A DNA stretch of 64,000 nt from Firmicutes bacterium HGW-Firmicutes-1. Its GTDB lineage: Bacteria; Bacillota; Clostridia; Lachnospirales; Vallitaleaceae. Position 1 is the first letter of the stretch. Every line of letters begins with the position of its first letter. The stretch lies in NCBI GenBank assembly GCA_002841625.1, contig PHAG01000005.1:124001-188000 (forward strand). The letters run 5' to 3'. The notes under the pieces were generated by a model. That model was not told where the DNA came from. It saw only the letters and a list, made by a program, of their open reading frames with translations, and ran no database searches. Shown piece by piece: positions 1 to 64,000 of the stretch. Made by a program: the position numbers and the translations under genes.

Positions 1-590
1 TCAAAATAGAAATGCACTTTCTACCAGATATTTATGTTCCTTGTGAGGTTTGTCAAGGTAAAAGATACAATAGAGAGACACTGGAAATTAAATATAAAGG
101 GAAATCTATTGCTGATGTATTAGATATGACAGTTGAAGAAGCTTTAGAATTTTTTGAGAGTGTTCCCAAAATAAAAAACAAATTAGAAACCCTAAATGAA
201 GTGGGATTATCGTATATTAAGTTAGGTCAACCCTCCACAACCTTATCAGGTGGAGAAGCACAACGAACAAAGTTAGCCACAGAATTAAGCAAAAGAAGTA
301 CTGGTAAAACGATGTATATCTTAGATGAGCCAACGACAGGACTTCATTTTGAAGATGTCAATAAATTAATTACTATATTACAACGATTGGTTCATAACGG
401 TAATTCAGTATTGATTATAGAACACAATCTTGATGTAATTAAAACGGCAGATTATATTATTGATTTAGGCCCAGAGGGTGGAGATAGAGGTGGTAAAATT
501 ATTGCTATAGGAACTCCAGAAGAGGTAGCACTAGTTGAGGCATCCTATACGGGGCAATTTTTGAAAGAAATATTAAGGAAGGGTAAATAG
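1..590 (+). CDS. uvrA: UvrA excinuclease subunit A, C-terminal part (5' end outside window)
   Basis: This is the C-terminal ~195 residues of the ATPase that finds bulky DNA lesions in nucleotide excision repair. The reading frame is open to the left edge, so the gene starts upstream. Visible are the C-x2-C zinc half ([12 protein letters not shown]), the ABC signature LSGGEAQR, the Walker B stretch [12 protein letters not shown], and the H-loop region [10 protein letters not shown], in the order typical of the second UvrA ATPase domain. The end with PEGGDRGG and [11 protein letters not shown] is also typical of UvrA. uvrC lies about 16 kb downstream. Assignment is firm; a UvrA paralogue cannot be fully excluded because the N-terminus is missing. 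Confidence 0.93.
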
Positions 591-809
591 AAAAAATATT
601 AACCTCTATAAAAAAGCTAAATTTTGAAATTGTAATGCAATTGACATAAAATAGTTAAATAAACTTAATAATAGAGAAGAAAATAGGAATAAGGGCCTAA
701 TGAGATTTATTTGAAAGCTGTTATACTATACTCGAGGGATTTTAAAATAGTTAAATTTTGGTATATTCGAGTAATATATCGCGCAATTAAATCTAAGGAG
801 GTATTTTTG

Positions 810-3182
810 ATGAAGTTAAAAAAGAGATTAGTAGTATTTTTAGTAATGACAATCATGGTTTTTAACACCTTTGGGGTTCAAGCTACGAATAACAAACACA
901 ATGAAAATAACGGCAAGTTTAAAGATGTAAAAGACGATCACTGGGCACGAGAATACATCGAGCTTATGACAAAGTATGGTATTATTAATGGTTATGATGA
1001 CAAATCCTTTAAACCTGAATCTGCGGTTTTCAGGGGAGAATTTGCAAAAATGATGGTATTGACCATGCAATTAGATCTAATCAATCCTGGAACAGGAACA
1101 TTTGAAGATGTAAAAAAAGGTGATTGGCTTTATAAACACGTGGAAACAGCCAAGCCATACTTAACAGGATTCGAATTAAATGGAAAGTATTATTTTAAAC
1201 CATCACTACAAGCTCAAAGAGAGGATATGGCAGTAGCAATTGTCAAAGGCCTAGGAATTGAGGCGGATAAAACGGACATGAGTGTATTAAGCACATTAAA
1301 AGATGAAAATAGTATTTCACCTATGTTAAGAAAGTATGTTGCTGCAGCAATCAATGAAGGAATAATGGTTGGAGATGATAATAAATACTTTAATCCTAAA
1401 CAAACTTTAACTAGAGCAGAAGCTGCAACCTTATTAGCAAGATTAATTATTGAAAAAAAGGTAGTATTTGACGAAACAAAGATTGTTATAGACGATACAT
1501 CAGTATCAACAAAGAAGCCTGTATTAACAGCAAAGACTGAAGGAAGTAAAATTGTTCTTGATTGGTCTAATGTTGAAGCAAGCGGATTTAACTACTATAA
1601 AGTAGTACTATCAAAAGGTGATTCAACTCCTTCTTATCCCGATAACGGATATGCAAAAGCTATTAGTAGCGTAACAACTTCCGGATGTGAATTAAAAGAT
1701 GGAGACACCTATAATGGTGGCGACTTAGGCGGAGCAATTAAAGCGGGTCAAACATATTATGCAAGCATAACGGCAGTATATGGAGACCAAAAATATACAA
1801 GTAATGTAATTACAATAAAGATTCCAGGAACAAGTGAAGCAGCAGCTCGAACAACGACTTTATCCTCTGCAGTTCAAGGCGATAAAATTGTTCTTGATTG
1901 GTCTAATGTACCGGCAACTGGATTTTCTTACTATAAAGTTGTGCTTTCCAAAAGTGATTCAACCCCTTCTTATCCGAGTAATGGTTATGCAAAGGTTATT
2001 ACGAGTGCAACTACCTCTGGATGTGAATTAAAGGCCGGGGAAACCTATAATGGAGGCGACTTAGGCGGTTCAATTAAAGCAGGTCAAACGTATTATGCAA
2101 GTATCACAGCAGTATATGGAGATCAAAAATATACAAGCAATGTTGTTACCATAACCATTCCAGGAACAACCGATGCTACTATAAAAGCTAGAACAACAAT
2201 TTTATCATCATCAATCCAAGGAGATAAAGTTGCTCTTGACTGGTCCAATGTTGCAGCCACTGGATTCACCTACTATAAGGTTGTTCTTTCTAAAAGTGAT
2301 TCAACCCCTTCTTATCCAGATAATGGTTATGCGAAGGTGATTACGAGTGTTACAGGCTCTGAGAGTAAAATCGGTGCTGGAGACACATATAGTGGTGGCG
2401 ATTTAAGCGGATCAGTTAAAGCAGGGGAAACATATTATGCAAGCATTACTGCAGTATATGGTGATCAAAAATATACTAGTAATGTAATTACCATTAAAAT
2501 CCCTGGAACAAGTGAAGCTGTTGTAAAAGCAAGGACTACTGCTTTAACTTCTTCAATTCAAGGAGATAAAGTTGTTCTTGATTGGTCTAATGTCGAAGCA
2601 GCAGAATTCTCCAATTATAAGGTTGTTCTTTCTAAAAGTGATTCAACCCCTTCTTATCCAGAAAACGGTTATGCTAAGTCCATTACCAGTGTAACTACCT
2701 CAGGATGTGAAATTAAGGCAGGGGACACATATTATAGTGGTGATATAAGTGGTTCAGTAAAAGCGGGCGAAACTTATTATGCGAGTATAACAGCAGTATA
2801 TGGAGATCAAAAATATACCAGCAATGTAGTCACAATAAAGATTCCGGGAATAAATGAAGAAACTGCAAGAACGGCAGTTTTAACCTCCTCTACAGTAGAT
2901 GGCAAAATTAAGTTGGCATGGACAAAAACTGATGCGACTAAATTTACTCATTATAAAGTTGTGTTATCAAAATATAACACAAGTCCTAGTTATCCGGATG
3001 ATGGATATGTTGCTGTTATTTCTGATAATGAAAATATTAACTATGTCCTTGTTGCAGGAACGGACTATCAAGGTGGGGATGTAGAAACGATTACATCTGG
3101 TCAAACCTATTATGCAACAATCACATCAGTATATGAAGATGGAAAGTATACGAGTAATGTTATAACGATTACTATTCCATAA
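810..3182 (+). CDS. S-layer homology protein with five fibronectin-III-like repeats
   Basis: Predicted cell-surface protein of 790 aa. The start is ATG 810, which follows AAGGAGG at 795-801 and opens a signal peptide (KLKKR then a hydrophobic stretch); an upstream in-frame TTG at 711 has no ribosome site. Three SLH domains occupy about residues 37-215 (for example DVKDDHWAREYI, GYDDKSFKPE, and a third ending LTRAEAATLLARL) and should hold the protein to secondary wall polymer. Five repeats of roughly 110 aa follow, each with LDWSNV, YYKVVLSK, STPSYP-NGYAK and QTYYASITAVYGDQKYTSNV, resembling fibronectin-III folds. The last repeat is the most diverged. Ligand or partner is unknown. Confidence 0.85.
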   Translation: MKLKKRLVVFLVMTIMVFNTFGVQATNNKHNENNGKFKDVKDDHWAREYIELMTKYGIINGYDDKSFKPESAVFRGEFAKMMVLTMQLDLINPGTGTFEDVKKGDWLYKHVETAKPYLTGFELNGKYYFKPSLQAQREDMAVAIVKGLGIEADKTDMSVLSTLKDENSISPMLRKYVAAAINEGIMVGDDNKYFNPKQTLTRAEAATLLARLIIEKKVVFDETKIVIDDTSVSTKKPVLTAKTEGSKIVLDWSNVEASGFNYYKVVLSKGDSTPSYPDNGYAKAISSVTTSGCELKDGDTYNGGDLGGAIKAGQTYYASITAVYGDQKYTSNVITIKIPGTSEAAARTTTLSSAVQGDKIVLDWSNVPATGFSYYKVVLSKSDSTPSYPSNGYAKVITSATTSGCELKAGETYNGGDLGGSIKAGQTYYASITAVYGDQKYTSNVVTITIPGTTDATIKARTTILSSSIQGDKVALDWSNVAATGFTYYKVVLSKSDSTPSYPDNGYAKVITSVTGSESKIGAGDTYSGGDLSGSVKAGETYYASITAVYGDQKYTSNVITIKIPGTSEAVVKARTTALTSSIQGDKVVLDWSNVEAAEFSNYKVVLSKSDSTPSYPENGYAKSITSVTTSGCEIKAGDTYYSGDISGSVKAGETYYASITAVYGDQKYTSNVVTIKIPGINEETARTAVLTSSTVDGKIKLAWTKTDATKFTHYKVVLSKYNTSPSYPDDGYVAVISDNENINYVLVAGTDYQGGDVETITSGQTYYATITSVYEDGKYTSNVITITIP
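1519..3180 (+). repeat. Five tandem ~340-bp coding repeats
   Basis: Internal DNA repeats of the S-layer gene. The block encoding GDQKYTSNV recurs near 1785, 2120, 2463, 2806 and 3130, a period of about 336-345 bp. Copies two to four share long near-identical stretches, which suggests recent duplication or gene conversion; the fifth is diverged (YEDGKYTSNV). Confidence 0.8.
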
Positions 3183-3196
3183 ATAAAACATATAGG

Positions 3197-3228
3197 ATGG
3201 CTATAGTTTATGCTATAGCCATTTTTTG
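3197..3228 (+). terminator. Rho-independent terminator after the S-layer gene
   Basis: ATGGCTATAG (3197-3206) pairs perfectly with CTATAGCCAT (3213-3222) over a six-base loop and is followed by a T-rich tract. It lies 15 bp after the stop codon. Confidence 0.85.
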
Positions 3229-3456
3229 TTGGATTTTTATTTCATAATTTATAAAGATAGTCTATAATTAATAGTGTATTTGAGTGAACTTAAATATTGG
3301 GGAATAATCCTACAAAATATTGCATGAAACTAGAGAAATGCTTAAAATATGGTAGTAAATTACCATACAAAAAATGTAAATTATTCTGTATAATGAGTAG
3401 TATATGGATTAAGATGACTTATAGTATAATAGATGGTATATAAGGAGAGTAAAGAT

Positions 3457-4095
3457 ATGGAAAGAATTGGGACGGATTTAATAGATATGGAAAGAATTAT
3501 GAATGGCATTGAAGGGATTAACGCTACAAAAATCATCTACAATGACTATAATGAAATAGAGGAAATACATATTATTGCTGATCAGAATAGAGGAGCTAAA
3601 CAAATATCCCGAGATATTCAATCCTTACTCATTGCAAAGTTTGATATTAAAGTTGATCATAAAAAAATTAGTGTCGCACAAATCAGTTCCGAGGAAAAAG
3701 GAGAAAAAAGCCATAGATTCTCCATTGGAGCAATTGGATATTGCCAAGTAGACAATTTGGTAGAAATAAAAGTAATTCTAAAAAAAGATGGCAAAGAATT
3801 TGAATCTACAGTAAAAGGTGCAAATTCTAGAAACAATATATACCGTTTATTTGTACAAGCCACAATAGAATGTGTTCATAATTCACTAGGAATAAACGAC
3901 ATATTTATTGTTGAAGACATTGTGAAGGTAATCGTTGCCAAGCAAGAAGTAGTAAATATTGCAATTTCATTTATATCTAGAGATAGAGAGGAGCTTCTTG
4001 TCGGTTGTGCAATACTTAAAAAAGATGATTATGAAGCCATAGCCAAAGCTACTCTGGATGCTGTTAATAGAAAAGTGGTACAACTAGCTATGTAA
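3457..4095 (+). CDS. Unknown conserved-looking 212-aa protein
   Basis: I do not recognise a named family. The start is ATG 3457 with AAGGAG at 3442-3447; an earlier in-frame ATG (3433) lacks a site. The product is soluble, without signal peptide or membrane segment. The N-terminal part (EGINATKIIYNDYNEIEEIHIIAD, then RGAKQISRDIQSLL) looks like a small alpha/beta domain, and the second half contains two similar segments (about residues 85-140 and 155-212), each with a beta stretch followed by a helix beginning around an NxxxRLFVQATIECV- or YEAIAKATLDAV-like sequence, suggesting a duplicated fold. It stands just upstream of the small-peptide/HD-GYP cassette and may be co-transcribed with it. 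Confidence 0.7.
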   Translation: MERIGTDLIDMERIMNGIEGINATKIIYNDYNEIEEIHIIADQNRGAKQISRDIQSLLIAKFDIKVDHKKISVAQISSEEKGEKSHRFSIGAIGYCQVDNLVEIKVILKKDGKEFESTVKGANSRNNIYRLFVQATIECVHNSLGINDIFIVEDIVKVIVAKQEVVNIAISFISRDREELLVGCAILKKDDYEAIAKATLDAVNRKVVQLAM

Positions 4096-4100
4096 TATTT

Positions 4101-4297
4101 TTTAGGTCGGTTTTATTTTCATTGATTCATTAGCGAAGCGATATAGCATGCTATCATTAGCGAAGTAGCAGAGCCTGATTAAAAGGAGGCTATATCAAAT
4201 GAAAACTAAAGCAATCGCACTATTAATGACAATATTATCTTTATTATTGGCATCTGGCGCAACACATAGCTGGAGATAGTTTATAGGCCGACCTAAA
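4101..4297. repeat. 10-bp perfect inverted repeat enclosing a mini-gene
   Basis: TTTAGGTCGG at 4101-4110 is the exact reverse complement of CCGACCTAAA at 4288-4297. The arms enclose the 26-codon ORF at 4199. Inside are two copies of CATTAGCGAAG (4129-4139 and 4155-4165) and the palindrome ATAGCATGCTAT (4143-4154). GATATAGC (4140-4147) is complementary to GCTATATC (4189-4196), which overlaps the end of the ribosome-binding site, so a structure that hides the site is possible. The function is inferred, not shown. Confidence 0.55.
4199..4279 (+). CDS. Small secreted-peptide-like ORF (26 aa)
   Basis: Too short for usual gene callers, but it has a near-perfect ribosome site (AAAAGGAGG, 4181-4189) about 9 bases before ATG 4199. 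The peptide begins with a positive end (MKTK), has a hydrophobic core of about 15 residues and ends SGATHSWR, so it reads as a signal peptide carrying a short C-terminal tail. It sits 38 bp before an HD-GYP gene that has a large membrane sensor region. I infer a short exported signalling peptide sensed by that protein; a translated leader that controls the downstream operon is the main alternative. No family was recognised. Confidence 0.6.
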   Translation: MKTKAIALLMTILSLLLASGATHSWR

Positions 4298-4316
4298 TTA
4301 TATATAAGGAGATAAC

Positions 4317-5603
4317 ATGATGGAAAAAACGTCATTAAAATTAAAAGTGTACATATCCTTCATTCTTCTGTTAGGAATCTGTTCAGTTATTTTAGGATTT
4401 GGTTATTTAACGCGTGAAAACATAACTACATTGTTATTTTTTACAGTATTAGGTATTATCGCAGAATCAGTTGCCATAAGAATGAGTAACGGTATAGCGA
4501 TTTCAGTAAGTCTTGGGGTAGGTCTATCGGCAGTATTAATATTTCAATCACCTGTCGTATGTATCATATCATTTTTTTCAATGCTTCTTTTCTTTGAATC
4601 TGTTGATGGTAAAGTAATCCATATATTTAATAGTTCTATCATTAAAAGACTATTTAGTGGTAGTGCATTTGCAATATCTTTATTTTTTGCAAATGTTGGT
4701 TATGATATTTCAACTAAATTATTCTGGAAATTTCAATTTCAAGGCTACAATATTATTGGTATTTTGATGATTATTTTAATATTTAGCATATTAGATACGG
4801 GTATTTTTTTGACACTTATATCTTTAATCGAAAACAAAACTATTCATAATGTCGTAAATGAAGAAACATGGTTAGCTCTGTTAGTAGACTTCATAGCGAT
4901 TACACCACTTGGTGTTATAATTGCTGTAATTTTTAGCAATTACGGTATGTTTGCAGTTGCGCTTTTTTTCGGACCATTGTTATTAGCGCGTTATTCGTTT
5001 AAGCTTTATATAGATATGAAAAGAATGTATTCAGAAACAATTGTGGCATTGTCTAATGCTATTGATGCCAAAGATCAATATACATGTGGGCATTCCCATA
5101 GAGTGGCGGATTATGCAGTAGAAATAGCAAAACATATGGGTTTAAATGAAACTCAAATTGATAAAATCCGTACAGCTGCCATATTACACGATATTGGAAA
5201 GATTGGGATTGATGATATTATACTGAATAAACCAGGTAAACTGGAAGAAGTAGAATATGTTGAAATAAAAAAGCATCCAGAAATTGGTGCTAACATACTT
5301 ATGCAAGTTGCGAACTTATCAGAAGTAGCGATGATCATTAAACATCATCATGAACGGTATGATGGTTTGGGTTATCCCGAGGGTATTGGAGAAGATTTGG
5401 TACCAATCGAGTCGTACATTATATCGGTTTCTGACGCTTTTGATGCGATGACATCAGACAGACCTTATAGAGCAGCTATTGATAATGATGTTGCAATACG
5501 AATTATTATTAGTGAATCGGGAAAACAATTTAAGCCAGAAGTCGTTAAAGCGTTATTGCAATACATCGATTATAAGGAGGAACATTTGGTTTATGCTAGT
5601 TGA
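4317..5603 (+). CDS. Membrane HD-GYP phosphodiesterase (c-di-GMP)
   Basis: A 428-aa protein with about eight transmembrane helices in residues 1-235 and a C-terminal HD-GYP domain from about 240 to 420. Key residues are visible: GHSHRV, ILHDIGKIG (near residue 290), HHHERYDGLGYP (near 343) and DAFDAMTSDRPYR. HD-GYP proteins hydrolyse cyclic di-GMP, so a membrane-borne input probably tunes c-di-GMP level. AAGGAG lies at 4306-4311; ATG 4317 or ATG 4320 could both serve. The 3' end overlaps the next gene by 11 bp, so the two are probably translationally coupled. The sensor part has no recognised ligand domain; the short peptide upstream is a candidate input. Confidence 0.88.
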   Translation: MMEKTSLKLKVYISFILLLGICSVILGFGYLTRENITTLLFFTVLGIIAESVAIRMSNGIAISVSLGVGLSAVLIFQSPVVCIISFFSMLLFFESVDGKVIHIFNSSIIKRLFSGSAFAISLFFANVGYDISTKLFWKFQFQGYNIIGILMIILIFSILDTGIFLTLISLIENKTIHNVVNEETWLALLVDFIAITPLGVIIAVIFSNYGMFAVALFFGPLLLARYSFKLYIDMKRMYSETIVALSNAIDAKDQYTCGHSHRVADYAVEIAKHMGLNETQIDKIRTAAILHDIGKIGIDDIILNKPGKLEEVEYVEIKKHPEIGANILMQVANLSEVAMIIKHHHERYDGLGYPEGIGEDLVPIESYIISVSDAFDAMTSDRPYRAAIDNDVAIRIIISESGKQFKPEVVKALLQYIDYKEEHLVYAS

Positions 5604-6165
5604 AGCACTTTGTATACCCCTGATTATCGGTAAGTTAAGAGGCGGAAATTTAAAAAATCTATTAAATATTCAAGTGAAAATGTGGTGGCTCATTACTGTT
5701 GCGGGATTCGTTGAATTTTTGTCATCTTTTGTTAGAATGCAAGAGATTGGCTCTATTTGGCGAGTAATTGATGAAAATATTTTTTGGATTCATTTGATAT
5801 GTTATAGTTTATTAATCTTTGTATTGATATTAAACCGGAATCAGAAGGGTTTTGTTTTACTCTTGATAGGTACCATATTAAACTTTAGTGTGATTATGGT
5901 TAACGGAGGTAGAATGCCTGTTGAGATTGGATCTGTTGAACATTTGATGTCAGCAGAGACAGTAGAAGCACTTAAATTAGGAAAAGATCTCACCCATACG
6001 GTTTTAAATGAATCTACTAGATTGAGGTTTTTAGCAGATGTTATACATTTACCCAAACCATACCCCTTCCCAAAGAGTCTCAGCATTGGAGACCTATTTT
6101 TAATTGGAGGGGTTTTTAGATTAATTCAAGCATCAATGGTAACTAAGGCAACAAAGGCTAAATAA
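5593..6165 (+). CDS. DUF5317-type membrane protein
   Basis: A 190-aa integral membrane protein with about five helices and the landmarks LIIGKLRGGNLKNL near the N-terminus, NGGRMPVE in the middle and a C-terminal GDLFLIGGVFRL, as I recall for the DUF5317 family found in clostridia, often beside HD-GYP genes. The start is ATG 5593, inside the end of the HD-GYP gene, with AAGGAGG at 5574-5580 and a rather long 12-base spacing. Biochemical role unknown; the overlap implies joint function with the phosphodiesterase. Confidence 0.72.
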   Translation: MLVEALCIPLIIGKLRGGNLKNLLNIQVKMWWLITVAGFVEFLSSFVRMQEIGSIWRVIDENIFWIHLICYSLLIFVLILNRNQKGFVLLLIGTILNFSVIMVNGGRMPVEIGSVEHLMSAETVEALKLGKDLTHTVLNESTRLRFLADVIHLPKPYPFPKSLSIGDLFLIGGVFRLIQASMVTKATKAK

Positions 6166-6213
6166 ACTTTTCAAAATTAGGCTGGAAGAATGTATTTAAA
6201 ATACAAAGCATTA

Positions 6214-6222
6214 TGGTATAAT
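6214..6222 (+). promoter_or_regulatory. Extended -10 promoter for the pyrophosphatase gene
   Basis: TG-G-TATAAT at 6214-6222 is an extended -10 element. Its last bases form the first in-frame ATG (6221), so transcription starts after that codon and translation must begin downstream, at TTG 6263. Confidence 0.55.
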
Positions 6223-6262
6223 GAAAAAGATCAAATTAATTATTAGCAAGGAGTTGAAGATA

Positions 6263-7894
6263 TTGGGTGATAGAAAGCCAATACATATTTTCGGACATCT
6301 TAATCCAGATACGGATTCAATATGTTCTGCGATAGCTTATGCGTACTTAAAGAATAGGATAGATCCAAGTATGGAATATATTCCTGCAGCATTAGGGATG
6401 GTTAATGAAGAAACGGGATATGTACTAAAGTACTATGGCGTTGAAGAGCCTAAAGTTATTTCTCATTTAAAGCCACAGGTGCTGGATATTGAGTTTATGG
6501 AAAGTACATGTGTTCATGAAATGGACTCGTTAAAAAAAGTATTGGAAGCTATCATCGGACAAGTGGGTCGTTCGGTACCTGTTGTTGATGATAGTGAAAG
6601 ATTAATTGGTATAGTATCAATCTCAGATGTAGTACCTATGTTGCTTTCCACAAATAATAGTTTTGATATGAAGAAAGTAAAAATTCCTATAAAAAATCTA
6701 ATAGAAATCTTAGAGCTTACCCTTCAAAAGGGGAGAATAGAAGAACAATTTATTCAAGGTAATATTTACATGTGCAGTGAACTATCGAAAGAGCAGGATA
6801 TTACAAGTAATGATATAATACTCTGCAATAAAAAAGAACTTAAATTGGCTAATAAACGTGTGTTTGGAGCGGGTTATATTGTCGTTTGTGATACAAATGA
6901 TGAAACTCCAAGTATCAGTGAAGATTATAATGGCGTTGTTTTTACATCACCCAAAAGTGTTTTTGAAATAATACAAAATATTATACATGCACTACCGATT
7001 TCATCAATTGTAAAAAAAGATCAACTGGAATATTTCACAACCTATGAAACGATTGATGATGTTAAGAAAAACTTTTTAACTTCAAAGTATAGAAGATTTC
7101 CAGTTGTAGATGAAGCTGGTTTTATCAAGGGCATGATTTCTAGAAGTAATTTAATGGAAGTTGAACAAAAAAAGGCAATTTTAGTAGATCACAATGAAAG
7201 AGGACAATCAATAGAAGGAATAGAAAATATAACGATTGTAGAAGTAATTGATCATCATAGGGTAGCTGATATTCAGACCATTTCCCCTTTATACTTTCGT
7301 GTTGAACCAGTAGGAAGTACTTGCACAATTGTAGCCAAAACATTTGAGGAAAACAATATAAAAATACCAAAACAGATTGCAGGTATATTGTTAAGTGGAA
7401 TTTTATCTGATACTTTGGTTTTTAAATCTCCAACCTGTACAGAAATTGATAAGGTAATGGCTGAAAAGCTAGCAATGATATCAGGGGTAAACATTTATCA
7501 ATATGGTATGAAGATGATTACCAAAGGTGAAAAGCTGCAAGATAAAGAGCCCGAACAAATTATTACAGGTGATATGAAGAGGTTTACATTTGGACAATAT
7601 AAGGTTGTAATTTCTCAAATAAATACGGCGGACTTTGCAGGATTATATCAAATGTATCCTAAAATTCTTGAAGCAATGGAAGCAAAATGTAAATTAGATG
7701 GGCTGGATCTAGCAGTTCTCATGGTTACTAATATTGTTGTTGGTGGAACTGAGGTTATTGCCACAGGTGAAGCAAGATGGATTGCTGAAAATGCCTTTAA
7801 TATGACGAAAAGCGATGAAAGCATCTTTTTGAATCAAACCTTTTCTAGAAAAAAACAAATCGTTCCCAAGCTTATGAAAGCAGCACAACTATAA
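6263..7894 (+). CDS. ppaC: Manganese-dependent inorganic pyrophosphatase with CBS and DRTGG domains
   Basis: Family II (DHH) pyrophosphatase of 543 aa that hydrolyses pyrophosphate to phosphate. The N-terminal metal-binding GHLNPDTDSICSAIAYA, the DHH motif (VIDHHRVAD, about residue 333), and the DHHA2 signature SRKKQIVPKL near the C-terminus are all present. Between the first catalytic segment and DHH lies an insert of about 240 residues: CBS repeat (PVVDDSERLIGIVSISDV), a DRTGG-like segment (VFGAGYIVVCDTND) and a second CBS repeat (FPVVDEAGFIKGMISRSNL). Such inserts make the enzyme responsive to adenine nucleotides and diadenosine polyphosphates. TTG 6263 is chosen as start because AAGGAG is at 6248-6253 and the -10 box covers the earlier ATG. 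Confidence 0.92.
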   Translation: MGDRKPIHIFGHLNPDTDSICSAIAYAYLKNRIDPSMEYIPAALGMVNEETGYVLKYYGVEEPKVISHLKPQVLDIEFMESTCVHEMDSLKKVLEAIIGQVGRSVPVVDDSERLIGIVSISDVVPMLLSTNNSFDMKKVKIPIKNLIEILELTLQKGRIEEQFIQGNIYMCSELSKEQDITSNDIILCNKKELKLANKRVFGAGYIVVCDTNDETPSISEDYNGVVFTSPKSVFEIIQNIIHALPISSIVKKDQLEYFTTYETIDDVKKNFLTSKYRRFPVVDEAGFIKGMISRSNLMEVEQKKAILVDHNERGQSIEGIENITIVEVIDHHRVADIQTISPLYFRVEPVGSTCTIVAKTFEENNIKIPKQIAGILLSGILSDTLVFKSPTCTEIDKVMAEKLAMISGVNIYQYGMKMITKGEKLQDKEPEQIITGDMKRFTFGQYKVVISQINTADFAGLYQMYPKILEAMEAKCKLDGLDLAVLMVTNIVVGGTEVIATGEARWIAENAFNMTKSDESIFLNQTFSRKKQIVPKLMKAAQL

Positions 7895-7929
7895 GGGATA
7901 AGAGAAATTTAATAGGTATCATATAAATG

Positions 7930-7966
7930 AGCTCAGCAGGAGATTAAATCTAATGCTGAGCTTTTG
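7930..7966 (+). terminator. Terminator after the pyrophosphatase gene
   Basis: AGCTCAGCA (7930-7938) pairs with TGCTGAGCT (7954-7962) over a 15-base loop, followed by a short T run (TTTTG). Confidence 0.65.
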
Positions 7967-7996
7967 TGTTCAAGGAATGTCCAGAATGACTCTATG

Positions 7997-8027
7997 TGTA
8001 TGAGATTGGTAGAAAGTGCTAATACTA
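7997..8027 (+). promoter_or_regulatory. Candidate sigma-G (forespore) promoter of the germination operon
   Basis: TGTATG (7997-8002), 18 bp, then AATACTA (8021-8027) resembles the sigma-G consensus TGAATA / CATACTA. It fits the expected forespore expression of germinant receptor genes and places the transcript start after the GTG at 8016, supporting ATG 8052. Confidence 0.45.
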
Positions 8028-8051
8028 AGTAAAAATGCAAAGGATGATTAT

Positions 8052-9506
8052 ATGACTGGAAAAGATTTGCAAGAGAACATAGCTTATTTTAAAAGACGTT
8101 TCAAATCTGATTCTACGGTTATCTTTAGAGATCTTGAAAGTGACTGTGGACAGATAAAAGGTTGTTTGATCTTTATTAAGGGCATGATTAATCATGAAAT
8201 CATCAGTCGAAGCATCATTTTGCCGATTCAAAGACTAAATCTTGAAAAGAAACAACATAATAGCGACATCCTATCTTTCTTGAAGAAAAGAATTATTACT
8301 GCGGATGAGATACAGCTCGTCACAGAGACAGAGTTCATTGTAAAGAGTCTACTATATGGAGATACTCTGCTGATGATAGATGGGTATTCTGCCTGCTTAT
8401 TGATTCAAACCAAGGGGTGGGAAAAACGAGGTATAAACGAACCAGATACCGAACGGGCGATATTAGGATCAAAGGAGGCTTTTACAGAGTCAATTGTAAC
8501 CAATTTAACCATGATAAGAAGAAGAATTATCGATTCGGATCTGAAATTTGAAGCCATGGAAGTTGGAACGGTTACAAGGACGAAAATTTTCATGATATAT
8601 TTGGAAAATGTGGCACCACAAGAATTGATTGATGAAATAAAAACAAAAATAAACTCCATAAAAATAGACGCTGTGTTAGATTCACAGTACATCACAGAGT
8701 GTATTTCTAATCAACCCTTATCTATTTTTAGAACGGTAGGGCTATCAGAAAGGCCGGATGTGATTACTGCTAAACTACTAGAAGGAAGAGTAGCAATAGC
8801 TTGCGATGGAACACCAGAATTAATTTATGGACCTTACTTATTTTATGAGCAATTTATGGTGAATGAAGACTATTACAATAATTATATATTTTCTTTTATA
8901 AATCGAGTATTAAGGATTTTTGCTTTCTTAGTTAGTACAAGTATACCGGCAATTTATATTGCACTCATTAGCTTTCATCAACAAATGCTACCGAGGGAGA
9001 TCTTTATGAGTATATCAGCCTCGAGAGAAGGCGTTCCTTTTCCCTCATTTTTAGAAGTATTTTTATTGCTAATGACCTTTGAATTAATTAGAGAAGCTGG
9101 AACGAGATTACCTAAGAATATAGGTAATGCAATAAGCATTGTTGGAGCCCTTATCTTGGGAGAAGCAGCAGTAGGTGCTCAAATTGTCAGTGCTCCGGTT
9201 GTTATAGTTGCTGCGCTAACAGGCATTACAAGTATAATGTTGACGCAAAATATTCATTCATTAATGGTCATACGGTATGGGTTATTAAGCATTTCGGGAA
9301 TATTTGGAATGTATGGATATATTTTTGGAGTTATGGTGCTATCTATTTATTTGTTAAGCTTAAACAGTTTTGGAGTGCCATATATGACCTTTATTTATAA
9401 TATGCGAGTCAATAACGATTCGATTTTTCGAAAACCGTTTCAATACAATAGGAACAATGTAAGAACATTGTTAAAGAGAAGTAAAAATGAGGTAACAGAC
9501 AAGTGA
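8052..9506 (+). CDS. Spore germination receptor A subunit (GerA/GerKA family)
   Basis: A 484-aa inner-spore-membrane subunit of a germinant receptor. The N-terminal ~250 residues are soluble with typical family stretches (LLYGDTLLMIDGY, GSKEAFTESIVTNLTMIRRRI, LSERPDVITAKLLEGRVAIACDGTP), followed by four to five helices containing PAIYIALISFHQQMLP, SREGVPFPSFLEVFLLLMTFELIREAG and GALILGEAAVGAQIVSAPVVI. ATG 8052 is preferred (AAAGG at 8039-8043) over GTG 8016. It begins an A-C-small-B operon and overlaps the C gene by 4 bp. The germinant cannot be told from sequence. Confidence 0.93.
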   Translation: MTGKDLQENIAYFKRRFKSDSTVIFRDLESDCGQIKGCLIFIKGMINHEIISRSIILPIQRLNLEKKQHNSDILSFLKKRIITADEIQLVTETEFIVKSLLYGDTLLMIDGYSACLLIQTKGWEKRGINEPDTERAILGSKEAFTESIVTNLTMIRRRIIDSDLKFEAMEVGTVTRTKIFMIYLENVAPQELIDEIKTKINSIKIDAVLDSQYITECISNQPLSIFRTVGLSERPDVITAKLLEGRVAIACDGTPELIYGPYLFYEQFMVNEDYYNNYIFSFINRVLRIFAFLVSTSIPAIYIALISFHQQMLPREIFMSISASREGVPFPSFLEVFLLLMTFELIREAGTRLPKNIGNAISIVGALILGEAAVGAQIVSAPVVIVAALTGITSIMLTQNIHSLMVIRYGLLSISGIFGMYGYIFGVMVLSIYLLSLNSFGVPYMTFIYNMRVNNDSIFRKPFQYNRNNVRTLLKRSKNEVTDK

Positions 9507-10651
9507 AAAAAGTTATTTTAATAATACTCCTAGTACTTGCTACAGCACTTGAGACAACAAGTTGTGATTATAAACCAATAGAAAATATACCGATGGTTAT
9601 AGGCTTAGCAGTTGATCCCATAGAAGATGGATATAGATTAACAGCAAAGGTAGTAATACCGGCAGGAAGTTCAAATGATGGCAGTATCAGTGAGGAGATA
9701 TTTATTCAATCTAGTGGAAAAACGATGTTTGATGCTGTGAGAGATTTCATTATGAAAGAAGGGCAAAAGGTGTTTTGGGGCCAGCTAGAATTCATGGTGA
9801 TCAATGAAACCATTGCAGAAGAAGATATAACGGGAGTTCTTGATTTTTTTATTAGAGATAACGAAGTAAGAGAAAATATTTGGCTATTAATTTCCGATAA
9901 AGAATTAAAGGCAGAAGAAGTATTGATGGCAAGCTTTAGCGAAAAAAAACTTCAATTTTACATTTCAGATGCTTTAAAAAACATAGATTATGTATCGAAA
10001 TACAGCACAATGAGTTTGATTGATTTTAGTAAAATCTACAGTGACAAGGGCAAAGAGCAAGTGCTCCCATTCATTAAAATTGAAATAAGCCTTGGACAGA
10101 AACGAATTATACTAAATGGAGGAAGTGTTTTCAAAGATAATAAAGCCGTAGGTCGGCTTGATGGCAAAGAAATGCAACGATATAGAATGTTATTGGGAGA
10201 GAATGCTGGAATTTATGTGATTGATTATAAAGAAAGCGGTAATGAATCTAAAATATCTTTAGAGATTGGTGATACAAAAAGTAAAGTGCGTATTCAAAAA
10301 AAGGATGGGAAGTATGTTATCACGGTACAATTAAGCATTATTGGTGTAATAGGAGAAATTGAGGATAATCGGGTTAAAATATCCACAAAAGAAAAATTAG
10401 AGGAGTTTAAAAAACATGCTGAAATTCAGTTGGAAGAGGAGCTTGCTGCCTTCATAATTAAAATTCAAAAAAACTTTGGTAGTGACATATTTGGATTTGG
10501 TGAGAAATTTAAAAATAAATATCCAAAGGTTTTTAAAGAATTAGAAGATAACTGGAATGAGGTCTTTTCCTCTTTAAATATCGAGGTTGAAGTTAAAGTA
10601 AGTATTACAGGAACGGCTCAAAATAAACAGCCGCTTTATAAGGAAGATTAA
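9503..10651 (+). CDS. Spore germination receptor C subunit, Ger(x)C lipoprotein
   Basis: A 382-aa lipoprotein that forms the outer-leaflet part of the germinant receptor. A lipobox (LETTSC, Cys at residue 21) follows a hydrophobic signal sequence, and the next residues DYKPIENIPMVIGLAVD fit the Ger(x)C start. The C-terminal domain includes EEELAAFIIKIQKNFGSDIFGFGEKFKNKYP, very typical of the family. The GTG start overlaps the A-subunit stop codon, and GAGGT at 9490-9494 serves as ribosome site. Confidence 0.93.
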   Translation: MKKVILIILLVLATALETTSCDYKPIENIPMVIGLAVDPIEDGYRLTAKVVIPAGSSNDGSISEEIFIQSSGKTMFDAVRDFIMKEGQKVFWGQLEFMVINETIAEEDITGVLDFFIRDNEVRENIWLLISDKELKAEEVLMASFSEKKLQFYISDALKNIDYVSKYSTMSLIDFSKIYSDKGKEQVLPFIKIEISLGQKRIILNGGSVFKDNKAVGRLDGKEMQRYRMLLGENAGIYVIDYKESGNESKISLEIGDTKSKVRIQKKDGKYVITVQLSIIGVIGEIEDNRVKISTKEKLEEFKKHAEIQLEEELAAFIIKIQKNFGSDIFGFGEKFKNKYPKVFKELEDNWNEVFSSLNIEVEVKVSITGTAQNKQPLYKED

Positions 10652-10652
10652 T

Positions 10653-10841
10653 ATGACATTAAGTACATGGGTAATGTTCACAGCGATTGGTTTGTTGGAT
10701 TTTTTTTGGAATTTAAAAAAAATGAGTAAAAAAGATTTGAGGCTCTATATATTCATTTTTCTTCTCTTTCAAATTTTATATGTCCTAGTAAGTATGGATA
10801 AGATACCCCATCACTTTGCTAGTATTGTTAAGGTATGGTAA
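10653..10841 (+). CDS. Small two-helix membrane protein of the ger operon (D-subunit-like)
   Basis: A 62-aa protein with two transmembrane stretches (residues about 4-21 and 30-47), separated by a lysine-rich turn (NLKKMSKKDLR). It starts one base after the C-subunit stop codon and its own stop codon precedes the B-subunit ribosome site directly. Some Bacillus receptors carry a small two-helix D subunit that modulates the response; position and topology match, but no sequence match can be claimed. A spurious ORF is unlikely because it fills the gap exactly. Confidence 0.68.
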   Translation: MTLSTWVMFTAIGLLDFFWNLKKMSKKDLRLYIFIFLLFQILYVLVSMDKIPHHFASIVKVW

Positions 10842-10854
10842 AGGAGAAAAGTTT

Positions 10855-11949
10855 ATGGCGCAAAAACTGTCACAAAAGCAAGCAGTAAGTATAGTGGTTA
10901 TGTTTATAGTAGGAACTGCTATGATTTCTGGCGTCGCTAAAACAGCAGAAGAAAATGCATGGATATCCATTATTTTGGCTGCAATCATTAGTAGCCCAAT
11001 ATACTTGATTTATGCGAATTTACTCGAAAGTTTTAAGAATAAAAATATTTATGAGATCTGTGAAATAGTTATGGGTAAAATCATAGGGAAGATTGTTTCA
11101 ATTATTTTTACCTTCAATGGTATTTATCTTTCAGCTATTTTGATTAGAAAGGTTGCAGAATTTATGAACATTACGGGACTAGATGGAACCCCGATTATGA
11201 TGATTATTCTTTTGATCGTTCTGGCAAGTGTTTATATGATGAAGAAGGGCATTGGTGTTTTTGGAAAGTGGTGCCAGTTTTATTTTAACATTGTCATCAT
11301 CGTTGTTGTATTTGAAGTTGTTTTATTAACTCCAATCAGGGAATTGGATGCGTTGTATCCAGTTTTATATAATGGTATGAAACCAGTATTAGAGAGTACA
11401 ACATATCTTATTGGATTTCCAATGATACAATGTGCACATTTACTGAGTTTTATAAATGAACTTGATGAAAAAGCATCCTATAAAAAGGTTTTTTTGTACG
11501 GACTATTGATATCAACGTGTATATTGATTATCGTAACAGTTGATAATATAACCGTTTTAGGACCAACAATGTTTTCTTCAGCCTATTATCCATCCTATTT
11601 AACATTTAGACAATTAGCAGTTGGGGATTTTTTAAGAAGAATAGAAATTCTTTCAGTACTAATGTTTTTGATCGTTGGTTTTGTCAAGTATACTTCATCA
11701 CTATTTTCTGCTGTAATTGGTTTAAAACATGTATTTAATCTACAAACCTATTACTTTACAGTTGTGCCTGTTGCCTTCATATGCTCAATTTTGGCGTTTA
11801 TTGCTTATGAGGATAGTATAGAAGTAGATACAGTAATTAATAAAATATATATGCCCTACTCCCTTGTTATTAATGCGTGTGTACCAATCATCATTTATAT
11901 AACTTATTTAATCAGACGAAAACTATCCCTTATTCATGCTCAAAGATAG
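10855..11949 (+). CDS. Spore germination receptor B subunit, Ger(x)B permease
   Basis: A 364-aa integral membrane protein with about ten helices, of the APC-superfamily group that forms the B subunit of germinant receptors. Family features are the start KLSQKQAVSIVVMFIVGTAMI, NIYEICEIVMGKIIGKI and FSSAYYPSYLTFRQLAVGDFLRRIEIL. ATG 10855 follows AAGGAG (10841-10846) at good spacing; the earlier in-frame ATG 10816 has none. Last gene of the germination operon. Confidence 0.92.
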   Translation: MAQKLSQKQAVSIVVMFIVGTAMISGVAKTAEENAWISIILAAIISSPIYLIYANLLESFKNKNIYEICEIVMGKIIGKIVSIIFTFNGIYLSAILIRKVAEFMNITGLDGTPIMMIILLIVLASVYMMKKGIGVFGKWCQFYFNIVIIVVVFEVVLLTPIRELDALYPVLYNGMKPVLESTTYLIGFPMIQCAHLLSFINELDEKASYKKVFLYGLLISTCILIIVTVDNITVLGPTMFSSAYYPSYLTFRQLAVGDFLRRIEILSVLMFLIVGFVKYTSSLFSAVIGLKHVFNLQTYYFTVVPVAFICSILAFIAYEDSIEVDTVINKIYMPYSLVINACVPIIIYITYLIRRKLSLIHAQR

Positions 11950-11960
11950 TTTGCGTCTGA
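11912..11960. terminator. Long hairpin across the gerB stop codon
   Basis: TCAGACGAAAACTATC (11912-11927) and GATAGTTTGCGTCTGA (11945-11960) form a 16-bp stem with one mismatch. It lies between two convergent genes and includes the end of the B-subunit coding region. The T-rich tract begins 10 bases later, so termination is likely but not canonical. Confidence 0.5.
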
Positions 11961-11986
11961 TATGCAGAAAGTTTTTATTTGCGGTT

Positions 11987-13054
11987 TTAAACGGATAAAT
12001 CAACATGTTGGATCGTTCCGGCGGTACCATCTTCTCTTAAGAAAATACTTGTTTGTTGAATCTTCCCTAGCAGGTTATTAGAAACATCCTTCAATTCATA
12101 TTCGCTTTGAATTGCATTTAAGTATATAGCACCGATGCCTTTTTGGCCAATGGCAAATAATTGATCATTTCCGTCCTCGTCCTTAGTCCATATTTGTAGC
12201 TTCTCATAAATAGGATCACTTTCGTCAATCCAATTATTTCCATCGATATCAAAGGCTCTAAGTTCCATAAAACCATTTCCAGTTTGTGGACCAAATAGCT
12301 CACTGCCATTGTTGATTTTGCCATCGTTATTTTTATCAAAAACAAGGAACCCGCTTCCCGATTTTACGAAAGAAAGATTTTCATCTTTGCCATCATTGTC
12401 TAAATCAAAGCTTATTTTTTGATTGCTTAAATTTGCGGCTGCTCCGTCGTAATTAATAATAAGAGGGTCAATAAGGGCGTCTCCAGCTTTAAAGCTTACA
12501 TGACTCTCAGTTGAATAGGTTCTGCTCATGCTAAGACTAATATCTAGTTTAATTGCTTTTCCATCACTAGTTCTGACAATACCTCTTGCATCAAAATCTA
12601 AGGTCGAAGCCTCGGAGTAGCTTTCATGTTTCTGGTAATTGATTCCCCATCCTTGCCTTTGAAGAGGTTGCCCTTGGCTCTGTACTTGAATCTTAGGAGC
12701 ACTGTAGGTTCCTGGTGTAGGTGACTGGATTTTGTGAAAGGCTCTGGGTATATGGAACTTGAATTTTTTTCCTGTCAATGCTTCGAGGAGCTTGTTTAAT
12801 AGATTGATTTTTTTTTCATCCTCTGGGGTAAGTTCAAATAGATATTCTTCTTCGACTACACTTGCTGAAGAGAGTGTTGCACTTTGTATATCCTCAAGGA
12901 AAGTTTTCAATGCATGATTTAACTCATTGGGAATATCACCATGAGCAGTTGGCGATTTGGCATCTACCCAAGAGTTAAGCTGTTCCATTGAAGAATATGT
13001 TTTTGTTTGTGTTGATAAGGTTGACATAGCAATATTAGAACTTTCAATCTTCAT
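11987..13054 (-). CDS. Unknown protein with EF-hand-like calcium-binding motifs
   Basis: A 355-aa protein without signal peptide or membrane segment. The N-terminal half is low in landmarks (SPTAHGDIPNELNHALKTFLEDI, then ELTPEDEKKINLLNKLLEALTGKKF). The C-terminal half has DFDARGIV and three DxDxDG-type loops: FDLDNDGKDEN, FDKNNDGKINNGSELFGP and FDIDGNNWIDESDP, which are typical calcium sites. GGAGGCG precedes ATG 13054. A sigma-D-like promoter (GCCGATAT) stands 39 bp upstream, so motility-linked expression is possible. Family not firmly recognised; it resembles conserved bacterial proteins with VCBS/EF-hand-like ends. Confidence 0.78.
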   Translation of the reverse strand: MKIESSNIAMSTLSTQTKTYSSMEQLNSWVDAKSPTAHGDIPNELNHALKTFLEDIQSATLSSASVVEEEYLFELTPEDEKKINLLNKLLEALTGKKFKFHIPRAFHKIQSPTPGTYSAPKIQVQSQGQPLQRQGWGINYQKHESYSEASTLDFDARGIVRTSDGKAIKLDISLSMSRTYSTESHVSFKAGDALIDPLIINYDGAAANLSNQKISFDLDNDGKDENLSFVKSGSGFLVFDKNNDGKINNGSELFGPQTGNGFMELRAFDIDGNNWIDESDPIYEKLQIWTKDEDGNDQLFAIGQKGIGAIYLNAIQSEYELKDVSNNLLGKIQQTSIFLREDGTAGTIQHVDLSV

Positions 13055-13092
13055 TTTATCGCCTCCGAATCTAGGATTGAATGGTAAATATT

Positions 13093-13120
13093 ATATCGGC
13101 ATAATTTACTAAAAAAATTA
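13093..13120 (-). promoter_or_regulatory. Sigma-D-like (motility) promoter for the EF-hand-like gene
   Basis: On the minus strand TAAT (13120-13117), 16 bp, then GCCGATAT (13100-13093). The -10 matches the sigma-28/D consensus GCCGATAA at seven of eight positions; the -35 (TAAA) at three of four. Confidence 0.45.
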
Positions 13121-13162
13121 AATACGTTACATAATTATTGAAATATTAGAGGAAATATATGA

Positions 13163-13188
13163 GAAAGTTGAGTTAAAACTGCCGATTT
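13163..13188 (+). promoter_or_regulatory. Weak sigma-D-like promoter for the FapA-like gene
   Basis: GAAA (13163-13166), 14 bp, GCCGATTT (13181-13188), divergent from the one at 13093-13120. The match is partial, and a housekeeping promoter also exists nearby. Confidence 0.3.
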
Positions 13189-13201
13189 ACTTACATTATC
13201 A

Positions 13202-13230
13202 TTGTATTTGTAAATATTTTCCTCTATAAT
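13202..13230 (+). promoter_or_regulatory. Sigma-A promoter of the FapA-like gene
   Basis: TTGTAT (13202-13207), 17 bp, TATAAT (13225-13230). A small hairpin AATGAG-AAA-CTCATT (13241-13255) then sits directly before the ribosome site AGGAGG. Confidence 0.55.
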
Positions 13231-13269
13231 AATAGATATAAATGAGAAACTCATTAGGAGGACTAAATA

Positions 13270-14865
13270 GTGTTTGAGAATATTATATTTGCAAACGATT
13301 TTATCCAAATTATACTAGAAGAAGAGCAAATATTTATTAAGGTTCTAAAAAAGGATTATCCGATTCAAGCCTTAAATGAAATATTAATAGAATTTCCAAG
13401 GATTTCAATCACTAATTTTGTTGCTTTAAAATCAGCATTGATGAATTGTTTGTCATCACCAATTAAAATTGGAGAGTTGAAGCCAAAGCTAGAATTACTC
13501 GTCAGCAGTGATAAGATGCTAGCGCAAGGATATATTCGCTTGACTCAAAATGAGTTTAATGAATGTAATAAAAAGCAATTAGTTGGAGAAATTATAGATT
13601 TAGCAGTGAATAAAGAAATTTCATTTGGAATAGATATTCAAAGAGTGATTGATGATCTCAAACCTATGGAGAAGTTTGATGTTGCAATTGGAACCGTACC
13701 CATTCCTGGGGAAGATGCATCTGTTACAATGTATGAAGTGAAAAAGACAGAACCATTGTTATATCAAGACGGAAAGGTTAATCATTATGAACTTAATCTG
13801 ATTAACAAGATTGAAAAAGGCGATTGGCTAGGAGAGAGGATTGATCCGAAAGATGGAGTTTCTGGTACTAACATTTTTGGGGAAGAAATTGAAGCTACAT
13901 TAGGTAGACAAGAAAAGTTAAGATATGATAAAGCAACAGTCGATGCTATCTATGACATTGATAAAGGTATCACTACCTTAATTGCAAAAAGAACAGGAGC
14001 AGTAGTATATGATCAAGATGCAATTAGTGTAAGTAATTTTATAGAAATTACGGGAGATGTATCGTTTAACACGGGAAACATTGATTTTGATGGTTTTGTC
14101 GATATTAAAAAATCTGTTGATGATAATTTTTCTGTTAGAGCAATTAATGATATTCAAATATTAGGTGATATGGGTGTTGGTGGAGTTGACTTTATCGAAA
14201 GCAAACAAGGAAATATTTACATCAGGGGTGGAATTGCAGGTAAAAATAAAGCAAGGATAATTTGTCGAGGAGATCTATATACTAAGTTTGCAGCAGATTG
14301 CACCATCGAGTGTGAAGGAACAGTTAACATTGGTTATTATGCTATGAATTGTAACATTATTGCAAAGGAAGTGATATTAGAATCCGCAGCAAGCAAAATT
14401 ATTGGTGGAAATATTGAAGCTATGGTAAAGGTTGAGGTAGGAGAATTAGGTAGTAAAGCAGGTGTTCCAACAAGAATTTTGATTCATGGATTTAACAGAA
14501 CGAAGCTTAAGGAAGAATATGACCTTATGGGTCTTTCTATTGAAAGAACCAAAGAAAAAATTGAAGCACTTAAGAAAAGTTTATCTAGGTTTAAGGGAGA
14601 GGCTATAAATGTTGAAGAACAAACAAAATATGAAGCCCTTGAAAAAGAATACCTAGATGCAAAAAATAGCCTTACAACTCTATATGACCAAAGAAAACGA
14701 TATATTTCTTATCTACATGCGAAAGGTGAAGGTGAAGTAAAGGTGAAACGAATCATCTATCCAGGAGCAGTTATTAGAATGAGAGAAGAGGTATTGCATA
14801 TTAGAGAGGTAAGAACCATACAAACATCTTATTATATTGATGAAGGTCAAATCAAAGAGGACTAG
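13270..14865 (+). CDS. FapA/DUF342 family protein
   Basis: A 531-aa cytoplasmic protein of the FapA (DUF342) family. GTG 13270 follows AGGAGG (13256-13261). After a ~150-residue N-terminal part, the FapA core runs from about 150 to 400, with PIPGEDASVTMYEV, IDPKDGVSGTNIFGEEI and a glycine-rich right-handed-helix region (GDVSFNTGNIDF, ILGDMGVGGVDFIESKQGNIYIRGGIAG). A coiled coil (about 410-475, EERTKEKIEALKKSL-like heptads) precedes a final beta segment VKRIIYPGAVIRM. In Vibrio FapA affects polar flagellation and glucose signalling; in Firmicutes its job is not settled. The divergent neighbour with motility-type promoter is consistent with a motility link. Confidence 0.85.
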   Translation: MFENIIFANDFIQIILEEEQIFIKVLKKDYPIQALNEILIEFPRISITNFVALKSALMNCLSSPIKIGELKPKLELLVSSDKMLAQGYIRLTQNEFNECNKKQLVGEIIDLAVNKEISFGIDIQRVIDDLKPMEKFDVAIGTVPIPGEDASVTMYEVKKTEPLLYQDGKVNHYELNLINKIEKGDWLGERIDPKDGVSGTNIFGEEIEATLGRQEKLRYDKATVDAIYDIDKGITTLIAKRTGAVVYDQDAISVSNFIEITGDVSFNTGNIDFDGFVDIKKSVDDNFSVRAINDIQILGDMGVGGVDFIESKQGNIYIRGGIAGKNKARIICRGDLYTKFAADCTIECEGTVNIGYYAMNCNIIAKEVILESAASKIIGGNIEAMVKVEVGELGSKAGVPTRILIHGFNRTKLKEEYDLMGLSIERTKEKIEALKKSLSRFKGEAINVEEQTKYEALEKEYLDAKNSLTTLYDQRKRYISYLHAKGEGEVKVKRIIYPGAVIRMREEVLHIREVRTIQTSYYIDEGQIKED

Positions 14866-14874
14866 ACAATTAAC

Positions 14875-14903
14875 TTGCAAATAACGTAGAAACGTGGTAT
14901 GAT
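14875..14903 (+). promoter_or_regulatory. Promoter leading into the tandem repeat array
   Basis: TTGCAA (14875-14880), 17 bp, TATGAT (14898-14903), preceded by TGG (extended -10). The predicted transcript would start near 14910, just before the first repeat at 14928. Confidence 0.6.
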
Positions 14904-14927
14904 AGATAGATTGTGATTTAGTAAGGT

Positions 14928-15315
14928 AAGAAAATCGGTTTCGCTGAGTAAAAAACCTCGATATATATATGCCACTTTTCAAATTGCCTAAGCAAAATAT
15001 TGCTTACGGGCAAGAAAATCGGTTTCCCTGAGTCAAAATCTTCGGTATATATATGCCACTTTTCGAATTGCTGGTGCATAGCCTAGCAAATAAGAAAATC
15101 GGATTCACCGAGTTAAAACCCTCGTTAGTTATCTGCTGTTTTTCTATTAAAAGAAAATCGGCTGAGCTGAACTGAGCCCTCGATATCTATCAGCAGCTTT
15201 TAAATTGCTCATGCAGAGCATTCCTAGTAGCAAGAAAATCGGCTGAGCCGAATGAAACGCTCGCTACATGATCTGCAACTTTTTAAATAGCTTATACAGA
15301 ACATTCCTAGTAAAC
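14928..15315 (+). repeat. Five tandem imperfect repeats, possible structured RNA or long leader
   Basis: Units begin with AAGAAAATCGG at 14928, 15012, 15092, 15151 and 15232 (periods 84, 80, 59, 81). Shared inner blocks are a CTGAG/CCGAG motif, an ACCTCG- or CCCTCG-like block about 20 bases in, a stretch like ATCTGC-ACTTTT near the middle, then AATTGCT-ATGCA and finally CATTCCTAGTA in the last two units. In several units the first bases (GAAAA) can pair with the inner TTTTC, so each may fold as one hairpin. No ORF spans the array. A promoter at 14875-14903 suggests it is transcribed towards the helicase gene, and a hairpin AAAGTGGC/GCCATTTT (15319-15337) follows it. Single relatives occur at 22219, 24731 and 56731. 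Confidence 0.8.
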
Positions 15316-15439
15316 AAAAAAGTGGCTTTGCCATTTTAAACAGATAGGATGTCAAGCCCCATGTATTGAGGACTTTCCTAGTCTATAAAATGTTAATAGC
15401 TACTAAATTATAAAATTAAAAAAAGTAGGATGGTAAAGA

Positions 15440-17083
15440 ATGATTTTTAAAGAAATGAATGTGCAAGATGAAATAACAAGAGCAGTTGAGGATATGGGCT
15501 ATACAGAGCTTACGACTATTCAGCTGCAAACGATACCACTAATATTAGAAGGCAATGACATCATCGGACAATCTCAAACAGGAACAGGCAAAACGGCAGC
15601 TTTTGTAATTCCTATTTTGCATAAAGTTGATATGCAAATAAAAAAACCTCAAGTTCTCATATTATGTCCAACAAGAGAACTATCTGTTCAAGTAGCCAAC
15701 GAAGTAAGAAAGCTAACTAAATATTTACCAGGAATAAGGTCGGTTGCAGTTTATGGTGGAGAACCTATCAATAGACAAATAATGGCTTTAAGAAATGGAG
15801 CTCAAATTATCATTGGAACACCTGGTAGAACTATGGACCATATTAGAAGAAAAACAATAAGAGTAGAAGGCATTCACACCGTTATCCTTGATGAAGCAGA
15901 TGAAATGCTAAAAATGGGATTCAGAGAAGATATTGAAATCATTTTAAGTGATATCAATGAGGATCGCCAAACGATATTGTTTTCAGCTACTATGCCAAAG
16001 AGTATATTAGATATTACGAATAAATATCAAAAAGACCCAAAACTGATTAAAGTAAAATCAGGTGTAATGACTGCGGATACAATCGAACAAGAGTATAGCG
16101 CTGTATCAGGTAAGCATAAAACAGAAGCATTATGTAGAATATTAGATGTGAACAAGCCTACAAGATGTATCGTATTTTGTAATAAGAAAAAAACAGTAGA
16201 TGATGTAGCGGATGCACTACAACTTAGAGGTTATACATCTGAAAAGATTCATGGCGATTTAAAGCAAGAATTAAGATTGAGTGTATTATCTAAGTTCAAT
16301 GAAGGTATTGTAAAAATACTTGTAGCGACAGATGTTGCAGCTAGAGGATTAGATATTAAAGAAGTAGATTTAATCATAAACTTTGATGTTCCTGACAAAG
16401 AGGAATATTATGTTCATAGAATTGGTAGAAGTGGTAGAGCAGGAAGAAAAGGCCGTTCTATTACCTTAGTAACAAAACCAGAAAATAGACTGATTCAAAA
16501 CATTATGCAATATACAAAAAAAAGTATTTCTAAGAATCAAATTCCAACCTTAGATGAGGTGAATGAAAGTAATATTGAAAACTTTCTTGAAACTGTAATG
16601 GAAATTGCTTCGGGAGAAAACTTAAAGAAATATGTTAAGATTCTTAGCCAAGTGGATAAAGAAAAATATTCTCTTGAAGAAATAGCAGCAGCACTCATTA
16701 AAATGAACTTAGAACTACATGATAAAACAGACTTAAATGACATAAATGTTCAATTTTCAGATGCAGCGAGAAGTACATCTTCAGCATACGGAAATAGAGA
16801 AGGTACAAGTGCACCAAGAAGTGCTGGCAGAAAACGCGGCGCCAAAGGTATGACTCGTATGTTCATTAACATTGGCAGAAAAGATGCAGTTAAACCTAAT
16901 CATATTTTAGGTGCAATTATTGCTGAATTTGGAATTAGTGCAGATAAAGTTGGAGCAATTGATATATTAGAGAAGTTTTCTTTTGTTGATATAGACGAAG
17001 AAAGCGCAACTAGAGTATTGAAAAAAGTTAAGAGTCTAAAAATTAACAATAAGAAAGTTAATGTAGAGCTTGCAAATAGTTAA
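15440..17083 (+). CDS. DEAD-box RNA helicase with DbpA-type RNA-binding domain
   Basis: A 547-aa ATP-dependent RNA helicase for ribosome assembly or cold-shock RNA remodelling. Motifs in order: Q motif (TTIQLQTIPLIL), SQTGTGKTAAF, PTRELSVQ, GTPGR, DEAD (LDEADEML), SAT, then in the second domain TRCIVFCN, ARGLDI and HRIGRSGRAGR. After a helical linker a basic segment (SAGRKRGAKG) leads to a C-terminal DbpA RNA-binding fold (about 470-545, MTRMFINIGRKDAVKPNHILGAI). It has a long untranslated region upstream that holds the repeat array, as is common for cold-induced helicase genes. deaD or dbpA naming is uncertain. Confidence 0.92.
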   Translation: MIFKEMNVQDEITRAVEDMGYTELTTIQLQTIPLILEGNDIIGQSQTGTGKTAAFVIPILHKVDMQIKKPQVLILCPTRELSVQVANEVRKLTKYLPGIRSVAVYGGEPINRQIMALRNGAQIIIGTPGRTMDHIRRKTIRVEGIHTVILDEADEMLKMGFREDIEIILSDINEDRQTILFSATMPKSILDITNKYQKDPKLIKVKSGVMTADTIEQEYSAVSGKHKTEALCRILDVNKPTRCIVFCNKKKTVDDVADALQLRGYTSEKIHGDLKQELRLSVLSKFNEGIVKILVATDVAARGLDIKEVDLIINFDVPDKEEYYVHRIGRSGRAGRKGRSITLVTKPENRLIQNIMQYTKKSISKNQIPTLDEVNESNIENFLETVMEIASGENLKKYVKILSQVDKEKYSLEEIAAALIKMNLELHDKTDLNDINVQFSDAARSTSSAYGNREGTSAPRSAGRKRGAKGMTRMFINIGRKDAVKPNHILGAIIAEFGISADKVGAIDILEKFSFVDIDEESATRVLKKVKSLKINNKKVNVELANS

Positions 17084-17110
17084 ATAGTATTTATTTAGGA
17101 AGTGAAGGAC

Positions 17111-18985
17111 ATGTTTGACATTAATGAAGAGCTTAAAAAATTGCCCTTAAAACCAGGCGTGTATTTAATGAAGGATGAAAAGGACCATATTATCTATGTG
17201 GGGAAAGCCATTTTATTGAAAAATAGAGTGAGACAGTATTTTCGAAATTCTGCAAATCACACAGCGAAGATAAAAAATATGGTGGCTCAAATTAGATCTT
17301 TTGAGTATATTGTAACCGATTCTGAACTTGAAGCCCTTATTTTAGAATGCAATTTGATTAAGAAACATCGTCCAAAATATAATACGATGCTGAAGGATGA
17401 CAAAATGTATCCGTACATTAAAGTCACTGTAAATGAAGCATATCCAAGAGTGATTTTCACTAGGACAATGCAAAAAGATAAGGCAAAGTATTTTGGTCCT
17501 TATGCAAGTGCGTTTGCTGCAAAAGAAACGATTGAATTAATGAGAAAAATATGGAGAATCCGTTCTTGTAATAGAAAATTGCCAGAAGACATTGGTAAAG
17601 AAAGACCATGTCTTTACTATCATATTGGGCAGTGTGATGCACCTTGTCAAGGGTACATTAGCTCCCAAGATTATAAAGCCAATATCGATGAGGTAGTTGG
17701 CTTTTTAAGTGGAAAATATGAGCCAATTACTAATATGCTTGAAGAAAAAATGCTTCAAGCTTCAGAAGATTTGGACTTTGAAAAGGCAGTAGAATATAGA
17801 GACCAGCTTACAAGTGTTAAGGCCATTGCACAAAAGCAAAAAATAATTAATTCGGCAATGGAAGATCAAGACGTTATTGCATTTGCAAAAATAGAACAGG
17901 AAGCGTTGGTGCAAGTATATTTTATTAGAAATGGCAAGATGATAGGAAGAGAACATTTTCATTTGAATGATGTTGAGGACTTATCGGGGACTGAAATCAT
18001 TACTACCTTCGTAAAACAATTTTATTCTGGTACTCCATTTATTCCTAAAGAGCTTATCTTACAAGAAGAGTTGGAGGAGGCTTATATTATTTCACAGTGG
18101 CTTTCTGACAAGAGAGGCCAAAAGGTGTATATTAAAGTACCCCAAAAAGGGGAAAAAAATAAGCTGATAGAATTGGCTGCAAAAAATGCGATGTTATCAT
18201 TGCAACAATTTGGCAACAATATGAAGCAAAAGGAAGTCAAGACGAAAGGTGCCTTAATGGAGCTAGCACAGCTCCTTGATTTTGAGGATTCGCTGATTAG
18301 AGTAGAAGCCTACGATATTTCAAATACCCAGGGTTTTGAATCGGTTGGTTCAATGATTGTATTTGAAGAAGGGGTTCCGAAAAGAAGTGATTATAGAAAG
18401 TTCAAAATAAAAAGTGTAATGGGACCAGATGATTATGCAAGTTTAGAAGAAGTATTAACCCGAAGATTTACGCGAGCGTTGGAAGAGCAAAAAGAAATTC
18501 TTGAAAAAGGCTTGGAATCTGGCTATGGGAAATTTACAAGACTACCTGACTTAATCCTTATGGATGGTGGCAAGGGTCAAGTTAATATAGCTCTCAGGGT
18601 TATGGAGAAAATAGGGTTAGAAATACCGATTTGTGGTATGATTAAGGATGATCATCATAATACACGAGGACTCATTTATCATGACCAAGAAATAGTTTTA
18701 TCGAAACATTCTGAGGCTTTTAAGCTGGTTACAAGAATTCAAGATGAAGCTCATCGCTTTGCAATTGAATATCATAAAAAACTAAGAGCAAAAAACCAAG
18801 TTGCATCAATACTGAATACGATTGAAGGTATCGGCCCAACTAGAAGAAAAAATCTACTACTTCATTTTGGTTCAGTTGAAAAGATAAAGCATGCATCGGT
18901 TGAAGAATTAAACAAAGTTGATGCTATGAATAAAAAAACCGCAGAAATAGTCTATCATTTCTTTCATATAGAGCAAGAAAAATGA
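17111..18985 (+). CDS. uvrC: Excinuclease ABC subunit C
   Basis: A 624-aa dual endonuclease that cuts on both sides of a lesion during nucleotide excision repair. GIY-YIG domain at the start ([20 protein letters not shown]), a cysteine cluster ([23 protein letters not shown]), a UVR motif near 205-240 ([12 protein letters not shown]), the RNase H-like nuclease domain ([21 protein letters not shown] with catalytic Asp, then [10 protein letters not shown]) and a C-terminal helix-hairpin-helix ([20 protein letters not shown]). ATG 17111 with AGGAAG (17097-17102) is preferred to GTG 17102. Confidence 0.96.
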
Positions 18986-19101
18986 CGGGATGAGTTTGAT
19001 AATATTGTAAATATTAGAAATCTGAGTTATACTTATAGTACAATATGTTGATCGGGAAAATCATGGGAATTTCATCAATATCTTTCGATGGGAGGTATTT
19101 T

Positions 19102-20157
19102 ATGAAAAAGAAAGTTGTTTTTTTAACAAAATGTAAGGTGGGAGATGTTATTGCGGAAGACCTTTATAATGGAGAAGGTATATTAGTTGCTCCCAGAAAT
19201 ACAGTGTTAAGTTCAAATAATATTAACAGATTGATAGAAATGGGCTTTGTAAATGCAGAAGTATTTACATCTAATGAATTGCATTCTCCAGAAGCGGAGG
19301 TGTTCACTAAGCATAGAGAGTACGTGATTAAGTATGAACACAAACTCAAAGGTGTAAAGGATATGTTAGCTGGAATTGCTACTGGAAATCCATTGAATTT
19401 ACGAGCATTGGATCAAATATCAGATGCAGTATATTCTGACTATAAGAATAAAGATAGTATATTAAAATGCCTTTTGGAGATGAAGGAAACTGATAATTAT
19501 ACATATACGCACAGTTTGAATGTATCCCTTTATGCAATGCTTGCCAGTAAATGGTTGGGCTTAGGTGACGAAAAAACAAAAGAGTTGGTGAAGTGTGGAC
19601 TGTTACATGATGTGGGTAAAATGAAAATCCCCCTAGAAATACTAAATAAAAAGCAAAAACTAGAAGATTGGGAATTTGAAGAAATAAAAAAACATTCAGT
19701 TATTGGATACAAGCTATTGGAAAATCTTTCGGATGTAGCACCTTGCATTAAGATGGTGATCCTTCATCATCATGAACGCATAGATGGTTCGGGCTATCCT
19801 TATGGATTATTGGGAGAGGAAATAGACTACTACTCAAAAGTTATCGCTGTTTGTGATGCATATGATGCGATTACTTCAACTCGTGTATATAAGCCAAGAA
19901 GAAACCCTTTTGATACCTTCAAGATTTTTGAAAATACAGGTTATGGACATTTCGACTATACGATTATGAATAATTTCCTGCAGCATATTGCAGTGTATTA
20001 TATTGGATCCCAAATAGTATTAAGCAATGGTATGCAAGGAGAAGTAGTAAGTGTATTGCCAGGTAGTATATGTAATCCAATTATTAAACTTAACGATGAA
20101 TATATCAATTTAAGTGAGAGATCAGAACTAAAGATTATTGATTTAAAGAAAAAGTAG
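19102..20157 (+). CDS. HD-GYP domain phosphodiesterase (soluble)
   Basis: A 351-aa cytoplasmic protein. The N-terminal ~65 residues form a small beta domain often preceding HD-GYP (KCKVGDVIAEDLYNGEGILVAPRNTVL, DUF3391-like). The HD-GYP domain has TYTHSLNVSLYA, GLLHDVGKMKIP, LHHHERIDGSGYPYGL and CDAYDAITSTRVYK, so c-di-GMP hydrolysis is expected. The C-terminal 60 residues form a beta-rich tail (VLSNGMQGEVVSVLPG). ATG 19102 with GGAGGT (19091-19096) is preferred to an upstream ATG at 19069 or TTG 19045. Confidence 0.9.
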   Translation: MKKKVVFLTKCKVGDVIAEDLYNGEGILVAPRNTVLSSNNINRLIEMGFVNAEVFTSNELHSPEAEVFTKHREYVIKYEHKLKGVKDMLAGIATGNPLNLRALDQISDAVYSDYKNKDSILKCLLEMKETDNYTYTHSLNVSLYAMLASKWLGLGDEKTKELVKCGLLHDVGKMKIPLEILNKKQKLEDWEFEEIKKHSVIGYKLLENLSDVAPCIKMVILHHHERIDGSGYPYGLLGEEIDYYSKVIAVCDAYDAITSTRVYKPRRNPFDTFKIFENTGYGHFDYTIMNNFLQHIAVYYIGSQIVLSNGMQGEVVSVLPGSICNPIIKLNDEYINLSERSELKIIDLKKK

Positions 20158-20235
20158 TGCCATACTAGATTTCTTATGTTAGAATGGTATTAATTTCAAA
20201 GACATTAATGATGATCAACCGTGGAGGTATTTATT

Positions 20236-21189
20236 ATGACTGCTGTACGTTTAATAGATATTATTGAAAAAATGAAGTTGACCAACTTATCACCCAATAT
20301 ATCCGTCGACAACATTAAAATTGGACAAACTGATGTAAATAGACCAGCACTTCAACTAGCTGGATTTTTTAACTATTTTGACTCTGAACGAGTCCAGATC
20401 ATAGGGAAGGTAGAACATACTTACCTACAAACTTTAGAGCATGAAAGAAAAGTAGAAGTACTAGAAAAGTTGTTTTCTAGTAAAATACCATGCTTGATAT
20501 TATCAAGAGAACTTGAACCAGTACAAGAAATTATTGATGCATCTGAAGCGCATCAAGTTCCATTGCTTCAAACCAATAAAGCGACCTCTTATTTTATGTC
20601 TGAATTAATTCGATATTTAAAGGTTGAGCTTGCTCCAAGAATATCCATTCATGGAGGTTTGGTAGATGTTTTTGGTGAAGGAATTCTCATCATGGGAGAA
20701 AGTGGAATTGGAAAAAGTGAAGCAGCATTAGAGTTAATCAAAAGAGGGCACAGACTAGTTGCGGATGATGTTGTAGAAATTGCAAAAGTATCCGATGATA
20801 CTTTACTTGGTACATCTCCTGAAATTATCCGCTATTTAATTGAGTTACGTGGTATAGGTATCATAGACTGTAAAACATTATTTGGAGTTGAATCTGTTAA
20901 GGAAAGACATTCCATTGATTTAGTAATAAAGCTTGAGGATTGGGATCCCAAAAAAGAATATGACCGTTTGGGTTTAGAACAAGAATTCACGGAAATTTTA
21001 GGAAATAAGGTAATTTGCCATACGATTCCTATCAGACCAGGTCGTAATTTATCAATTATTGTTGAATCTGCAGCGATTAATCATAGGCAGAAGGCGATGG
21101 GTTATAATGCAGCTCAAGAATTAAATGATAGAGTTATGGGAAATTTACAGAAAAAAGCATTGGAAAAAGAACAACAATTATTAGAATAA
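20236..21189 (+). CDS. hprK: HPr kinase/phosphorylase
   Basis: A 317-aa bifunctional enzyme that phosphorylates and dephosphorylates Ser46 of HPr, the switch for carbon catabolite control. The N-terminal domain covers about 1-130. The catalytic domain has HGGLVDVFGEGILIMG, the Walker A loop GESGIGKS near residue 154, LVADDVVEI, and the signature LRGIGIIDCKTLFG. ATG 20236 follows GGAGGT (20223-20228). The next gene is a ROK sugar kinase 13 bp downstream, so carbon regulation and glucose phosphorylation are probably co-transcribed. Confidence 0.96.
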   Translation: MTAVRLIDIIEKMKLTNLSPNISVDNIKIGQTDVNRPALQLAGFFNYFDSERVQIIGKVEHTYLQTLEHERKVEVLEKLFSSKIPCLILSRELEPVQEIIDASEAHQVPLLQTNKATSYFMSELIRYLKVELAPRISIHGGLVDVFGEGILIMGESGIGKSEAALELIKRGHRLVADDVVEIAKVSDDTLLGTSPEIIRYLIELRGIGIIDCKTLFGVESVKERHSIDLVIKLEDWDPKKEYDRLGLEQEFTEILGNKVICHTIPIRPGRNLSIIVESAAINHRQKAMGYNAAQELNDRVMGNLQKKALEKEQQLLE

Positions 21190-21202
21190 TTTGGAGGCTT
21201 AT

Positions 21203-22159
21203 ATGTATAGTATAGGAGTAGATTTAGGTGGAACAAATATAGCAGCTGCAATCGTTTCGAAGGATGGTAAAATAATTAAAAAAGCATCTGTCCCAACATT
21301 AAATGAAAGAAATGACGAAGCTATTGTTAAGGATATGGCACTGCTATGCTTGAAAATTGTAGAGGAAGCAAATATCTCAAAGGATGAAATACATTCTATT
21401 GGTATTGGTAGCCCTGGAATCGTAGATTCTCTTAAGGGAGAAATAGTATATGCTAACAACTTAAATTTTAAGAATTCACCTATAGCAAAAATATTTCAAA
21501 AATATTTTGATAAACCAGTATACTTAGAAAATGATGCAAATGCAGCAGCATATGGTGAATATATCAGTGGAGCAGGTTCCGTGTATAAGGACTTGGTTGC
21601 GATTACCCTTGGAACAGGAGTAGGTGGGGGCATAATCCTTGACGGAAAGATTATAGCAGGAAGCTATAATGCTGGAGCCGAGCTTGGGCATATTGTTATT
21701 TCAATAGATGGAGAATTATGTACCTGTGGAAGACATGGTTGTTGGGAAACGTATTCCTCTGCAACTGGTCTAATTAGAGAAGCAAAAAAAGCGGCTAAAA
21801 ATAACCCGCAGTCCTTATTAAACAAACTAGTAGGAAATGACCTTGTTACAATGAATGCAAAAATACCCTTTGATGCAGCACAAGCAGGGGATATAGTGGC
21901 TCAAGAAGTAATAGATCAATACATTAAATATTTAGCGGTTGGCTTAGTGAATGTTATTAATATGATACAGCCTGAGATTATTGTATTAGGTGGGGGTGTT
22001 TCCGCACAAAGAGACAATCTACTCAAACCACTAAAGGAAAGAATTGTAAGTGAAATTTATGGTGGAGCAGAAGCTCTTAAAACAGAAATAAAAGTTGCAG
22101 AATTAGGGAATGATGCTGGAATAATTGGTGCATCTATGCTTTATAAGCTACATGTATAG
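21203..22159 (+). CDS. ROK family glucokinase
   Basis: A 318-aa cytoplasmic kinase, most likely ATP-dependent glucokinase. The phosphate-binding start is SIGVDLGGTNIAAAIV, the catalytic region is LENDANAAAYGEY, and the ROK zinc motif is CTCGRHGCWE with the preceding ELGHIV. The adenine-binding stretch is IIVLGGGVSAQ. ATG 21203 follows GGAGG (21193-21197). The substrate could also be another hexose or N-acetylmannosamine, but the neighbour hprK favours glucokinase. Confidence 0.9.
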   Translation: MYSIGVDLGGTNIAAAIVSKDGKIIKKASVPTLNERNDEAIVKDMALLCLKIVEEANISKDEIHSIGIGSPGIVDSLKGEIVYANNLNFKNSPIAKIFQKYFDKPVYLENDANAAAYGEYISGAGSVYKDLVAITLGTGVGGGIILDGKIIAGSYNAGAELGHIVISIDGELCTCGRHGCWETYSSATGLIREAKKAAKNNPQSLLNKLVGNDLVTMNAKIPFDAAQAGDIVAQEVIDQYIKYLAVGLVNVINMIQPEIIVLGGGVSAQRDNLLKPLKERIVSEIYGGAEALKTEIKVAELGNDAGIIGASMLYKLHV

Positions 22160-22172
22160 AGTTATATAGATA

Positions 22173-22218
22173 GCAATAAAAAAGCGACTAGCTTTCATAG
22201 CGTAGTCGCTTTTATTGC
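22173..22218. terminator. Terminator after the glucokinase gene
   Basis: GCAATAAA...GCGACTA (22173-22190) pairs with TAGTCGC...TTTATTGC (22203-22218), with a two-base bulge; the A/T arms can serve either strand. Confidence 0.75.
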
Positions 22219-22329
22219 TTACTAGTTAAGTTTTGCATAAGCAATTGGAAAAGCGGCAGAGGGGTAACTAAGATTTTAACTCAGCGTATAAATAACAAAG
22301 TTATTTAACGCGGCGTAGCCGATTTTCTT
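22219..22329 (-). repeat. Single copy of the dispersed AAGAAAATCGG repeat
   Basis: Read on the minus strand it starts AAGAAAATCGGC and continues with CTGAGTTAAAATC, CTGCCGCTTTTC and AATTGCTTATGCAAAACTT, matching the tandem units at 14928-15315. A hairpin AAATAAC-AAA-GTTATTT (22290-22306) is inserted in it. It lies just after the 3' end of the minus-strand ferritin-like gene and next to the glucokinase terminator. Confidence 0.75.
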
Positions 22330-22354
22330 GTTATGACATTGAAATACGATTGTT

Positions 22355-22867
22355 TTACAATTTGATTTTTCTAATATCATCTTTTAAGCGGTTAATATCA
22401 TTAATCCAATCTTCGATGTCATTTTCATGCTCAATTTCATCAGACAAAATTGTTGTAGCCATTTGATAAGTAATATGATCTTTGCCATTTGTGAATTCAG
22501 CAATTTGCTGATATCTTTCAATAGCACATCTTTCGCCTCTTAGGTTTTGCTCTAAAATAGCTTCGACATAAGGGTCTGTTGGCGCTTCATAAGCACATTT
22601 AGCAAACTTTGTCCAATCTTCAGGAGTAAGTACTGGTGTACCGCCAAGTTGAAGAATTCTTCCTACAACAAGCTCAGCATGTCCAAGCTCTTGTGTTGCA
22701 TGCAATAGTAATTCAGGCTCTATTTCACTTCTCATAGGACCTTCCATTAATCTAGCACCAACCCAATATTGGTAATATGCTAACCATTCCTCAGATAAAG
22801 CTTCGTTTAGCATTTGTATTAATTCATCAACATTTAAATGTGAAATCTCTCTTCCTATTTTGCCCAT
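22355..22867 (-). CDS. Ferritin-like diiron protein (bacterioferritin/Dps-like)
   Basis: A 170-aa four-helix protein. Helix one carries LSEEWLAYYQYW, helix two HATQELGHAELV, helix three LRGERCAIERYQQIAE and helix four LSDEIEHENDIEDW, giving the E...ExxH pairs of a diiron centre. Such proteins store iron or remove peroxide and oxygen in anaerobes. ATG 22867 has AAAGAGGTA upstream. A 14-bp palindrome (22936-22949) stands upstream and may be an operator. The exact subfamily (bacterioferritin, Dps or rubrerythrin-related) cannot be fixed; no rubredoxin domain is present. Confidence 0.85.
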   Translation of the reverse strand: MGKIGREISHLNVDELIQMLNEALSEEWLAYYQYWVGARLMEGPMRSEIEPELLLHATQELGHAELVVGRILQLGGTPVLTPEDWTKFAKCAYEAPTDPYVEAILEQNLRGERCAIERYQQIAEFTNGKDHITYQMATTILSDEIEHENDIEDWINDINRLKDDIRKIKL

Positions 22868-22935
22868 TAAATACCTCTTTTCTTAGGGATTAACCCGAAC
22901 TTTTGTGAATAGTCTTTTCTGTAGTTCAATGTCTA

Positions 22936-22949
22936 ACAATTATAATTGT
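22936..22949. promoter_or_regulatory. 14-bp palindrome upstream of the ferritin-like gene
   Basis: ACAATTATAATTGT is a perfect palindrome about 70 bp before the start codon and contains TATAAT on the minus strand. It could be a Fur- or PerR-like operator, but spacing differs from the 7-1-7 boxes known for those regulators. Confidence 0.3.
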
Positions 22950-23009
22950 ATCACATGCGAATGTTCAGTGGCAATATTTGTTAATATAATTTTATCCAAA
23001 GAATAGTCC

Positions 23010-23038
23010 TTGCAAAGAGTGAGTTTTTTTTGTAAAAT
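23010..23038 (+). promoter_or_regulatory. Promoter of the nfeD-SPFH operon
   Basis: TTGCAA (23010-23015), 17 bp, TAAAAT (23033-23038). It overlaps the first in-frame start codon (TTG 23010), which supports the start at ATG 23085. Confidence 0.5.
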
Positions 23039-23084
23039 GAAGAGAAGACCTATGTTTCATTCTATATCAGAAAGGAGAATTACA

Positions 23085-23513
23085 ATGGACTATTATATTA
23101 TATGGTTAATCATAATGGTTGTCTGTCTTATAGTTGAGGCGCTCACATTGGGACTTACAACGATATGGTTTGCAGGTGGGGCCTTTGTAGCTATGATTCT
23201 TTCGTTTTTAGGAGTTCCTATTGGTATTCAGATTGCTGCATTTCTGGTTATCTCCATAGCTTGTCTGTTTTTTATTTATCCAATTGTGAAAAATAAAATC
23301 CGACCAGGCAAAGAAAAAACCAATTATGAGAAAGTAATTGATAAAATAGGTGTAGTCACCGAAACAATCGACAATATGAATGCCCATGGACAAGTAAAGG
23401 TAGATGGTCAAATCTGGAGTGCTAGAACTACAGATGGTGGTGTTGTTGAAGTAGGTAATATGGTTATGATCCAGGAAGTAATAGGTGTAAAACTAATCGT
23501 TAAAGGAATTTAA
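23085..23513 (+). CDS. NfeD-like membrane protein
   Basis: A 142-aa short NfeD-type protein. Two or three helices fill residues 1-70 (IIWLIIMVVCLIVEALTLGL, AFLVISIACLFFIY), followed by a soluble OB-fold (IGVVTETIDNMNAHGQVKVDGQIWSART, ending VIGVKLIVKG). Such proteins partner with SPFH proteins in membrane microdomain organisation, and the next gene is an SPFH protein. AAAGGAG at 23071-23077 decides the start. Confidence 0.88.
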   Translation: MDYYIIWLIIMVVCLIVEALTLGLTTIWFAGGAFVAMILSFLGVPIGIQIAAFLVISIACLFFIYPIVKNKIRPGKEKTNYEKVIDKIGVVTETIDNMNAHGQVKVDGQIWSARTTDGGVVEVGNMVMIQEVIGVKLIVKGI

Positions 23514-23543
23514 CCGAATGCGTAGGTTTTGTAACATTGACAA
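23511..23543. repeat. Copy 1 of a two-copy 32-bp intergenic element
   Basis: TAACCGAATG followed by CGTAGGTTTTGTAACATTGACA matches 50769-50800 with four differences. AACC and GGTT could pair around a nine-base loop. Copy 1 begins inside the nfeD-like stop codon region and lies before the SPFH gene. Confidence 0.65.
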
Positions 23544-23561
23544 AGTGAGAGGAGCAAAAAA

Positions 23562-24491
23562 ATGGGACCAGAGATATTTATATTATTTTTTTTAGTACTA
23601 ATATTTATTTTTATTACAATTGCTAACATTAAATTTGTACCCCAGGCACATGCATATGTAGTTGAGAGGTTTGGAGCCTTTCAGGCAACTTGGTCAGTGG
23701 GGCTACATTTCAAAATACCATTTATCGATAAAATAGCAAAAAAGGTGACACTTAAGGAACAGGTAATTGATTTTCCGCCACAGCCTGTTATTACAAAAGA
23801 TAATGTAACCATGAGAATAGATACGGTAATTTTTTATCAAATAACTGATCCAAAGGCATTTGCTTATGGTGTTGTTTATCCTTTGGCTGCAATAGAGAAC
23901 CTAACTGCGACAACACTTAGAAATATAATTGGTGATTTGGAATTAGATGAAACCCTTACCTCAAGAGAAATTATTAACACCAAAATGAGATTAATATTAG
24001 ATGAAGCAACTGACCCTTGGGGAATAAAAGTAAATCGTGTTGAGCTTAAAAACATTATTCCACCTGCAGAAATTCAGGACGCGATGGAAAGACAAATGAA
24101 AGCAGAAAGAGAACGTCGTGAATCGATTTTAAAAGCAGAAGGTGAAAAGAGATCTGCTATTCTTGTTTCAGAAGGTAGAAAGCAATCAGTAATATTAGAG
24201 GCTGAGGCTGAAAAGCATGCAGCAATATTACGTGCTGAAGCAAAAAAAGAAGCAGCAATTAGAGAAGCAGAGGGTGAGGCAGAAGCAATACTAAAGGTTC
24301 AAACAGCTGTTGCAGAAGGTATAAAGAAAATAAATGAATCTAACCCAAGCCCACAAGTCTTAACGATAAAAAGTCTTGAAGCCTTTGTAAAGGCAGCAGA
24401 TGGTAAAGCAACAAAGATAATAATTCCCTCAGATATTCAAGGAATTGCAGGATTGGTTAAATCTATAGCAGAAATAGCAAAGGAAGACTAA
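23562..24491 (+). CDS. SPFH/band 7 membrane protein (paraslipin/QmcA type)
   Basis: A 309-aa protein with one N-terminal helix (residues 4-24), an SPFH domain (ERFGAFQATWSVGLHFKIPFIDKI, VIFYQITDPKAFAYGV) and a long alanine/glutamate-rich helix from about 165 to 245 (repeated AILxAEGExxxA units) typical of oligomerising stomatin-like proteins. Residues 290-309 (IIPSDIQGIAGLVKSIAEI) fit the paraslipin end. GAGAGGAGC precedes ATG. Together with the NfeD-like protein it probably forms membrane microdomains involved in protein quality control. Confidence 0.92.
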   Translation: MGPEIFILFFLVLIFIFITIANIKFVPQAHAYVVERFGAFQATWSVGLHFKIPFIDKIAKKVTLKEQVIDFPPQPVITKDNVTMRIDTVIFYQITDPKAFAYGVVYPLAAIENLTATTLRNIIGDLELDETLTSREIINTKMRLILDEATDPWGIKVNRVELKNIIPPAEIQDAMERQMKAERERRESILKAEGEKRSAILVSEGRKQSVILEAEAEKHAAILRAEAKKEAAIREAEGEAEAILKVQTAVAEGIKKINESNPSPQVLTIKSLEAFVKAADGKATKIIIPSDIQGIAGLVKSIAEIAKED

Positions 24492-24730
24492 AACAAGTGA
24501 TTAAGGTCAACAAAGGTTATTCGCCTTGAAGTTGGCCTTAAGTATTTAAATATTCTGATGATCCTATTTTTTCGAAGAAAGTATGGCCCGGCGTATTGAT
24601 ACCATAGGGGAAGTTGGTATAGAAGGGTATTAAAATGAAAATACTAGGTCTAAGAATCTGTTGGATGCTTTAAAATACATACTTGATAACAACTTGATTA
24701 CTTGAAATTAATAGTTCAATACTTCTTGTT
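24492..24730. other. Intergenic, one hairpin, otherwise no gene
   Basis: TTAAGGTCAAC (24501-24511) pairs with GTTGGCCTTAA (24531-24541) with one wobble, a possible terminator lacking a T tract. The remainder is AT-rich without credible ORF or promoter. Confidence 0.45.
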
Positions 24731-24809
24731 GACGAGGAAAGTTCTGCATAAAGATTAGAAGAGCGGCAGATGAGTATCGAAATATGAATCGACTCAAACC
24801 AATTTTCTC
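24731..24809 (-). repeat. Single copy of the dispersed repeat abutting a ribosome site
   Basis: On the minus strand it starts AGAAAATTGGTTTGAG and goes on with TCATCTGCCGCTCTTC and TTTATGCAGAACTTTCCT, clearly related to the array at 14928-15315. Its end directly touches the ribosome site AGGAG of the glycosyltransferase gene, so it is part of that gene's leader in antisense orientation. Confidence 0.7.
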
Positions 24810-24820
24810 AGGAGACTACT

Positions 24821-25954
24821 ATGAAAAGTAAAGTCATAATATTTACTGCATCCACTGGGCATGGCCATAATCAAGTTGCATTAGCAATGAAAAATGAGCT
24901 TGTTGCCCAAGGATGTGAGGTGTCCATATATGAGCCATTTAAGGAAGTAAGCAAATCTTTAGATATTTTATTATCTGATGGTTATAGAGTACTTGCCACT
25001 AAAATGCCTAAATTTTATGGAAGAATATACAAGATGAGTAACCAACAATTTCTAGGAAAACCTGTTGAGATATTCTCAGTAAAAGTAATTGAAGACAAGT
25101 TGGAAGAAATTGTTGATCATGTTCAACCGGATTTGATCATTAGCACTCACCCTTTAATTGTTAAGGCAATGTGTAGTTTGAAACGAAAATCAAAATATCT
25201 TGGCCCTTTTGTTTCTGTTATTACAGACTATATGCCACATAAATGTTATATTAGCCCAATAGTAGATGCTTATATAGTAGGAAGTCAATATACCAAGCTT
25301 AAGGTTATTGAAAAAGGAATTTCTGAAAACAGGGTATTTGTTTATGGAATACCTATTCATAGATCATTTAGGGAATGTGATAATAAGATGGAAAAATCTA
25401 ATCAATTCACAGTGCTTCTAATGGGTGGGAGTATGGGCTTAAGTGGAATCAAAAAAGTTTTCAAAGAACTATTAAATATTCATGCACCTATTAAAATCAT
25501 TGTTGTATGTGGCAATAATATGACATTAAAAAAATATTTAGAAGAAAGATATTTGTCACAGGTATCAAATAAGGATATAACAATACTAGGTTTTACAAAT
25601 GAAATATCTCAATACATGGAAGTATCTGATGTTATTGTCACAAAGCCAGGTGGTTTAACGGTTACAGAAGCTTTTGCTAAAAACATTCCAATTATTATTC
25701 CTTTTTATATTCCCGGTCAAGAAGAAGAAAACGCAGAAATGCTAATTGATATGGGTGTTGCAGTTAAAGTGGGAGGTCCTAAAGAGTTAGGTACTTTAAT
25801 TGAATCTTTCATTCAAGAGCCAAATCTTTTGAATCATTTAAAAAGAAATATGTACAAAGTTTCTATTGATCACTCCTTGGATGATGCAATTAATTTATGT
25901 ATAAAATTTATAGAAAGTCAAAATGACGATATAGGGATAAAATATGCAAAATAA
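24821..25954 (+). CDS. Glycosyltransferase of the GT28 MGDG synthase/UgtP type (first of two)
   Basis: A 377-aa membrane-associated glycolipid-forming enzyme is likely. Residues 6-17 (TASTGHGHNQVA) and the N-terminal segment EVSIYEPFKEVSK-like suit the MGDG synthase N-domain; the nucleotide-sugar domain has LLMGGSMGLSGIKKV, VVCGNN, GFTNEISQYMEVSDVIVTKPGGLTVTEAFAKNIPIII and PGQEEENA. Expected reaction is sugar transfer from a UDP-sugar to diacylglycerol. It overlaps the next, paralogous gene by 11 bp. Confidence 0.85.
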   Translation: MKSKVIIFTASTGHGHNQVALAMKNELVAQGCEVSIYEPFKEVSKSLDILLSDGYRVLATKMPKFYGRIYKMSNQQFLGKPVEIFSVKVIEDKLEEIVDHVQPDLIISTHPLIVKAMCSLKRKSKYLGPFVSVITDYMPHKCYISPIVDAYIVGSQYTKLKVIEKGISENRVFVYGIPIHRSFRECDNKMEKSNQFTVLLMGGSMGLSGIKKVFKELLNIHAPIKIIVVCGNNMTLKKYLEERYLSQVSNKDITILGFTNEISQYMEVSDVIVTKPGGLTVTEAFAKNIPIIIPFYIPGQEEENAEMLIDMGVAVKVGGPKELGTLIESFIQEPNLLNHLKRNMYKVSIDHSLDDAINLCIKFIESQNDDIGIKYAK

Positions 25955-27056
25955 ATTTGATGTCTTAATATTAACAGCTGGATTTGGAACAGGGCATGTT
26001 GCTGTCTCTCAAGCGCTTAAAGAACATATACTTGCTGAAAACAGTGGTTTAAGAGTACACATCGTAGATTTTTACGAAATCATTCATCCGGTTTTCCACA
26101 AAATAATGTATAAAGGCTACGAAGTACTTGTGAGGCAAATGCCTCAATTATATAATAAATATTATTACGCAAAAGAAAAGCATTTTTTCCTTCTAAAGCT
26201 TGATACAACTTCGCGGTACAGTATCAAAAAGTTTGATTCTTATATGCGCGATATAAATCCGAAGGTAGTGATTTCAACCTTTCCAAGCTGTACAGGATAT
26301 TTAGCTAAATATAAAAAAGAATACAGAAGTAAGATGCCATTACTCACGTGTATTACAGATGTAGTAGACAATAATGAGTGGTTATACAAAGAGAATGACC
26401 TATACTTTGTTGCAGATCCACTATTAAAAGAAGGTTTAATGAATAAAGGAATTTCGAAAAATAAAATAGTAGTAACTGGGATACCTATACGAACTAGATT
26501 CATTCATAATGAAGAAACCCAAATATTGAAAGAACAATTAGGTTATAAGCCAGAGGACAGAATAATATTATTAATGGGTGGAGGCCTAGGGTTACTGCCG
26601 CGGAATGAAATTTTTTATAAATGGTTAGGTAATTTGAAAAATGTGAAGATTGTCGCGTTAACAAGTAAAAACAATGGTTTATATCATAAGCTTCAAGAGC
26701 TTCAGGATGTAAATATTCGATTGTTTGAGTATTGTGATAAGGTTCCTGAGTATATGAGAATTGCGGATATTCTTATAGGAAAATCAGGTGGAATTACCAT
26801 GTTTGAAGCAATAGCATCGACGCTACCAATCATTGTTTATAAGCCAATACTTGGTCAAGAAATTGAGAACTGCAACTACATTAGAGAAAAAGGTATCGGG
26901 TATATAGCAGATGACATTAGAGGTTTAAAGCAAACAATACTTAATTGCCTTGATGAAGATGTTAGAGATACACTGATGAAGAATTTGCAAGGATTACAAC
27001 AAGCCATTGATATGAAACTTCTTGGGGAAAAAATTGTAGAGTTTCTTGATAAATGA
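25944..27056 (+). CDS. Glycosyltransferase of the GT28 MGDG synthase/UgtP type (second of two)
   Basis: A 370-aa paralogue of the preceding gene: TAGFGTGHVAVSQAL, DFYEIIHPVFHKIMYKGYE, LLMGGGLGLLPRNE, ALTSKN, EYMRIADILIGKSGGITMFEAIASTLPIIVYKPILGQEIEN. Overlap with the upstream gene implies coupled translation and perhaps sequential sugar additions. Donor and acceptor are not determined. Confidence 0.85.
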   Translation: MQNKFDVLILTAGFGTGHVAVSQALKEHILAENSGLRVHIVDFYEIIHPVFHKIMYKGYEVLVRQMPQLYNKYYYAKEKHFFLLKLDTTSRYSIKKFDSYMRDINPKVVISTFPSCTGYLAKYKKEYRSKMPLLTCITDVVDNNEWLYKENDLYFVADPLLKEGLMNKGISKNKIVVTGIPIRTRFIHNEETQILKEQLGYKPEDRIILLMGGGLGLLPRNEIFYKWLGNLKNVKIVALTSKNNGLYHKLQELQDVNIRLFEYCDKVPEYMRIADILIGKSGGITMFEAIASTLPIIVYKPILGQEIENCNYIREKGIGYIADDIRGLKQTILNCLDEDVRDTLMKNLQGLQQAIDMKLLGEKIVEFLDK

Positions 27057-27075
27057 ATAAAAGTAGGTATGAATT

Positions 27076-27164
27076 AACTTTCCTAAATTATAAGAAGAGG
27101 CATAACAACCAGTTTCTTGTATGTTCAGCTACATTCACTTGTACTGTGTTAGGAAAGTTTTTAA
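27076..27164 (+). terminator. Perfect 11-bp stem with a 62-base loop
   Basis: AACTTTCCTAA (27076-27086) pairs with TTAGGAAAGTT (27149-27159), followed by TTTTAAATTATTT. It lies between the glycosyltransferase and exopolyphosphatase genes. The large loop, containing AAGAA...TTCTT, may fold further, so an RNA switch is an alternative to a simple terminator. Confidence 0.5.
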
Positions 27165-27178
27165 ATTATTTAAATATA

Positions 27179-27187
27179 TGTTATAAT
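27179..27187 (+). promoter_or_regulatory. Extended -10 promoter of the ppx-ppk operon
   Basis: TG-T-TATAAT at 27179-27187, 49 bp before the GTG start. The -35 region is poor. Confidence 0.4.
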
Positions 27188-27235
27188 ATGAGAAATATTA
27201 AAGTAGAAAGTATCCCGTAAAGGAGGGTTTCATCA

Positions 27236-28780
27236 GTGCAAAAAGAAATTATAGCAGCAATTGATGTTGGTTCACATGCTTTAAGAATGAAGATTGGTGA
27301 ATTGAAAAATAATGGTGACTTTAGAGAGCTTGAAAATTTTAGAAGAGTTGCTGCGCTTGGCCATGACACCTTTACAAATTCAAAGGTTAGCTTTGAATCG
27401 GTAGATAAGGTGTGCGACATCTTGAAAACCTTTAAAAGTACGATGAATGATTATGGGATAAAAGTTTATAAGGCTATGGCAACAAGTGCTATAAGGGAAG
27501 CCTCAAATAGAGAATACATTGTAGATCAAATTAAGTTGAAAACGGATCTAGATATATCTGTTATTGATAATTCAGAGGAGCAGTTTCTTACTCATAAAGC
27601 AATCAAATATAAGTTAGAGAATTTTGATCAAATCATAATGGAGGGAGCAGTAATTGTTGTTATAGGTGCGGGCAGTATACAAATCACCCTTTATAAAGAT
27701 GGTCACCTGATCTCTAGTCAAAATGTAAAAATGGGTGCCTTAAGAATCAAAGAAATCATAGGTGCACTTGAAAATGAGACGCTAAAATATAATAAAATAC
27801 TAGACGAATATATTAATGTTAATTTAGAAGGCTTGGATTTTTTCAAAAAGGGAATGCCTTACCAGCATTTTATAGCTGTAGGTGGCGAAATGAGTAGTAT
27901 TAAAAAGCTTATTTCTTCTAAGGATTCCAATCATATCACTCAAGAAATCATGCAAAAGAGCAATTTCAGGAAGCTTCTAAATAATATAGCTAGTAAATCT
28001 ACAGAAGAATTAAGTAGGGAGTACTCTATAAAAAAAGAACGTGCAGAAATTCTTATTCCATCTATGATGTTATTTAATAAGTTTTTAGATCAAATTGAAT
28101 CTGAGGTAATCATAATCCCTAATATTTCTTTAAATGATGGTATTGTTAGAGATATATATGAAGATTTAAATAAGCTTAATAAAAAGGACAAAGCAATAGC
28201 GGATATTATTACCAATGCAAGAGTGATTGCTGAAAAATTTGAATACAACAAAGAACATGCTGAAATCGTAGAAAAGAATGCATTGATTCTATTCGATAAG
28301 CTTAAGAAGCTACATGGACTTGAGAATGAACGAGTTTTACTTAAATGTTCGGCCATATTACATGATATAGGAAAGTTTATAGGTTTGGATAAGCATTATC
28401 TACATTCTTATAATATCATTCGATCCCTAGAAATATTCGGACTTTCAAAGGAGCAAATGGAGCTTATTGCAAATGTTTGTAGATATCACAGCAATCAAGT
28501 TCCAGAGCAGCAACAAAGCTTTAGGTTATTACCAGAAAAGGATAGAGTATTGGTATCTAAGTTAGTTGCTATTTTAAAGCTTGCGAATTCTTTAGATAGA
28601 AGTCATAAGCAAAAAGTAGTTATTCAATCCGTTAAGTTAAAAGATAAGGAACTTATGGTAAGAGCAGTAGGAAATGAGAAGTCTATATTAGAGGAATGGG
28701 AATTTAAAGTGAAAGCAGCATTTTTCCAAGAGGTTTTTGGTATTACACCCGTGCTTAAAGTAAAAAATGAAATAGAGTAG
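27236..28780 (+). CDS. ppx: Exopolyphosphatase, Ppx/GppA family with HD domain
   Basis: A 514-aa enzyme that releases phosphate from polyphosphate (or hydrolyses pppGpp). The actin-like ATPase fold shows AAIDVGSHALRMKIGEL, AMATSAIREASNR, VVIGAGSIQITLY and VGGEMSSI. A C-terminal HD domain follows from about residue 330 (LLKCSAILHDIGKFIGLDKHYLHSY, CRYHSNQVP). GTG start with AAGGAGG at 27219-27225. It lies 8 bp before ppk, so synthesis and breakdown of polyphosphate are encoded together. Confidence 0.92.
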   Translation: MQKEIIAAIDVGSHALRMKIGELKNNGDFRELENFRRVAALGHDTFTNSKVSFESVDKVCDILKTFKSTMNDYGIKVYKAMATSAIREASNREYIVDQIKLKTDLDISVIDNSEEQFLTHKAIKYKLENFDQIIMEGAVIVVIGAGSIQITLYKDGHLISSQNVKMGALRIKEIIGALENETLKYNKILDEYINVNLEGLDFFKKGMPYQHFIAVGGEMSSIKKLISSKDSNHITQEIMQKSNFRKLLNNIASKSTEELSREYSIKKERAEILIPSMMLFNKFLDQIESEVIIIPNISLNDGIVRDIYEDLNKLNKKDKAIADIITNARVIAEKFEYNKEHAEIVEKNALILFDKLKKLHGLENERVLLKCSAILHDIGKFIGLDKHYLHSYNIIRSLEIFGLSKEQMELIANVCRYHSNQVPEQQQSFRLLPEKDRVLVSKLVAILKLANSLDRSHKQKVVIQSVKLKDKELMVRAVGNEKSILEEWEFKVKAAFFQEVFGITPVLKVKNEIE

Positions 28781-28788
28781 GTGATTAA

Positions 28789-30918
28789 ATGAAGCAAGTA
28801 CAGTTAAATAATTCCCAATATTATGAAAATAGAGAACAGAGTTGGTTAGAATTTAATCAAAGAGTTTTAGATGAAGCAGAAAATAATGAAAATCCATTAT
28901 TTGAAAGATTAAAGTTCTTATCAATCGTGAGTTCTAATTTAGATGAGTTTTTTATGGTAAGAGTAGCTTCCTTAAAAGAGCAAGTAAATGTAGATTATGA
29001 AAAAGAGGATTTCTCAGGATTGGCACCTAAAGAAATTCTAAAAAACATTTCTGAACGAATACATAGAATGATGGATGAACAAGCACATCATTTTAAAAAA
29101 ACACTCATTCCGTTGCTAAAAAAGGAAGGAATCTTTATCAAAGAAATCGAACAGCTGACACCAATTGAAAATGAATTTCTAGAGGATTATTTTACGGATA
29201 TTTTGTATCCAGTATTAACACCTTTAGCAGTTGATTCTAGCAGGCCCTTCCCACTTATTTTGAATAAGAGTTTAAACATTGCAGCTTTACTTTGTAAAAA
29301 TAACGAAGAGGTTTTTGCTACGGTTCAAGTTCCAGCAGTTCTGCCTAGATATGTGAAAATTCCAAGTAAGCAAGATGGGGTAACAAATTATATTTTAATG
29401 GAAAACATTATTATTAAATTTATTCAAAGACTCTTTGTTGGTCATGATGTGCGCTGTGCGTTTCCATTTAGAATAACAAGAAATGCTGATTTGTCTATTG
29501 ACGAAGAGGAAGCTCATGACTTACTTCTTGAAATTGAAAAATCAATTAAGAAAAGAAAATGGGGAGAGGCAATACGTCTTGAAGTACAACATGATATGGA
29601 TGAAGAGTTGGTTAAAATTCTGATCGAATCCTTAAACATGTTTAAGAAGGATGTCTATTATATAGATGCACCATTAGATTTCACGTTTTTAATGAAGGTG
29701 TATTCTTTAAAGGGTTATGATAAGTTGAAATTTAAACCATATGAGCCCAAAATACCTAAGGATCTGTTAGGAGAAGAGGACATTTTTGAGGTTATCAGTA
29801 GAAAAGATGTTTTTTTATCTCACCCTTATGAGAGTTTTGAGCCTGTGATTGATTTCATTAAAAAGGCAGCAAAGGATAAACGGGTTCTTGCGATTAAGCA
29901 AACACTATATAGGGTAAGTGGTCAATCACCAATTGTAAGAGCGTTAGCTGAGGCTGCAGAAGCTGGAAAGCAAGTAACGGTTCTTGTGGAGCTTAAAGCA
30001 AGATTTGATGAAGAAAATAACATTCAATGGGCTAGAAAGCTAGAAGAATCAGGATGTCATGTTATTTATGGTCTTGTTGGTTTAAAAACCCATAGTAAGG
30101 TTACCTTGGTAGTGAGAAAGGAAGAGGGCAGCATTAAACGTTATATTCACCTTGGTACAGGCAATTATAATGATATTACTGCAAGGTTCTATACAGATAT
30201 GGGGCTTTTCACTTGTAATGAGAAAATTGGAGCAGATGTATCCGCAATTTTTAATACTTTATCTGGATACTCAGATCCACCGAAGCTTCATAAAATTATT
30301 TTGGCACCTACAGGACTAAGAAAAGCCTTCAATAACTTTGTGGAAAGAGAAATTGAATTAGCAAAGGAAGGGAAAGAAGCCAAAATAATTGCAAAAATGA
30401 ATGCTTTATGTGATGCGGAATTAATAGAATTGTTATACAAGGCTTCGGTTGCAGGTGTTAAGATTGAGCTTATTATTAGAGGAATATGTTGCTTGATTCC
30501 AGGTATTCCTAATGTAAGCGAAAATATTACAGTAAAAAGCATTGTAGGGAAATATTTAGAACATAGTAGAATATTTTATTTTTTAAACAATGGTCAAGAA
30601 GAGATTTATTTATCTAGTGCCGATTGGATGCCTAGAAATCTCAATAGACGAGTTGAGCTCCTTTTTCCGATAGAGGATCAAAGGATTAAAGAACGCATAA
30701 AAAATGAATTGAATATATTGCTATCAGATATAGTTAAGTCGAAAATTAAGGACTTAAGCAACGCATATCATCGCATTGATAGAAGAGGAAAGACGATTGT
30801 TAATGCACAAGAACTATTTGAAGATTTAGCGACAAAGGCTGAAAAGGATTATACTCAAGAAAAAGAATTGGAAATGTTTATTCCTATTAAATCGGATAAG
30901 AAGCTACTTGACAAATAA
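28789..30918 (+). CDS. ppk1: Polyphosphate kinase 1
   Basis: A 709-aa reversible kinase that builds inorganic polyphosphate from ATP. Domains in order: N (NREQSWLEFNQRVLDEA), head, and the two phospholipase-D-like catalytic domains with LAIKQTLYRVSGQSPIV, VTVLVELKARFDEENN, and the phosphorylatable histidine context THSKVTLV / IHLGTGNYND. The end has SSADWMPRNLNRRVELLFPI. Length matches the family. Confidence 0.96.
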   Translation: MKQVQLNNSQYYENREQSWLEFNQRVLDEAENNENPLFERLKFLSIVSSNLDEFFMVRVASLKEQVNVDYEKEDFSGLAPKEILKNISERIHRMMDEQAHHFKKTLIPLLKKEGIFIKEIEQLTPIENEFLEDYFTDILYPVLTPLAVDSSRPFPLILNKSLNIAALLCKNNEEVFATVQVPAVLPRYVKIPSKQDGVTNYILMENIIIKFIQRLFVGHDVRCAFPFRITRNADLSIDEEEAHDLLLEIEKSIKKRKWGEAIRLEVQHDMDEELVKILIESLNMFKKDVYYIDAPLDFTFLMKVYSLKGYDKLKFKPYEPKIPKDLLGEEDIFEVISRKDVFLSHPYESFEPVIDFIKKAAKDKRVLAIKQTLYRVSGQSPIVRALAEAAEAGKQVTVLVELKARFDEENNIQWARKLEESGCHVIYGLVGLKTHSKVTLVVRKEEGSIKRYIHLGTGNYNDITARFYTDMGLFTCNEKIGADVSAIFNTLSGYSDPPKLHKIILAPTGLRKAFNNFVEREIELAKEGKEAKIIAKMNALCDAELIELLYKASVAGVKIELIIRGICCLIPGIPNVSENITVKSIVGKYLEHSRIFYFLNNGQEEIYLSSADWMPRNLNRRVELLFPIEDQRIKERIKNELNILLSDIVKSKIKDLSNAYHRIDRRGKTIVNAQELFEDLATKAEKDYTQEKELEMFIPIKSDKKLLDK

Positions 30919-30976
30919 GATCATTAGTAATAGAATAAATATTATTATTAATGAATAAATATGCAGAGGTGAAATT

Positions 30977-31918
30977 ATGGCAATTAATTTAAAAGGAAGA
31001 AGTTTACTAACCCTAAGGGATTTTACTCCTCAAGAAATTGACTATTTATTGGAGCTTGCTATGGATTTAAAGGCAAAGAAAAGAATGGGAATCAGGGGGG
31101 AGCTGCTTGAAGGTAAAAATATTGCATTAATATTTGAGAAGCCTTCAACTAGAACAAGATGTGCTTTTACGGTTGGTTGTGTTGATGAAGGGGGACATCC
31201 TGAATTCCTAGGGAAGAATGACATTCAATTAGGACATAAAGAATCGATAGAAGACACAGCGAGAGTATTGGGACGTCTTTTTGACGGAATTCAATTTAGA
31301 GGCTTTAGCCAAGAAACGGTTGAGAAACTAGCAAAATATAGTGGTGTACCAGTATGGAATGGTTTAACAGATGATTATCATCCAACTCAAATATTAGCTG
31401 ACTTAATGACGATCAAGGAACAATTTGGTGTTCTTAAAGGGTTAAAGTTTGTCTATGCCGGAGATGGTAGAAATAATGTAGCAAATAGTTTGATGATAGG
31501 CTGTAGCAAGATGGGCATGCATTATACCTTATTAGCTCCCAAGGCTTTGTGGCCAAAGGATAGTTTGGTAAGCGTATGCAAGGAATATGCAAAAGAATCT
31601 GGAGCTACAATTACAATATCTGAGGATCCAGGCTGTGTAAAAGGTGCAGATACAATTTATACAGATGTATGGTGTTCAATGGGTGAAGAAGATAAAGCAG
31701 CAGAAAGAGTTGCCTTGTTAAAACCATATCAAGTAAATGATATGCTTATGACAAAGACTGAAAAAGATAACTCGATTTTCTTGCATTGTTTACCAGCAGT
31801 TAAAGGAAATGAAGTGACTGAAGAGGTATTTGAAAAGCATTCTAGAATTGTATTTGATCAAGCTGAAAACAGAATGCATACAATCAAAGCAGTGATGGTA
31901 GCAACTGCAGGTAAGTAA
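30977..31918 (+). CDS. argF: Ornithine carbamoyltransferase
   Basis: A 313-aa enzyme making citrulline from ornithine and carbamoyl phosphate, or working in reverse in the arginine deiminase route. Carbamoyl-phosphate site STRTRCAF, then [15 protein letters not shown], the HPTQ-like [10 protein letters not shown] and the ornithine-binding HCLPA are all seen. No other arginine gene lies nearby, so anabolic versus catabolic use cannot be told. Confidence 0.95.
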
Positions 31919-31944
31919 AGATTAATAAGGTGGATGTGGAGAAT

Positions 31945-32928
31945 ATGAAACAAAAGGTATTAGAATTGTTGATAGATGCTGAGCATTTCCTTTCGGGTGA
32001 AGAAATGAGCCACTCACTTGGCGTTTCTAGAACTGCAGTTTGGAAGCACATAAAGAAACTCCGAGAAGAAGGATATTCAATAGAATCTATAACCAATAAA
32101 GGGTATAGACTTACGATGCAACCCGATCAGTTAGATGCATATGAACTTGAACAGCTCTTAGGGAATCAAAACATGGTAGAACGGGTTTTTGTATTTAAAA
32201 CAATTGATTCAACGAACAAGGAAGCAAAAAGAAGGGCTATGGAGGAAAGAATTCATACCGCACTTTTGCTTTCTGAGGAACAGACGATTGGTATAGGAAG
32301 AAGAGGACGACAATGGGTGTCAAATAAAGGAGAAGGGATCTATATGTCTCTTCTTCTGAGACCTTCTATTAAGCCTATTAATGCATCGATGCTAACTTTA
32401 GTAGCTGGATTGGCAGTTAAAATAGCGATTAAAGAAATTACGGGATTAGATAGTAAAATAAAATGGCCGAATGATTTGGTGATTGGAAATAAGAAAATTT
32501 GTGGCATTTTAACTGAAATGAGTTCAGAAATAGACTTTGTAAATTATGTTGTGATTGGAATTGGTATTAATGTGAATAATCAACAATTCGAAGAAGGAAT
32601 TCAAGAGGTTGCCACTTCCTTAAGCTTAGAGGGGGGGGAGAGCTATCCCCGTAAAGGGTTAATCGTTCAAATCATTAAAGAATTTGAGAAGCTCTATGAG
32701 CAATTTTTACGAGAAGAATCACTCGGGTTTATGGCTGATAGGTATAATATGGAGTGTGTTAATATTGGTAAAAAGGTTAAGGTAGAAGTAAATGGTAAGG
32801 ACTTTATAGGAAAAGCCATTAGAGTGAACTATGACGGAGCTTTGCTTATCTGTGGTGAAGATGGTAAAGAAGTGACGGTTAACTCAGGAGAGGTATCGGT
32901 TAGAGGATTATTTGGGTATGTAGATTAA
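31945..32928 (+). CDS. birA: Biotin protein ligase / biotin operon repressor
   Basis: A 327-aa bifunctional protein. An N-terminal winged helix (LSGEEMSHSLGVSRTAVWKHIKKLREEGY) allows repression of biotin genes; the catalytic domain has TIDSTNKEAKRRA, the biotinyl-AMP loop GIGRRGRQWVSNKGEGIYMSLLLRP and KWPNDLVIGNKKICGILTEM. The C-terminal SH3-like domain ends the protein (VKVEVNGKDFIGKAIRVNYDGALLI). ATG 31945 is preferred; GTG 31930 would add five residues. Confidence 0.94.
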   Translation: MKQKVLELLIDAEHFLSGEEMSHSLGVSRTAVWKHIKKLREEGYSIESITNKGYRLTMQPDQLDAYELEQLLGNQNMVERVFVFKTIDSTNKEAKRRAMEERIHTALLLSEEQTIGIGRRGRQWVSNKGEGIYMSLLLRPSIKPINASMLTLVAGLAVKIAIKEITGLDSKIKWPNDLVIGNKKICGILTEMSSEIDFVNYVVIGIGINVNNQQFEEGIQEVATSLSLEGGESYPRKGLIVQIIKEFEKLYEQFLREESLGFMADRYNMECVNIGKKVKVEVNGKDFIGKAIRVNYDGALLICGEDGKEVTVNSGEVSVRGLFGYVD

Positions 32929-32956
32929 TGAGGTATTATGTAAAAGCGTTGAAGTG

Positions 32957-32985
32957 TTGACTTGAAGAGGTTAAGCCTTTATGTT
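32957..32985 (+). promoter_or_regulatory. Promoter of the DUF6145-like gene
   Basis: TTGACT (32957-32962), 17 bp, TATGTT (32980-32985). Confidence 0.45.
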
Positions 32986-33034
32986 ATGCTTATTAGAATA
33001 TGAGATTTTAAATACATAAGAGAAGGGAGCCAAT

Positions 33035-33361
33035 ATGTTTGACGAAACAATTGTACTAGCAGCAGCTAGTACCTATGATAAAAAATATTACTTTAATGAT
33101 GAGTTCAATCAGCTTCCTCAAAGTATTAAAGATGAACTGAAGATTGTATGTGTGATGCATACTGCCGATGTAGGTGGAGTGATCACAATTTCCTTTGATG
33201 AGGAGGGCACTCTTCTTATTGAAGCTTCTGCAGATGAAGAGGACGTTTTGTATGATGAAATTGGTAGCCATCTGAAGGTTAGGAAGACTCAAGTAGATAA
33301 GAAAGAGCTTTGGGAAGCATTAGAGACATATTTCAAAGTGTTTTATTTAGGTGAAGAGTAA
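33035..33361 (+). CDS. Small conserved cytoplasmic protein (DUF6145-like)
   Basis: A 108-aa protein with ASTYDKKYYFNDEFNQLPQSIKDELKIVCVMHTADVGGVITISFDEEG and an acidic C-terminal half (SADEEDVLYDEIGSHLKVRK). From memory this agrees with the DUF6145 family of Lachnospirales-type clostridia, role unknown. GAAGGGAG precedes ATG 33035. Confidence 0.68.
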   Translation: MFDETIVLAAASTYDKKYYFNDEFNQLPQSIKDELKIVCVMHTADVGGVITISFDEEGTLLIEASADEEDVLYDEIGSHLKVRKTQVDKKELWEALETYFKVFYLGEE

Positions 33362-33415
33362 AAGACTAGCCATGCTTGAATTAGAAAAAAATTCTTTGTG
33401 TGAGAGCAGGTGCTT

Positions 33416-34573
33416 ATGGATAACAAATTATTGCGACTAAAGATGCATCCAAAGCTTAATATAGTAGTTTTTATAAATCTTTTTGTTATTCTATTAGTGA
33501 TCATTTTTCATAGTAAAATTGAGGAAGTAGATAATATATTATTTTATTTAATATTGATTATCTATGTTTTTTTTAATGGACGCTATATTCAAAAGGTTAT
33601 TTTAAATGAAGCGAAGTTAATGGTTGAGGTTCAGAAAGAGCAAGATATGTCAAAGTTGATATTAAGTTCGGTTCCAACAGCAATTGTAGTTCTTAGAAGT
33701 GATGGGGAGATATTATATGTTAATGATTCCGTTGGTACGGTGCTTGGATCAGTTAAAACGGTGGGTCAAAATATTTTAGAGTTTGATACGGTAATGAACT
33801 CTCCCTTATTTGATGCAATAAATCGTGCGATCAAAGGTGAAAGTGTAGAATTAAGAAATCAAAATTACACCTCGTATACTTCGAGGCAGTTAAAAACACT
33901 AAATATTTTGTGCAGACCACTAAATGATCAAGAATTAAGTGCTAAAAACAATGTTATGTTATTTATGTCAGACATTACCTATGAAAATTACTTATTAAAT
34001 AAAACAGAAGAGCAGTTTATATCTATGTTTACTAGTTTTGCTAAAATAATTGATGCCAAAGATACCTATACAGGGCACCACTCACAAAATGTAACGAAGT
34101 ATGTCCAGCTTATTTTGGAGAATTATGATTCTGATGAAGTATTTGCTACTAATATGAAGATTGCAGCAACACTACATGATATAGGTAAAATTGGTATACC
34201 TGATTATATTCTTAATAAACCTGGAAAATTAACAACAGAGGAATATGAAAAAATGAAAGAGCATCCAGTAATTAGTTGGGAATTGCTCAAAGATATTGAG
34301 GATTACAAAGAAGTGAGACAAATCATTAAATACCATCATGAAAGATGGGATGGTAAGGGATATCCAGATGGACTTGTTGGAAATGAGAGTCCGATTGGTT
34401 CGCAAATAATTGCTATAGCAGATGCATATGATGCTATTGTTTCAGATAGAGTTTATCGAAAAGGTCGCTCGCCAGAAGTTGCAATTGGTATTTTATTAGA
34501 AGAAAAAGGACGTCAGTTTAATGGAGAATTAGTAGATGTTTTTGTACAAGCGTTAAAAAAACAGCATTCTTAA
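33416..34573 (+). CDS. Membrane PAS/HD-GYP phosphodiesterase
   Basis: A 385-aa protein with two N-terminal helices (about 13-32 and 42-60), a PAS sensor (about 80-180: LSSVPTAIVVLRSDGEILYVNDSVGTVLG) and an HD-GYP domain (YTGHHSQNVTKYV, TLHDIGKIGIPDYILNKPGKL, YHHERWDGKGYPDG, ADAYDAIVSDRVYRKGR). It should hydrolyse c-di-GMP in response to an unknown cue. ATG 33416 with GAGAGCAGG upstream is preferred over GTG 33410. Third HD-GYP gene in the window; no GGDEF cyclase gene was found. Confidence 0.9.
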   Translation: MDNKLLRLKMHPKLNIVVFINLFVILLVIIFHSKIEEVDNILFYLILIIYVFFNGRYIQKVILNEAKLMVEVQKEQDMSKLILSSVPTAIVVLRSDGEILYVNDSVGTVLGSVKTVGQNILEFDTVMNSPLFDAINRAIKGESVELRNQNYTSYTSRQLKTLNILCRPLNDQELSAKNNVMLFMSDITYENYLLNKTEEQFISMFTSFAKIIDAKDTYTGHHSQNVTKYVQLILENYDSDEVFATNMKIAATLHDIGKIGIPDYILNKPGKLTTEEYEKMKEHPVISWELLKDIEDYKEVRQIIKYHHERWDGKGYPDGLVGNESPIGSQIIAIADAYDAIVSDRVYRKGRSPEVAIGILLEEKGRQFNGELVDVFVQALKKQHS

Positions 34574-35093
34574 CCAAATGGAAAAGGTAAGTGGTGTGAG
34601 CGATTAATTCAATATTAGTAATGAAAAATACTGCGGTGAATTGTTGGTAATAAAAGACAGTGACCGTGGTTTTTTATGCCATAATAAGAATAAGATTATG
34701 TTGAAAATATCAAGTTGAAGAAACCATGAAGGGATTGTTTTCAAGAAAGTATGGGGTGGGATCACTTACTTAAATATTTATCTCTATCCCCGAAGACATT
34801 ATTCATAGTTAACCCCTTATTTCTTTTTTGATAAAATATACATAAAGTGAATCGAAAATTTTTTAAAATCTTAGCTTGTAAAATAAAGAAGCATAATGTA
34901 TAATTGTGTAACATATAGAGAGTAATTTCGAGGGTGAGAAAAAAGACGTTAAGAAAAGTTGGAATTTATAGTAGGTTTATGTTATTGAGAGAATAGCCCT
35001 CGGTACAGATTAGAATTGTTTGTTAAAAAATAGACGAACAGTTCTTGGTTTTGTATTCGAGGTATTTTTATTTTAATGAAAGAGGAGAGGAAA
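34574..35093. other. Intergenic with a promoter, no gene
   Basis: No supported ORF. The stretch separates the HD-GYP gene from the LytTR regulator. TTGTAA (34876-34881), 17 bp, TATAAT (34899-34904) is a good promoter for the regulator, leaving a leader of about 180 bases in which CGAGGG (near 34930) and CCCTCG (near 34998) could pair. Confidence 0.55.
34876..34904 (+). promoter_or_regulatory. Promoter of the LytTR regulator gene
   Basis: TTGTAA-N17-TATAAT at 34876-34904. Confidence 0.55.
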
Positions 35094-35816
35094 ATGGGGA
35101 AAATATTGATTGTTGAAGATGAGGTAAACACACGGGATGCTATAGTTAAAATTGTTAAAAGTATTAATGAAGAGCTTGCGATTTATGAGACTGGAGCTGC
35201 GGGAGAAGCATTAAGGACAGCCAAGACAGAAAGAATAGATGCTTTTTTTCTGGATATCCACCTAAAAGACTATTCAGGTATTAAATTAGCAAAACAAATA
35301 CGAGAAATGGATATTTATAAATTTACACCTATTATATTTATTACAGGGGATCATTTTTGTGAGCTTGAAGCATTTAGGAATATTCATTGTCACTCCTTTA
35401 TTATGAAACCATTTACAGAAGATGTAGTTGTTCAAGTGTTTCAAGAGGTTATTACACATGGAATTATTGAGGAGCAACCAGATCCAAAAATATTTCTTAA
35501 GGAAAAACAATTTAATTATGTAATTAAACAAGAAGATATAATCTATGTTGAGGCAATGAATAATAACTTATTAATTAAAACACATTATGAAGAATTAGAT
35601 ATTAAAAAATGTTCGTTAACTAAGTTTTCCAAGCAACTAACAAACCAATTTATACGATGTCATAAAAGCTTTATAGTTAATTGCTCTCAAATAACAAGAA
35701 TCGATAAAGTAAATAATATACTATATATTAGAAAAAAGAATACCACCATACCCATAGGAAGAAAATATAAAGATATTATATTTAAGTCGTTGAACGATCT
35801 GTTTGAGACTTCATAA
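35094..35816 (+). CDS. LytTR-family response regulator
   Basis: A 240-aa regulator with an N-terminal receiver (ILIVEDEVNTRDA, phospho-acceptor Asp54 in AFFLDIHLKD, conserved Lys in FIMKPF) and a C-terminal LytTR DNA-binding domain (about 140-236: EDIIYVEAMNNNLLIKTH, FIRCHKSFIVNCSQITRID, TTIPIGRKYKDII). LytTR proteins of the AgrA/ComE/BlpR type often control peptide-export operons by quorum sensing. The start is ATG 35094 with AGGAG at 35083-35087; an ATG at 35076 lacks a site. No histidine kinase or inducer peptide gene is adjacent. Two direct repeats typical of LytTR sites lie immediately downstream. Confidence 0.92.
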   Translation: MGKILIVEDEVNTRDAIVKIVKSINEELAIYETGAAGEALRTAKTERIDAFFLDIHLKDYSGIKLAKQIREMDIYKFTPIIFITGDHFCELEAFRNIHCHSFIMKPFTEDVVVQVFQEVITHGIIEEQPDPKIFLKEKQFNYVIKQEDIIYVEAMNNNLLIKTHYEELDIKKCSLTKFSKQLTNQFIRCHKSFIVNCSQITRIDKVNNILYIRKKNTTIPIGRKYKDIIFKSLNDLFETS

Positions 35817-35818
35817 AT

Positions 35819-35851
35819 TGTCGTTTACATACCTACGAATGTCGTTTACAT
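35819..35851 (+). promoter_or_regulatory. LytTR-type binding site: two 12-bp direct repeats
   Basis: TGTCGTTTACAT occurs at 35819-35830 and, without mismatch, at 35840-35851. The 21-bp period is two helical turns, as in AgrA/ComE/PlnC-type operators. The second copy ends 8 bp before the -35 of the promoter at 35860-35887, an activating position. Confidence 0.75.
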
Positions 35852-35859
35852 CAAAAGGG

Positions 35860-35887
35860 TTGATTTTATTTGCTTTATTTGTATAAT
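35860..35887 (+). promoter_or_regulatory. Promoter of the peptide-export operon
   Basis: TTGATT (35860-35865), 16 bp, TATAAT (35882-35887). It should produce a leader of about 270 bases before the exporter gene. Confidence 0.65.
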
Positions 35888-36163
35888 GAGATAGAGGTTA
35901 GTTGAAGAAACATAAGGAACAGAGATAAGGATGAGAGAGTGGGAAGTTAATGCAGAGTTAAAGAATTATAGATAAAGATGATAAATATTACTCTTAACTA
36001 TTTCCCTAAATTTATAATTAAATAAAGTTAATACAGTTTATCTGTATGTCAATTAACATCTATATTTGTAGTATTTAATTGGTATTATTAATTGATAATT
36101 TTATTATGAAGTATTTAGTGCTTCAAGGTTACTTAAATTCTAATGATATTAAGGGTGAAAACA
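35888..36163 (+). other. Long leader of the exporter gene with a possible 14-codon ORF
   Basis: A mini-ORF from ATG 35931 to TAA 35975 would encode MREWEVNAELKNYR, with AAGGAAC 10 bases upstream. It is not a clear gene; it might be a leader peptide. The rest is very AT-rich with no other feature. Confidence 0.3.
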
Positions 36164-38398
36164 ATGAGATATACATTTGTTAAACAACATGATGCAACAG
36201 ATTGTGCGGCTGCTTGTCTGGCTATGGTATGCCTTCATTATAAAAAAGAAACAACCATTACCAAATTACGTGATATGATGGGAACCGATTTGAAAGGAAC
36301 AAATCTAATTGGCTTAAGTAAATGCGCAGATGAATTGGGATTTACATCTCAGGCGGTACGAGTTGATAGGGAAGGTTTCTTAAGTAAATATACGCTTCCT
36401 GCAATAGCTAATATTATAACGACGGAAGGATTAAGTCATTTTGTTGTTGTATTTAAAATAACTGAAAAATATGTAATTATAGGTGATCCAGCAAAGGATT
36501 TACAGCGCTTGGAAATTGATAAATTCTACAAGGATTTTACAGGAGCATTATTATTGCTTATTCCAAATCAGGAATTTGTATCAGGCAAAGTAAAAGGAGA
36601 TAAGACCTTTAATCGCTTTTTAAAACTATTATTGCCACAAAAGAAGTTGTTTATTTGTTCCATTTTAGCATCTGCCATATTAACTGCTCTTGGTATTGTG
36701 TCTGCACTATTTAATAAAATTCTAATGGATGAAATATTACCTTATAAATTAAAAAATATGTTGGTTCTTGTGTTAATTATATTTTCGGTTATAAGCGTGA
36801 CGCAGGTGATGGTAGGCTATGTAAGGCAGTGGATGATGATATATTTGTCGCAGAAAATAGATATACCCTTGATGTTAGGGTATTTTGAGCATATTTACAA
36901 ATTACCCATGAAATTTTTTGCAACAAGGAAAACGGGTGATATTATCACAAGGTTTTCAGATGCCTTTACAATTAAGGACATTTTTACTAATATTGCACTA
37001 ACACTAATAATGGATATATCAATGGCATTGGTTACTGGTGTAATTCTTTTTAGAATGAATATGCCGCTTTTTGTAATTATACTTTTTATGATGATTATTA
37101 GTATCCTTCTGGTCTTTACTTTTAAGCAGCCATACAAGAAAATTAATGAGGAGCAGATGCAGCAAGCTTCTGTTCTAAATTCACAAATAATTGAAAGCCT
37201 TAGAGCTGTAGAAACAGTAAAAGGAAATGCAAATGAAGAAACCGAATTAGAAAATATTGAGAGGGAGTATATAAAATCTCTTAGGATTTCCTTCAAAGAA
37301 GGTATGTTGTCTAATGTACAAGGTTCAATATCTGGCTTGGTTTCTACAGTAGGGAATCTAGTTTTGATGTATTTTGGAATTATGCAGGTTATTAATGGGG
37401 AAAATACTCTTGGAAGTATGATGGCTTTTATGACCTTGTCAGGTTATTTTATGGATCCTATAAGCAGGCTTGTAGGACTGCAATTGCAGATTCAGGAAGC
37501 AAATATTTCAATGAAAAGGCTGACGGAGATATTGGATTATGAAAAAGAACAGGCTGGTGAGGGGGGGGGTATATATCAAGAGTTAGATGAAGTCGATGGA
37601 GACATAACTATAAAAAATGTGACATTCCGTTATGGAAATAGAAAGCCAGTCATAAATAATATTAGTTTTACTATTCCAAAAGGTAAAAAGGTAGCATTAG
37701 TAGGAGCCAGTGGTAGCGGTAAATCAACCATAGCAAAGCTTCTGCTTAAATATTACGAGCCGGAGACTGGGGAAATACTGGTAGATGGGGTAGATATTAA
37801 GGAGTATGACAATTATTCTATCAGGAAAGCTATTTCATATGTACCTCAATCGATAGAGCTTTTTTCAAAAAGTATTTATGACAATATAAGAGTCAGTAAA
37901 ATGAATTCTACATTGGATGAGGTAAAAGAAGCAGCAAAAGCCGCGGATGCTCATAATTTTATTAAAAAGCTTCCGATGCAGTATTATACATATCTTGAAG
38001 AAGCAGGGAATGGTTTAAGTGGTGGAGAGAAACAAAGGATAGCCTTGGCTCGAGCTTTCTTGAAAACGAATAATTTTTATGTGCTTGACGAATCGACCAG
38101 TAATCTTGATTTTGCAACAGAAAATATCATATTTGATATGATTTACAATAAATTTAGAAAAAAATCCATGCTGATTATAGCCCATAGATTGGCAACGGTA
38201 AAGAATTGTGATGAAATAATTGTTATTGATCAGGGTGAGATTGTTGAAAGTGGAACACATGAGGAATTATTAAGAAAAGAAGGCTATTACTACAGACTTT
38301 GGGAAATGCAGCAAGGTAATTTTGTGATTAGGGAAGAGGAAAATGAGAAAAAAGAGACATTAGAGCTATTTGACGAGAATGAAATGGGATATGTCTAA
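36164..38398 (+). CDS. Peptidase-containing ABC exporter (C39 peptidase, bacteriocin maturation)
   Basis: A 744-aa exporter that cuts double-glycine leaders and pumps the core peptide out. The C39 peptidase (residues 1-140) has QHDATDCAAACLAM with catalytic Cys14, the His in LSHFVVVF and the Asp in IGDPAKD. Five to six helices follow (about 165-435). The ATPase domain has Walker A GASGSGKST, Q-loop SYVPQSIELF, signature LSGGEKQRIALARAF, Walker B FYVLDESTSNLD and H-loop IAHRLA. ATG 36164 with AAGGGTGA upstream is chosen over ATG 36143. It stands 85 bp before a double-glycine peptide gene. Confidence 0.95.
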   Translation: MRYTFVKQHDATDCAAACLAMVCLHYKKETTITKLRDMMGTDLKGTNLIGLSKCADELGFTSQAVRVDREGFLSKYTLPAIANIITTEGLSHFVVVFKITEKYVIIGDPAKDLQRLEIDKFYKDFTGALLLLIPNQEFVSGKVKGDKTFNRFLKLLLPQKKLFICSILASAILTALGIVSALFNKILMDEILPYKLKNMLVLVLIIFSVISVTQVMVGYVRQWMMIYLSQKIDIPLMLGYFEHIYKLPMKFFATRKTGDIITRFSDAFTIKDIFTNIALTLIMDISMALVTGVILFRMNMPLFVIILFMMIISILLVFTFKQPYKKINEEQMQQASVLNSQIIESLRAVETVKGNANEETELENIEREYIKSLRISFKEGMLSNVQGSISGLVSTVGNLVLMYFGIMQVINGENTLGSMMAFMTLSGYFMDPISRLVGLQLQIQEANISMKRLTEILDYEKEQAGEGGGIYQELDEVDGDITIKNVTFRYGNRKPVINNISFTIPKGKKVALVGASGSGKSTIAKLLLKYYEPETGEILVDGVDIKEYDNYSIRKAISYVPQSIELFSKSIYDNIRVSKMNSTLDEVKEAAKAADAHNFIKKLPMQYYTYLEEAGNGLSGGEKQRIALARAFLKTNNFYVLDESTSNLDFATENIIFDMIYNKFRKKSMLIIAHRLATVKNCDEIIVIDQGEIVESGTHEELLRKEGYYYRLWEMQQGNFVIREEENEKKETLELFDENEMGYV

Positions 38399-38483
38399 TA
38401 TGTATGTAATAAGCTTTTACATAAATTTAAGTACTTGGTCGCGAACTAGTGCTAAAAAAAATTAAAATTAGGAGGAAAAAGTA

Positions 38484-38864
38484 ATGGAATTATGTTGTGA
38501 TATGGTAATAAGTATGCCCAGTAATTATGTAGAAATTGATAATGATGAAATGGTATATCTTGAGGGAGGACTTAGTATTACGCAAAATAGTGCAGGTTAT
38601 AAAATAACATTATCTGCAAGAAACTGTGGAGATTTAGCTGCACTTGCTGCTGGTGGATCAATTTCTGTAGCATCAGTAGCAGCTCTATTGGGATTAAGTG
38701 GCGTTGGAATTCCATGGGCCATTGCTGGTGTGATATATGCGGGTGTTTTGGGAGTAGGATCTTCATATATGTGGATTTGTTCAAATCACAACGGAGCAAC
38801 GATGCAAGCATTATTTGCTGGAAATGCTTTTTTAGGCTTTACACCGCCTATTATAAAATGGTAA
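38484..38864 (+). CDS. Double-glycine-leader bacteriocin-like precursor with long core
   Basis: A 126-aa precursor with ribosome site AGGAGG (38470-38475). The leader is 29 residues, ending DNDEMVYLEGG; Gly-Gly at 28-29, Leu at -4, Met at -7, Glu at -8, Ile at -12 and Tyr at -15 fit the C39 leader rule. The core is 97 residues, Gly/Ala-rich and hydrophobic, with two helix-like segments (AALAAGGSISVASVAALLGL and GIPWAIAGVIYAGVLGVG), two cysteines (NCGD, WICSNHNG) and the end TPPIIKW. This is much longer than common class II bacteriocins (30-60). It is likely a pore-forming bacteriocin or secreted signal; the exact family was not recognised. Confidence 0.82.
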   Translation: MELCCDMVISMPSNYVEIDNDEMVYLEGGLSITQNSAGYKITLSARNCGDLAALAAGGSISVASVAALLGLSGVGIPWAIAGVIYAGVLGVGSSYMWICSNHNGATMQALFAGNAFLGFTPPIIKW

Positions 38865-39194
38865 AAGGCTTGTAAATACTTAATATCTAGACCTACTTGG
38901 AAAAGCATTATCACTCCAAGTAGGTTTCTGAATATAATTATAATAAAGCTGTAAAAATATTTTAATTAATTATTTTTATGATAAATAGTAGTATATTATT
39001 TTTAATGATATTGAAAGTTAAAGACTAAAAAGCGAATATACTTAAAGAACTGCAGTGAGTGAAATATCGAAATAGTTTTGACAACTTATGCTAGGCTTAC
39101 TTCATCTATAATATAATTATAGAATGATAAGAGATCGAGGTCGCATTTCTCATAACATGTTGTGCATAAAATTTTCGAAAGGAATGATATATTA
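38865..39194. other. Intergenic with one perfect hairpin
   Basis: ACCTACTTGGA (38891-38901) pairs perfectly with TCCAAGTAGGT (38915-38925), a likely terminator or mRNA 3'-end stabiliser for the peptide gene although the T tract is poor. The rest is AT-rich without a supported gene. Confidence 0.55.
38891..38925 (+). terminator. Hairpin after the bacteriocin-like gene
   Basis: 11-bp perfect stem, 13-base loop, 27 bp after the stop codon; few T residues follow. Confidence 0.5.
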
Positions 39195-39377
39195 ATGAAT
39201 AAGATGATTTTTCTATTCGGCATAATTGTATTAATTTTAAATTCAATTATGCTGCTAATAGTTTCCCAAAAAAGCAAGATATCTTCGTCATTTTTTGATT
39301 TTTTAATTATTTTTATTGGGGGTGTAATGCTTATTGCATTAATTGTGTTTATTATAAAAATAATAAATATAAAGTGA
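39195..39377 (+). CDS. Small two-helix membrane protein, candidate immunity protein
   Basis: A 60-aa protein: MNKMIFLFGIIVLILNSIMLL forms the first helix, a short KSKISSS loop follows, then a second helix (DFLIIFIGGVMLIALIVFII). AAAGGA at 39178-39183 precedes ATG 39195. Short, basic-ended two-helix proteins next to bacteriocin genes are often immunity proteins. Assignment rests on position and topology only. Confidence 0.55.
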   Translation: MNKMIFLFGIIVLILNSIMLLIVSQKSKISSSFFDFLIIFIGGVMLIALIVFIIKIINIK

Positions 39378-39891
39378 AAAAAATTTAAATACTGATATTA
39401 ATTTAATATGTTGGCAAAACTTGTTTTATAAAGCGAAAAATACTGTTGTTTTATTGGTATTCCAATATTGTGAATGCATAGATTCCAGGTTAGTTCAACA
39501 ACTTTATTAATTTGATACAAAGTTCGCTTTAGGTGCGTTGACAACACAGCAGTTATACATGAGGCTCGTGATTTTTATAAATCTATTTTATCTTAGCATA
39601 GACTGTTTATTTAGGAATAAAGTAATGATTTCAATATAACCGTTGCTAAGTTTAAAAGAAGAAGCTTAGACTTTATAGAACAAGTTATCATTATTAGAAA
39701 ATTTATGACTTTACTGATATCGAACGACAAAAGTATATTAAGATGAGTTGGAATAAGGTAAGTTTATAATCTTTATCGTTTAACTACGTTGTATCTAAAA
39801 ATAAAGGTTTATATTTATTATGCTATAGATGTTTTTGAAACTTATCAATAATAGGATGTTTGCACTACTATAATTTGTGAAAGAGGGACAT
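39378..39891. other. 514-bp AT-rich gap, no supported gene
   Basis: No ORF with ribosome site. Short translated stretches on the plus strand near 39530-39750 (for example DNTAVIHEARDFYKSIL) are interrupted by stops and frame changes and look like gene remains, but I cannot name a source. A TTGACA near 39538 has no matching -10. Confidence 0.35.
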
Positions 39892-40368
39892 ATGAAAAAT
39901 AACAAAATTCAAATTAGTAATAATAAAACTCTAAAATTAACTAATGTGTTAATAAAAGAGGTGAACATAAAAGAAAGTGAAAGTTTTGAGAAGGAAGTTT
40001 TTCTAATGGAAAACTATTTTAAAAACAAAGGTGCTCAACCTAATGGCCCGATTATTCAATATACCACTATAGAAACAAATGACTTACAAGAGCCAAAAAT
40101 TATATACAAACTACTAAGGCAGTCAAATACATACTTACATAATGTTGAAAAACCGTTTAAAATGGAAGCGCAAATAAAAGTGAAGAATTGCATGTATTCA
40201 AGATACGTTGGAGCTGAGAAAAAGCTCAAATTTGCATACGATAAAATTAACTTAACTGCTTTTGAAGAAGATATTCCTTTGAAAGGTGATAGTTATACCA
40301 TTTTTGTAGCCCAAAATGATGATGAGATTATTGTTGATATATTTATGGAGCGCTCAGATAATGAGTAA
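39892..40368 (+). CDS. Unknown 158-aa protein (GyrI-like/DUF5085-like fold suspected)
   Basis: A soluble protein without signal peptide. Landmarks are SESFEKEVFLMENYFKNKGAQPNGPIIQYTT, VKNCMYSRYVGAEKKLKFAYDKINLTAFEEDIPLKGDSYTIFV and a C-terminal DDEIIVDIFMERSDNE. The pattern (GPIIQY, then Y-x-G, then a final beta strand IVDIFM) resembles GyrI-like or DUF5085-type small domains, weakly. ATG 39892 is preferred to GTG 39877. It overlaps the HlyD-type gene by 8 bp and so begins the second half of the export locus. Confidence 0.65.
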   Translation: MKNNKIQISNNKTLKLTNVLIKEVNIKESESFEKEVFLMENYFKNKGAQPNGPIIQYTTIETNDLQEPKIIYKLLRQSNTYLHNVEKPFKMEAQIKVKNCMYSRYVGAEKKLKFAYDKINLTAFEEDIPLKGDSYTIFVAQNDDEIIVDIFMERSDNE

Positions 40369-41491
40369 ACATATAAAAACAATGGAACAACTAAAGGACA
40401 GCAGACTTCTTTACGAAAAGAAGCTGCCTGCCTTTGGCTATATTCTTTTGTTAATAATAACACTTTTTCTGGTAGTTGTTGTCGTATGGAGCATAAAAAG
40501 TTCGAAAACATATATTATTTCTTCCCCTGGCTCTGTACAAAGTACTAATAAAAATTATGTAATGTCACCATATAGCGGTAAGTTGGTCACAATCAATATG
40601 ACAGAAGGTGCTAATGTAGAGAAAGGAGACGTGCTTTTTTCAATTAAAAGTACAGATCTTGATTTGCAAGGTGAGCAATTAGAAGGACAAAAAGCAATTT
40701 ATGAAAAACAGATTGAACAATATGATAAGCTGGTTGAGTCCATAAAAGACGGAGCTAATTATTTTGATGCTTCAAACCCTGATGATAGTTTATATTATAA
40801 CCAATATGAAGCATATAGCAGCCAGATAGCACAAAATGAATTAGATACAAGTACATTTAAGGCTTATGGTTATACGGACGAGCAAATTGTAGTGGAAATG
40901 CAAAAAAACCAGAGCAAATTAACAGAAATCTATTATGCAGCAATAAGATCTGCGGAAGAATCCATATTGCAATGTCAGACGCAAATGGGCCTAATCGATG
41001 CACAGCTTTCAGCAGTTGGAAGCGGACAAGCTGAATATGAAGTAACAGCCAATGCAACAGGTAAAATCCACATGATGGCGGAATATAAGGAAGGTATGGT
41101 GATTCAGGCAGCTTCTCCGATTGCAAGCATTGCATCGGAGCAGGATGAGTACACCATTCAGGCAAGTGTCAGTGTATCGGATGTTCCGAGAATACATATA
41201 GGGGATAAGGTTGATATTGCAGTGGCAGGTTTAGCACAGGCGGTGTATGGAACAATTTCTGGAAAAGTTACAAGAATAGACAGTGATGTAACTAACACGC
41301 AAAGTGAAGATGGAAAAAGCTCCAATTCTTTTTTTAAGGTTGAAATTGTGCCTGATTATACATATCTAATAAGCAAAAATGGGGATAAAGTCAACATTTC
41401 AAACGGTATGGCAGTAGAAACAAGGATACAGTATGATAAAGTGACATATTTTGAATATGTTTTAGAAGGACTTGGAGTTTTATCTAGATAA
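40361..41491 (+). CDS. HlyD-type bacteriocin secretion accessory protein
   Basis: A 376-aa membrane fusion/accessory protein for the peptidase-containing exporter. A single helix at about 26-46 is followed by a lipoyl-like half (YVMSPYSGKLVTINMTEGANVEKGDVLFSI), a coiled coil (about 100-210) and the second lipoyl half with beta-barrel (VTANATGKIHMMAEYKEGMVI, DVPRIHIGDKVDIAVAG). GGAG at 40348-40351 precedes ATG 40361. Length and order match BlpB/ComB/LcnD-like proteins. Confidence 0.85.
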   Translation: MSKHIKTMEQLKDSRLLYEKKLPAFGYILLLIITLFLVVVVVWSIKSSKTYIISSPGSVQSTNKNYVMSPYSGKLVTINMTEGANVEKGDVLFSIKSTDLDLQGEQLEGQKAIYEKQIEQYDKLVESIKDGANYFDASNPDDSLYYNQYEAYSSQIAQNELDTSTFKAYGYTDEQIVVEMQKNQSKLTEIYYAAIRSAEESILQCQTQMGLIDAQLSAVGSGQAEYEVTANATGKIHMMAEYKEGMVIQAASPIASIASEQDEYTIQASVSVSDVPRIHIGDKVDIAVAGLAQAVYGTISGKVTRIDSDVTNTQSEDGKSSNSFFKVEIVPDYTYLISKNGDKVNISNGMAVETRIQYDKVTYFEYVLEGLGVLSR

Positions 41492-41508
41492 GCATATGGG
41501 AGGAGCAG

Positions 41509-43518
41509 ATGAAGAAGAAAAGAACAATTGGTTTAAAATATTTGCTGACAGCCATATTGTTGGCCTGTCAGTGTGCTAATGTCATGGGAGGAATTTACTT
41601 AAATGCTTGCTATGCATCAGAAATTCCAGAAGAAAATGTAGAAGATGAAGAAGATGAAGGCTCTGCGAATATAGATGTTACCGATATTGATCTTGGTGAT
41701 TATCAAAAAGTGATGAAGGTAGGAGGTAATCAATTGCTTTTTGTAACACCAATCCCTATCAATGCGACAAATCAGACAATTAATTATAGTTCAAGTAACG
41801 AAAGTATTGCTACAATCAACGGACTTGGTAGAATTACTGCTGTATCAGAAGGATATACAACTATAAGTGTAGTATGTGGTTCTGTTATAAGAAGTTTTCA
41901 ATTATCGGTAGAAAAAGAAAAAGTAATTACAGCTTCAGAGATAGATATGGGAGATTATAAAGCTGAGATGACGGAAGGGGATAAACAGAATATTTATGCA
42001 TCAATTTTTCCTTCAAATGCATCTAATTTGACTATAATTTATTCCTCAAGCAATACAAAAGTTGCCACAATCAATTCCATGGGTAGAATAACAGCATTAA
42101 AAACAGGAACTACGATAATCTCGGCAAAATGTAGTGGGGCTTCGACAAGTTTTGAACTAATAGTTAAAGAAAAGATAAAAGCAAAGGAAATCGACTTGGG
42201 AGATTTCCAAGAGAAAATGAAGGTAAAAGACAAGCAGATGCTAGGTGCAACGGTGATTCCAACAAATGCCGTAGATCAGACAATTACTTATAGTTCAAGC
42301 AATGATTATGTTGCAACAGTAAACTCCCTAGGTAGAATAACAGCCCTATCTGTAGGCACAGCAATTATAACAGTAAAATGTGGAGTAGCAGAAAAAAGTT
42401 TTGTACTGACTATAAAAGAGGAAGATATTAAATATGTTACGGATATTGAATTAGGAAATTATGAGAAAGAAATATATATAGATAAGACACAAACCTTGTC
42501 CGCAACTGCATTACCAGCAACAGCAGAAAATGGTGCTATAAAATATTCTTCAAGTGATCCGTCTATCGCAACCGTATTATCAAATGGAGAGATCAAAGGT
42601 ATCTCAAAGGGTAAGGTTATAATTTCTATAAAAGCAGGAGATGTAACAAAAGAAATAGAAATTACAGTGAAAGCATCTACTAAAAAAATTGAACTTAATA
42701 GTACTTACTTGGTTTTAAAAAAAGGAGATACTATTAAGTTGAATGCAAAAGCAATGCCGATGGATGCTGAGCAGGAAATTACATATCGAGCAGTAGATGC
42801 CTCTATAGCAGATGTAACACCAGAAGGGAAAATAATTGCAGAAGATGTTGGGAATACATTTATTATTGTTTCCAATGGAGATATAAGTAAAGCTGTAACT
42901 GTTATTGTAAATAAGGTTGGAACAGTTTCCCGAGAAGCTGATATAGTGGAAATAATTAATGATGATGAAGTTGCATATGCAGATTTAAGTGATAAGGATA
43001 AAGAGCTAATTTTAGGAATGAAATATCACGATGAATTGTTGGTTGAAGCTAGGGAATATAAATTAGTTTCAAAAGAAATATTAAAAAAATTATTAGAAAC
43101 GTCATCAAAGCTTACAATAAAAGGCGAAAACTACTCAATGACGGTTAATGGTAGCGAAATTATTAACTTTGAAAATAAATTGGAAACAAATATTGAGCTT
43201 ATTAAAAAGGCTAATGGACTAAGCTTTGTATTAAATAACGGGAATAACTTGCCATGTAGTGTTGCAGTTTCTTTTGAAGGTGAAGCAATAGAAGGCAGAT
43301 TTGTATATTTATATAATGAAAAGAAAGAAAAATATCAATTACTAGAAACAAATAATATTAAAAACATGGTATTGGATGAAGCAGGAGAGTATTTATTAAC
43401 AATTGAAAAGATATCAAAATTTAAATTGAGTATTGTTTTGCTTATGATTGCAGGGGGAGTAGCCGCGATTATTGGGATTATATTTATTTTAATGAAGAAA
43501 AAATATTGGTTTTATTAA
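41509..43518 (+). CDS. Membrane-anchored surface protein with Ig-like BIG2 repeats
   Basis: A 669-aa exported protein: basic start plus hydrophobic signal (residues 1-37), an acidic stretch (ENVEDEEDEGS), four to five bacterial Ig-like group 2 domains of ~85 aa (each with YSSSN or YSSSD, then IATI or VATI, and G-ITA or G-IKG turns), an unmatched C-terminal domain (about 475-640), one helix (LSIVLLMIAGGVAAIIGIIFIL) and a basic tail MKKKYWFY. The first four domains open with a striking I-D/E-LG-D/N-Y signature. GGGAGG precedes ATG. Its place right after the HlyD-type gene suggests a role in presenting or receiving the exported peptide, but this is inference; adhesion is the alternative. Confidence 0.8.
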   Translation: MKKKRTIGLKYLLTAILLACQCANVMGGIYLNACYASEIPEENVEDEEDEGSANIDVTDIDLGDYQKVMKVGGNQLLFVTPIPINATNQTINYSSSNESIATINGLGRITAVSEGYTTISVVCGSVIRSFQLSVEKEKVITASEIDMGDYKAEMTEGDKQNIYASIFPSNASNLTIIYSSSNTKVATINSMGRITALKTGTTIISAKCSGASTSFELIVKEKIKAKEIDLGDFQEKMKVKDKQMLGATVIPTNAVDQTITYSSSNDYVATVNSLGRITALSVGTAIITVKCGVAEKSFVLTIKEEDIKYVTDIELGNYEKEIYIDKTQTLSATALPATAENGAIKYSSSDPSIATVLSNGEIKGISKGKVIISIKAGDVTKEIEITVKASTKKIELNSTYLVLKKGDTIKLNAKAMPMDAEQEITYRAVDASIADVTPEGKIIAEDVGNTFIIVSNGDISKAVTVIVNKVGTVSREADIVEIINDDEVAYADLSDKDKELILGMKYHDELLVEAREYKLVSKEILKKLLETSSKLTIKGENYSMTVNGSEIINFENKLETNIELIKKANGLSFVLNNGNNLPCSVAVSFEGEAIEGRFVYLYNEKKEKYQLLETNNIKNMVLDEAGEYLLTIEKISKFKLSIVLLMIAGGVAAIIGIIFILMKKKYWFY

Positions 43519-44229
43519 AAGTGAACTTGCTATATTAATAGTCATTTGAAAATATGATGGAATTAAATCAAAGACATTGGAAGACATTGGAACAGTTCCA
43601 TTTCTTTAAGAGAATAAATAGGGGGAGTAAATATGAATATTGATAAAAAAAGCACTCACTAAACGATATTGAATTGAAATTACAAAACGTTTTTTCTTAG
43701 TATATTCATTATTATATACCCCTGTATTTGGGTATACAATTAACAAGGAGCTAATTTGTTTTTGGTATCTAGTCGCTCTTGGTGGTGGTATATTATTGTT
43801 TATTAAGATTAGATTGATAAAATCAGTAATTAGAATGAAAATTATGTTAAGTGAAATTATTGTAACAGGTTGTCTGACTGTATGGATGTTGGCAGATTCA
43901 ATCTCTGTACTATTATTATTAGACAGATTGTATTTTTTGCAGTGTTAGTAAGTTTTTTATACATTTATTTCAAATTGTTGTTCGAAGGAAGTCTTGTGGA
44001 AGTTAATACTTAAGTTTAAGTAAATCGTTAGTATATTAGAAGAAGGTTAAACTAAAGTACGTTGGTTTGAATCTTCTTTCGTGTTATAGTATCTTGAATT
44101 GTAATAAATACGATTAATTAGCCTTGATAGATGAACTAAGTAAGTAGTATAATTTATTAGTTGAAGTTAAGATTAAATATCATAGGGAGTATTTCATGAA
44201 TAATAAGAAGCGATTAAAAGGATAATTGT
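43519..44229. other. Gap holding a broken gene and AT-rich spacer
   Basis: Contains the pseudogene at 43633-44013. The 215 bp after it have no supported ORF; a mini-ORF ATGAATAATAAG (44196, nine codons) lies just before the antitoxin gene and is probably fortuitous. Confidence 0.5.
43633..44013 (+). pseudogene. Frameshifted small membrane-protein gene
   Basis: ATG 43633 follows a good ribosome site (GGGGGAG, 43621-43627). The frame stops after nine codons (TAA 43660), but joining frames gives a coherent protein: MNIDKKS, then SLNDIELKLQ in a second frame, then TKRFFLVYSLLYTPVFGYTINK and on through two helices (FWYLVALGGGILLFI, IVTGCLTVWMLADSISVLLL) in a third, and finally RQIVFFAVLVSFLYIYFKLLFEG to TAA 44011-44013. 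At least three frameshifts are needed. The original product was a membrane protein of about 125 aa, perhaps an immunity or transport subunit of the neighbouring locus. Confidence 0.6.
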
Positions 44230-44517
44230 ATGCCACATATCAGACCAGTTTCAGTTTTAAGAAACAACTTTGCAGATATATCAAGAATAGTACATGAAAC
44301 AGCAGAACCTGTATTTTTGACTAAGAACGGACATGGTGACATGGTTGTAATGAGTATTGAAGCCTATGAGCGTAAACTTTTTGAAAGCGAAATTTATCTT
44401 AAATTGAAAGAAGTAGAAATGGAAGCTAAGTCTACAAACATTCGTTATTCACATGAAGAAGTATTTTCAGATCTACGAAAACGAATAGCTGAAAAGGCTA
44501 ATAATTATAATGTATAG
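44230..44517 (+). CDS. Phd/YefM-type antitoxin
   Basis: A 95-aa antitoxin: RPVSVLRNNFADISRIVHETAEPVFLTKNGHGDMVVMSIEAYERK is the typical Phd/YefM dimerisation and DNA-binding part, followed by a helical toxin-binding tail (SHEEVFSDLRKRIAEK). AAAAGG lies upstream. Its stop overlaps the toxin start by 8 bp. Such proteins repress their own promoter. Confidence 0.9.
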   Translation: MPHIRPVSVLRNNFADISRIVHETAEPVFLTKNGHGDMVVMSIEAYERKLFESEIYLKLKEVEMEAKSTNIRYSHEEVFSDLRKRIAEKANNYNV

Positions 44518-44764
44518 TTTAAGATATTTATCGTTAGCTCAGAAGGACTTAATGAATATTGTGAATTACATCTCTGATACGCTAAAGAATCCAATGGCTG
44601 CATTGGATTTGGTAAATGTGTTAGACCATTCGATTTCTAGGCTTACGCAGTTTCCTTTTTCATGCAGAGTTTATCAATTAGATAATTATCTTGAAGTTGA
44701 ATATAGGCTATTACCAGTAAATTATCTTGTGTTTTATGTTTCTTTGATCCAACGTTCTTTGTAA
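44510..44764 (+). CDS. ParE/RelE-type toxin, shortened C-terminus
   Basis: An 84-aa protein with YLSLAQKDLMNIVNYISDTLKNPMAALDLVNVLDHSISRLTQFPFSCRVY and EVEYRLLPVNYLVFYV, the core of ParE/RelE-fold toxins. Typical members continue after YLVFYV with a strand and an RxxYxxR-type end to about 95-105 aa; here the frame ends in SLIQRSL, so the last strand with likely active residues is lost. The toxin may be inactive, leaving an orphan antitoxin. Confidence 0.78.
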   Translation: MYSLRYLSLAQKDLMNIVNYISDTLKNPMAALDLVNVLDHSISRLTQFPFSCRVYQLDNYLEVEYRLLPVNYLVFYVSLIQRSL

Positions 44765-45039
44765 AAAGTATCGTTATCAAACTTCTCATACAAATCCTAC
44801 ATCAGTAACCAAATCAAACACTCAAACGATGAGCATTACATATACGATTATTTTTTCTTAGGATATACAACTAATGGAATAGAACGTTTTAACATGGGGC
44901 ATCTTAGGAGGTCCTTTTTACATTTATATCTATTGTACCGTTCATCAATAGATGAAGCAAAGGTAACGGAACCCATTAGCGCTAAAAAACACAAACCATT
45001 GACAGGAAATAGGTGCAATAAAATAATTGAAAATAATAG

Positions 45040-45069
45040 TTGCAAAATGAAATAGTTGTATGATACAAT
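45040..45069 (+). promoter_or_regulatory. Promoter of the SDR-marR-methyltransferase operon
   Basis: TTGCAA (45040-45045), 18 bp, TACAAT (45064-45069). Confidence 0.5.
45056..45068. promoter_or_regulatory. Candidate MarR operator
   Basis: TTGTAT-G-ATACAA is a perfect 6-1-6 inverted repeat that covers the -10 box of the operon promoter, a typical spot for MarR autorepression by the regulator encoded two genes on. Confidence 0.5.
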
Positions 45070-45093
45070 TAATTAAAATTACAGGAGGTAACT

Positions 45094-45822
45094 ATGGATT
45101 ACAAGGATCAATTAATCGTCGTTACAGGTTCAAGTTCGGGAATAGGTAAGGCCTGCTCGGAGTTGTTGCTAGAAAAAGAAGTTGAGGTTATTGGTTTGGA
45201 TACAAGTAAAAGTACTATCAACCATAATCAGTATCATCATTTTGTAGTAGACATAAAAGATGAAAAGTCAGTATCTTCTATTATGGAACAAGTAGTAAGT
45301 AGTTATGGTCAAATATATGGATTAGCAAATTGTGCAGGTATTTATGGAAACTGTAAACCTTTCTTTGAAATAACTTTAAGTGAGTGGGAGCAAGTTCTTT
45401 CAACGAATCTTACAGGTTTGTTTATCATTTCAAAATATGTGGTTCAAAAAATGATACCATACAAGATGGGAAAGATTGTTAATATCAGTTGTGTTCGTTC
45501 TAGGATTTTTCGAGAAAATATGGCTGACTATGCAGCAACTAAAGCAGGTGTGGTTGCTCTCACTTCTGCAATGGCTTTAGATTTAAAGAATCATAATATT
45601 CAGGTTAACTCGGTGGCACCGGGCTTTACTTATACGGGTATGACTTCGAAGTCATTTGATGATCAGGAGATAAAAAAATTTTCAGAAAGCATTATTCCTG
45701 TTGGTAAAATTGCTCAACCTGAGGATATCGCTAAAGTGGTATTGTTTCTGCTTTCAGATATGGCTGATTACATTAATGGAGAAACAATATTTGCAGATGG
45801 TGGCTTTAAGATTTCAAAATAG
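45094..45822 (+). CDS. Short-chain dehydrogenase/reductase
   Basis: A 242-aa Rossmann oxidoreductase with the cofactor loop TGSSSGIGKACSE, NCAGIYG, catalytic Ser in VNISCVRS and YAATK (Tyr and Lys), and the C-terminal INGETIFADGGF. It is a classical SDR; the substrate is unknown. Asp after the second strand (GLDTSK) suggests NAD preference. ACAGGAGG precedes ATG. Confidence 0.92.
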   Translation: MDYKDQLIVVTGSSSGIGKACSELLLEKEVEVIGLDTSKSTINHNQYHHFVVDIKDEKSVSSIMEQVVSSYGQIYGLANCAGIYGNCKPFFEITLSEWEQVLSTNLTGLFIISKYVVQKMIPYKMGKIVNISCVRSRIFRENMADYAATKAGVVALTSAMALDLKNHNIQVNSVAPGFTYTGMTSKSFDDQEIKKFSESIIPVGKIAQPEDIAKVVLFLLSDMADYINGETIFADGGFKISK

Positions 45823-45833
45823 GAGGATGAATA

Positions 45834-46271
45834 ATGAGTGAAGTAAATTCAAAACAGCTTAGAGAAATGATGCGTTTTTTGGAAAGGAGGCTTGGTGGTC
45901 TCGATGAGTATCAGAAAACCTGCTGCGAAGTAACCATGGCACAATGTCACGCGGTTGTAGAAATTGGACGAAAGGAATCTATTGCTCTTATCGAACTTGC
46001 TGAATTATTAAAGCTTGATAATAGTACGATGAGTAGAACAGTTAATAACCTGGTTAATAAAGATTTAGTAAAGAGGGTAACTAATCAGAAAGATAGAAGA
46101 TATGTAACCATTTCACTCACAGAGAAGGGACAAAATGTATATGAGTCTATCGAAAAGGATATGGATTCTTACTATGAAAAAGTCTTTAAAGACATTCCTG
46201 AAAATAAAAGGATTCAACTGATCGAAAGCTTACAAAATCTGATTGAAGCGCTAGATATTAATAAGAGATGA
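45834..46271 (+). CDS. MarR family transcriptional regulator
   Basis: A 145-aa winged-helix regulator: ALIELAELLKLDNSTMSRTVNNLVNKDLVKRVTNQKDRRYVTISLTEKGQ is the DNA-binding part with the DxR wing. The N-terminal helix has a Cys-Cys pair (YQKTCCEVTMAQCHAV) that could sense thiols, oxidants or metal. It lies between the SDR and methyltransferase genes and probably controls the operon through the 13-bp palindrome at 45056. Confidence 0.92.
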   Translation: MSEVNSKQLREMMRFLERRLGGLDEYQKTCCEVTMAQCHAVVEIGRKESIALIELAELLKLDNSTMSRTVNNLVNKDLVKRVTNQKDRRYVTISLTEKGQNVYESIEKDMDSYYEKVFKDIPENKRIQLIESLQNLIEALDINKR

Positions 46272-46280
46272 GGTGTTAAG

Positions 46281-46904
46281 ATGGATAGTACAAGGTATTT
46301 TGAAGAAGTTGCAGAACAATGGGACACGATGAGAACAAATTTTTTTACAGAAGTAGTTAGAGAAAAGGCTTATGATGTCGCTAAGGTTGAAAAAGGGAAA
46401 ATTGCTGCAGATATCGGAGCAGGCACGGGTTTTATAACTGAAGGATTATTAGAAAGAGGCTTAAAAGTAATCGCTGTTGACTTATCTGATGAGATGCTTC
46501 AAATACTTAAAAGGAAATTTAATCAATATGCTCAAGTGGTTTGCCTTCAAGGTAAATCGGAAAGCTTACCTATCGAAGATCAAAGCGTTGATTATTCCAT
46601 GGCGAACATGTATCTACACCATGTTGAAGACCCTCTTTCAGCTATTAAAGAAATGAAAAGAATCCTAAAAACTGGGGGGAAGTTGGTTATTACTGATTTA
46701 GATACACATGAGTTTGAGTTTCTAAGAACCGAGCACTATGATCGATGGATGGGTTTTAACAGAGAGGATATAAAGCGTTGGTTTATTGAAGCAGGTTTGA
46801 AAAATATTTCAATAGATTGTGTGGGTGGAGAATGTTGTACAACATCAATTGAAGGGTGTGAAGAGGCTAAAATAAGTATTTTCATTGCATATGGTGAAGC
46901 TTAA
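46281..46904 (+). CDS. SAM-dependent methyltransferase with C-terminal cysteine cluster
   Basis: A 207-aa class I methyltransferase: motif I ADIGAGTGFITEGLLERG, acidic loop VDLSDEML, motif IV-like YLHHVEDPLSAIKEMKRILKTGGKLVITD. The C-terminus GGECCTTSIEGCEEA carries three cysteines that could bind a thiophilic metal or metalloid. Together with the cysteine-bearing MarR this hints at metal or metalloid methylation, but a quinone- or small-molecule methyltransferase cannot be excluded. Confidence 0.82.
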   Translation: MDSTRYFEEVAEQWDTMRTNFFTEVVREKAYDVAKVEKGKIAADIGAGTGFITEGLLERGLKVIAVDLSDEMLQILKRKFNQYAQVVCLQGKSESLPIEDQSVDYSMANMYLHHVEDPLSAIKEMKRILKTGGKLVITDLDTHEFEFLRTEHYDRWMGFNREDIKRWFIEAGLKNISIDCVGGECCTTSIEGCEEAKISIFIAYGEA

Positions 46905-46912
46905 AGGAAAAC

Positions 46913-46954
46913 AAGCTAATTTTTAGTAATTCTTTACCTAATTATAGCTTTTTT
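46913..46954 (+). terminator. Possible terminator after the methyltransferase gene
   Basis: AAGCTAAT (46913-46920) pairs with ATTATAGCTT (46941-46950) with a bulge, followed by TTTT. Confidence 0.4.
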
Positions 46955-47162
46955 GAGGTCTCCACCCACATTGTAACAGGTAACATGATGTTTGCTGACA
47001 ATACTTTCACTAAATACTTATTGAAAGCATAAAGAAATCCATATTCTAAACATCCGCCAAGAAAAAATACTTTTATTTCTCACTTTTATCTGATATAATA
47101 AAGCTAAATTATGAAATCAAATGTCTTGTATCCTACAGGAACGAGAACAGGAGGATTAACAA

Positions 47163-47933
47163 ATGCTATTTGTAATAGATATTGGTAACACGAACATAAC
47201 CCTTGGTGTATATGACAAAGATACCCTTTTAGGAAGTTTTAGAATGACCACCAAAACCCCAAGAACATCAGATGAATATGGATTGTTTATTCTTTCTTGG
47301 TTAAAGAGTAGGGGCATAGAAGTTGAAATGATTAAAGATACGATTATTTCATCAGTTGTACCTACTATAATGTATTCCTTTAACAATGGTATTAAAAAAT
47401 ACTTGAAAAGTGAACCAATCATTGTTGGTCCCGGAATTAAAACGGGTATCTCAGTTAACACAGAGGCCCCGAAGGATGTTGGAGCTGACAGAATCGTTGA
47501 TTTGGCAGGTGCATTTTACACCTATGGTGGCCCAGCTCTCGTAATTGATTTTGGTACAGCAACGACATATGATGTTGTAACCGAAAAAGCTACTTTTGAA
47601 GTAGGGGTAACCTCACCAGGAATTAAAATAAGTGCTAACGCTTTATTTCAGATGGCAGCTAAATTACCGGAAATCGAAATTAGAAAGCCAGACAGTATTT
47701 TAGCCAGAAATACAATTACAAGTATGCAGGCAGGTCTTGTATATGGGTATATTGGGCAGGTTGAATACATTGTAAAGAAAATGAAAGAAGAATTAGCCAT
47801 GGACATGAAGGTAATCGCAACTGGAGGACTCGCAAGAATTATTGTTGATGAAACAGATGCAATTGATATATATGATCCCGATTTAACCTTTAAGGGATTA
47901 AAGGTAATCTACGAAAAAAATCAAAAGAAATAA
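47163..47933 (+). CDS. coaX: Type III pantothenate kinase
   Basis: A 256-aa kinase performing the first step of CoA synthesis from pantothenate. The ASKHA fold shows [25 protein letters not shown] and the nucleotide loop [10 protein letters not shown], then [15 protein letters not shown] precedes ATG 47163. It opens the pantothenate/CoA cluster. Confidence 0.95.
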
Positions 47934-48183
47934 CGATGGCATCTGAATAGAGCCATACTAGCACTGAATTATTATATTCTGCTTTGATCTTAAACGACAG
48001 AGACAGCACAAATTGCTTTTTATTCATTTTAAAATGTGCCTTTTTCGTTTGGAGTAAACCAGATGAAGGGGCTTTTTTAGTTTCTGACAATATAGAAGGC
48101 TTATAACTATTGTAAAAGAGGAGTATTGGTATTGTGTATTTGCTCGGTGCCATCGATTCTTGATATATATTGAGGTGAAGAAA

Positions 48184-49047
48184 ATGAAGATGTCTTTTAT
48201 AGGCGCAGGCAAGGTTGGAACATCATTAGGGTTATATTTTAAGAGCAAGGGCTTTGTAATAAATGGCTATTATAGTAAGACCTATGCTTCCGCCTTAAAT
48301 GCGAGTCAACTGACTGAGAGTACAGCATTTCATAGCTTAGAAGAACTTTCAAGTGAGTCTGATATGATTTGGATAACTACAAACGATGATTCAATAGATG
48401 AGATAGGACGACAATTAGCTGCACTAAAGGTACTATCAGAGGGAACAATTGTAGCTCATGTAAGTGGAGCACATTCATCAGAAATATTAGTAGATCTTAA
48501 GCAAAAAGGTTGTTTCATCTATTCCATACACCCCTTACAAGCTTTTGCTCAAATTGATACATCACTCAAAGAATTACAGGCTACCGTGTTTTCAATTGAA
48601 GGGGATGCAGAAAAACGTTTGGTAGTAGAAGAAATATTTAAAAAGACAAACAATCCTCATTTCATGATTGAAAAAGAAGGCAAAGCTCTGTATCATGCAG
48701 GCGCATGTGTATTGTCAAACTATTTAATTACCCTGTTGGATGCTGCTTTCAATTTATTTCAGCAATCAGGGATGGAAAGAGATAAAATATTTGAGGCAAC
48801 GCTACCACTTATAATGGGAACACTTAAAAATATAGAAACAAAGGATACTGTGAATGCACTCACGGGACCAATTCAAAGAGGCGACGAACAGACGATTAAA
48901 AATCATATAAAAGCAATTGGCGATCAGTTACCACAAGAAAAGGAATTTTATCAATTTATGGGGCTGAAAACGATCGAGATGGTTAAAGAACACAAGACAA
49001 AAGAACAAGTAGAAACTCTAAAAAGATTATTTGAAGGAGGAATTTAA
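48184..49047 (+). CDS. panG: PanG-type ketopantoate reductase (Rossmann plus DUF2520)
   Basis: A 287-aa protein with the dinucleotide loop IGAGKVGTSLGLYF, a Ser-rich Rossmann domain (HVSGAHSSEIL, YSIHPLQAF) and a DUF2520 helical C-terminus (ALYHAGACVLSNYLITLLDAAFNLF, ALTGPIQRGD). PanG enzymes replace PanE in Francisella, Enterococcus and clostridia; position directly before panB, with only one reductase candidate nearby, supports NADPH-dependent conversion of ketopantoate to pantoate. The start is ATG 48184 with GAGGTG at 48172-48177. A related dehydrogenase of unknown role is the alternative. Confidence 0.85.
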   Translation: MKMSFIGAGKVGTSLGLYFKSKGFVINGYYSKTYASALNASQLTESTAFHSLEELSSESDMIWITTNDDSIDEIGRQLAALKVLSEGTIVAHVSGAHSSEILVDLKQKGCFIYSIHPLQAFAQIDTSLKELQATVFSIEGDAEKRLVVEEIFKKTNNPHFMIEKEGKALYHAGACVLSNYLITLLDAAFNLFQQSGMERDKIFEATLPLIMGTLKNIETKDTVNALTGPIQRGDEQTIKNHIKAIGDQLPQEKEFYQFMGLKTIEMVKEHKTKEQVETLKRLFEGGI

Positions 49048-49881
49048 ATGAGTAAAAATTTTACGGTGACATCTTTTTTAGATGCAAAAGGAAAAAAAGA
49101 AAAAATAACGATGCTTACAGCCTATGATTACTCAATGGCAAAGATATTAGATGAAGCAGGAATAGAATCAATATTGGTTGGGGATTCACTTGGGATGGTT
49201 GTTCAAGGTTATAATTCAACACTTGAGGTTACTGTTGACGATATGATTTACCATTGTCGTGCGGTTGCAAGAGGTGTTAAGAATGCAATGATTATTGGTG
49301 ATATGCCATTTTTATCCTATCATATTTCTGTGGAGGAATCTATTAGAAACGCAGGAAGAATTATTCAACAAGGCAAAGCCCATGCAGTGAAGCTAGAGGG
49401 AGGCGTCCAGGTAGTTGATAAGGTAAAGGCAATCATTGCGGCTCAAATTCCAGTAATGGGTCACATAGGTTTAACACCTCAGTCCGTGCATGTTTTTGGA
49501 GGGTATAAGGTCCAAGGAAGACATGCTGAGCAAGCACAAAAGCTTATTGAAGATGCCAAGGCATTAGAAGCTGCAGGTGTTTTTGCAATTGTGTTAGAAG
49601 CAATACCTGAAAATTTAGCTAAAATCATAACGGAATCGATAAATGTACCAACGATAGGAATTGGAGCAGGAAAATATTGTGATGGTCAAGTACTTGTAAC
49701 CAATGACTTACTAGGTTTATACTCAGACTTATCACCAAAGTTCGTTAAGCAGTATGCGAATCTATCTGATATAATTAAGGATGCAGTGAAACAATACGCT
49801 ACCGAAGTGAAAGCAGTTGAATTCCCGGAAGCTAAGCATGCATTTTCTATAGATGAAGCGGTATTGAGTAAGCTTTATTGA
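49048..49881 (+). CDS. panB: 3-methyl-2-oxobutanoate hydroxymethyltransferase
   Basis: A 277-aa TIM-barrel enzyme adding a hydroxymethyl group to ketoisovalerate. Motifs: [30 protein letters not shown] (Mg site), [26 protein letters not shown] and [20 protein letters not shown]. It starts directly at the panG stop codon, with GAAGGAGG within the panG end. Confidence 0.97.
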
Positions 49882-49898
49882 AAAGGGGGAAATAATAA

Positions 49899-50744
49899 AT
49901 GAGCTTAATTACGAATAACAAAGCCTTGATTAATGCGTTAAAGGAAGCGAAAGATAATAAGCAAACGGTAGGTTTTGTGCCTACTATGGGTTTTTTGCAT
50001 GAGGGACATCAATCCCTTATTAAAAAAGCTGTAGAAGAAAATGATATTGTTGTGGTAAGCATTTTCGTTAATCCTACCCAGTTTGCGCCTAATGAAGACT
50101 TTGATAGCTATCCAAGAGATATAGAACGAGATTACAAAATGGCAAGGGAAGCTGGCGCAGATATTGTATATCATCCAGATATAGAAGATATTTATCCAAA
50201 TGGTGCAGCAACCTTTGTTGAGGTTGAAGGAGATATTACGAAAAAGTTATGTGGAGCTTCAAGGCCAAGCCATTTTAAAGGTGTAACAACGGTGGTTCAT
50301 ATTTTATTTAATATTGTCATGCCGGATAGAGCCTACTTTGGACAAAAGGATGCACAACAAGTTATAGTTGTTAAAAAAATGGTTAAAGATTTGCATATGA
50401 AGGTTGATGTAGTTGTTTGCCCAATTGTTAGAGAACTGGATGGTCTTGCTATGAGTTCTAGAAATGTATACTTAAGTCAAGAAGAGAGAGAGCAAGCATT
50501 GGTATTAAATAGAGCATTACATGAAGCACAAAATAAATATAAGCAAGGCGAGGTTGGTGCTGCTAACTTAAAAGCATTTATAATAGAAACGATACAAACC
50601 CAGCCACTTGCTAAAATTGATTATGTTGAAATACTTGATGGTGATTCACTAGAAGAAATGAAAGAAATTAAGAAACCGGTACTTGTTGCAGTAGCAGTAA
50701 AATTTGGAAAAACCAGATTAATTGATAATATATTTATAGACTAG
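49899..50744 (+). CDS. panC: Pantothenate synthetase
   Basis: A 281-aa ATP-dependent ligase joining pantoate and beta-alanine. The signature FVPTMGFLHEGHQSLI (HxGH), SIFVNPTQFAPNEDFDSYPR, YFGQKDAQQ and the KMSKS-like AMSSRNVYL are present. Confidence 0.97.
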   Translation: MSLITNNKALINALKEAKDNKQTVGFVPTMGFLHEGHQSLIKKAVEENDIVVVSIFVNPTQFAPNEDFDSYPRDIERDYKMAREAGADIVYHPDIEDIYPNGAATFVEVEGDITKKLCGASRPSHFKGVTTVVHILFNIVMPDRAYFGQKDAQQVIVVKKMVKDLHMKVDVVVCPIVRELDGLAMSSRNVYLSQEEREQALVLNRALHEAQNKYKQGEVGAANLKAFIIETIQTQPLAKIDYVEILDGDSLEEMKEIKKPVLVAVAVKFGKTRLIDNIFID

Positions 50745-50768
50745 GCATCTTCAAAAACAAGAATGATT

Positions 50769-50800
50769 TAACCGAATGTGGAGGTTTCGTAACATTGACA
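50769..50800. repeat. Copy 2 of the two-copy 32-bp intergenic element
   Basis: TAACCGAATG followed by TGGAGGTTTCGTAACATTGACA, in the panC-panD gap; same orientation as copy 1 at 23511-23543. Confidence 0.65.
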
Positions 50801-50885
50801 GATTTGTGGGCACATATAGAGCTTATTTACTAGAAAAAATCTACTATTACAACAGTTATTTTGCCAATGGAAAGAGGTGAATATT

Positions 50886-51269
50886 ATGTTTTTAACAATG
50901 TTTAAAGCTAAGCTTCATAGAGCTACTGTGACAGACGCTAATATCGATTACGTAGGAAGTATTACAATTGATAAAGAGCTCATGGAGAAATCCGGTATTA
51001 TATGTGGTGAGAAGGTTCAAGTTGTAAATATAAACAATGGAGAGCGGTTTGAAACCTATACCATAGAAGGTGATTATGGAAGTGGTGTCATTTGTTTAAA
51101 TGGAGCTGCAGCAAGGTTAGCGCAACCTAGAGATAAGGTGATTATCATAGCCTATGCGATGATGACTCAAGAGGAAGCAAAAACCTTTGAACCAAATGTA
51201 TTAATTCTAAATGATAACAATAAAATTATAGACATAAAGCATGAAGAAATTCATGGCAGAATGGAGTAA
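50886..51269 (+). CDS. panD: Aspartate 1-decarboxylase proenzyme
   Basis: A 127-aa pyruvoyl enzyme producing beta-alanine. The self-cleavage site is Gly24-Ser25 (YVGSITID), at the same position as in E. coli. The start is ATG 50886 (AGAGGTG upstream), not GTG 50877. The stretches [14 protein letters not shown] and [21 protein letters not shown] are typical. Confidence 0.97.
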
Positions 51270-51284
51270 TAGGAGAGGAAACAA

Positions 51285-52067
51285 ATGATTAATATTGTGA
51301 TTACAGCAGGCGGTACAGTAGAAGATATTGATGAGGTAAGGAAAATTACCAATACCAGCACAGGGTTATTAGGTACATTTCTTTGTGATGAAGCAATTAT
51401 GTATATGGAACAAAATGAAATCATCGATTATAGAATCCATTACGTTGCATCTGCAACAGCAATGAAACCAGAAATAGAAGATGAAGCCTTGAATCATGTT
51501 GAGCTGTATGAGGTTACCAATACGGAAAGTGTTTTGAAGACTATAAGAGAGATATTTTCTAAACAAAAAATCGATTTCTTTGTCCACTGCATGGCAATCT
51601 CGGATTTTACAATAGATCATATCATACCGATTGATTTGCTTGCAGAAGAAATTAGGCAAAAGCTTCAAGATGCTTCCAAAGAAGATTGGGTGCAGCTTAT
51701 AACAGATATTATAAAAAATCCTAAAGGAACAATTAGTCAGGAAAAGAAGGTTTCTTCAGGTGATGATTTGATTTTAACGCTAAAGAAAACTCCTAAAATC
51801 ATATCTACTTTAAAAGAATATAATAAAGATCTTTTTTTAGTAGGATTTAAGCTGTTAAAAAATGTATCTGAAGATGAACTTATAACAGCAGCCAATAAAT
51901 TAGAAGAGAAAAATGGTTGTGACTTAGTACTAGCAAATGATTTGCAGAGCATTCAAGAAGGAAATCATACTGGACTACTTATAAAAAACAGTGAAGTAAT
52001 TGGTAGATTTGAAGGGAAGAAAAACATTGCAAAAGCAATTGTATACCAAATGCTTAAAGGAGTGTAG
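51285..52067 (+). CDS. coaB: Phosphopantothenate-cysteine ligase, stand-alone CoaB
   Basis: A 260-aa monofunctional ligase that joins cysteine to 4'-phosphopantothenate. ITAGGTVEDIDEVRKITNTSTGLLG, HCMAISDFTI, KKTPKIISTLKEYNKDLFLVGFKLL and ANDLQSI closely follow streptococcal CoaB rather than the CoaBC fusion of most bacteria. The decarboxylase is the next gene. Spacing to panD is 15 bp. Confidence 0.92.
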   Translation: MINIVITAGGTVEDIDEVRKITNTSTGLLGTFLCDEAIMYMEQNEIIDYRIHYVASATAMKPEIEDEALNHVELYEVTNTESVLKTIREIFSKQKIDFFVHCMAISDFTIDHIIPIDLLAEEIRQKLQDASKEDWVQLITDIIKNPKGTISQEKKVSSGDDLILTLKKTPKIISTLKEYNKDLFLVGFKLLKNVSEDELITAANKLEEKNGCDLVLANDLQSIQEGNHTGLLIKNSEVIGRFEGKKNIAKAIVYQMLKGV

Positions 52068-52071
52068 TGAA

Positions 52072-52617
52072 ATGAAAAAAAATATTGTTGTTGGTGTTAC
52101 AGGCGGCATTGCCTGTTATAAAGCAGTTGAAATTGTGAATGCTCTTGTGAAAAAGGGCTACGAGGTACATGTTATTATGACAGAAAATGCTACAAGGTTC
52201 GTTACGCCCTTAACCTTTCAGACTCTTTCAAATCATAAGGTTGCCGTTAATATGTTTGATGAAGTTGATAAGTGGGATACTGAGCATATTTCTTTAGCGC
52301 AGGAAGCTGAGATATTTTTAATTGCCCCTGCAACCGCAAACGTCATTGGTAAAATTGCCAATGGAATTGCAGATGATATGTTGACAACTACAGTTATGGC
52401 AACAAGAGCACCAGTTTTGATTGCTCCAGCCATGAATACTGCAATGTGGGAAAATCCAATCATTCAAAATAATGTTAAGGTATTAAAAAGCTATGGATAT
52501 GAAATACTAGATACTGATGTAGGAAGATTAGCCTGTGGCGATATAGGAAGTGGTAAATTATTAAGTTGGGAAAAGATTGTTGAAAGAATAGAAGAAATTT
52601 CAGCAGCTATTAGGTGA
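52072..52617 (+). CDS. coaC: Phosphopantothenoylcysteine decarboxylase, stand-alone CoaC
   Basis: A 181-aa flavoprotein decarboxylase (HFCD family) producing 4'-phosphopantetheine. FMN site GVTGGIACYKAVEI, catalytic His region TEHISLAQEAE, PATANVIGKIANGIADDM, the PAMNTAMWENP substrate-binding motif and the ACGDIGSGKL cysteine loop are all there. ATG 52072 is taken, with AAGGAG inside the coaB end. Confidence 0.94.
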   Translation: MKKNIVVGVTGGIACYKAVEIVNALVKKGYEVHVIMTENATRFVTPLTFQTLSNHKVAVNMFDEVDKWDTEHISLAQEAEIFLIAPATANVIGKIANGIADDMLTTTVMATRAPVLIAPAMNTAMWENPIIQNNVKVLKSYGYEILDTDVGRLACGDIGSGKLLSWEKIVERIEEISAAIR

Positions 52618-52621
52618 TCAA

Positions 52622-53578
52622 ATGAATATTGGAAAACTAGAATTAGGCAACAAGGTGCTTTTGGCTCCAATGGCGGGAGTGACAGATATGCCCTTTAGAC
52701 TTTTATGTAAAGAACAAGGTTGTGGCTTGGTATATACGGAAATGGTAAGTGCGAAAGCAATTATGTATCGTAATCCCAAATGTGATTTATTGTTACAAAC
52801 GCACAAAGCGGAAGGTCCAGTAGGAGTTCAATTGTTTGGTAGTGATCCCAAAATACTTGCAGAGATGGCGCAAAAAATTGATAGTGATGCTGTTTCTGTT
52901 TTTGATGTAAATATGGGATGTCCTGTGCCAAAGGTAGTAAACAACGGTGAGGGATCAGCTCTAATGAGAAACCCTAAGCTTATTGGAGAAATTGTAAAGG
53001 CAATTTCTGATAGGGTAGAAAAGCCAGTTACAGTTAAAATTAGAAAGGGCTTTGATGAAAGCTCAATCAATGCAGTAGAAGTGGCAAAAATAGCAGAAGC
53101 AAATGGTGCTAATGCAATCACCATCCATGGTAGAACGAGAGAGCAATACTACTCAGGGAAAGCGGATTGGGATATTATTAGACAGGTAAAAGCTGCAGTA
53201 GCTATTCCTGTAATAGGTAATGGAGATATATTTAGCCCTATAGATGCAAAAAGGATGTTAGAAGTAACAGGCTGTGATGGTGTTATGGTAGCAAGAGGTG
53301 CACAAGGAAACCCTTGGATTTTTAAAGAAATTCTTCATTATCTAGAAACATCAGAGCTACTAGAAAGACCTTCGATCTCAGAAATAGTAGATACTATTAT
53401 GAGACATACTAAGTTATTAATTGATTTAAAAGGTGAGTATATTGGTGTTAGGGAAATGAGAAAACATATTTCTTGGTATACGAAGGGCATGAAAAATTCC
53501 TCAAAGATTAGACAGGAAATCAATCACGTCGAAAGTTTTATAAGCTTGAAGAATTATATTGAACTACTATGTGTATAA
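52622..53578 (+). CDS. dusB: tRNA-dihydrouridine synthase
   Basis: A 318-aa FMN enzyme reducing uridines in the tRNA D-loop. LAPMAGVTDMPFRLLCKEQGCGLVYTEMVSAK, the catalytic cysteine in NMGCPVPKVVNNGEGSALM, KIRKGFDE, TIHGRTREQYYSGKADWD and GNGDIFSP match the DusB/Dus family. It begins 4 bp after coaC. Confidence 0.95.
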   Translation: MNIGKLELGNKVLLAPMAGVTDMPFRLLCKEQGCGLVYTEMVSAKAIMYRNPKCDLLLQTHKAEGPVGVQLFGSDPKILAEMAQKIDSDAVSVFDVNMGCPVPKVVNNGEGSALMRNPKLIGEIVKAISDRVEKPVTVKIRKGFDESSINAVEVAKIAEANGANAITIHGRTREQYYSGKADWDIIRQVKAAVAIPVIGNGDIFSPIDAKRMLEVTGCDGVMVARGAQGNPWIFKEILHYLETSELLERPSISEIVDTIMRHTKLLIDLKGEYIGVREMRKHISWYTKGMKNSSKIRQEINHVESFISLKNYIELLCV

Positions 53579-53628
53579 TACAACCTTAGTTGGCAATAGA
53601 TTATAATAAAAGTCAAATAAGGTGTAAT

Positions 53629-54555
53629 ATGGGAAAAAGGTATGCTTATGTTGATTGCTTTGAAGAAATCAAACAAATACCCTTTGGGAATCCACTCATA
53701 AAGTTTTGTGGAGATAAAACAATTAGAAAACATTCGATAAAGAAATTTCCAAATACAATAGAAGACATATCATATGGAAGTGTGCCAGGTTTTTACATAA
53801 GAATTCCTGTCATAAAGCCGACTAAGCAGGAAGATGAAGATTACATAACCAGTATTATACAAGCATTTAATCAACATCTTATAAATTATGATATTGATAT
53901 ATTGATTTTAGATGACGCACTAAAAAGATATAGGCGTCAGTTTAATATGTCTATTTCCGATGGAGGTATCTTAGGAGTACTGTATATTAATGAAGTAATA
54001 GAAGAAGCAAAAAAACGTATCCATAAACCTTATAAGGATATTCGGTATGTTATAGTAGATGGTGCATCTACGGATACGGAATATGTATTAGATCACGCTG
54101 CTTATGATATGAATACATTAACCCTTGTTACAGAAACACCATCCCGTTATGAAAGCAAGCTTGCAGATATCTATGATGAATGTGGTTTGGCGGTACAGGT
54201 GAAAGGTAAGGGGCTTCGCCAACAGATTGATGGAGATATCATCATCCACTGCAACAAGGATAATGACAAACTTTATTATTGCTATCAGGACAATGGAATA
54301 TTAATAGATTTCGTTTCGAGTGAAGAAGTATTGCTGCAGACGAAAATCAAGAGAAAGGATTTGGCGATCATTCATAAATTTGAGCCAAATTATTTAGAAC
54401 AGAAATGGAACGCAGATATATTACTAGGAATTATATTAAATAGCGACCGAGTGTTGAAGAATATGTACGTACATGGTTATAGATATAATGTTAAGGATAG
54501 AATTGATAAGGCACTTAATAAATACCCTATAAAATTCGAGTTAAAGCTCTTCTAA
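53629..54555 (+). CDS. Unknown 308-aa protein
   Basis: Not recognised. Soluble with no signal sequence. ATG 53629 with AAGGTG (53618-53623) is preferred to TTG 53590. The C-terminal two thirds have several alternating beta-helix segments (DIDILILDDALKRY, DIRYVIVDGASTDTEYVLDHAAYDMNTLTLVTETPSRYESKLADIYDECGLAVQV), which look Rossmann-like with switched strands, and the end has EQKWNADILLGIILNSDRVLKNMYVHGY. A one-gene unit between dusB and greA; possibly a conserved clostridial orphan. Confidence 0.72.
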   Translation: MGKRYAYVDCFEEIKQIPFGNPLIKFCGDKTIRKHSIKKFPNTIEDISYGSVPGFYIRIPVIKPTKQEDEDYITSIIQAFNQHLINYDIDILILDDALKRYRRQFNMSISDGGILGVLYINEVIEEAKKRIHKPYKDIRYVIVDGASTDTEYVLDHAAYDMNTLTLVTETPSRYESKLADIYDECGLAVQVKGKGLRQQIDGDIIIHCNKDNDKLYYCYQDNGILIDFVSSEEVLLQTKIKRKDLAIIHKFEPNYLEQKWNADILLGIILNSDRVLKNMYVHGYRYNVKDRIDKALNKYPIKFELKLF

Positions 54556-54580
54556 CTTATGGCCTAGAGGATGAATTCTC

Positions 54581-54609
54581 TTGACAATAAAAATAGTTTA
54601 AGTTATAAT
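54581..54609 (+). promoter_or_regulatory. Consensus sigma-A promoter of greA-lysS
   Basis: TTGACA (54581-54586), exactly 17 bp, TATAAT (54604-54609): a full match to the housekeeping consensus, 82 bp before the greA start. A second TATAAT lies at 54658-54663. Confidence 0.85.
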
Positions 54610-54691
54610 AGCAAGAATAATTATGCATTTATGTGCTGTATAATATGGGGTTAATGTTATAATAGAATAGTAAATAGGAAGGTGCAGGAGA

Positions 54692-55168
54692 ATGGCAGAG
54701 AAAAGAATTATACTCACGTATAGTGGTTTAAAAGAACTAGAAGAAGAATTACAAAATCTTAAGGTTATTAAACGAAAAGAAATAGCTGAAATCATTAAGG
54801 AAGCAAGAGCACAAGGTGATTTATCTGAAAATGCTGAATATGATGCAGCGAAGGATGAACAAGGAGAAATTGAAGCAAGAATTGCTCATCTTGAAAAAAT
54901 GCTGAAAAATGTCGAAGTAATAGATGAAGATGAAGTTGATTTGAGCACGATTAATATAGGGTGCAAAGTTAGACTTTATGATTATGATATGGATGAGGAA
55001 GTGGATTTTGCTATTGTTGGTTCTGCTGAATCCGCGCCACTTTTAGGTAAAATTTCAAATGAATCACCAGTGGGTGAAGCTTTACTTGGACTCGCGGTAG
55101 GTCAAGAGACTTCTGTAGATACACCAGCAGGGTCAATAAAGTTTAAGGTTTTAGAAATACACAGATAA
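54692..55168 (+). CDS. greA: Transcription elongation factor GreA
   Basis: A 158-aa factor that rescues backtracked RNA polymerase. The coiled-coil N-terminus ([57 protein letters not shown]) with the acidic tip [13 protein letters not shown] and the C-terminal FKBP-like domain ([21 protein letters not shown]) are complete. Confidence 0.97.
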
Positions 55169-56683
<1,515 letters not shown>

Positions 56684-56693
56684 ATAATAAAAT

Positions 56694-56727
56694 AAGCCAT
56701 TGCATTTTTTATGCAAGGCTTTTTTTA
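56694..56727 (+). terminator. Terminator after lysS
   Basis: AAGCC-A-TTGCAT pairs with ATGCAA-GGCTT, followed by seven T residues. Confidence 0.85.
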
Positions 56728-56730
56728 TTT

Positions 56731-56778
56731 GCGGGGAAAGTTCTGCATATGCAATTGGAAAAAAGCGGTAGGTGAAAT
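56731..56778 (-). repeat. Partial copy of the dispersed repeat
   Basis: On the minus strand CACCTACCGCTTTTTTCC, AATTGCATATGCAGAACTTTCC match the 3' half of the repeat family. Located directly after the lysS terminator; the rest up to 57025 has AT-rich DNA and a TATAAT at 56967-56972, a weak promoter for the next gene. Confidence 0.65.
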
Positions 56779-57025
56779 GTAATGGATGGATTTACAAGTT
56801 TTACAAAAAATTTTGGAAAATTTTCACAGGAGGCTTCCTGCTGAATAAACAAGTATTACATAGATTGTCGTATGTTGCTTCACATTGAATGAAAGGTTTC
56901 GGTGCACAATAAGGAAAGTAAAATCATTTTATAATAATAACTGTCGAAAAGGATCATTTGATGTGCTATAATAAAAAACATGTAATGGTATGACACATTA
57001 TATTATTCATACGGGGTGAAAGAAA

Positions 57026-58315
57026 ATGGACAAAGAAACACTAAGAGAAAAATTAGAGAAGATTGAGGAACAAGAAATCACGAATGCTATAAAAAAGAGT
57101 AATAAATTAAACAAACGCGCAGTAAAAGGCTGGTTAGTTCTTTTGGGATGTGGGATCACTATTGTTATTATTGGGCTTTTATATAGATTTACTGGTAAGG
57201 GTGAAAGTATTCATTTTTCTAATCCAAAAATGTACGGTACAATTGTAGATCTGAATGATTTTATGATAGTAGATAATACGTTAGCAATTAATTATTCACC
57301 AAGAATACCTATTAGAGGCATTTTTTTAACTGCAAACACAGCAGGAATTCAAACTTCACTTGATAACCTTATTAAGCTAGCAAATGAAACAGAAATCAAT
57401 GCGTTTGTTATTGATGTTAAAAATGATGATGGACACATTACTTATGATATGGATATCCCTTTGGTCGACCAAATTGGTTCAGAATATTATGCAATAAAAG
57501 ATATTGACGTGGTGATGGATAAGTTGTACGATAATAACATATATCCTATTGCTAGAATTGTAGCCTTTAAGGATCCTTATTTATCTAGTCATGTTACGGA
57601 GTATGCAATTAAAAATCAAGATGGTAGCCTATTTCAATACAAAAATATTACTTGGATTAGTCCATACAATAAGGATGCTTGGAAGTATATTATTGATGTA
57701 GCCAAAGAGGCTGCTAAGTCAGGGTTTAAAGAAATTCAATTTGATTATATCCGTTTTGAAGCAACACATTCTTTAGAAGGTGCAAATTTTGGAGCGACAG
57801 CAGATACAACTAAAAGTAGGACTGAGGTTATTGTAGAATTCATTGAATATGCTCAGAAAGAGCTTGAGCCCTATGATGTTGCTATATCGGCAGATGTTTT
57901 TGGTACTATAATCATCAGTGCCATAGATGCAAATATGATTGGCCAAAATTATTATGAAATGTCAAAAAGACTTGACGTAATCTGCCCTATGGTATATCCT
58001 TCACATTATGGAAGAGGTTATTATGGAGTACCAGCATCTCAACCTCCAGACTTATTTCCATATGAGATAATATATGGATCAATGCAAGACTCTAATAAAG
58101 TAATTGATACAATACCTAAAGGTGAAAATAGGCCAATTGTACGTCCTTGGCTACAAGCCTTTACTGCTTCCTACCTTGGTGGGGGCAATTATATGACATA
58201 TGATGGGGATGCAATTAAAAAACAAATACAAGCTGCCTATGACGCGGGACTTGATGAATGGTTACTATGGAATTCTGGTAATCGATATTATAAAGAAGGA
58301 CTAATAGGTAAATAA
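57026..58315 (+). CDS. Putative glycoside hydrolase, membrane-anchored (DUF4015 type)
   Basis: A 429-aa protein with an N-terminal helix (about 33-52) and an extracellular TIM-barrel domain. IRGIFLTANTAGIQTSLDNLIKLANETEINAFVIDVKNDDGHITYD, IYPIARIVAFKDPYLSSH, WISPYNKDAWKYIIDVAKEAAKSGFKEIQFDYIRF and PWLQAFTASY fit the family labelled putative glycoside hydrolase (DUF4015, GHL10-related). Probably acts on cell-wall or surface glycans; substrate unknown. It begins an operon that leads to cdaA. Confidence 0.85.
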   Translation: MDKETLREKLEKIEEQEITNAIKKSNKLNKRAVKGWLVLLGCGITIVIIGLLYRFTGKGESIHFSNPKMYGTIVDLNDFMIVDNTLAINYSPRIPIRGIFLTANTAGIQTSLDNLIKLANETEINAFVIDVKNDDGHITYDMDIPLVDQIGSEYYAIKDIDVVMDKLYDNNIYPIARIVAFKDPYLSSHVTEYAIKNQDGSLFQYKNITWISPYNKDAWKYIIDVAKEAAKSGFKEIQFDYIRFEATHSLEGANFGATADTTKSRTEVIVEFIEYAQKELEPYDVAISADVFGTIIISAIDANMIGQNYYEMSKRLDVICPMVYPSHYGRGYYGVPASQPPDLFPYEIIYGSMQDSNKVIDTIPKGENRPIVRPWLQAFTASYLGGGNYMTYDGDAIKKQIQAAYDAGLDEWLLWNSGNRYYKEGLIGK

Positions 58316-58328
58316 AGTAGGTGATTTC

Positions 58329-58709
58329 ATGTTAGATAACGAAAAAGTTTGTCTTATGACTAAGATTGCAGTATATGAAAAGAGCAAAGGCAAACAGGAC
58401 ATTATGAGAGCACAATATCATCAAAAAGATTATATATCTTTAAATAACTTTAAAATGCAATTAAGTGTGACTTTTGCATTAATCATACTCTTTAGCATAG
58501 AGTTTTCAAGCATTGTTATGGACTCTTCGGTTACTGCAACGACTACTTTGCTAATTGGTATAGGAGTTAAGTATTTGTTGATTTGGTTATTATTTATGAT
58601 TGGATATACCATATTATCTACTATAAATAATAAAAAAGAATATCTTGAATCAAAACACCGAATCGAGGAGTATGAAACATTACTCAATGATTTAGATAAA
58701 ATCCAATAG
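58329..58709 (+). CDS. Unknown small membrane protein (126 aa)
   Basis: Two helices (about 43-63 and 75-95) flanked by charged tails, the last being helical (KKEYLESKHRIEEYETLLNDLDKI). The family was not recognised. AGGTGA precedes ATG 58329; an ATG at 58356 is an alternative. Between the glycoside hydrolase and the multi-helix protein in the cdaA operon. Confidence 0.68.
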   Translation: MLDNEKVCLMTKIAVYEKSKGKQDIMRAQYHQKDYISLNNFKMQLSVTFALIILFSIEFSSIVMDSSVTATTTLLIGIGVKYLLIWLLFMIGYTILSTINNKKEYLESKHRIEEYETLLNDLDKIQ

Positions 58710-58729
58710 GAACAGTAAGGGAGGATAAA

Positions 58730-59659
58730 ATGACAAAACTGTTTGAAATAAAAGAAATGATCATTAACCTTTACACCAGATTTGAAAGAGCTATAGTTCC
58801 TATAGGTAAATTTTTATTGTTCTTTATTGTACTAGTTTTGACAAATGGATTTTTTAACTCAAAGCTGTCAATTAGCGAATTTTTAATGATGGTATTATTA
58901 GCAACCATCTCTATTTTTATACCAGCAAGCTGGATCGTAATATTGATTATTGCATTTATTAGTTTTCAGCTAGTAGCAATATCACTTGAGGCAACACTAA
59001 CCTTAGCAATAGCCATGCTTATTATATATTTATTGTTTATTCGGATTTATCCAAAGATGGCCTACTTCGTTATACTTGTGCCACTTTTATTTGCTCTTAA
59101 GATTGGTTATGTTATTCCTATATTTGCAGGATTGTTTTTTGGCCCCAGTGCTATCATTGCAGTTTGCACTGGAGTTTTGGTTTTTAAATTTGCAACGTAT
59201 ATTCCTGGATTGTTGCAGCTTCAGTCAGAATCCTTATACGATATGCCACAAACGATTATGCTTATGTATAAGTATATGGTCAATATAATGATTACAGATA
59301 CTAGTATATTGTTAACTATCATTGTATTTGCTGCTGTTCTAATAGTTACGTATATTGTAAGCAAATTAGAATATGATTATGTATGGTATATCGCAATTGG
59401 GGCGGGCACTACAGTTAATATGCTTGGATTTATAATTGGAATACTTATTTTAAAGTCTGATATATCAATTATTGGAGTTCTTATTGGTAGTATTGTTGCT
59501 GGAGCTATTTGTGCTGCTGCTCAGTTTATGAGATTTTCACTTGATTATCCTAGGACTGAAAAGGTACAATTTGAAGATGAAACGTATTATTATTTTGTAA
59601 AAGCGGTACCTAAGGTTAAGATTACAAGAAAAGAAAAAGCGATAACAAAAATTAAGTAA
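58730..59659 (+). CDS. Multi-pass membrane protein upstream of cdaA
   Basis: A 309-aa protein with about eight helices and a basic cytoplasmic tail (VPKVKITRKEKAITKIK). No domain name recognised. Its placement 19 bp before cdaA suggests a membrane partner of the c-di-AMP system. Confidence 0.72.
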   Translation: MTKLFEIKEMIINLYTRFERAIVPIGKFLLFFIVLVLTNGFFNSKLSISEFLMMVLLATISIFIPASWIVILIIAFISFQLVAISLEATLTLAIAMLIIYLLFIRIYPKMAYFVILVPLLFALKIGYVIPIFAGLFFGPSAIIAVCTGVLVFKFATYIPGLLQLQSESLYDMPQTIMLMYKYMVNIMITDTSILLTIIVFAAVLIVTYIVSKLEYDYVWYIAIGAGTTVNMLGFIIGILILKSDISIIGVLIGSIVAGAICAAAQFMRFSLDYPRTEKVQFEDETYYYFVKAVPKVKITRKEKAITKIK

Positions 59660-59678
59660 CAATATAAGAGGTGTTATA

Positions 59679-60563
59679 GTGGTTACATTTTCAGAAGTCT
59701 GGCAAAACTTAAAACTTCTTACATACCAATTACCAATCATAAATATCAAGGACATCATTGAGATTTGTATGATTGCTTTTGTCATTTACCAAGTTATCAA
59801 ATGGGTAGAAGGAACACGCGTATGGATGCTTGTAAAAGGCATATCCGTATTATTTACGATCGCTATCATTGCGATGATTTTTCAATTAAATACGATATTA
59901 TGGATATTTGCAAATACAATTAGTGTTGGTATTACAGCCCTCTTAATTGTGTTCCAACCTGAACTAAGGAAGGCATTAGAGCAATTAGGTAGAAAGAACC
60001 TTTTTGCTTCTATTAATATTTTTGAAGAACAGAGGGATAGAGCTGAGAAATTAACCATTGATATCATTGAAGAATTACTTAAAGCAGTGAATGAAATGTC
60101 AAAAGCAAAAACGGGTGCACTTATTGTTGTAGAACAGGATATCAGATTAGATGAGTATGAAAGAACGGGAATTCACATCGATGCTATCGTATCCAAGCAA
60201 ATGATTGTAAACATTTTTGAACACAATACACCTTTGCATGACGGTGCGGTAATCATTAGGCACAATAGAATTGTTGCGGCAACTTGCTATTTACCGTTAT
60301 CAGAAAACATGACTTTAAGCAAGGAGCTTGGAACAAGACATAGAGCTGCTGTAGGGTTAACTGAGGTAACAGACAGTATTATTATTGTTGTATCTGAGGA
60401 AACAGGTCATATTTCTATGGCATTGGGTGGAAATTTAATTAGAAATGTTGACACGGAATATTTGAAAAACAAGCTAGTTTATGTTCAAAAGAAGATTGTA
60501 GATGTCAACAAATTCAAGATATGGAAAGGTAGACATAAACATGATAAAAAAGATAACGAATAG
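59679..60563 (+). CDS. cdaA: Diadenylate cyclase CdaA
   Basis: A 294-aa membrane enzyme making c-di-AMP from two ATP. Three N-terminal helices (about 20-95) precede the DAC domain with the catalytic PLHDGAVII (DGA) and GTRHRAAVG (RHR) motifs, plus FQPELRKALEQLGR. GTG start with AAGAGGTG upstream. The regulator gene overlaps by 23 bp, as in other Firmicutes, but the usual third gene glmM is absent. Confidence 0.97.
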   Translation: MVTFSEVWQNLKLLTYQLPIINIKDIIEICMIAFVIYQVIKWVEGTRVWMLVKGISVLFTIAIIAMIFQLNTILWIFANTISVGITALLIVFQPELRKALEQLGRKNLFASINIFEEQRDRAEKLTIDIIEELLKAVNEMSKAKTGALIVVEQDIRLDEYERTGIHIDAIVSKQMIVNIFEHNTPLHDGAVIIRHNRIVAATCYLPLSENMTLSKELGTRHRAAVGLTEVTDSIIIVVSEETGHISMALGGNLIRNVDTEYLKNKLVYVQKKIVDVNKFKIWKGRHKHDKKDNE

Positions 60564-61761
60564 ATTAGGTTGGAAAATCGTTTCAGTTATTGCAGCATTT
60601 TTTCTATGGCTACTTGTTGTAAATTATGATGATCCAATTATTACGAGACCACCCTTTAACAATGTAACGGTAGTTAAGTTAAATGCAAGTGCTATAACAA
60701 CACAAAATAAAGCAATTGAGTATTTAGAAGGTGAAACAGTTGATGTAACCGTAAGAGGGAAGCGTTCAATTGTTAATCGTTTAAGTACTAGTGATATTAG
60801 AGCATATGTAGATTTATCAAAGGTATCCATTACAGGTGCAATAGATATTGAAATAGATGTTCCAGATGGAATTCAAATAGTTAAAAAAAGTCCTGGAGAT
60901 ATGAAAATTGCGCTTGAAAATATCATCTCTGTTCAAAAAGAGGTTCAATATTATTTTGATGGTGAACCAAGTGAATCCTATGTGGCATTAGATCCTGTTA
61001 TTACACCAAGTATAATACAAATTACTGGGCCAGAATCTCAGGTAAACTTAGTATCAAGTGTTGTAGTACCCATAAATATAAAGGGGGTAAATAAGGATAT
61101 TACATTGTTTGCTACACCACAAGCACTTGATAAAGATAAAAAGGTTGTATCTACAATAACAACAAATGTGGATCGAGTTCAGGTATCAGTACCAATCATC
61201 AAGAAGAAAGTTGTTCCTATTATCTTTGAACAAGTGGATGACGTGGCACCTGGATATCGTTTAACTGAGGTTAAAATAAGTGTTAATGATGTAAGTATTA
61301 TGGGCAAGGAGGAAGTTCTTAAGGGTATAGACTCGATCATCATTAATAGCATTTACCTTGCAGGGCAAACAGAAGATATTACTGTCCAAGTATCTCTTGA
61401 GGAGCTACTAGAGCCTAATGAAATTACAATATTGAATGAAGAAAAGATTGCTACAATAACTCTTATAATTGATAAGCTAGAGGAAAAGAAAATTTCAGTA
61501 GATGCGGACGATATTAGCATGAAAAACATTCCGAAAGGTTATCGGGCAACAATCAGTAGCAGTACACCAATTACTTTAACAGTGAAAGGTACAAAGAGTG
61601 ACTTAAATAAAGTATCAATTGTATCCTTAAATCCTTATATTTCTTTAAACGGTTTAGTGGAAGGTATAAATGATGTGAAATTAAACTTTACATTATCAAC
61701 CAATGTCCAAATGGTTACCGCGCCATCATCAATTAAAGTTGATATGATCAAAGAAGAATAA
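60541..61761 (+). CDS. cdaR: CdaR, YbbR-domain regulator of CdaA
   Basis: A 406-aa protein with one N-terminal helix (GWKIVSVIAAFFLWLLVVNY) and four YbbR domains outside the membrane, each with a V-x-V-R/K-G turn (VTVRGKRS, QITGPES, SIMGKEE, LTVKGTKS). It modulates diadenylate cyclase activity. ATG 60541 is taken; it overlaps cdaA by 23 bp. Confidence 0.93.
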   Translation: MIKKITNRLGWKIVSVIAAFFLWLLVVNYDDPIITRPPFNNVTVVKLNASAITTQNKAIEYLEGETVDVTVRGKRSIVNRLSTSDIRAYVDLSKVSITGAIDIEIDVPDGIQIVKKSPGDMKIALENIISVQKEVQYYFDGEPSESYVALDPVITPSIIQITGPESQVNLVSSVVVPINIKGVNKDITLFATPQALDKDKKVVSTITTNVDRVQVSVPIIKKKVVPIIFEQVDDVAPGYRLTEVKISVNDVSIMGKEEVLKGIDSIIINSIYLAGQTEDITVQVSLEELLEPNEITILNEEKIATITLIIDKLEEKKISVDADDISMKNIPKGYRATISSSTPITLTVKGTKSDLNKVSIVSLNPYISLNGLVEGINDVKLNFTLSTNVQMVTAPSSIKVDMIKEE

Positions 61762-61775
61762 ATAGATTAATAAAA

Positions 61776-61803
61776 AACAGCCGATGTCTAATCGGCTGTT
61801 TTG
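61776..61803. terminator. Bidirectional terminator between cdaR and htpG
   Basis: AACAGCCGAT (61776-61785) and ATCGGCTGTT (61791-61800) form a perfect 10-bp stem, with A-rich DNA before and T residues after, serving both convergent genes. Confidence 0.88.
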
Positions 61804-61810
61804 CTACGTC

Positions 61811-63697
61811 TTATATCAATTTTTTTAAGATTAAGTTACTTCTGCTAATGAAGGTAGTCATTGCAGCAGGTGATAACGGTTTGTGGCTTAACATAGCTAA
61901 GTCATAAAGTTGTTCACAGAATAGCTTGATATCTTCTTTTTTATCTTCGTTTTCTTTGTGAGCAACAATATATTTCACGAGTTCATTTTTCTTGTTAAGA
62001 AGAAGCGTTTCCTCTGATTTAAACATACTTGGATCCATACCATACATACTATACATTTTAGACATTTCTTGCATTCTTCTTGAATCTTCTGGAAGAATAA
62101 TAAGTGCTGATATTTCTTCTGCTTTAAGATTTTCAATTTGCACCTTTAGGTCTTCTTTTCCTAAAGAAGCTTTAAATATTTTTTCAAGACCTTCAAGAAG
62201 AGTTTTATCTTCTTCTTCATTAACAACTTCTGAACTATCTTTCATTGTATCTGTAAGGTCTGCATCAATTCTAACAAATTTAACTTCTGATTCCTTCATT
62301 TCTAATTGAGAAATAAATGGTTGATCTATATTATGTTCTAGAATTACAGCTTCCATTTCATGATCTTTAAACATTTTAATATATTGGGCTTGTTGTTTTT
62401 CATCTGAGACATAATACACCTTGTTTTCATGTTTATCCCTATTACGTTCAAGGTATTCAGATAAAATTATATGTCCATCAGCAGTTGATTTATAGAGCAT
62501 TATGTCTTTAACCTTATCATAAAAGGTATCATCTTTTAAACAACCAAATTTAATAAAAGGGTTAATATCTCCCCAGAAGTTTTCATAGGTTGGTCTATCT
62601 GTATTGAAAAGGGAATTCAGTTTATCAGCAACCTTTTTAGAAATATATCCAGAGATCTTCTTAACGAAGCCGTCATTTTGCAAGAAACTTCTTGATACAT
62701 TCAAAGGTAGATCAGGACAATCAATTACACCCTTTAACAACAATAAGAATTCAGGAATGACTTCTTTAATGTTATCAGCAACAAATACTTGGTTGTTATA
62801 TAGTTTGATTTGTCCTTCCATATTGTCAAATTCATGGTTAAAACGTGGGAAGTATAAAATACCCTTTAGGTTAAAAGGATAATCCATATTTAAATGAATC
62901 CAGAAAAGTGGCTCTTTAAAATCCATAAAGGTTTTTCTGTAAAATTCCTTGTATTCCTCATCGCTACATTCATTTGGTTTTTTTGTATAGAGAGGTGTAG
63001 TTGTATTAAGCGGCTTAGGCTCTTCAACGACTATATTATCTTCCTCGTCTTTTTTTGGTTCTTTATTAGGGTTAGATAAATAAATTTCATATGGCATGAA
63101 GGAACAATATTTTTCTATTGTTGATCGTAGAGTGTATTCGTTTAAGAATTCCATTCCATCTTCACCAATATATAAAATAATTTCCGTACCACGTTGTTCA
63201 CGAGTACCTTTTTCCATTTCAAAGTCAGTACCACCTTCACAGGTCCATTTTACTGGAGTATAATCTTCCTTGTAGGATTTGGTGTTGATTTCCACCCTAT
63301 CTGCAACCATAAAAGCAGAATAAAACCCAAGACCAAAGTGTCCGATTATTTGATCGTCATTTGTCTTGTCCTTATATTGGTTTAAGAAATCTTCGGCCCC
63401 TGAAAAAGCTATTTGATTAATATATTTTTTGATTTCTTCATCTGTCATACCAAGACCATTATCTACAAAGGATAATGTTTTATTTTTGTCATCAACAATG
63501 ACTTCAATTTTGTAAGAAGTATCTTCACTGATATTAACTTCTCCCAGTGTGTTTAATTTGTTCAATTTCGTTATTGCATCGCAAGCATTGGAAATTAATT
63601 CTCTAATAAAAATGTCATGATCTGAATAGAGCCATTTTTTAATAATAGGGAATATGTTCTCGCTATGGATGGATAAGCTACCTTTTTCTTTACTCAT
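61811..63697 (-). CDS. htpG: Chaperone HtpG (Hsp90)
   Basis: A 628-aa ATP-dependent chaperone. GHKL ATPase motifs SNACDA, DNGLGMT and GHFGLGFYSAFMVA; middle-domain FPRFNHEFDNMEGQIKLYNNQVFV and LPLNVSRSFLQND. ATG 63697 is preceded by AAGGAGG at 13 bases, slightly long spacing; the longer reading frame to 63754 has no site. It is controlled by a sigma-A promoter and a CIRCE element, hence by HrcA and heat. Confidence 0.96.
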   Translation of the reverse strand: MSKEKGSLSIHSENIFPIIKKWLYSDHDIFIRELISNACDAITKLNKLNTLGEVNISEDTSYKIEVIVDDKNKTLSFVDNGLGMTDEEIKKYINQIAFSGAEDFLNQYKDKTNDDQIIGHFGLGFYSAFMVADRVEINTKSYKEDYTPVKWTCEGGTDFEMEKGTREQRGTEIILYIGEDGMEFLNEYTLRSTIEKYCSFMPYEIYLSNPNKEPKKDEEDNIVVEEPKPLNTTTPLYTKKPNECSDEEYKEFYRKTFMDFKEPLFWIHLNMDYPFNLKGILYFPRFNHEFDNMEGQIKLYNNQVFVADNIKEVIPEFLLLLKGVIDCPDLPLNVSRSFLQNDGFVKKISGYISKKVADKLNSLFNTDRPTYENFWGDINPFIKFGCLKDDTFYDKVKDIMLYKSTADGHIILSEYLERNRDKHENKVYYVSDEKQQAQYIKMFKDHEMEAVILEHNIDQPFISQLEMKESEVKFVRIDADLTDTMKDSSEVVNEEEDKTLLEGLEKIFKASLGKEDLKVQIENLKAEEISALIILPEDSRRMQEMSKMYSMYGMDPSMFKSEETLLLNKKNELVKYIVAHKENEDKKEDIKLFCEQLYDLAMLSHKPLSPAAMTTFISRSNLILKKLI

Positions 63698-63745
63698 TTT
63701 AAATGAAAGCCTCCTTAAAATAATTTCTAAATTTTCTTTAAAAGT

Positions 63746-63774
63746 ATCATACAACTAGATAGCCTACTTGTCAA
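63746..63774 (-). promoter_or_regulatory. Sigma-A promoter of htpG
   Basis: Minus strand: TTGACA (63774-63769), 17 bp, TATGAT (63751-63746), about 50 bp before the start codon. Confidence 0.8.
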
Positions 63775-63781
63775 GAAAAAA

Positions 63782-63808
63782 TTAGCACTCACATTGGAAG
63801 AGTGCTAA
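63782..63808. promoter_or_regulatory. Perfect CIRCE element (HrcA operator)
   Basis: TTAGCACTC (63782-63790), nine bases, GAGTGCTAA (63800-63808), identical to the CIRCE consensus arms. It lies seven bases upstream of the htpG -35 rather than between promoter and gene. Confidence 0.93.
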
Positions 63809-63841
63809 CAGAAAGCAAAACCAATTGTACTATGTAAACTT

Positions 63842-64000
63842 TTACGAAGTGATCAGGATATCATTTTTTGAAAAAAAACGAAGAATAGAATCATCGTAGT
63901 AATTTTCTACGGATTTATCAAGGGAAAATAGTTTGTAGTTTATGCCGGTTACTATTTTAAGGCCAGTAGAATCAAAAATTATATTTAAGTAAAAACCATT
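63842..64000 (-). CDS. C-terminal 52 residues of an unidentified protein
   Basis: The minus-strand frame is open from the right edge to a stop at 63842-63844 and reads NGFYLNIIFDSTGLKIVTGI... ENYYDDSILRFFSKNDILITS. Composition is protein-like, but no family was recognised. Its stop lies 33 bp before the CIRCE element of htpG, so htpG may also be reached by read-through. Confidence 0.55.
   Translation of the reverse strand, partial: NGFYLNIIFDSTGLKIVTGINYKLFSLDKSVENYYDDSILRFFSKNDILITS

Follow-up and report, generated by a model that had tools for sequence, protein, structure and literature searches.

A conserved micropeptide gene within a structured leader RNA ahead of a membrane HD-GYP gene

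In the 64,000-nucleotide stretch of DNA analysed here (the window), the interval between positions 4095 and 4317 is supported by comparative evidence as a conserved structured leader RNA, and it carries a mini-ORF of 26 codons that is likewise supported as encoding a protein kept by selection. The next gene downstream encodes a membrane HD-GYP enzyme, and the micropeptide has probably been overlooked as a partner or regulator of this enzyme. Our best explanation, to which we give slightly less than an even chance, is that the micropeptide is a membrane peptide serving this adjacent enzyme specifically, and that the leader RNA which carries it also gates its production.

Layout of the locus and the HD-GYP protein

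All features described here lie on the forward strand. The mini-ORF (4199-4279) encodes the 26-residue micropeptide MKTKAIALLMTILSLLLASGATHSWR and is preceded by the Shine-Dalgarno AAAGGAGG at 4182-4189. The 26-codon ORF with a good ribosome site noted in a preliminary description of this DNA is real. The HD-GYP gene follows at 4317-5603, and its end overlaps by 11 nt with a gene for a DUF5317 membrane protein at 5593-6165. Both gene assignments had been made beforehand and are borne out by Pfam: the HD-GYP product matches HD_5 (E=1.3e-33), and its neighbor matches PF17248 (E=1.1e-38, with 133 bits against a curated cut-off of 25).

The HD-GYP product is a putative c-di-GMP phosphodiesterase, judged by its catalytic HD and GYP motifs with their metal ligands: H291, D292, H320, H344-H345, and G352-Y353-P354 are invariant in an alignment of 36 sequences, and the predicted fold of the catalytic domain reaches Z 24.7 to 4mcw. 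The invariant catalytic residues and the fold are shared with known HD-GYP phosphodiesterases such as 4mcw, from which the protein differs in having an ECF S-component-like membrane sensor, and the gene in having an RNA/micropeptide element ahead of it. The eight-helix sensor of the preliminary description was roughly right, although the model has about seven longer helices ahead of the HD-GYP linker helix. Residues 28-212 of the model align with ECF S components, whose fold has six helices, at Z 13.1-13.4 over ~160 residues, a Z level possibly common for helical bundles, and several S components are among the structural matches. In its predicted fold, the sensor resembles S components such as TmRibU (5kbw) and 4hzu, here fused to a signalling enzyme. 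In transporters, the S-component fold contains a ligand pocket; to our knowledge, few of the cues to which membrane HD-GYP enzymes respond have been identified.

Of the HD-linked loci, 30 have 2,400 nt or more available, and DUF5317 is found downstream in 24 of these; it is found in none of the loci without HD-GYP in the examined stretch. In the cassette proposed earlier, DUF5317 is a usual neighbor, although not an invariable one. Outside the phylum, DUF5317 occurs in Thermotoga maritima and Thermus composti. A search of the literature on DUF5317 found no paper.

Upstream of the leader lies a conserved gene (3457-4095) of an unnamed family, termed UP212, whose 30 members have no convincing Pfam or NCBIfam match and no PDB-sequence match. 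Its product has two predicted domains, one like the CDF C-terminal domain and, at the C-terminal end, one like the amino-acid-binding LeuA regulatory domain (fold Z 8.7 and 10.9), an assignment that comes from VIA-align and is accompanied by low Foldseek TM-scores (best 0.41). UP212 precedes all 29 class-level and all 28 phylum-level RNA matches inspected. Two matches of the R2 model have no UP212 match beside them among the matches listed, namely a partial one in G792, which is left out of the count of 96, and a second one in G780. Neither this linked upstream gene nor the structured RNA around the mini-ORF figured in the preliminary description.

The structured leader RNA

The core of the leader matches our R1/R2 RNA model at 4127-4201 (E=1.9e-11) and is the sole convincing copy in its own genome; a second match there (L066) has E=1.34, and tblastn finds no UP212, HD-GYP, or DUF5317 beside it. 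The inverted repeats around the mini-ORF are ruled out as a mobile element by this single copy, seen with both blastn and the RNA model.

The whole mini-ORF is enclosed by a long-range helix, P0, in which the 5' arm TTTAGGTCGGTTT (4101-4113) pairs with the 3' arm AGGCCGACCTAAA (4285-4297). In all 45 near loci, the score of the cognate helix equals or exceeds the 99th percentile of shuffled pairings (24), with medians of 34 for cognate, 17 for non-cognate, and 16 for shuffled pairings; among held-out loci, 35 of 48 reach this percentile and 13 fall short. When partners are ranked, a locus's own 3' flank is the best for only 22/45, with at most three others equal or better, which we put down to relatives sharing arms. 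The 3' arm lies 4-20 nt past the mini-ORF stop in 34/45 loci (2-35 nt overall), and 37 nt past it in one held-out locus that reaches the P0 percentile. We rejected P0 as a general intrinsic terminator, since T runs follow some 3' arms but not constantly.

Within P0, the core has a first, conserved AGCGRAG motif outside the helices (4132-4138). In helix P1, the partner of the 5' strand GATATAGC (4140-4147) is 4189-4196, where the ribosome-binding site ends, and the P2 hairpin (TGCTA/TAGCA; 4149-4170) holds a second AGCGRA motif in its loop (4159-4165). In a 46-locus alignment, 11 of the 14 pairs in these core helices have changes on both sides (5/8 in P1 and 6/6 in P2), and 95.7% of cells are paired, a result matched in 0/500 shuffles. 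The predictions differ in detail: RNAalifold on a 17-sequence alignment finds P1 and not P2, and in the single-sequence MFE fold of the window RNA, P0 is present, whereas P1 is replaced by a pairing between the ribosome site and the 3' strand of P2. P1 rises above the shuffled 95th percentile in only 6 of 59 held-out, more distant loci; given this count and its absence from the single-sequence fold, P1 is unsupported as a phylum-wide feature, and gating through it may be limited to nearer loci. The sequence motifs reach further, with AGCGDA present in 54/59 held-out leaders. The structured RNA around the mini-ORF suggests RNA-level control.

One form of such control would be an orphan riboswitch, in which binding of a small molecule to the AGCGRA-containing core would turn translation of the micropeptide on or off. 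Near-invariant, unpaired AGCGRA motifs set around covarying helices are what such a switch would look like, as is a ribosome site that lies in P1 and finds a competing partner in the single-sequence fold. This explanation is weakened by the poor showing of P1 in distant loci, by a repeated motif that could equally be a protein site, and by the lack of a match to any Rfam class. Searches of Rfam returned only three unrelated rows up to E=5 for window positions 3900-6400 and only four rows up to E=2 for six relatives, all below the gathering score, and as far as Rfam covers them, known RNA classes, including the c-di-GMP riboswitch, are rejected for want of a covariance-model match. We consider a riboswitch unlikely, while stressing that it is compatible with a micropeptide dedicated to HD-GYP and that the two do not exclude each other.

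Among the described RNAs closest to this one is the odc1 motif (uORF-25-1), likewise a structured RNA in which a stem holds the ribosome site and the main ORF is preceded by a short, conserved one; it is alphaproteobacterial, encodes an 11-residue peptide, and precedes other genes (PMC8632094). The Downstream-peptide motif and yfr6 are conserved RNAs directly ahead of a short peptide ORF (PMC2864571), whereas the RNA here encloses its ORF, is tied to an HD-GYP gene, and has no Rfam match. Among the literature matches listed for HD-GYP together with short ORFs, structured RNAs, S components, or small membrane proteins, open-access titles and abstract openings held nothing that could be identified as this element.

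The micropeptide, its linkage, and its selection

The mini-ORF is present in all 17 full-length HD-GYP loci first compared, which are near relatives and include the window's own locus, and of 398 genomes sampled from the phylum, 87 encode a short peptide of the common pattern, a figure for which not every locus was individually read. A scored peptide follows 26 of the 28 phylum-level RNA matches, and the remaining two have a degenerate version started by GTG. Evidence for linkage comes from 94 UP212 loci (three short stretches at contig ends were left out): the scored peptide is found in 47 of the 48 with HD-GYP in reach and in none of the 46 without HD-GYP in the examined stretch. The latter rule out UP212 as the cognate gene of the peptide. 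Conversely, the peptide is present without UP212 within ~1 kb upstream at L041, L043, L047, L248, and L252, although the genomes G010, G014, and G018 carry UP212 elsewhere. Eight of 20 further HD-GYP loci have no scored peptide, among them one without upstream sequence and two second copies; a scan of the genome contigs added three distant HD-GYP loci of no use here.

These counts support a link of the peptide to the ECF-S-type HD-GYP and not to UP212 alone. The preliminary description had staked its proposal on conservation of the mini-ORF in related loci, and the mini-ORF proved to be conserved in frame with HD-GYP across the phylum; the functional link it proposed between peptide and HD-GYP is well supported by this co-occurrence. 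The earlier interpretation, which also had the peptide exported and sensed, is borne out in part. Gene linkage of this kind indicates a common role, not binding.

The peptides share a K/R start, a patterned hydrophobic helix, mostly an L-A-G-G-A core, and a short tail. K or R is found among the first four residues of 114 of the 115 distinct peptides, and an acidic residue within the first 18 positions in only 5/115, which points to membrane insertion. In the numbering of the pattern, Leu occupies -1 in 98/109 and -3 in 93/109, and A, S, or T occupies -4 in 94/109 and -7 in 90/109. Purifying selection is apparent from a summed pS of 0.43 against a pN of 0.18 over 72 pairs, which are close relatives and non-independent.

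The pattern agrees with a Sec signal peptide with type I cleavage, in that a basic n-region is followed by a hydrophobic h-region and the residues at -3 and -1 are small, but it also agrees with a transmembrane helix. An exported pheromone would therefore be conceivable, with the 26-mer as a signal-peptide precursor cut after SGA, GGA, or AGA and its tail (THSWR in the window) sensed outside by the S-component-like sensor. The basic n-region, the mostly small residue at the putative cleavage position -1 (A 92, S 7, G 6, N 4; n=109), the short tails of 3-10 residues with an aromatic residue in 104/109 and W at +4 in 59/109, and a membrane sensor of a fold that holds a ligand pocket in transporters all speak for it. 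Its arrangement also recalls AgrD and Rgg/SHP-type pheromones, in which a short gene adjoins a sensor gene; unlike in AgrD, the ring-forming Cys of a cyclic lactone autoinducer is missing in 109/115 peptides (six have a Cys), and the window peptide has no match in NCBIfam (E<=10) or Pfam, searches in which a 26-residue query has little power. An objection is that individual positions are better conserved in the hydrophobic part than in the tail, whereas a generic leader would be freer. Because conservation is position-specific inside the hydrophobic segment, a membrane-resident partner of HD-GYP is favored over a shed pheromone, which we regard as improbable.

We rate just as low a regulatory leader peptide (an attenuator or uORF), of which only the translation or stalling would matter, opening P0/P1 and tuning HD-GYP translation, the peptide having no later role. 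This idea agrees with the position of the mini-ORF, which is enclosed in a closed RNA immediately before the main ORF, with the 3' arm of P0 most often lying 4-20 nt past the stop, and with conserved residues that presumably correspond to the exit-tunnel contacts of arrest peptides. Unlike in arrest systems of fixed geometry, the distances from core to stop (the 3-10-residue tails) and from stop to 3' arm (2-35 nt, and 37 nt in the one held-out locus) vary here, the T runs past the 3' arm are inconstant, and the K/R start and scarcity of acidic residues suggest a peptide meant for the membrane. AT-rich DNA contains many short ORFs, yet a chance ORF beside a conserved RNA can practically be dismissed, given one residue pattern in 115 distinct sequences, peptide-scoring controls of 0/97 each on the reverse strand and in shuffled sequence, and an excess of silent changes over replacements per site.

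A proposed mode of action and its meaning

In the reading we prefer, a gated micropeptide dedicated to HD-GYP, the mini-ORF is enclosed by P0, and in nearer loci comparative support places the end of the ribosome site in P1. The peptide would span the membrane once, as a short helix whose positive N-terminus stays on the inside, and its small-residue face (A/S/T ... LAGGA) would pack against the HD-GYP membrane sensor or DUF5317, thereby setting the output of the phosphodiesterase. Folding of the RNA, whether brought about by a ligand, by a protein, or by the act of translation, would decide the amount of peptide relative to enzyme. A precedent may be seen in MgrB, a small membrane protein that regulates the sensor PhoQ; the likeness is one of proposed mode, in which a membrane sensor is acted on by a peptide of one helix, and not of sequence. 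Here the enzyme acted on would be an HD-GYP protein, and the peptide gene lies inside a structured leader.

A bolder version, which we hold only tentatively and think unlikely as a whole, is an undescribed phylum-wide module in which a structured RNA of a new class, gated by a ligand or a protein, controls a ~25-residue transmembrane micropeptide, the dedicated regulatory subunit of S-component-type HD-GYP enzymes, and so passes an RNA-sensed cue to c-di-GMP output. The conserved ~25-codon gene and its RNA have no match in Pfam, NCBIfam (window peptide), or Rfam. If our reading is true, they would represent a further bacterial micropeptide in which RNA folding and protein sequence are selected together, and the micropeptide and its gating RNA would offer an experimental handle, since both could be mutated while the HD-GYP enzyme itself is left intact.

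The micropeptide gene and its neighbours

The cassette proposed in the preliminary description is present in the window: a 26-codon mini-ORF (4199-4279, + strand) with a strong ribosome site (AAAGGAGG, 4182-4189, +) is followed by an HD-GYP gene (4317-5603, +) and a DUF5317 gene (5593-6165, +), the latter two overlapping by 11 nt. The catalytic residues of HD-GYP are invariant in a 36-sequence alignment. Its structure model (mean pLDDT 90.5) has a membrane domain in which residues 28-212 look similar to ECF transporter S components (Z 13.4 and 13.1, ~160 residues aligned); the HD-GYP domain that comes after it is of standard form (4mcw, Z 24.7). Where an HD-linked locus spans 2,400 nt or more, DUF5317 lies downstream in 24 of 30 cases.

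Upstream lies UP212 (3457-4095, +), a gene of an unnamed family for which we found no convincing family match. Its model (mean pLDDT 89) has two domains. The N-terminal one resembles the CDF metal transporter C-terminal domain with a Z of 8.7, close to what common arrangements score; the C-terminal one is similar (Z 10.9) to the regulatory domain found in LeuA and in citramalate synthase. UP212 is a candidate ligand sensor. The gene is usually, not always, 5' of the RNA/micropeptide element and can sit elsewhere in the genome. Farther out, a gene for an SLH-domain surface protein with several similar repeats by eye (804-3182) ends shortly 5' of the cassette, a CBS-domain-bearing manganese inorganic pyrophosphatase of the DHH-DHHA2 type (6263-7894) is encoded directly 3' of DUF5317, and a GerA-type spore germination protein is the first product of a gene row (8049-11949) that also contains an ORF of 62 residues (10653-10841).

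Loss of the mini-ORF from related loci had been named beforehand as an outcome that would speak against the proposal; the ORF is instead retained at the full-length loci compared first. Among 96 genomes, the window's own included, HD-GYP matches occur in 42 and are full-length or nearly so in 17. At each of these 17 loci, the gap 5' of HD-GYP contains a 25-30-codon ORF whose product has an (A/S)(S/A)GA core and a hydrophobic segment. Silent difference per site exceeds replacement difference (0.43 vs 0.18) when summed over 72 close, equal-length pairs, which were picked from 352 for low divergence and are not independent. Several pairs encode identical peptides with one to four silent changes.

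A structured leader RNA around the mini-ORF

The gap is occupied by a conserved leader in which two AGCGRA motifs accompany two helices: P1, whose 3' strand spans the spacer and the last part of the ribosome site, and P2, a hairpin with the second motif in its loop. The first 17 leaders give modest support, with 4 of 14 pairs changed on both sides and a pair-type number reached by 24 of 500 shuffles; RNAalifold recovered P1 from them and did not recover P2. An RNA model built from these leaders, R1, detects a single copy in the genome of the window, at E 1.9e-11; the second-best hit there, E 1.34, was taken as chance. Across the class, 38 of the 391 genomes, that one among them, have one copy apiece. 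At 29 inspected loci besides our own, with 8 weaker matches left out, UP212 is always present and HD-GYP is present at 28, the remaining locus being cut by a contig end. Across 46 model-aligned leaders, 11 of 14 pairs changed on both sides and 95.7% of cells pair (reached by 0/500 shuffles; slid partners pair in 29-53% only), in an alignment that was fitted to the structure and leans towards it.

A long-range helix, P0, surrounds the entire mini-ORF. Cognate flanks give 9-22 consecutive pairs at 45/45 loci, leaving out L086, whose contig ends within the ORF; scores are 24-46 (median 34), against medians of 17 for non-cognate and 16 for shuffled flanks and a shuffled 99th percentile of 24. From lineage to lineage, the arms vary greatly in sequence. 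In the window, the arms (4101-4113 with 4285-4297, +) pair in the predicted minimum-energy fold (z -2.36). Here the ribosome site is paired not with P1 but with the P2 3' strand (4165-4169 with 4189-4193), an alternative that may be the other state of a switch. Rfam gave no plausible match in window 3900-6400 or in six relatives. Four leaders (L104, L112, L118 and L119) carry an extra AGCGGAG copy, so the motif may be a module that can be repeated.

In 59 held-out loci, outside those used for model building, AGCGDA occurs at least once in 54 leaders and at least twice in 36 (mean 1.88 vs 0.14 shuffled), and P0 scores as high as the 99th percentile of shuffled flanks, or higher, at 35 of the 48 loci with enough flank to compare (11 had too little). 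P1 did not stand out, reaching the shuffled 95th percentile in 6 of 59. Thus, P0 and the AGCGRA motifs are general, whereas the evidence that P1 covers the ribosome site is confined to the 46 nearer loci.

Linkage to one HD-GYP orthologue

A second model, R2, built from the 46 leaders, matches 46 of 398 phylum genomes. At 28 loci from the 44 new genomes, UP212 is present in all and HD-GYP in 27 (the exception is a short contig); a peptide score derived from 43 of the 45 initial peptides, with 12 as its threshold, finds the mini-ORF in 26, whose two exceptions carry a shorter version with a GTG start. UP212 occurs in 156/398 genomes. From among the UP212 matches listed we drew 97 loci, some from genomes with an R2 match, and excluded 18 more, several near contig ends. 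With three stretches under 600 nt omitted, a scored mini-ORF is found in 47 of 48 loci with HD-GYP in the stretch and 0 of 46 without (Fisher p 6e-26, the loci not being independent); the exception, L186, has AGCGGAG motifs in its leader and a low-scoring GTG-started ORF. Reverse-strand and shuffled controls each gave a scored mini-ORF in 0/97.

Twenty further HD-GYP loci were picked for apparent absence of an adjoining UP212 match, although one (L243) does have one; a profile finds UP212-like sequence upstream in 11, and 12 have a scored mini-ORF. The other eight comprise one without upstream sequence, two second copies (the mini-ORF accompanies the first copy in both genomes), one just below threshold with a similar peptide, and four without a clear mini-ORF. 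The second ECF-S-type HD-GYP copies, L234 in G628 and L235 in G479, thus lack a scored micropeptide, implying that the peptide is tied to one orthologue and not to every such HD-GYP. A scored peptide is present at this locus in 87 of 398 sampled genomes, and a peptide or R2 match occurs in 96, a count that leaves out G792. Tandem full-length HD-GYP genes occur on contigs G682:C48, G533:C6, G658:C56, G706:C135, G634:C28, G605:C36, G487:C11 and G571:C4 and at L139; G682 also has two tandem UP212 genes 5' of the element.

Peptide pattern and possible mechanism

We compared 115 distinct peptides of 19-34 residues, a set that omits eight phylum-level R2 loci. K or R is among the first four residues in 114, and an acidic residue occurs in the first 18 in 5. 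In the 109 peptides that fit an anchor pattern (six were dropped), Leu occupies -1 in 98 and -3 in 93, A/S/T occupies -4 in 94 and -7 in 90, and the core is mostly AGGA; tails of 3-10 residues contain an aromatic in 104, with W at +4 in 59. Packed transmembrane helices show position-specific conservation and a small-residue face within the hydrophobic segment. We infer from these two features that a membrane-resident partner is to be preferred over a pheromone.

Sequence comparison supports the ORF, its selection, the RNA helices and the linkage. The best-supported reading, still tentative, is that a membrane micropeptide dedicated to HD-GYP is encoded within the leader RNA and controlled by it: the peptide would sit in the membrane, contact the HD-GYP membrane sensor and affect c-di-GMP, and the leader may respond to an input. 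An orphan riboswitch, itself compatible with such a micropeptide, is a rather unlikely description of the leader, and a leader peptide of which translation alone matters is improbable. An exported pheromone is doubtful, since the hydrophobic segment shows position-specific conservation and that of a cleaved signal peptide is usually freer to vary.

Among the RNA parallels found, two come nearest to a leader with a mini-ORF: the odc1 motif (PMC8632094) and, likewise, the Downstream-peptide motif (PMC2864571). Among the titles and abstract openings listed, nothing was recognisable as the RNA/micropeptide element, which has no match in Rfam 15, Pfam or NCBIfam. Small membrane regulators and conserved short ORFs inside regulatory RNAs are known kinds, and the element is of unusual breadth.
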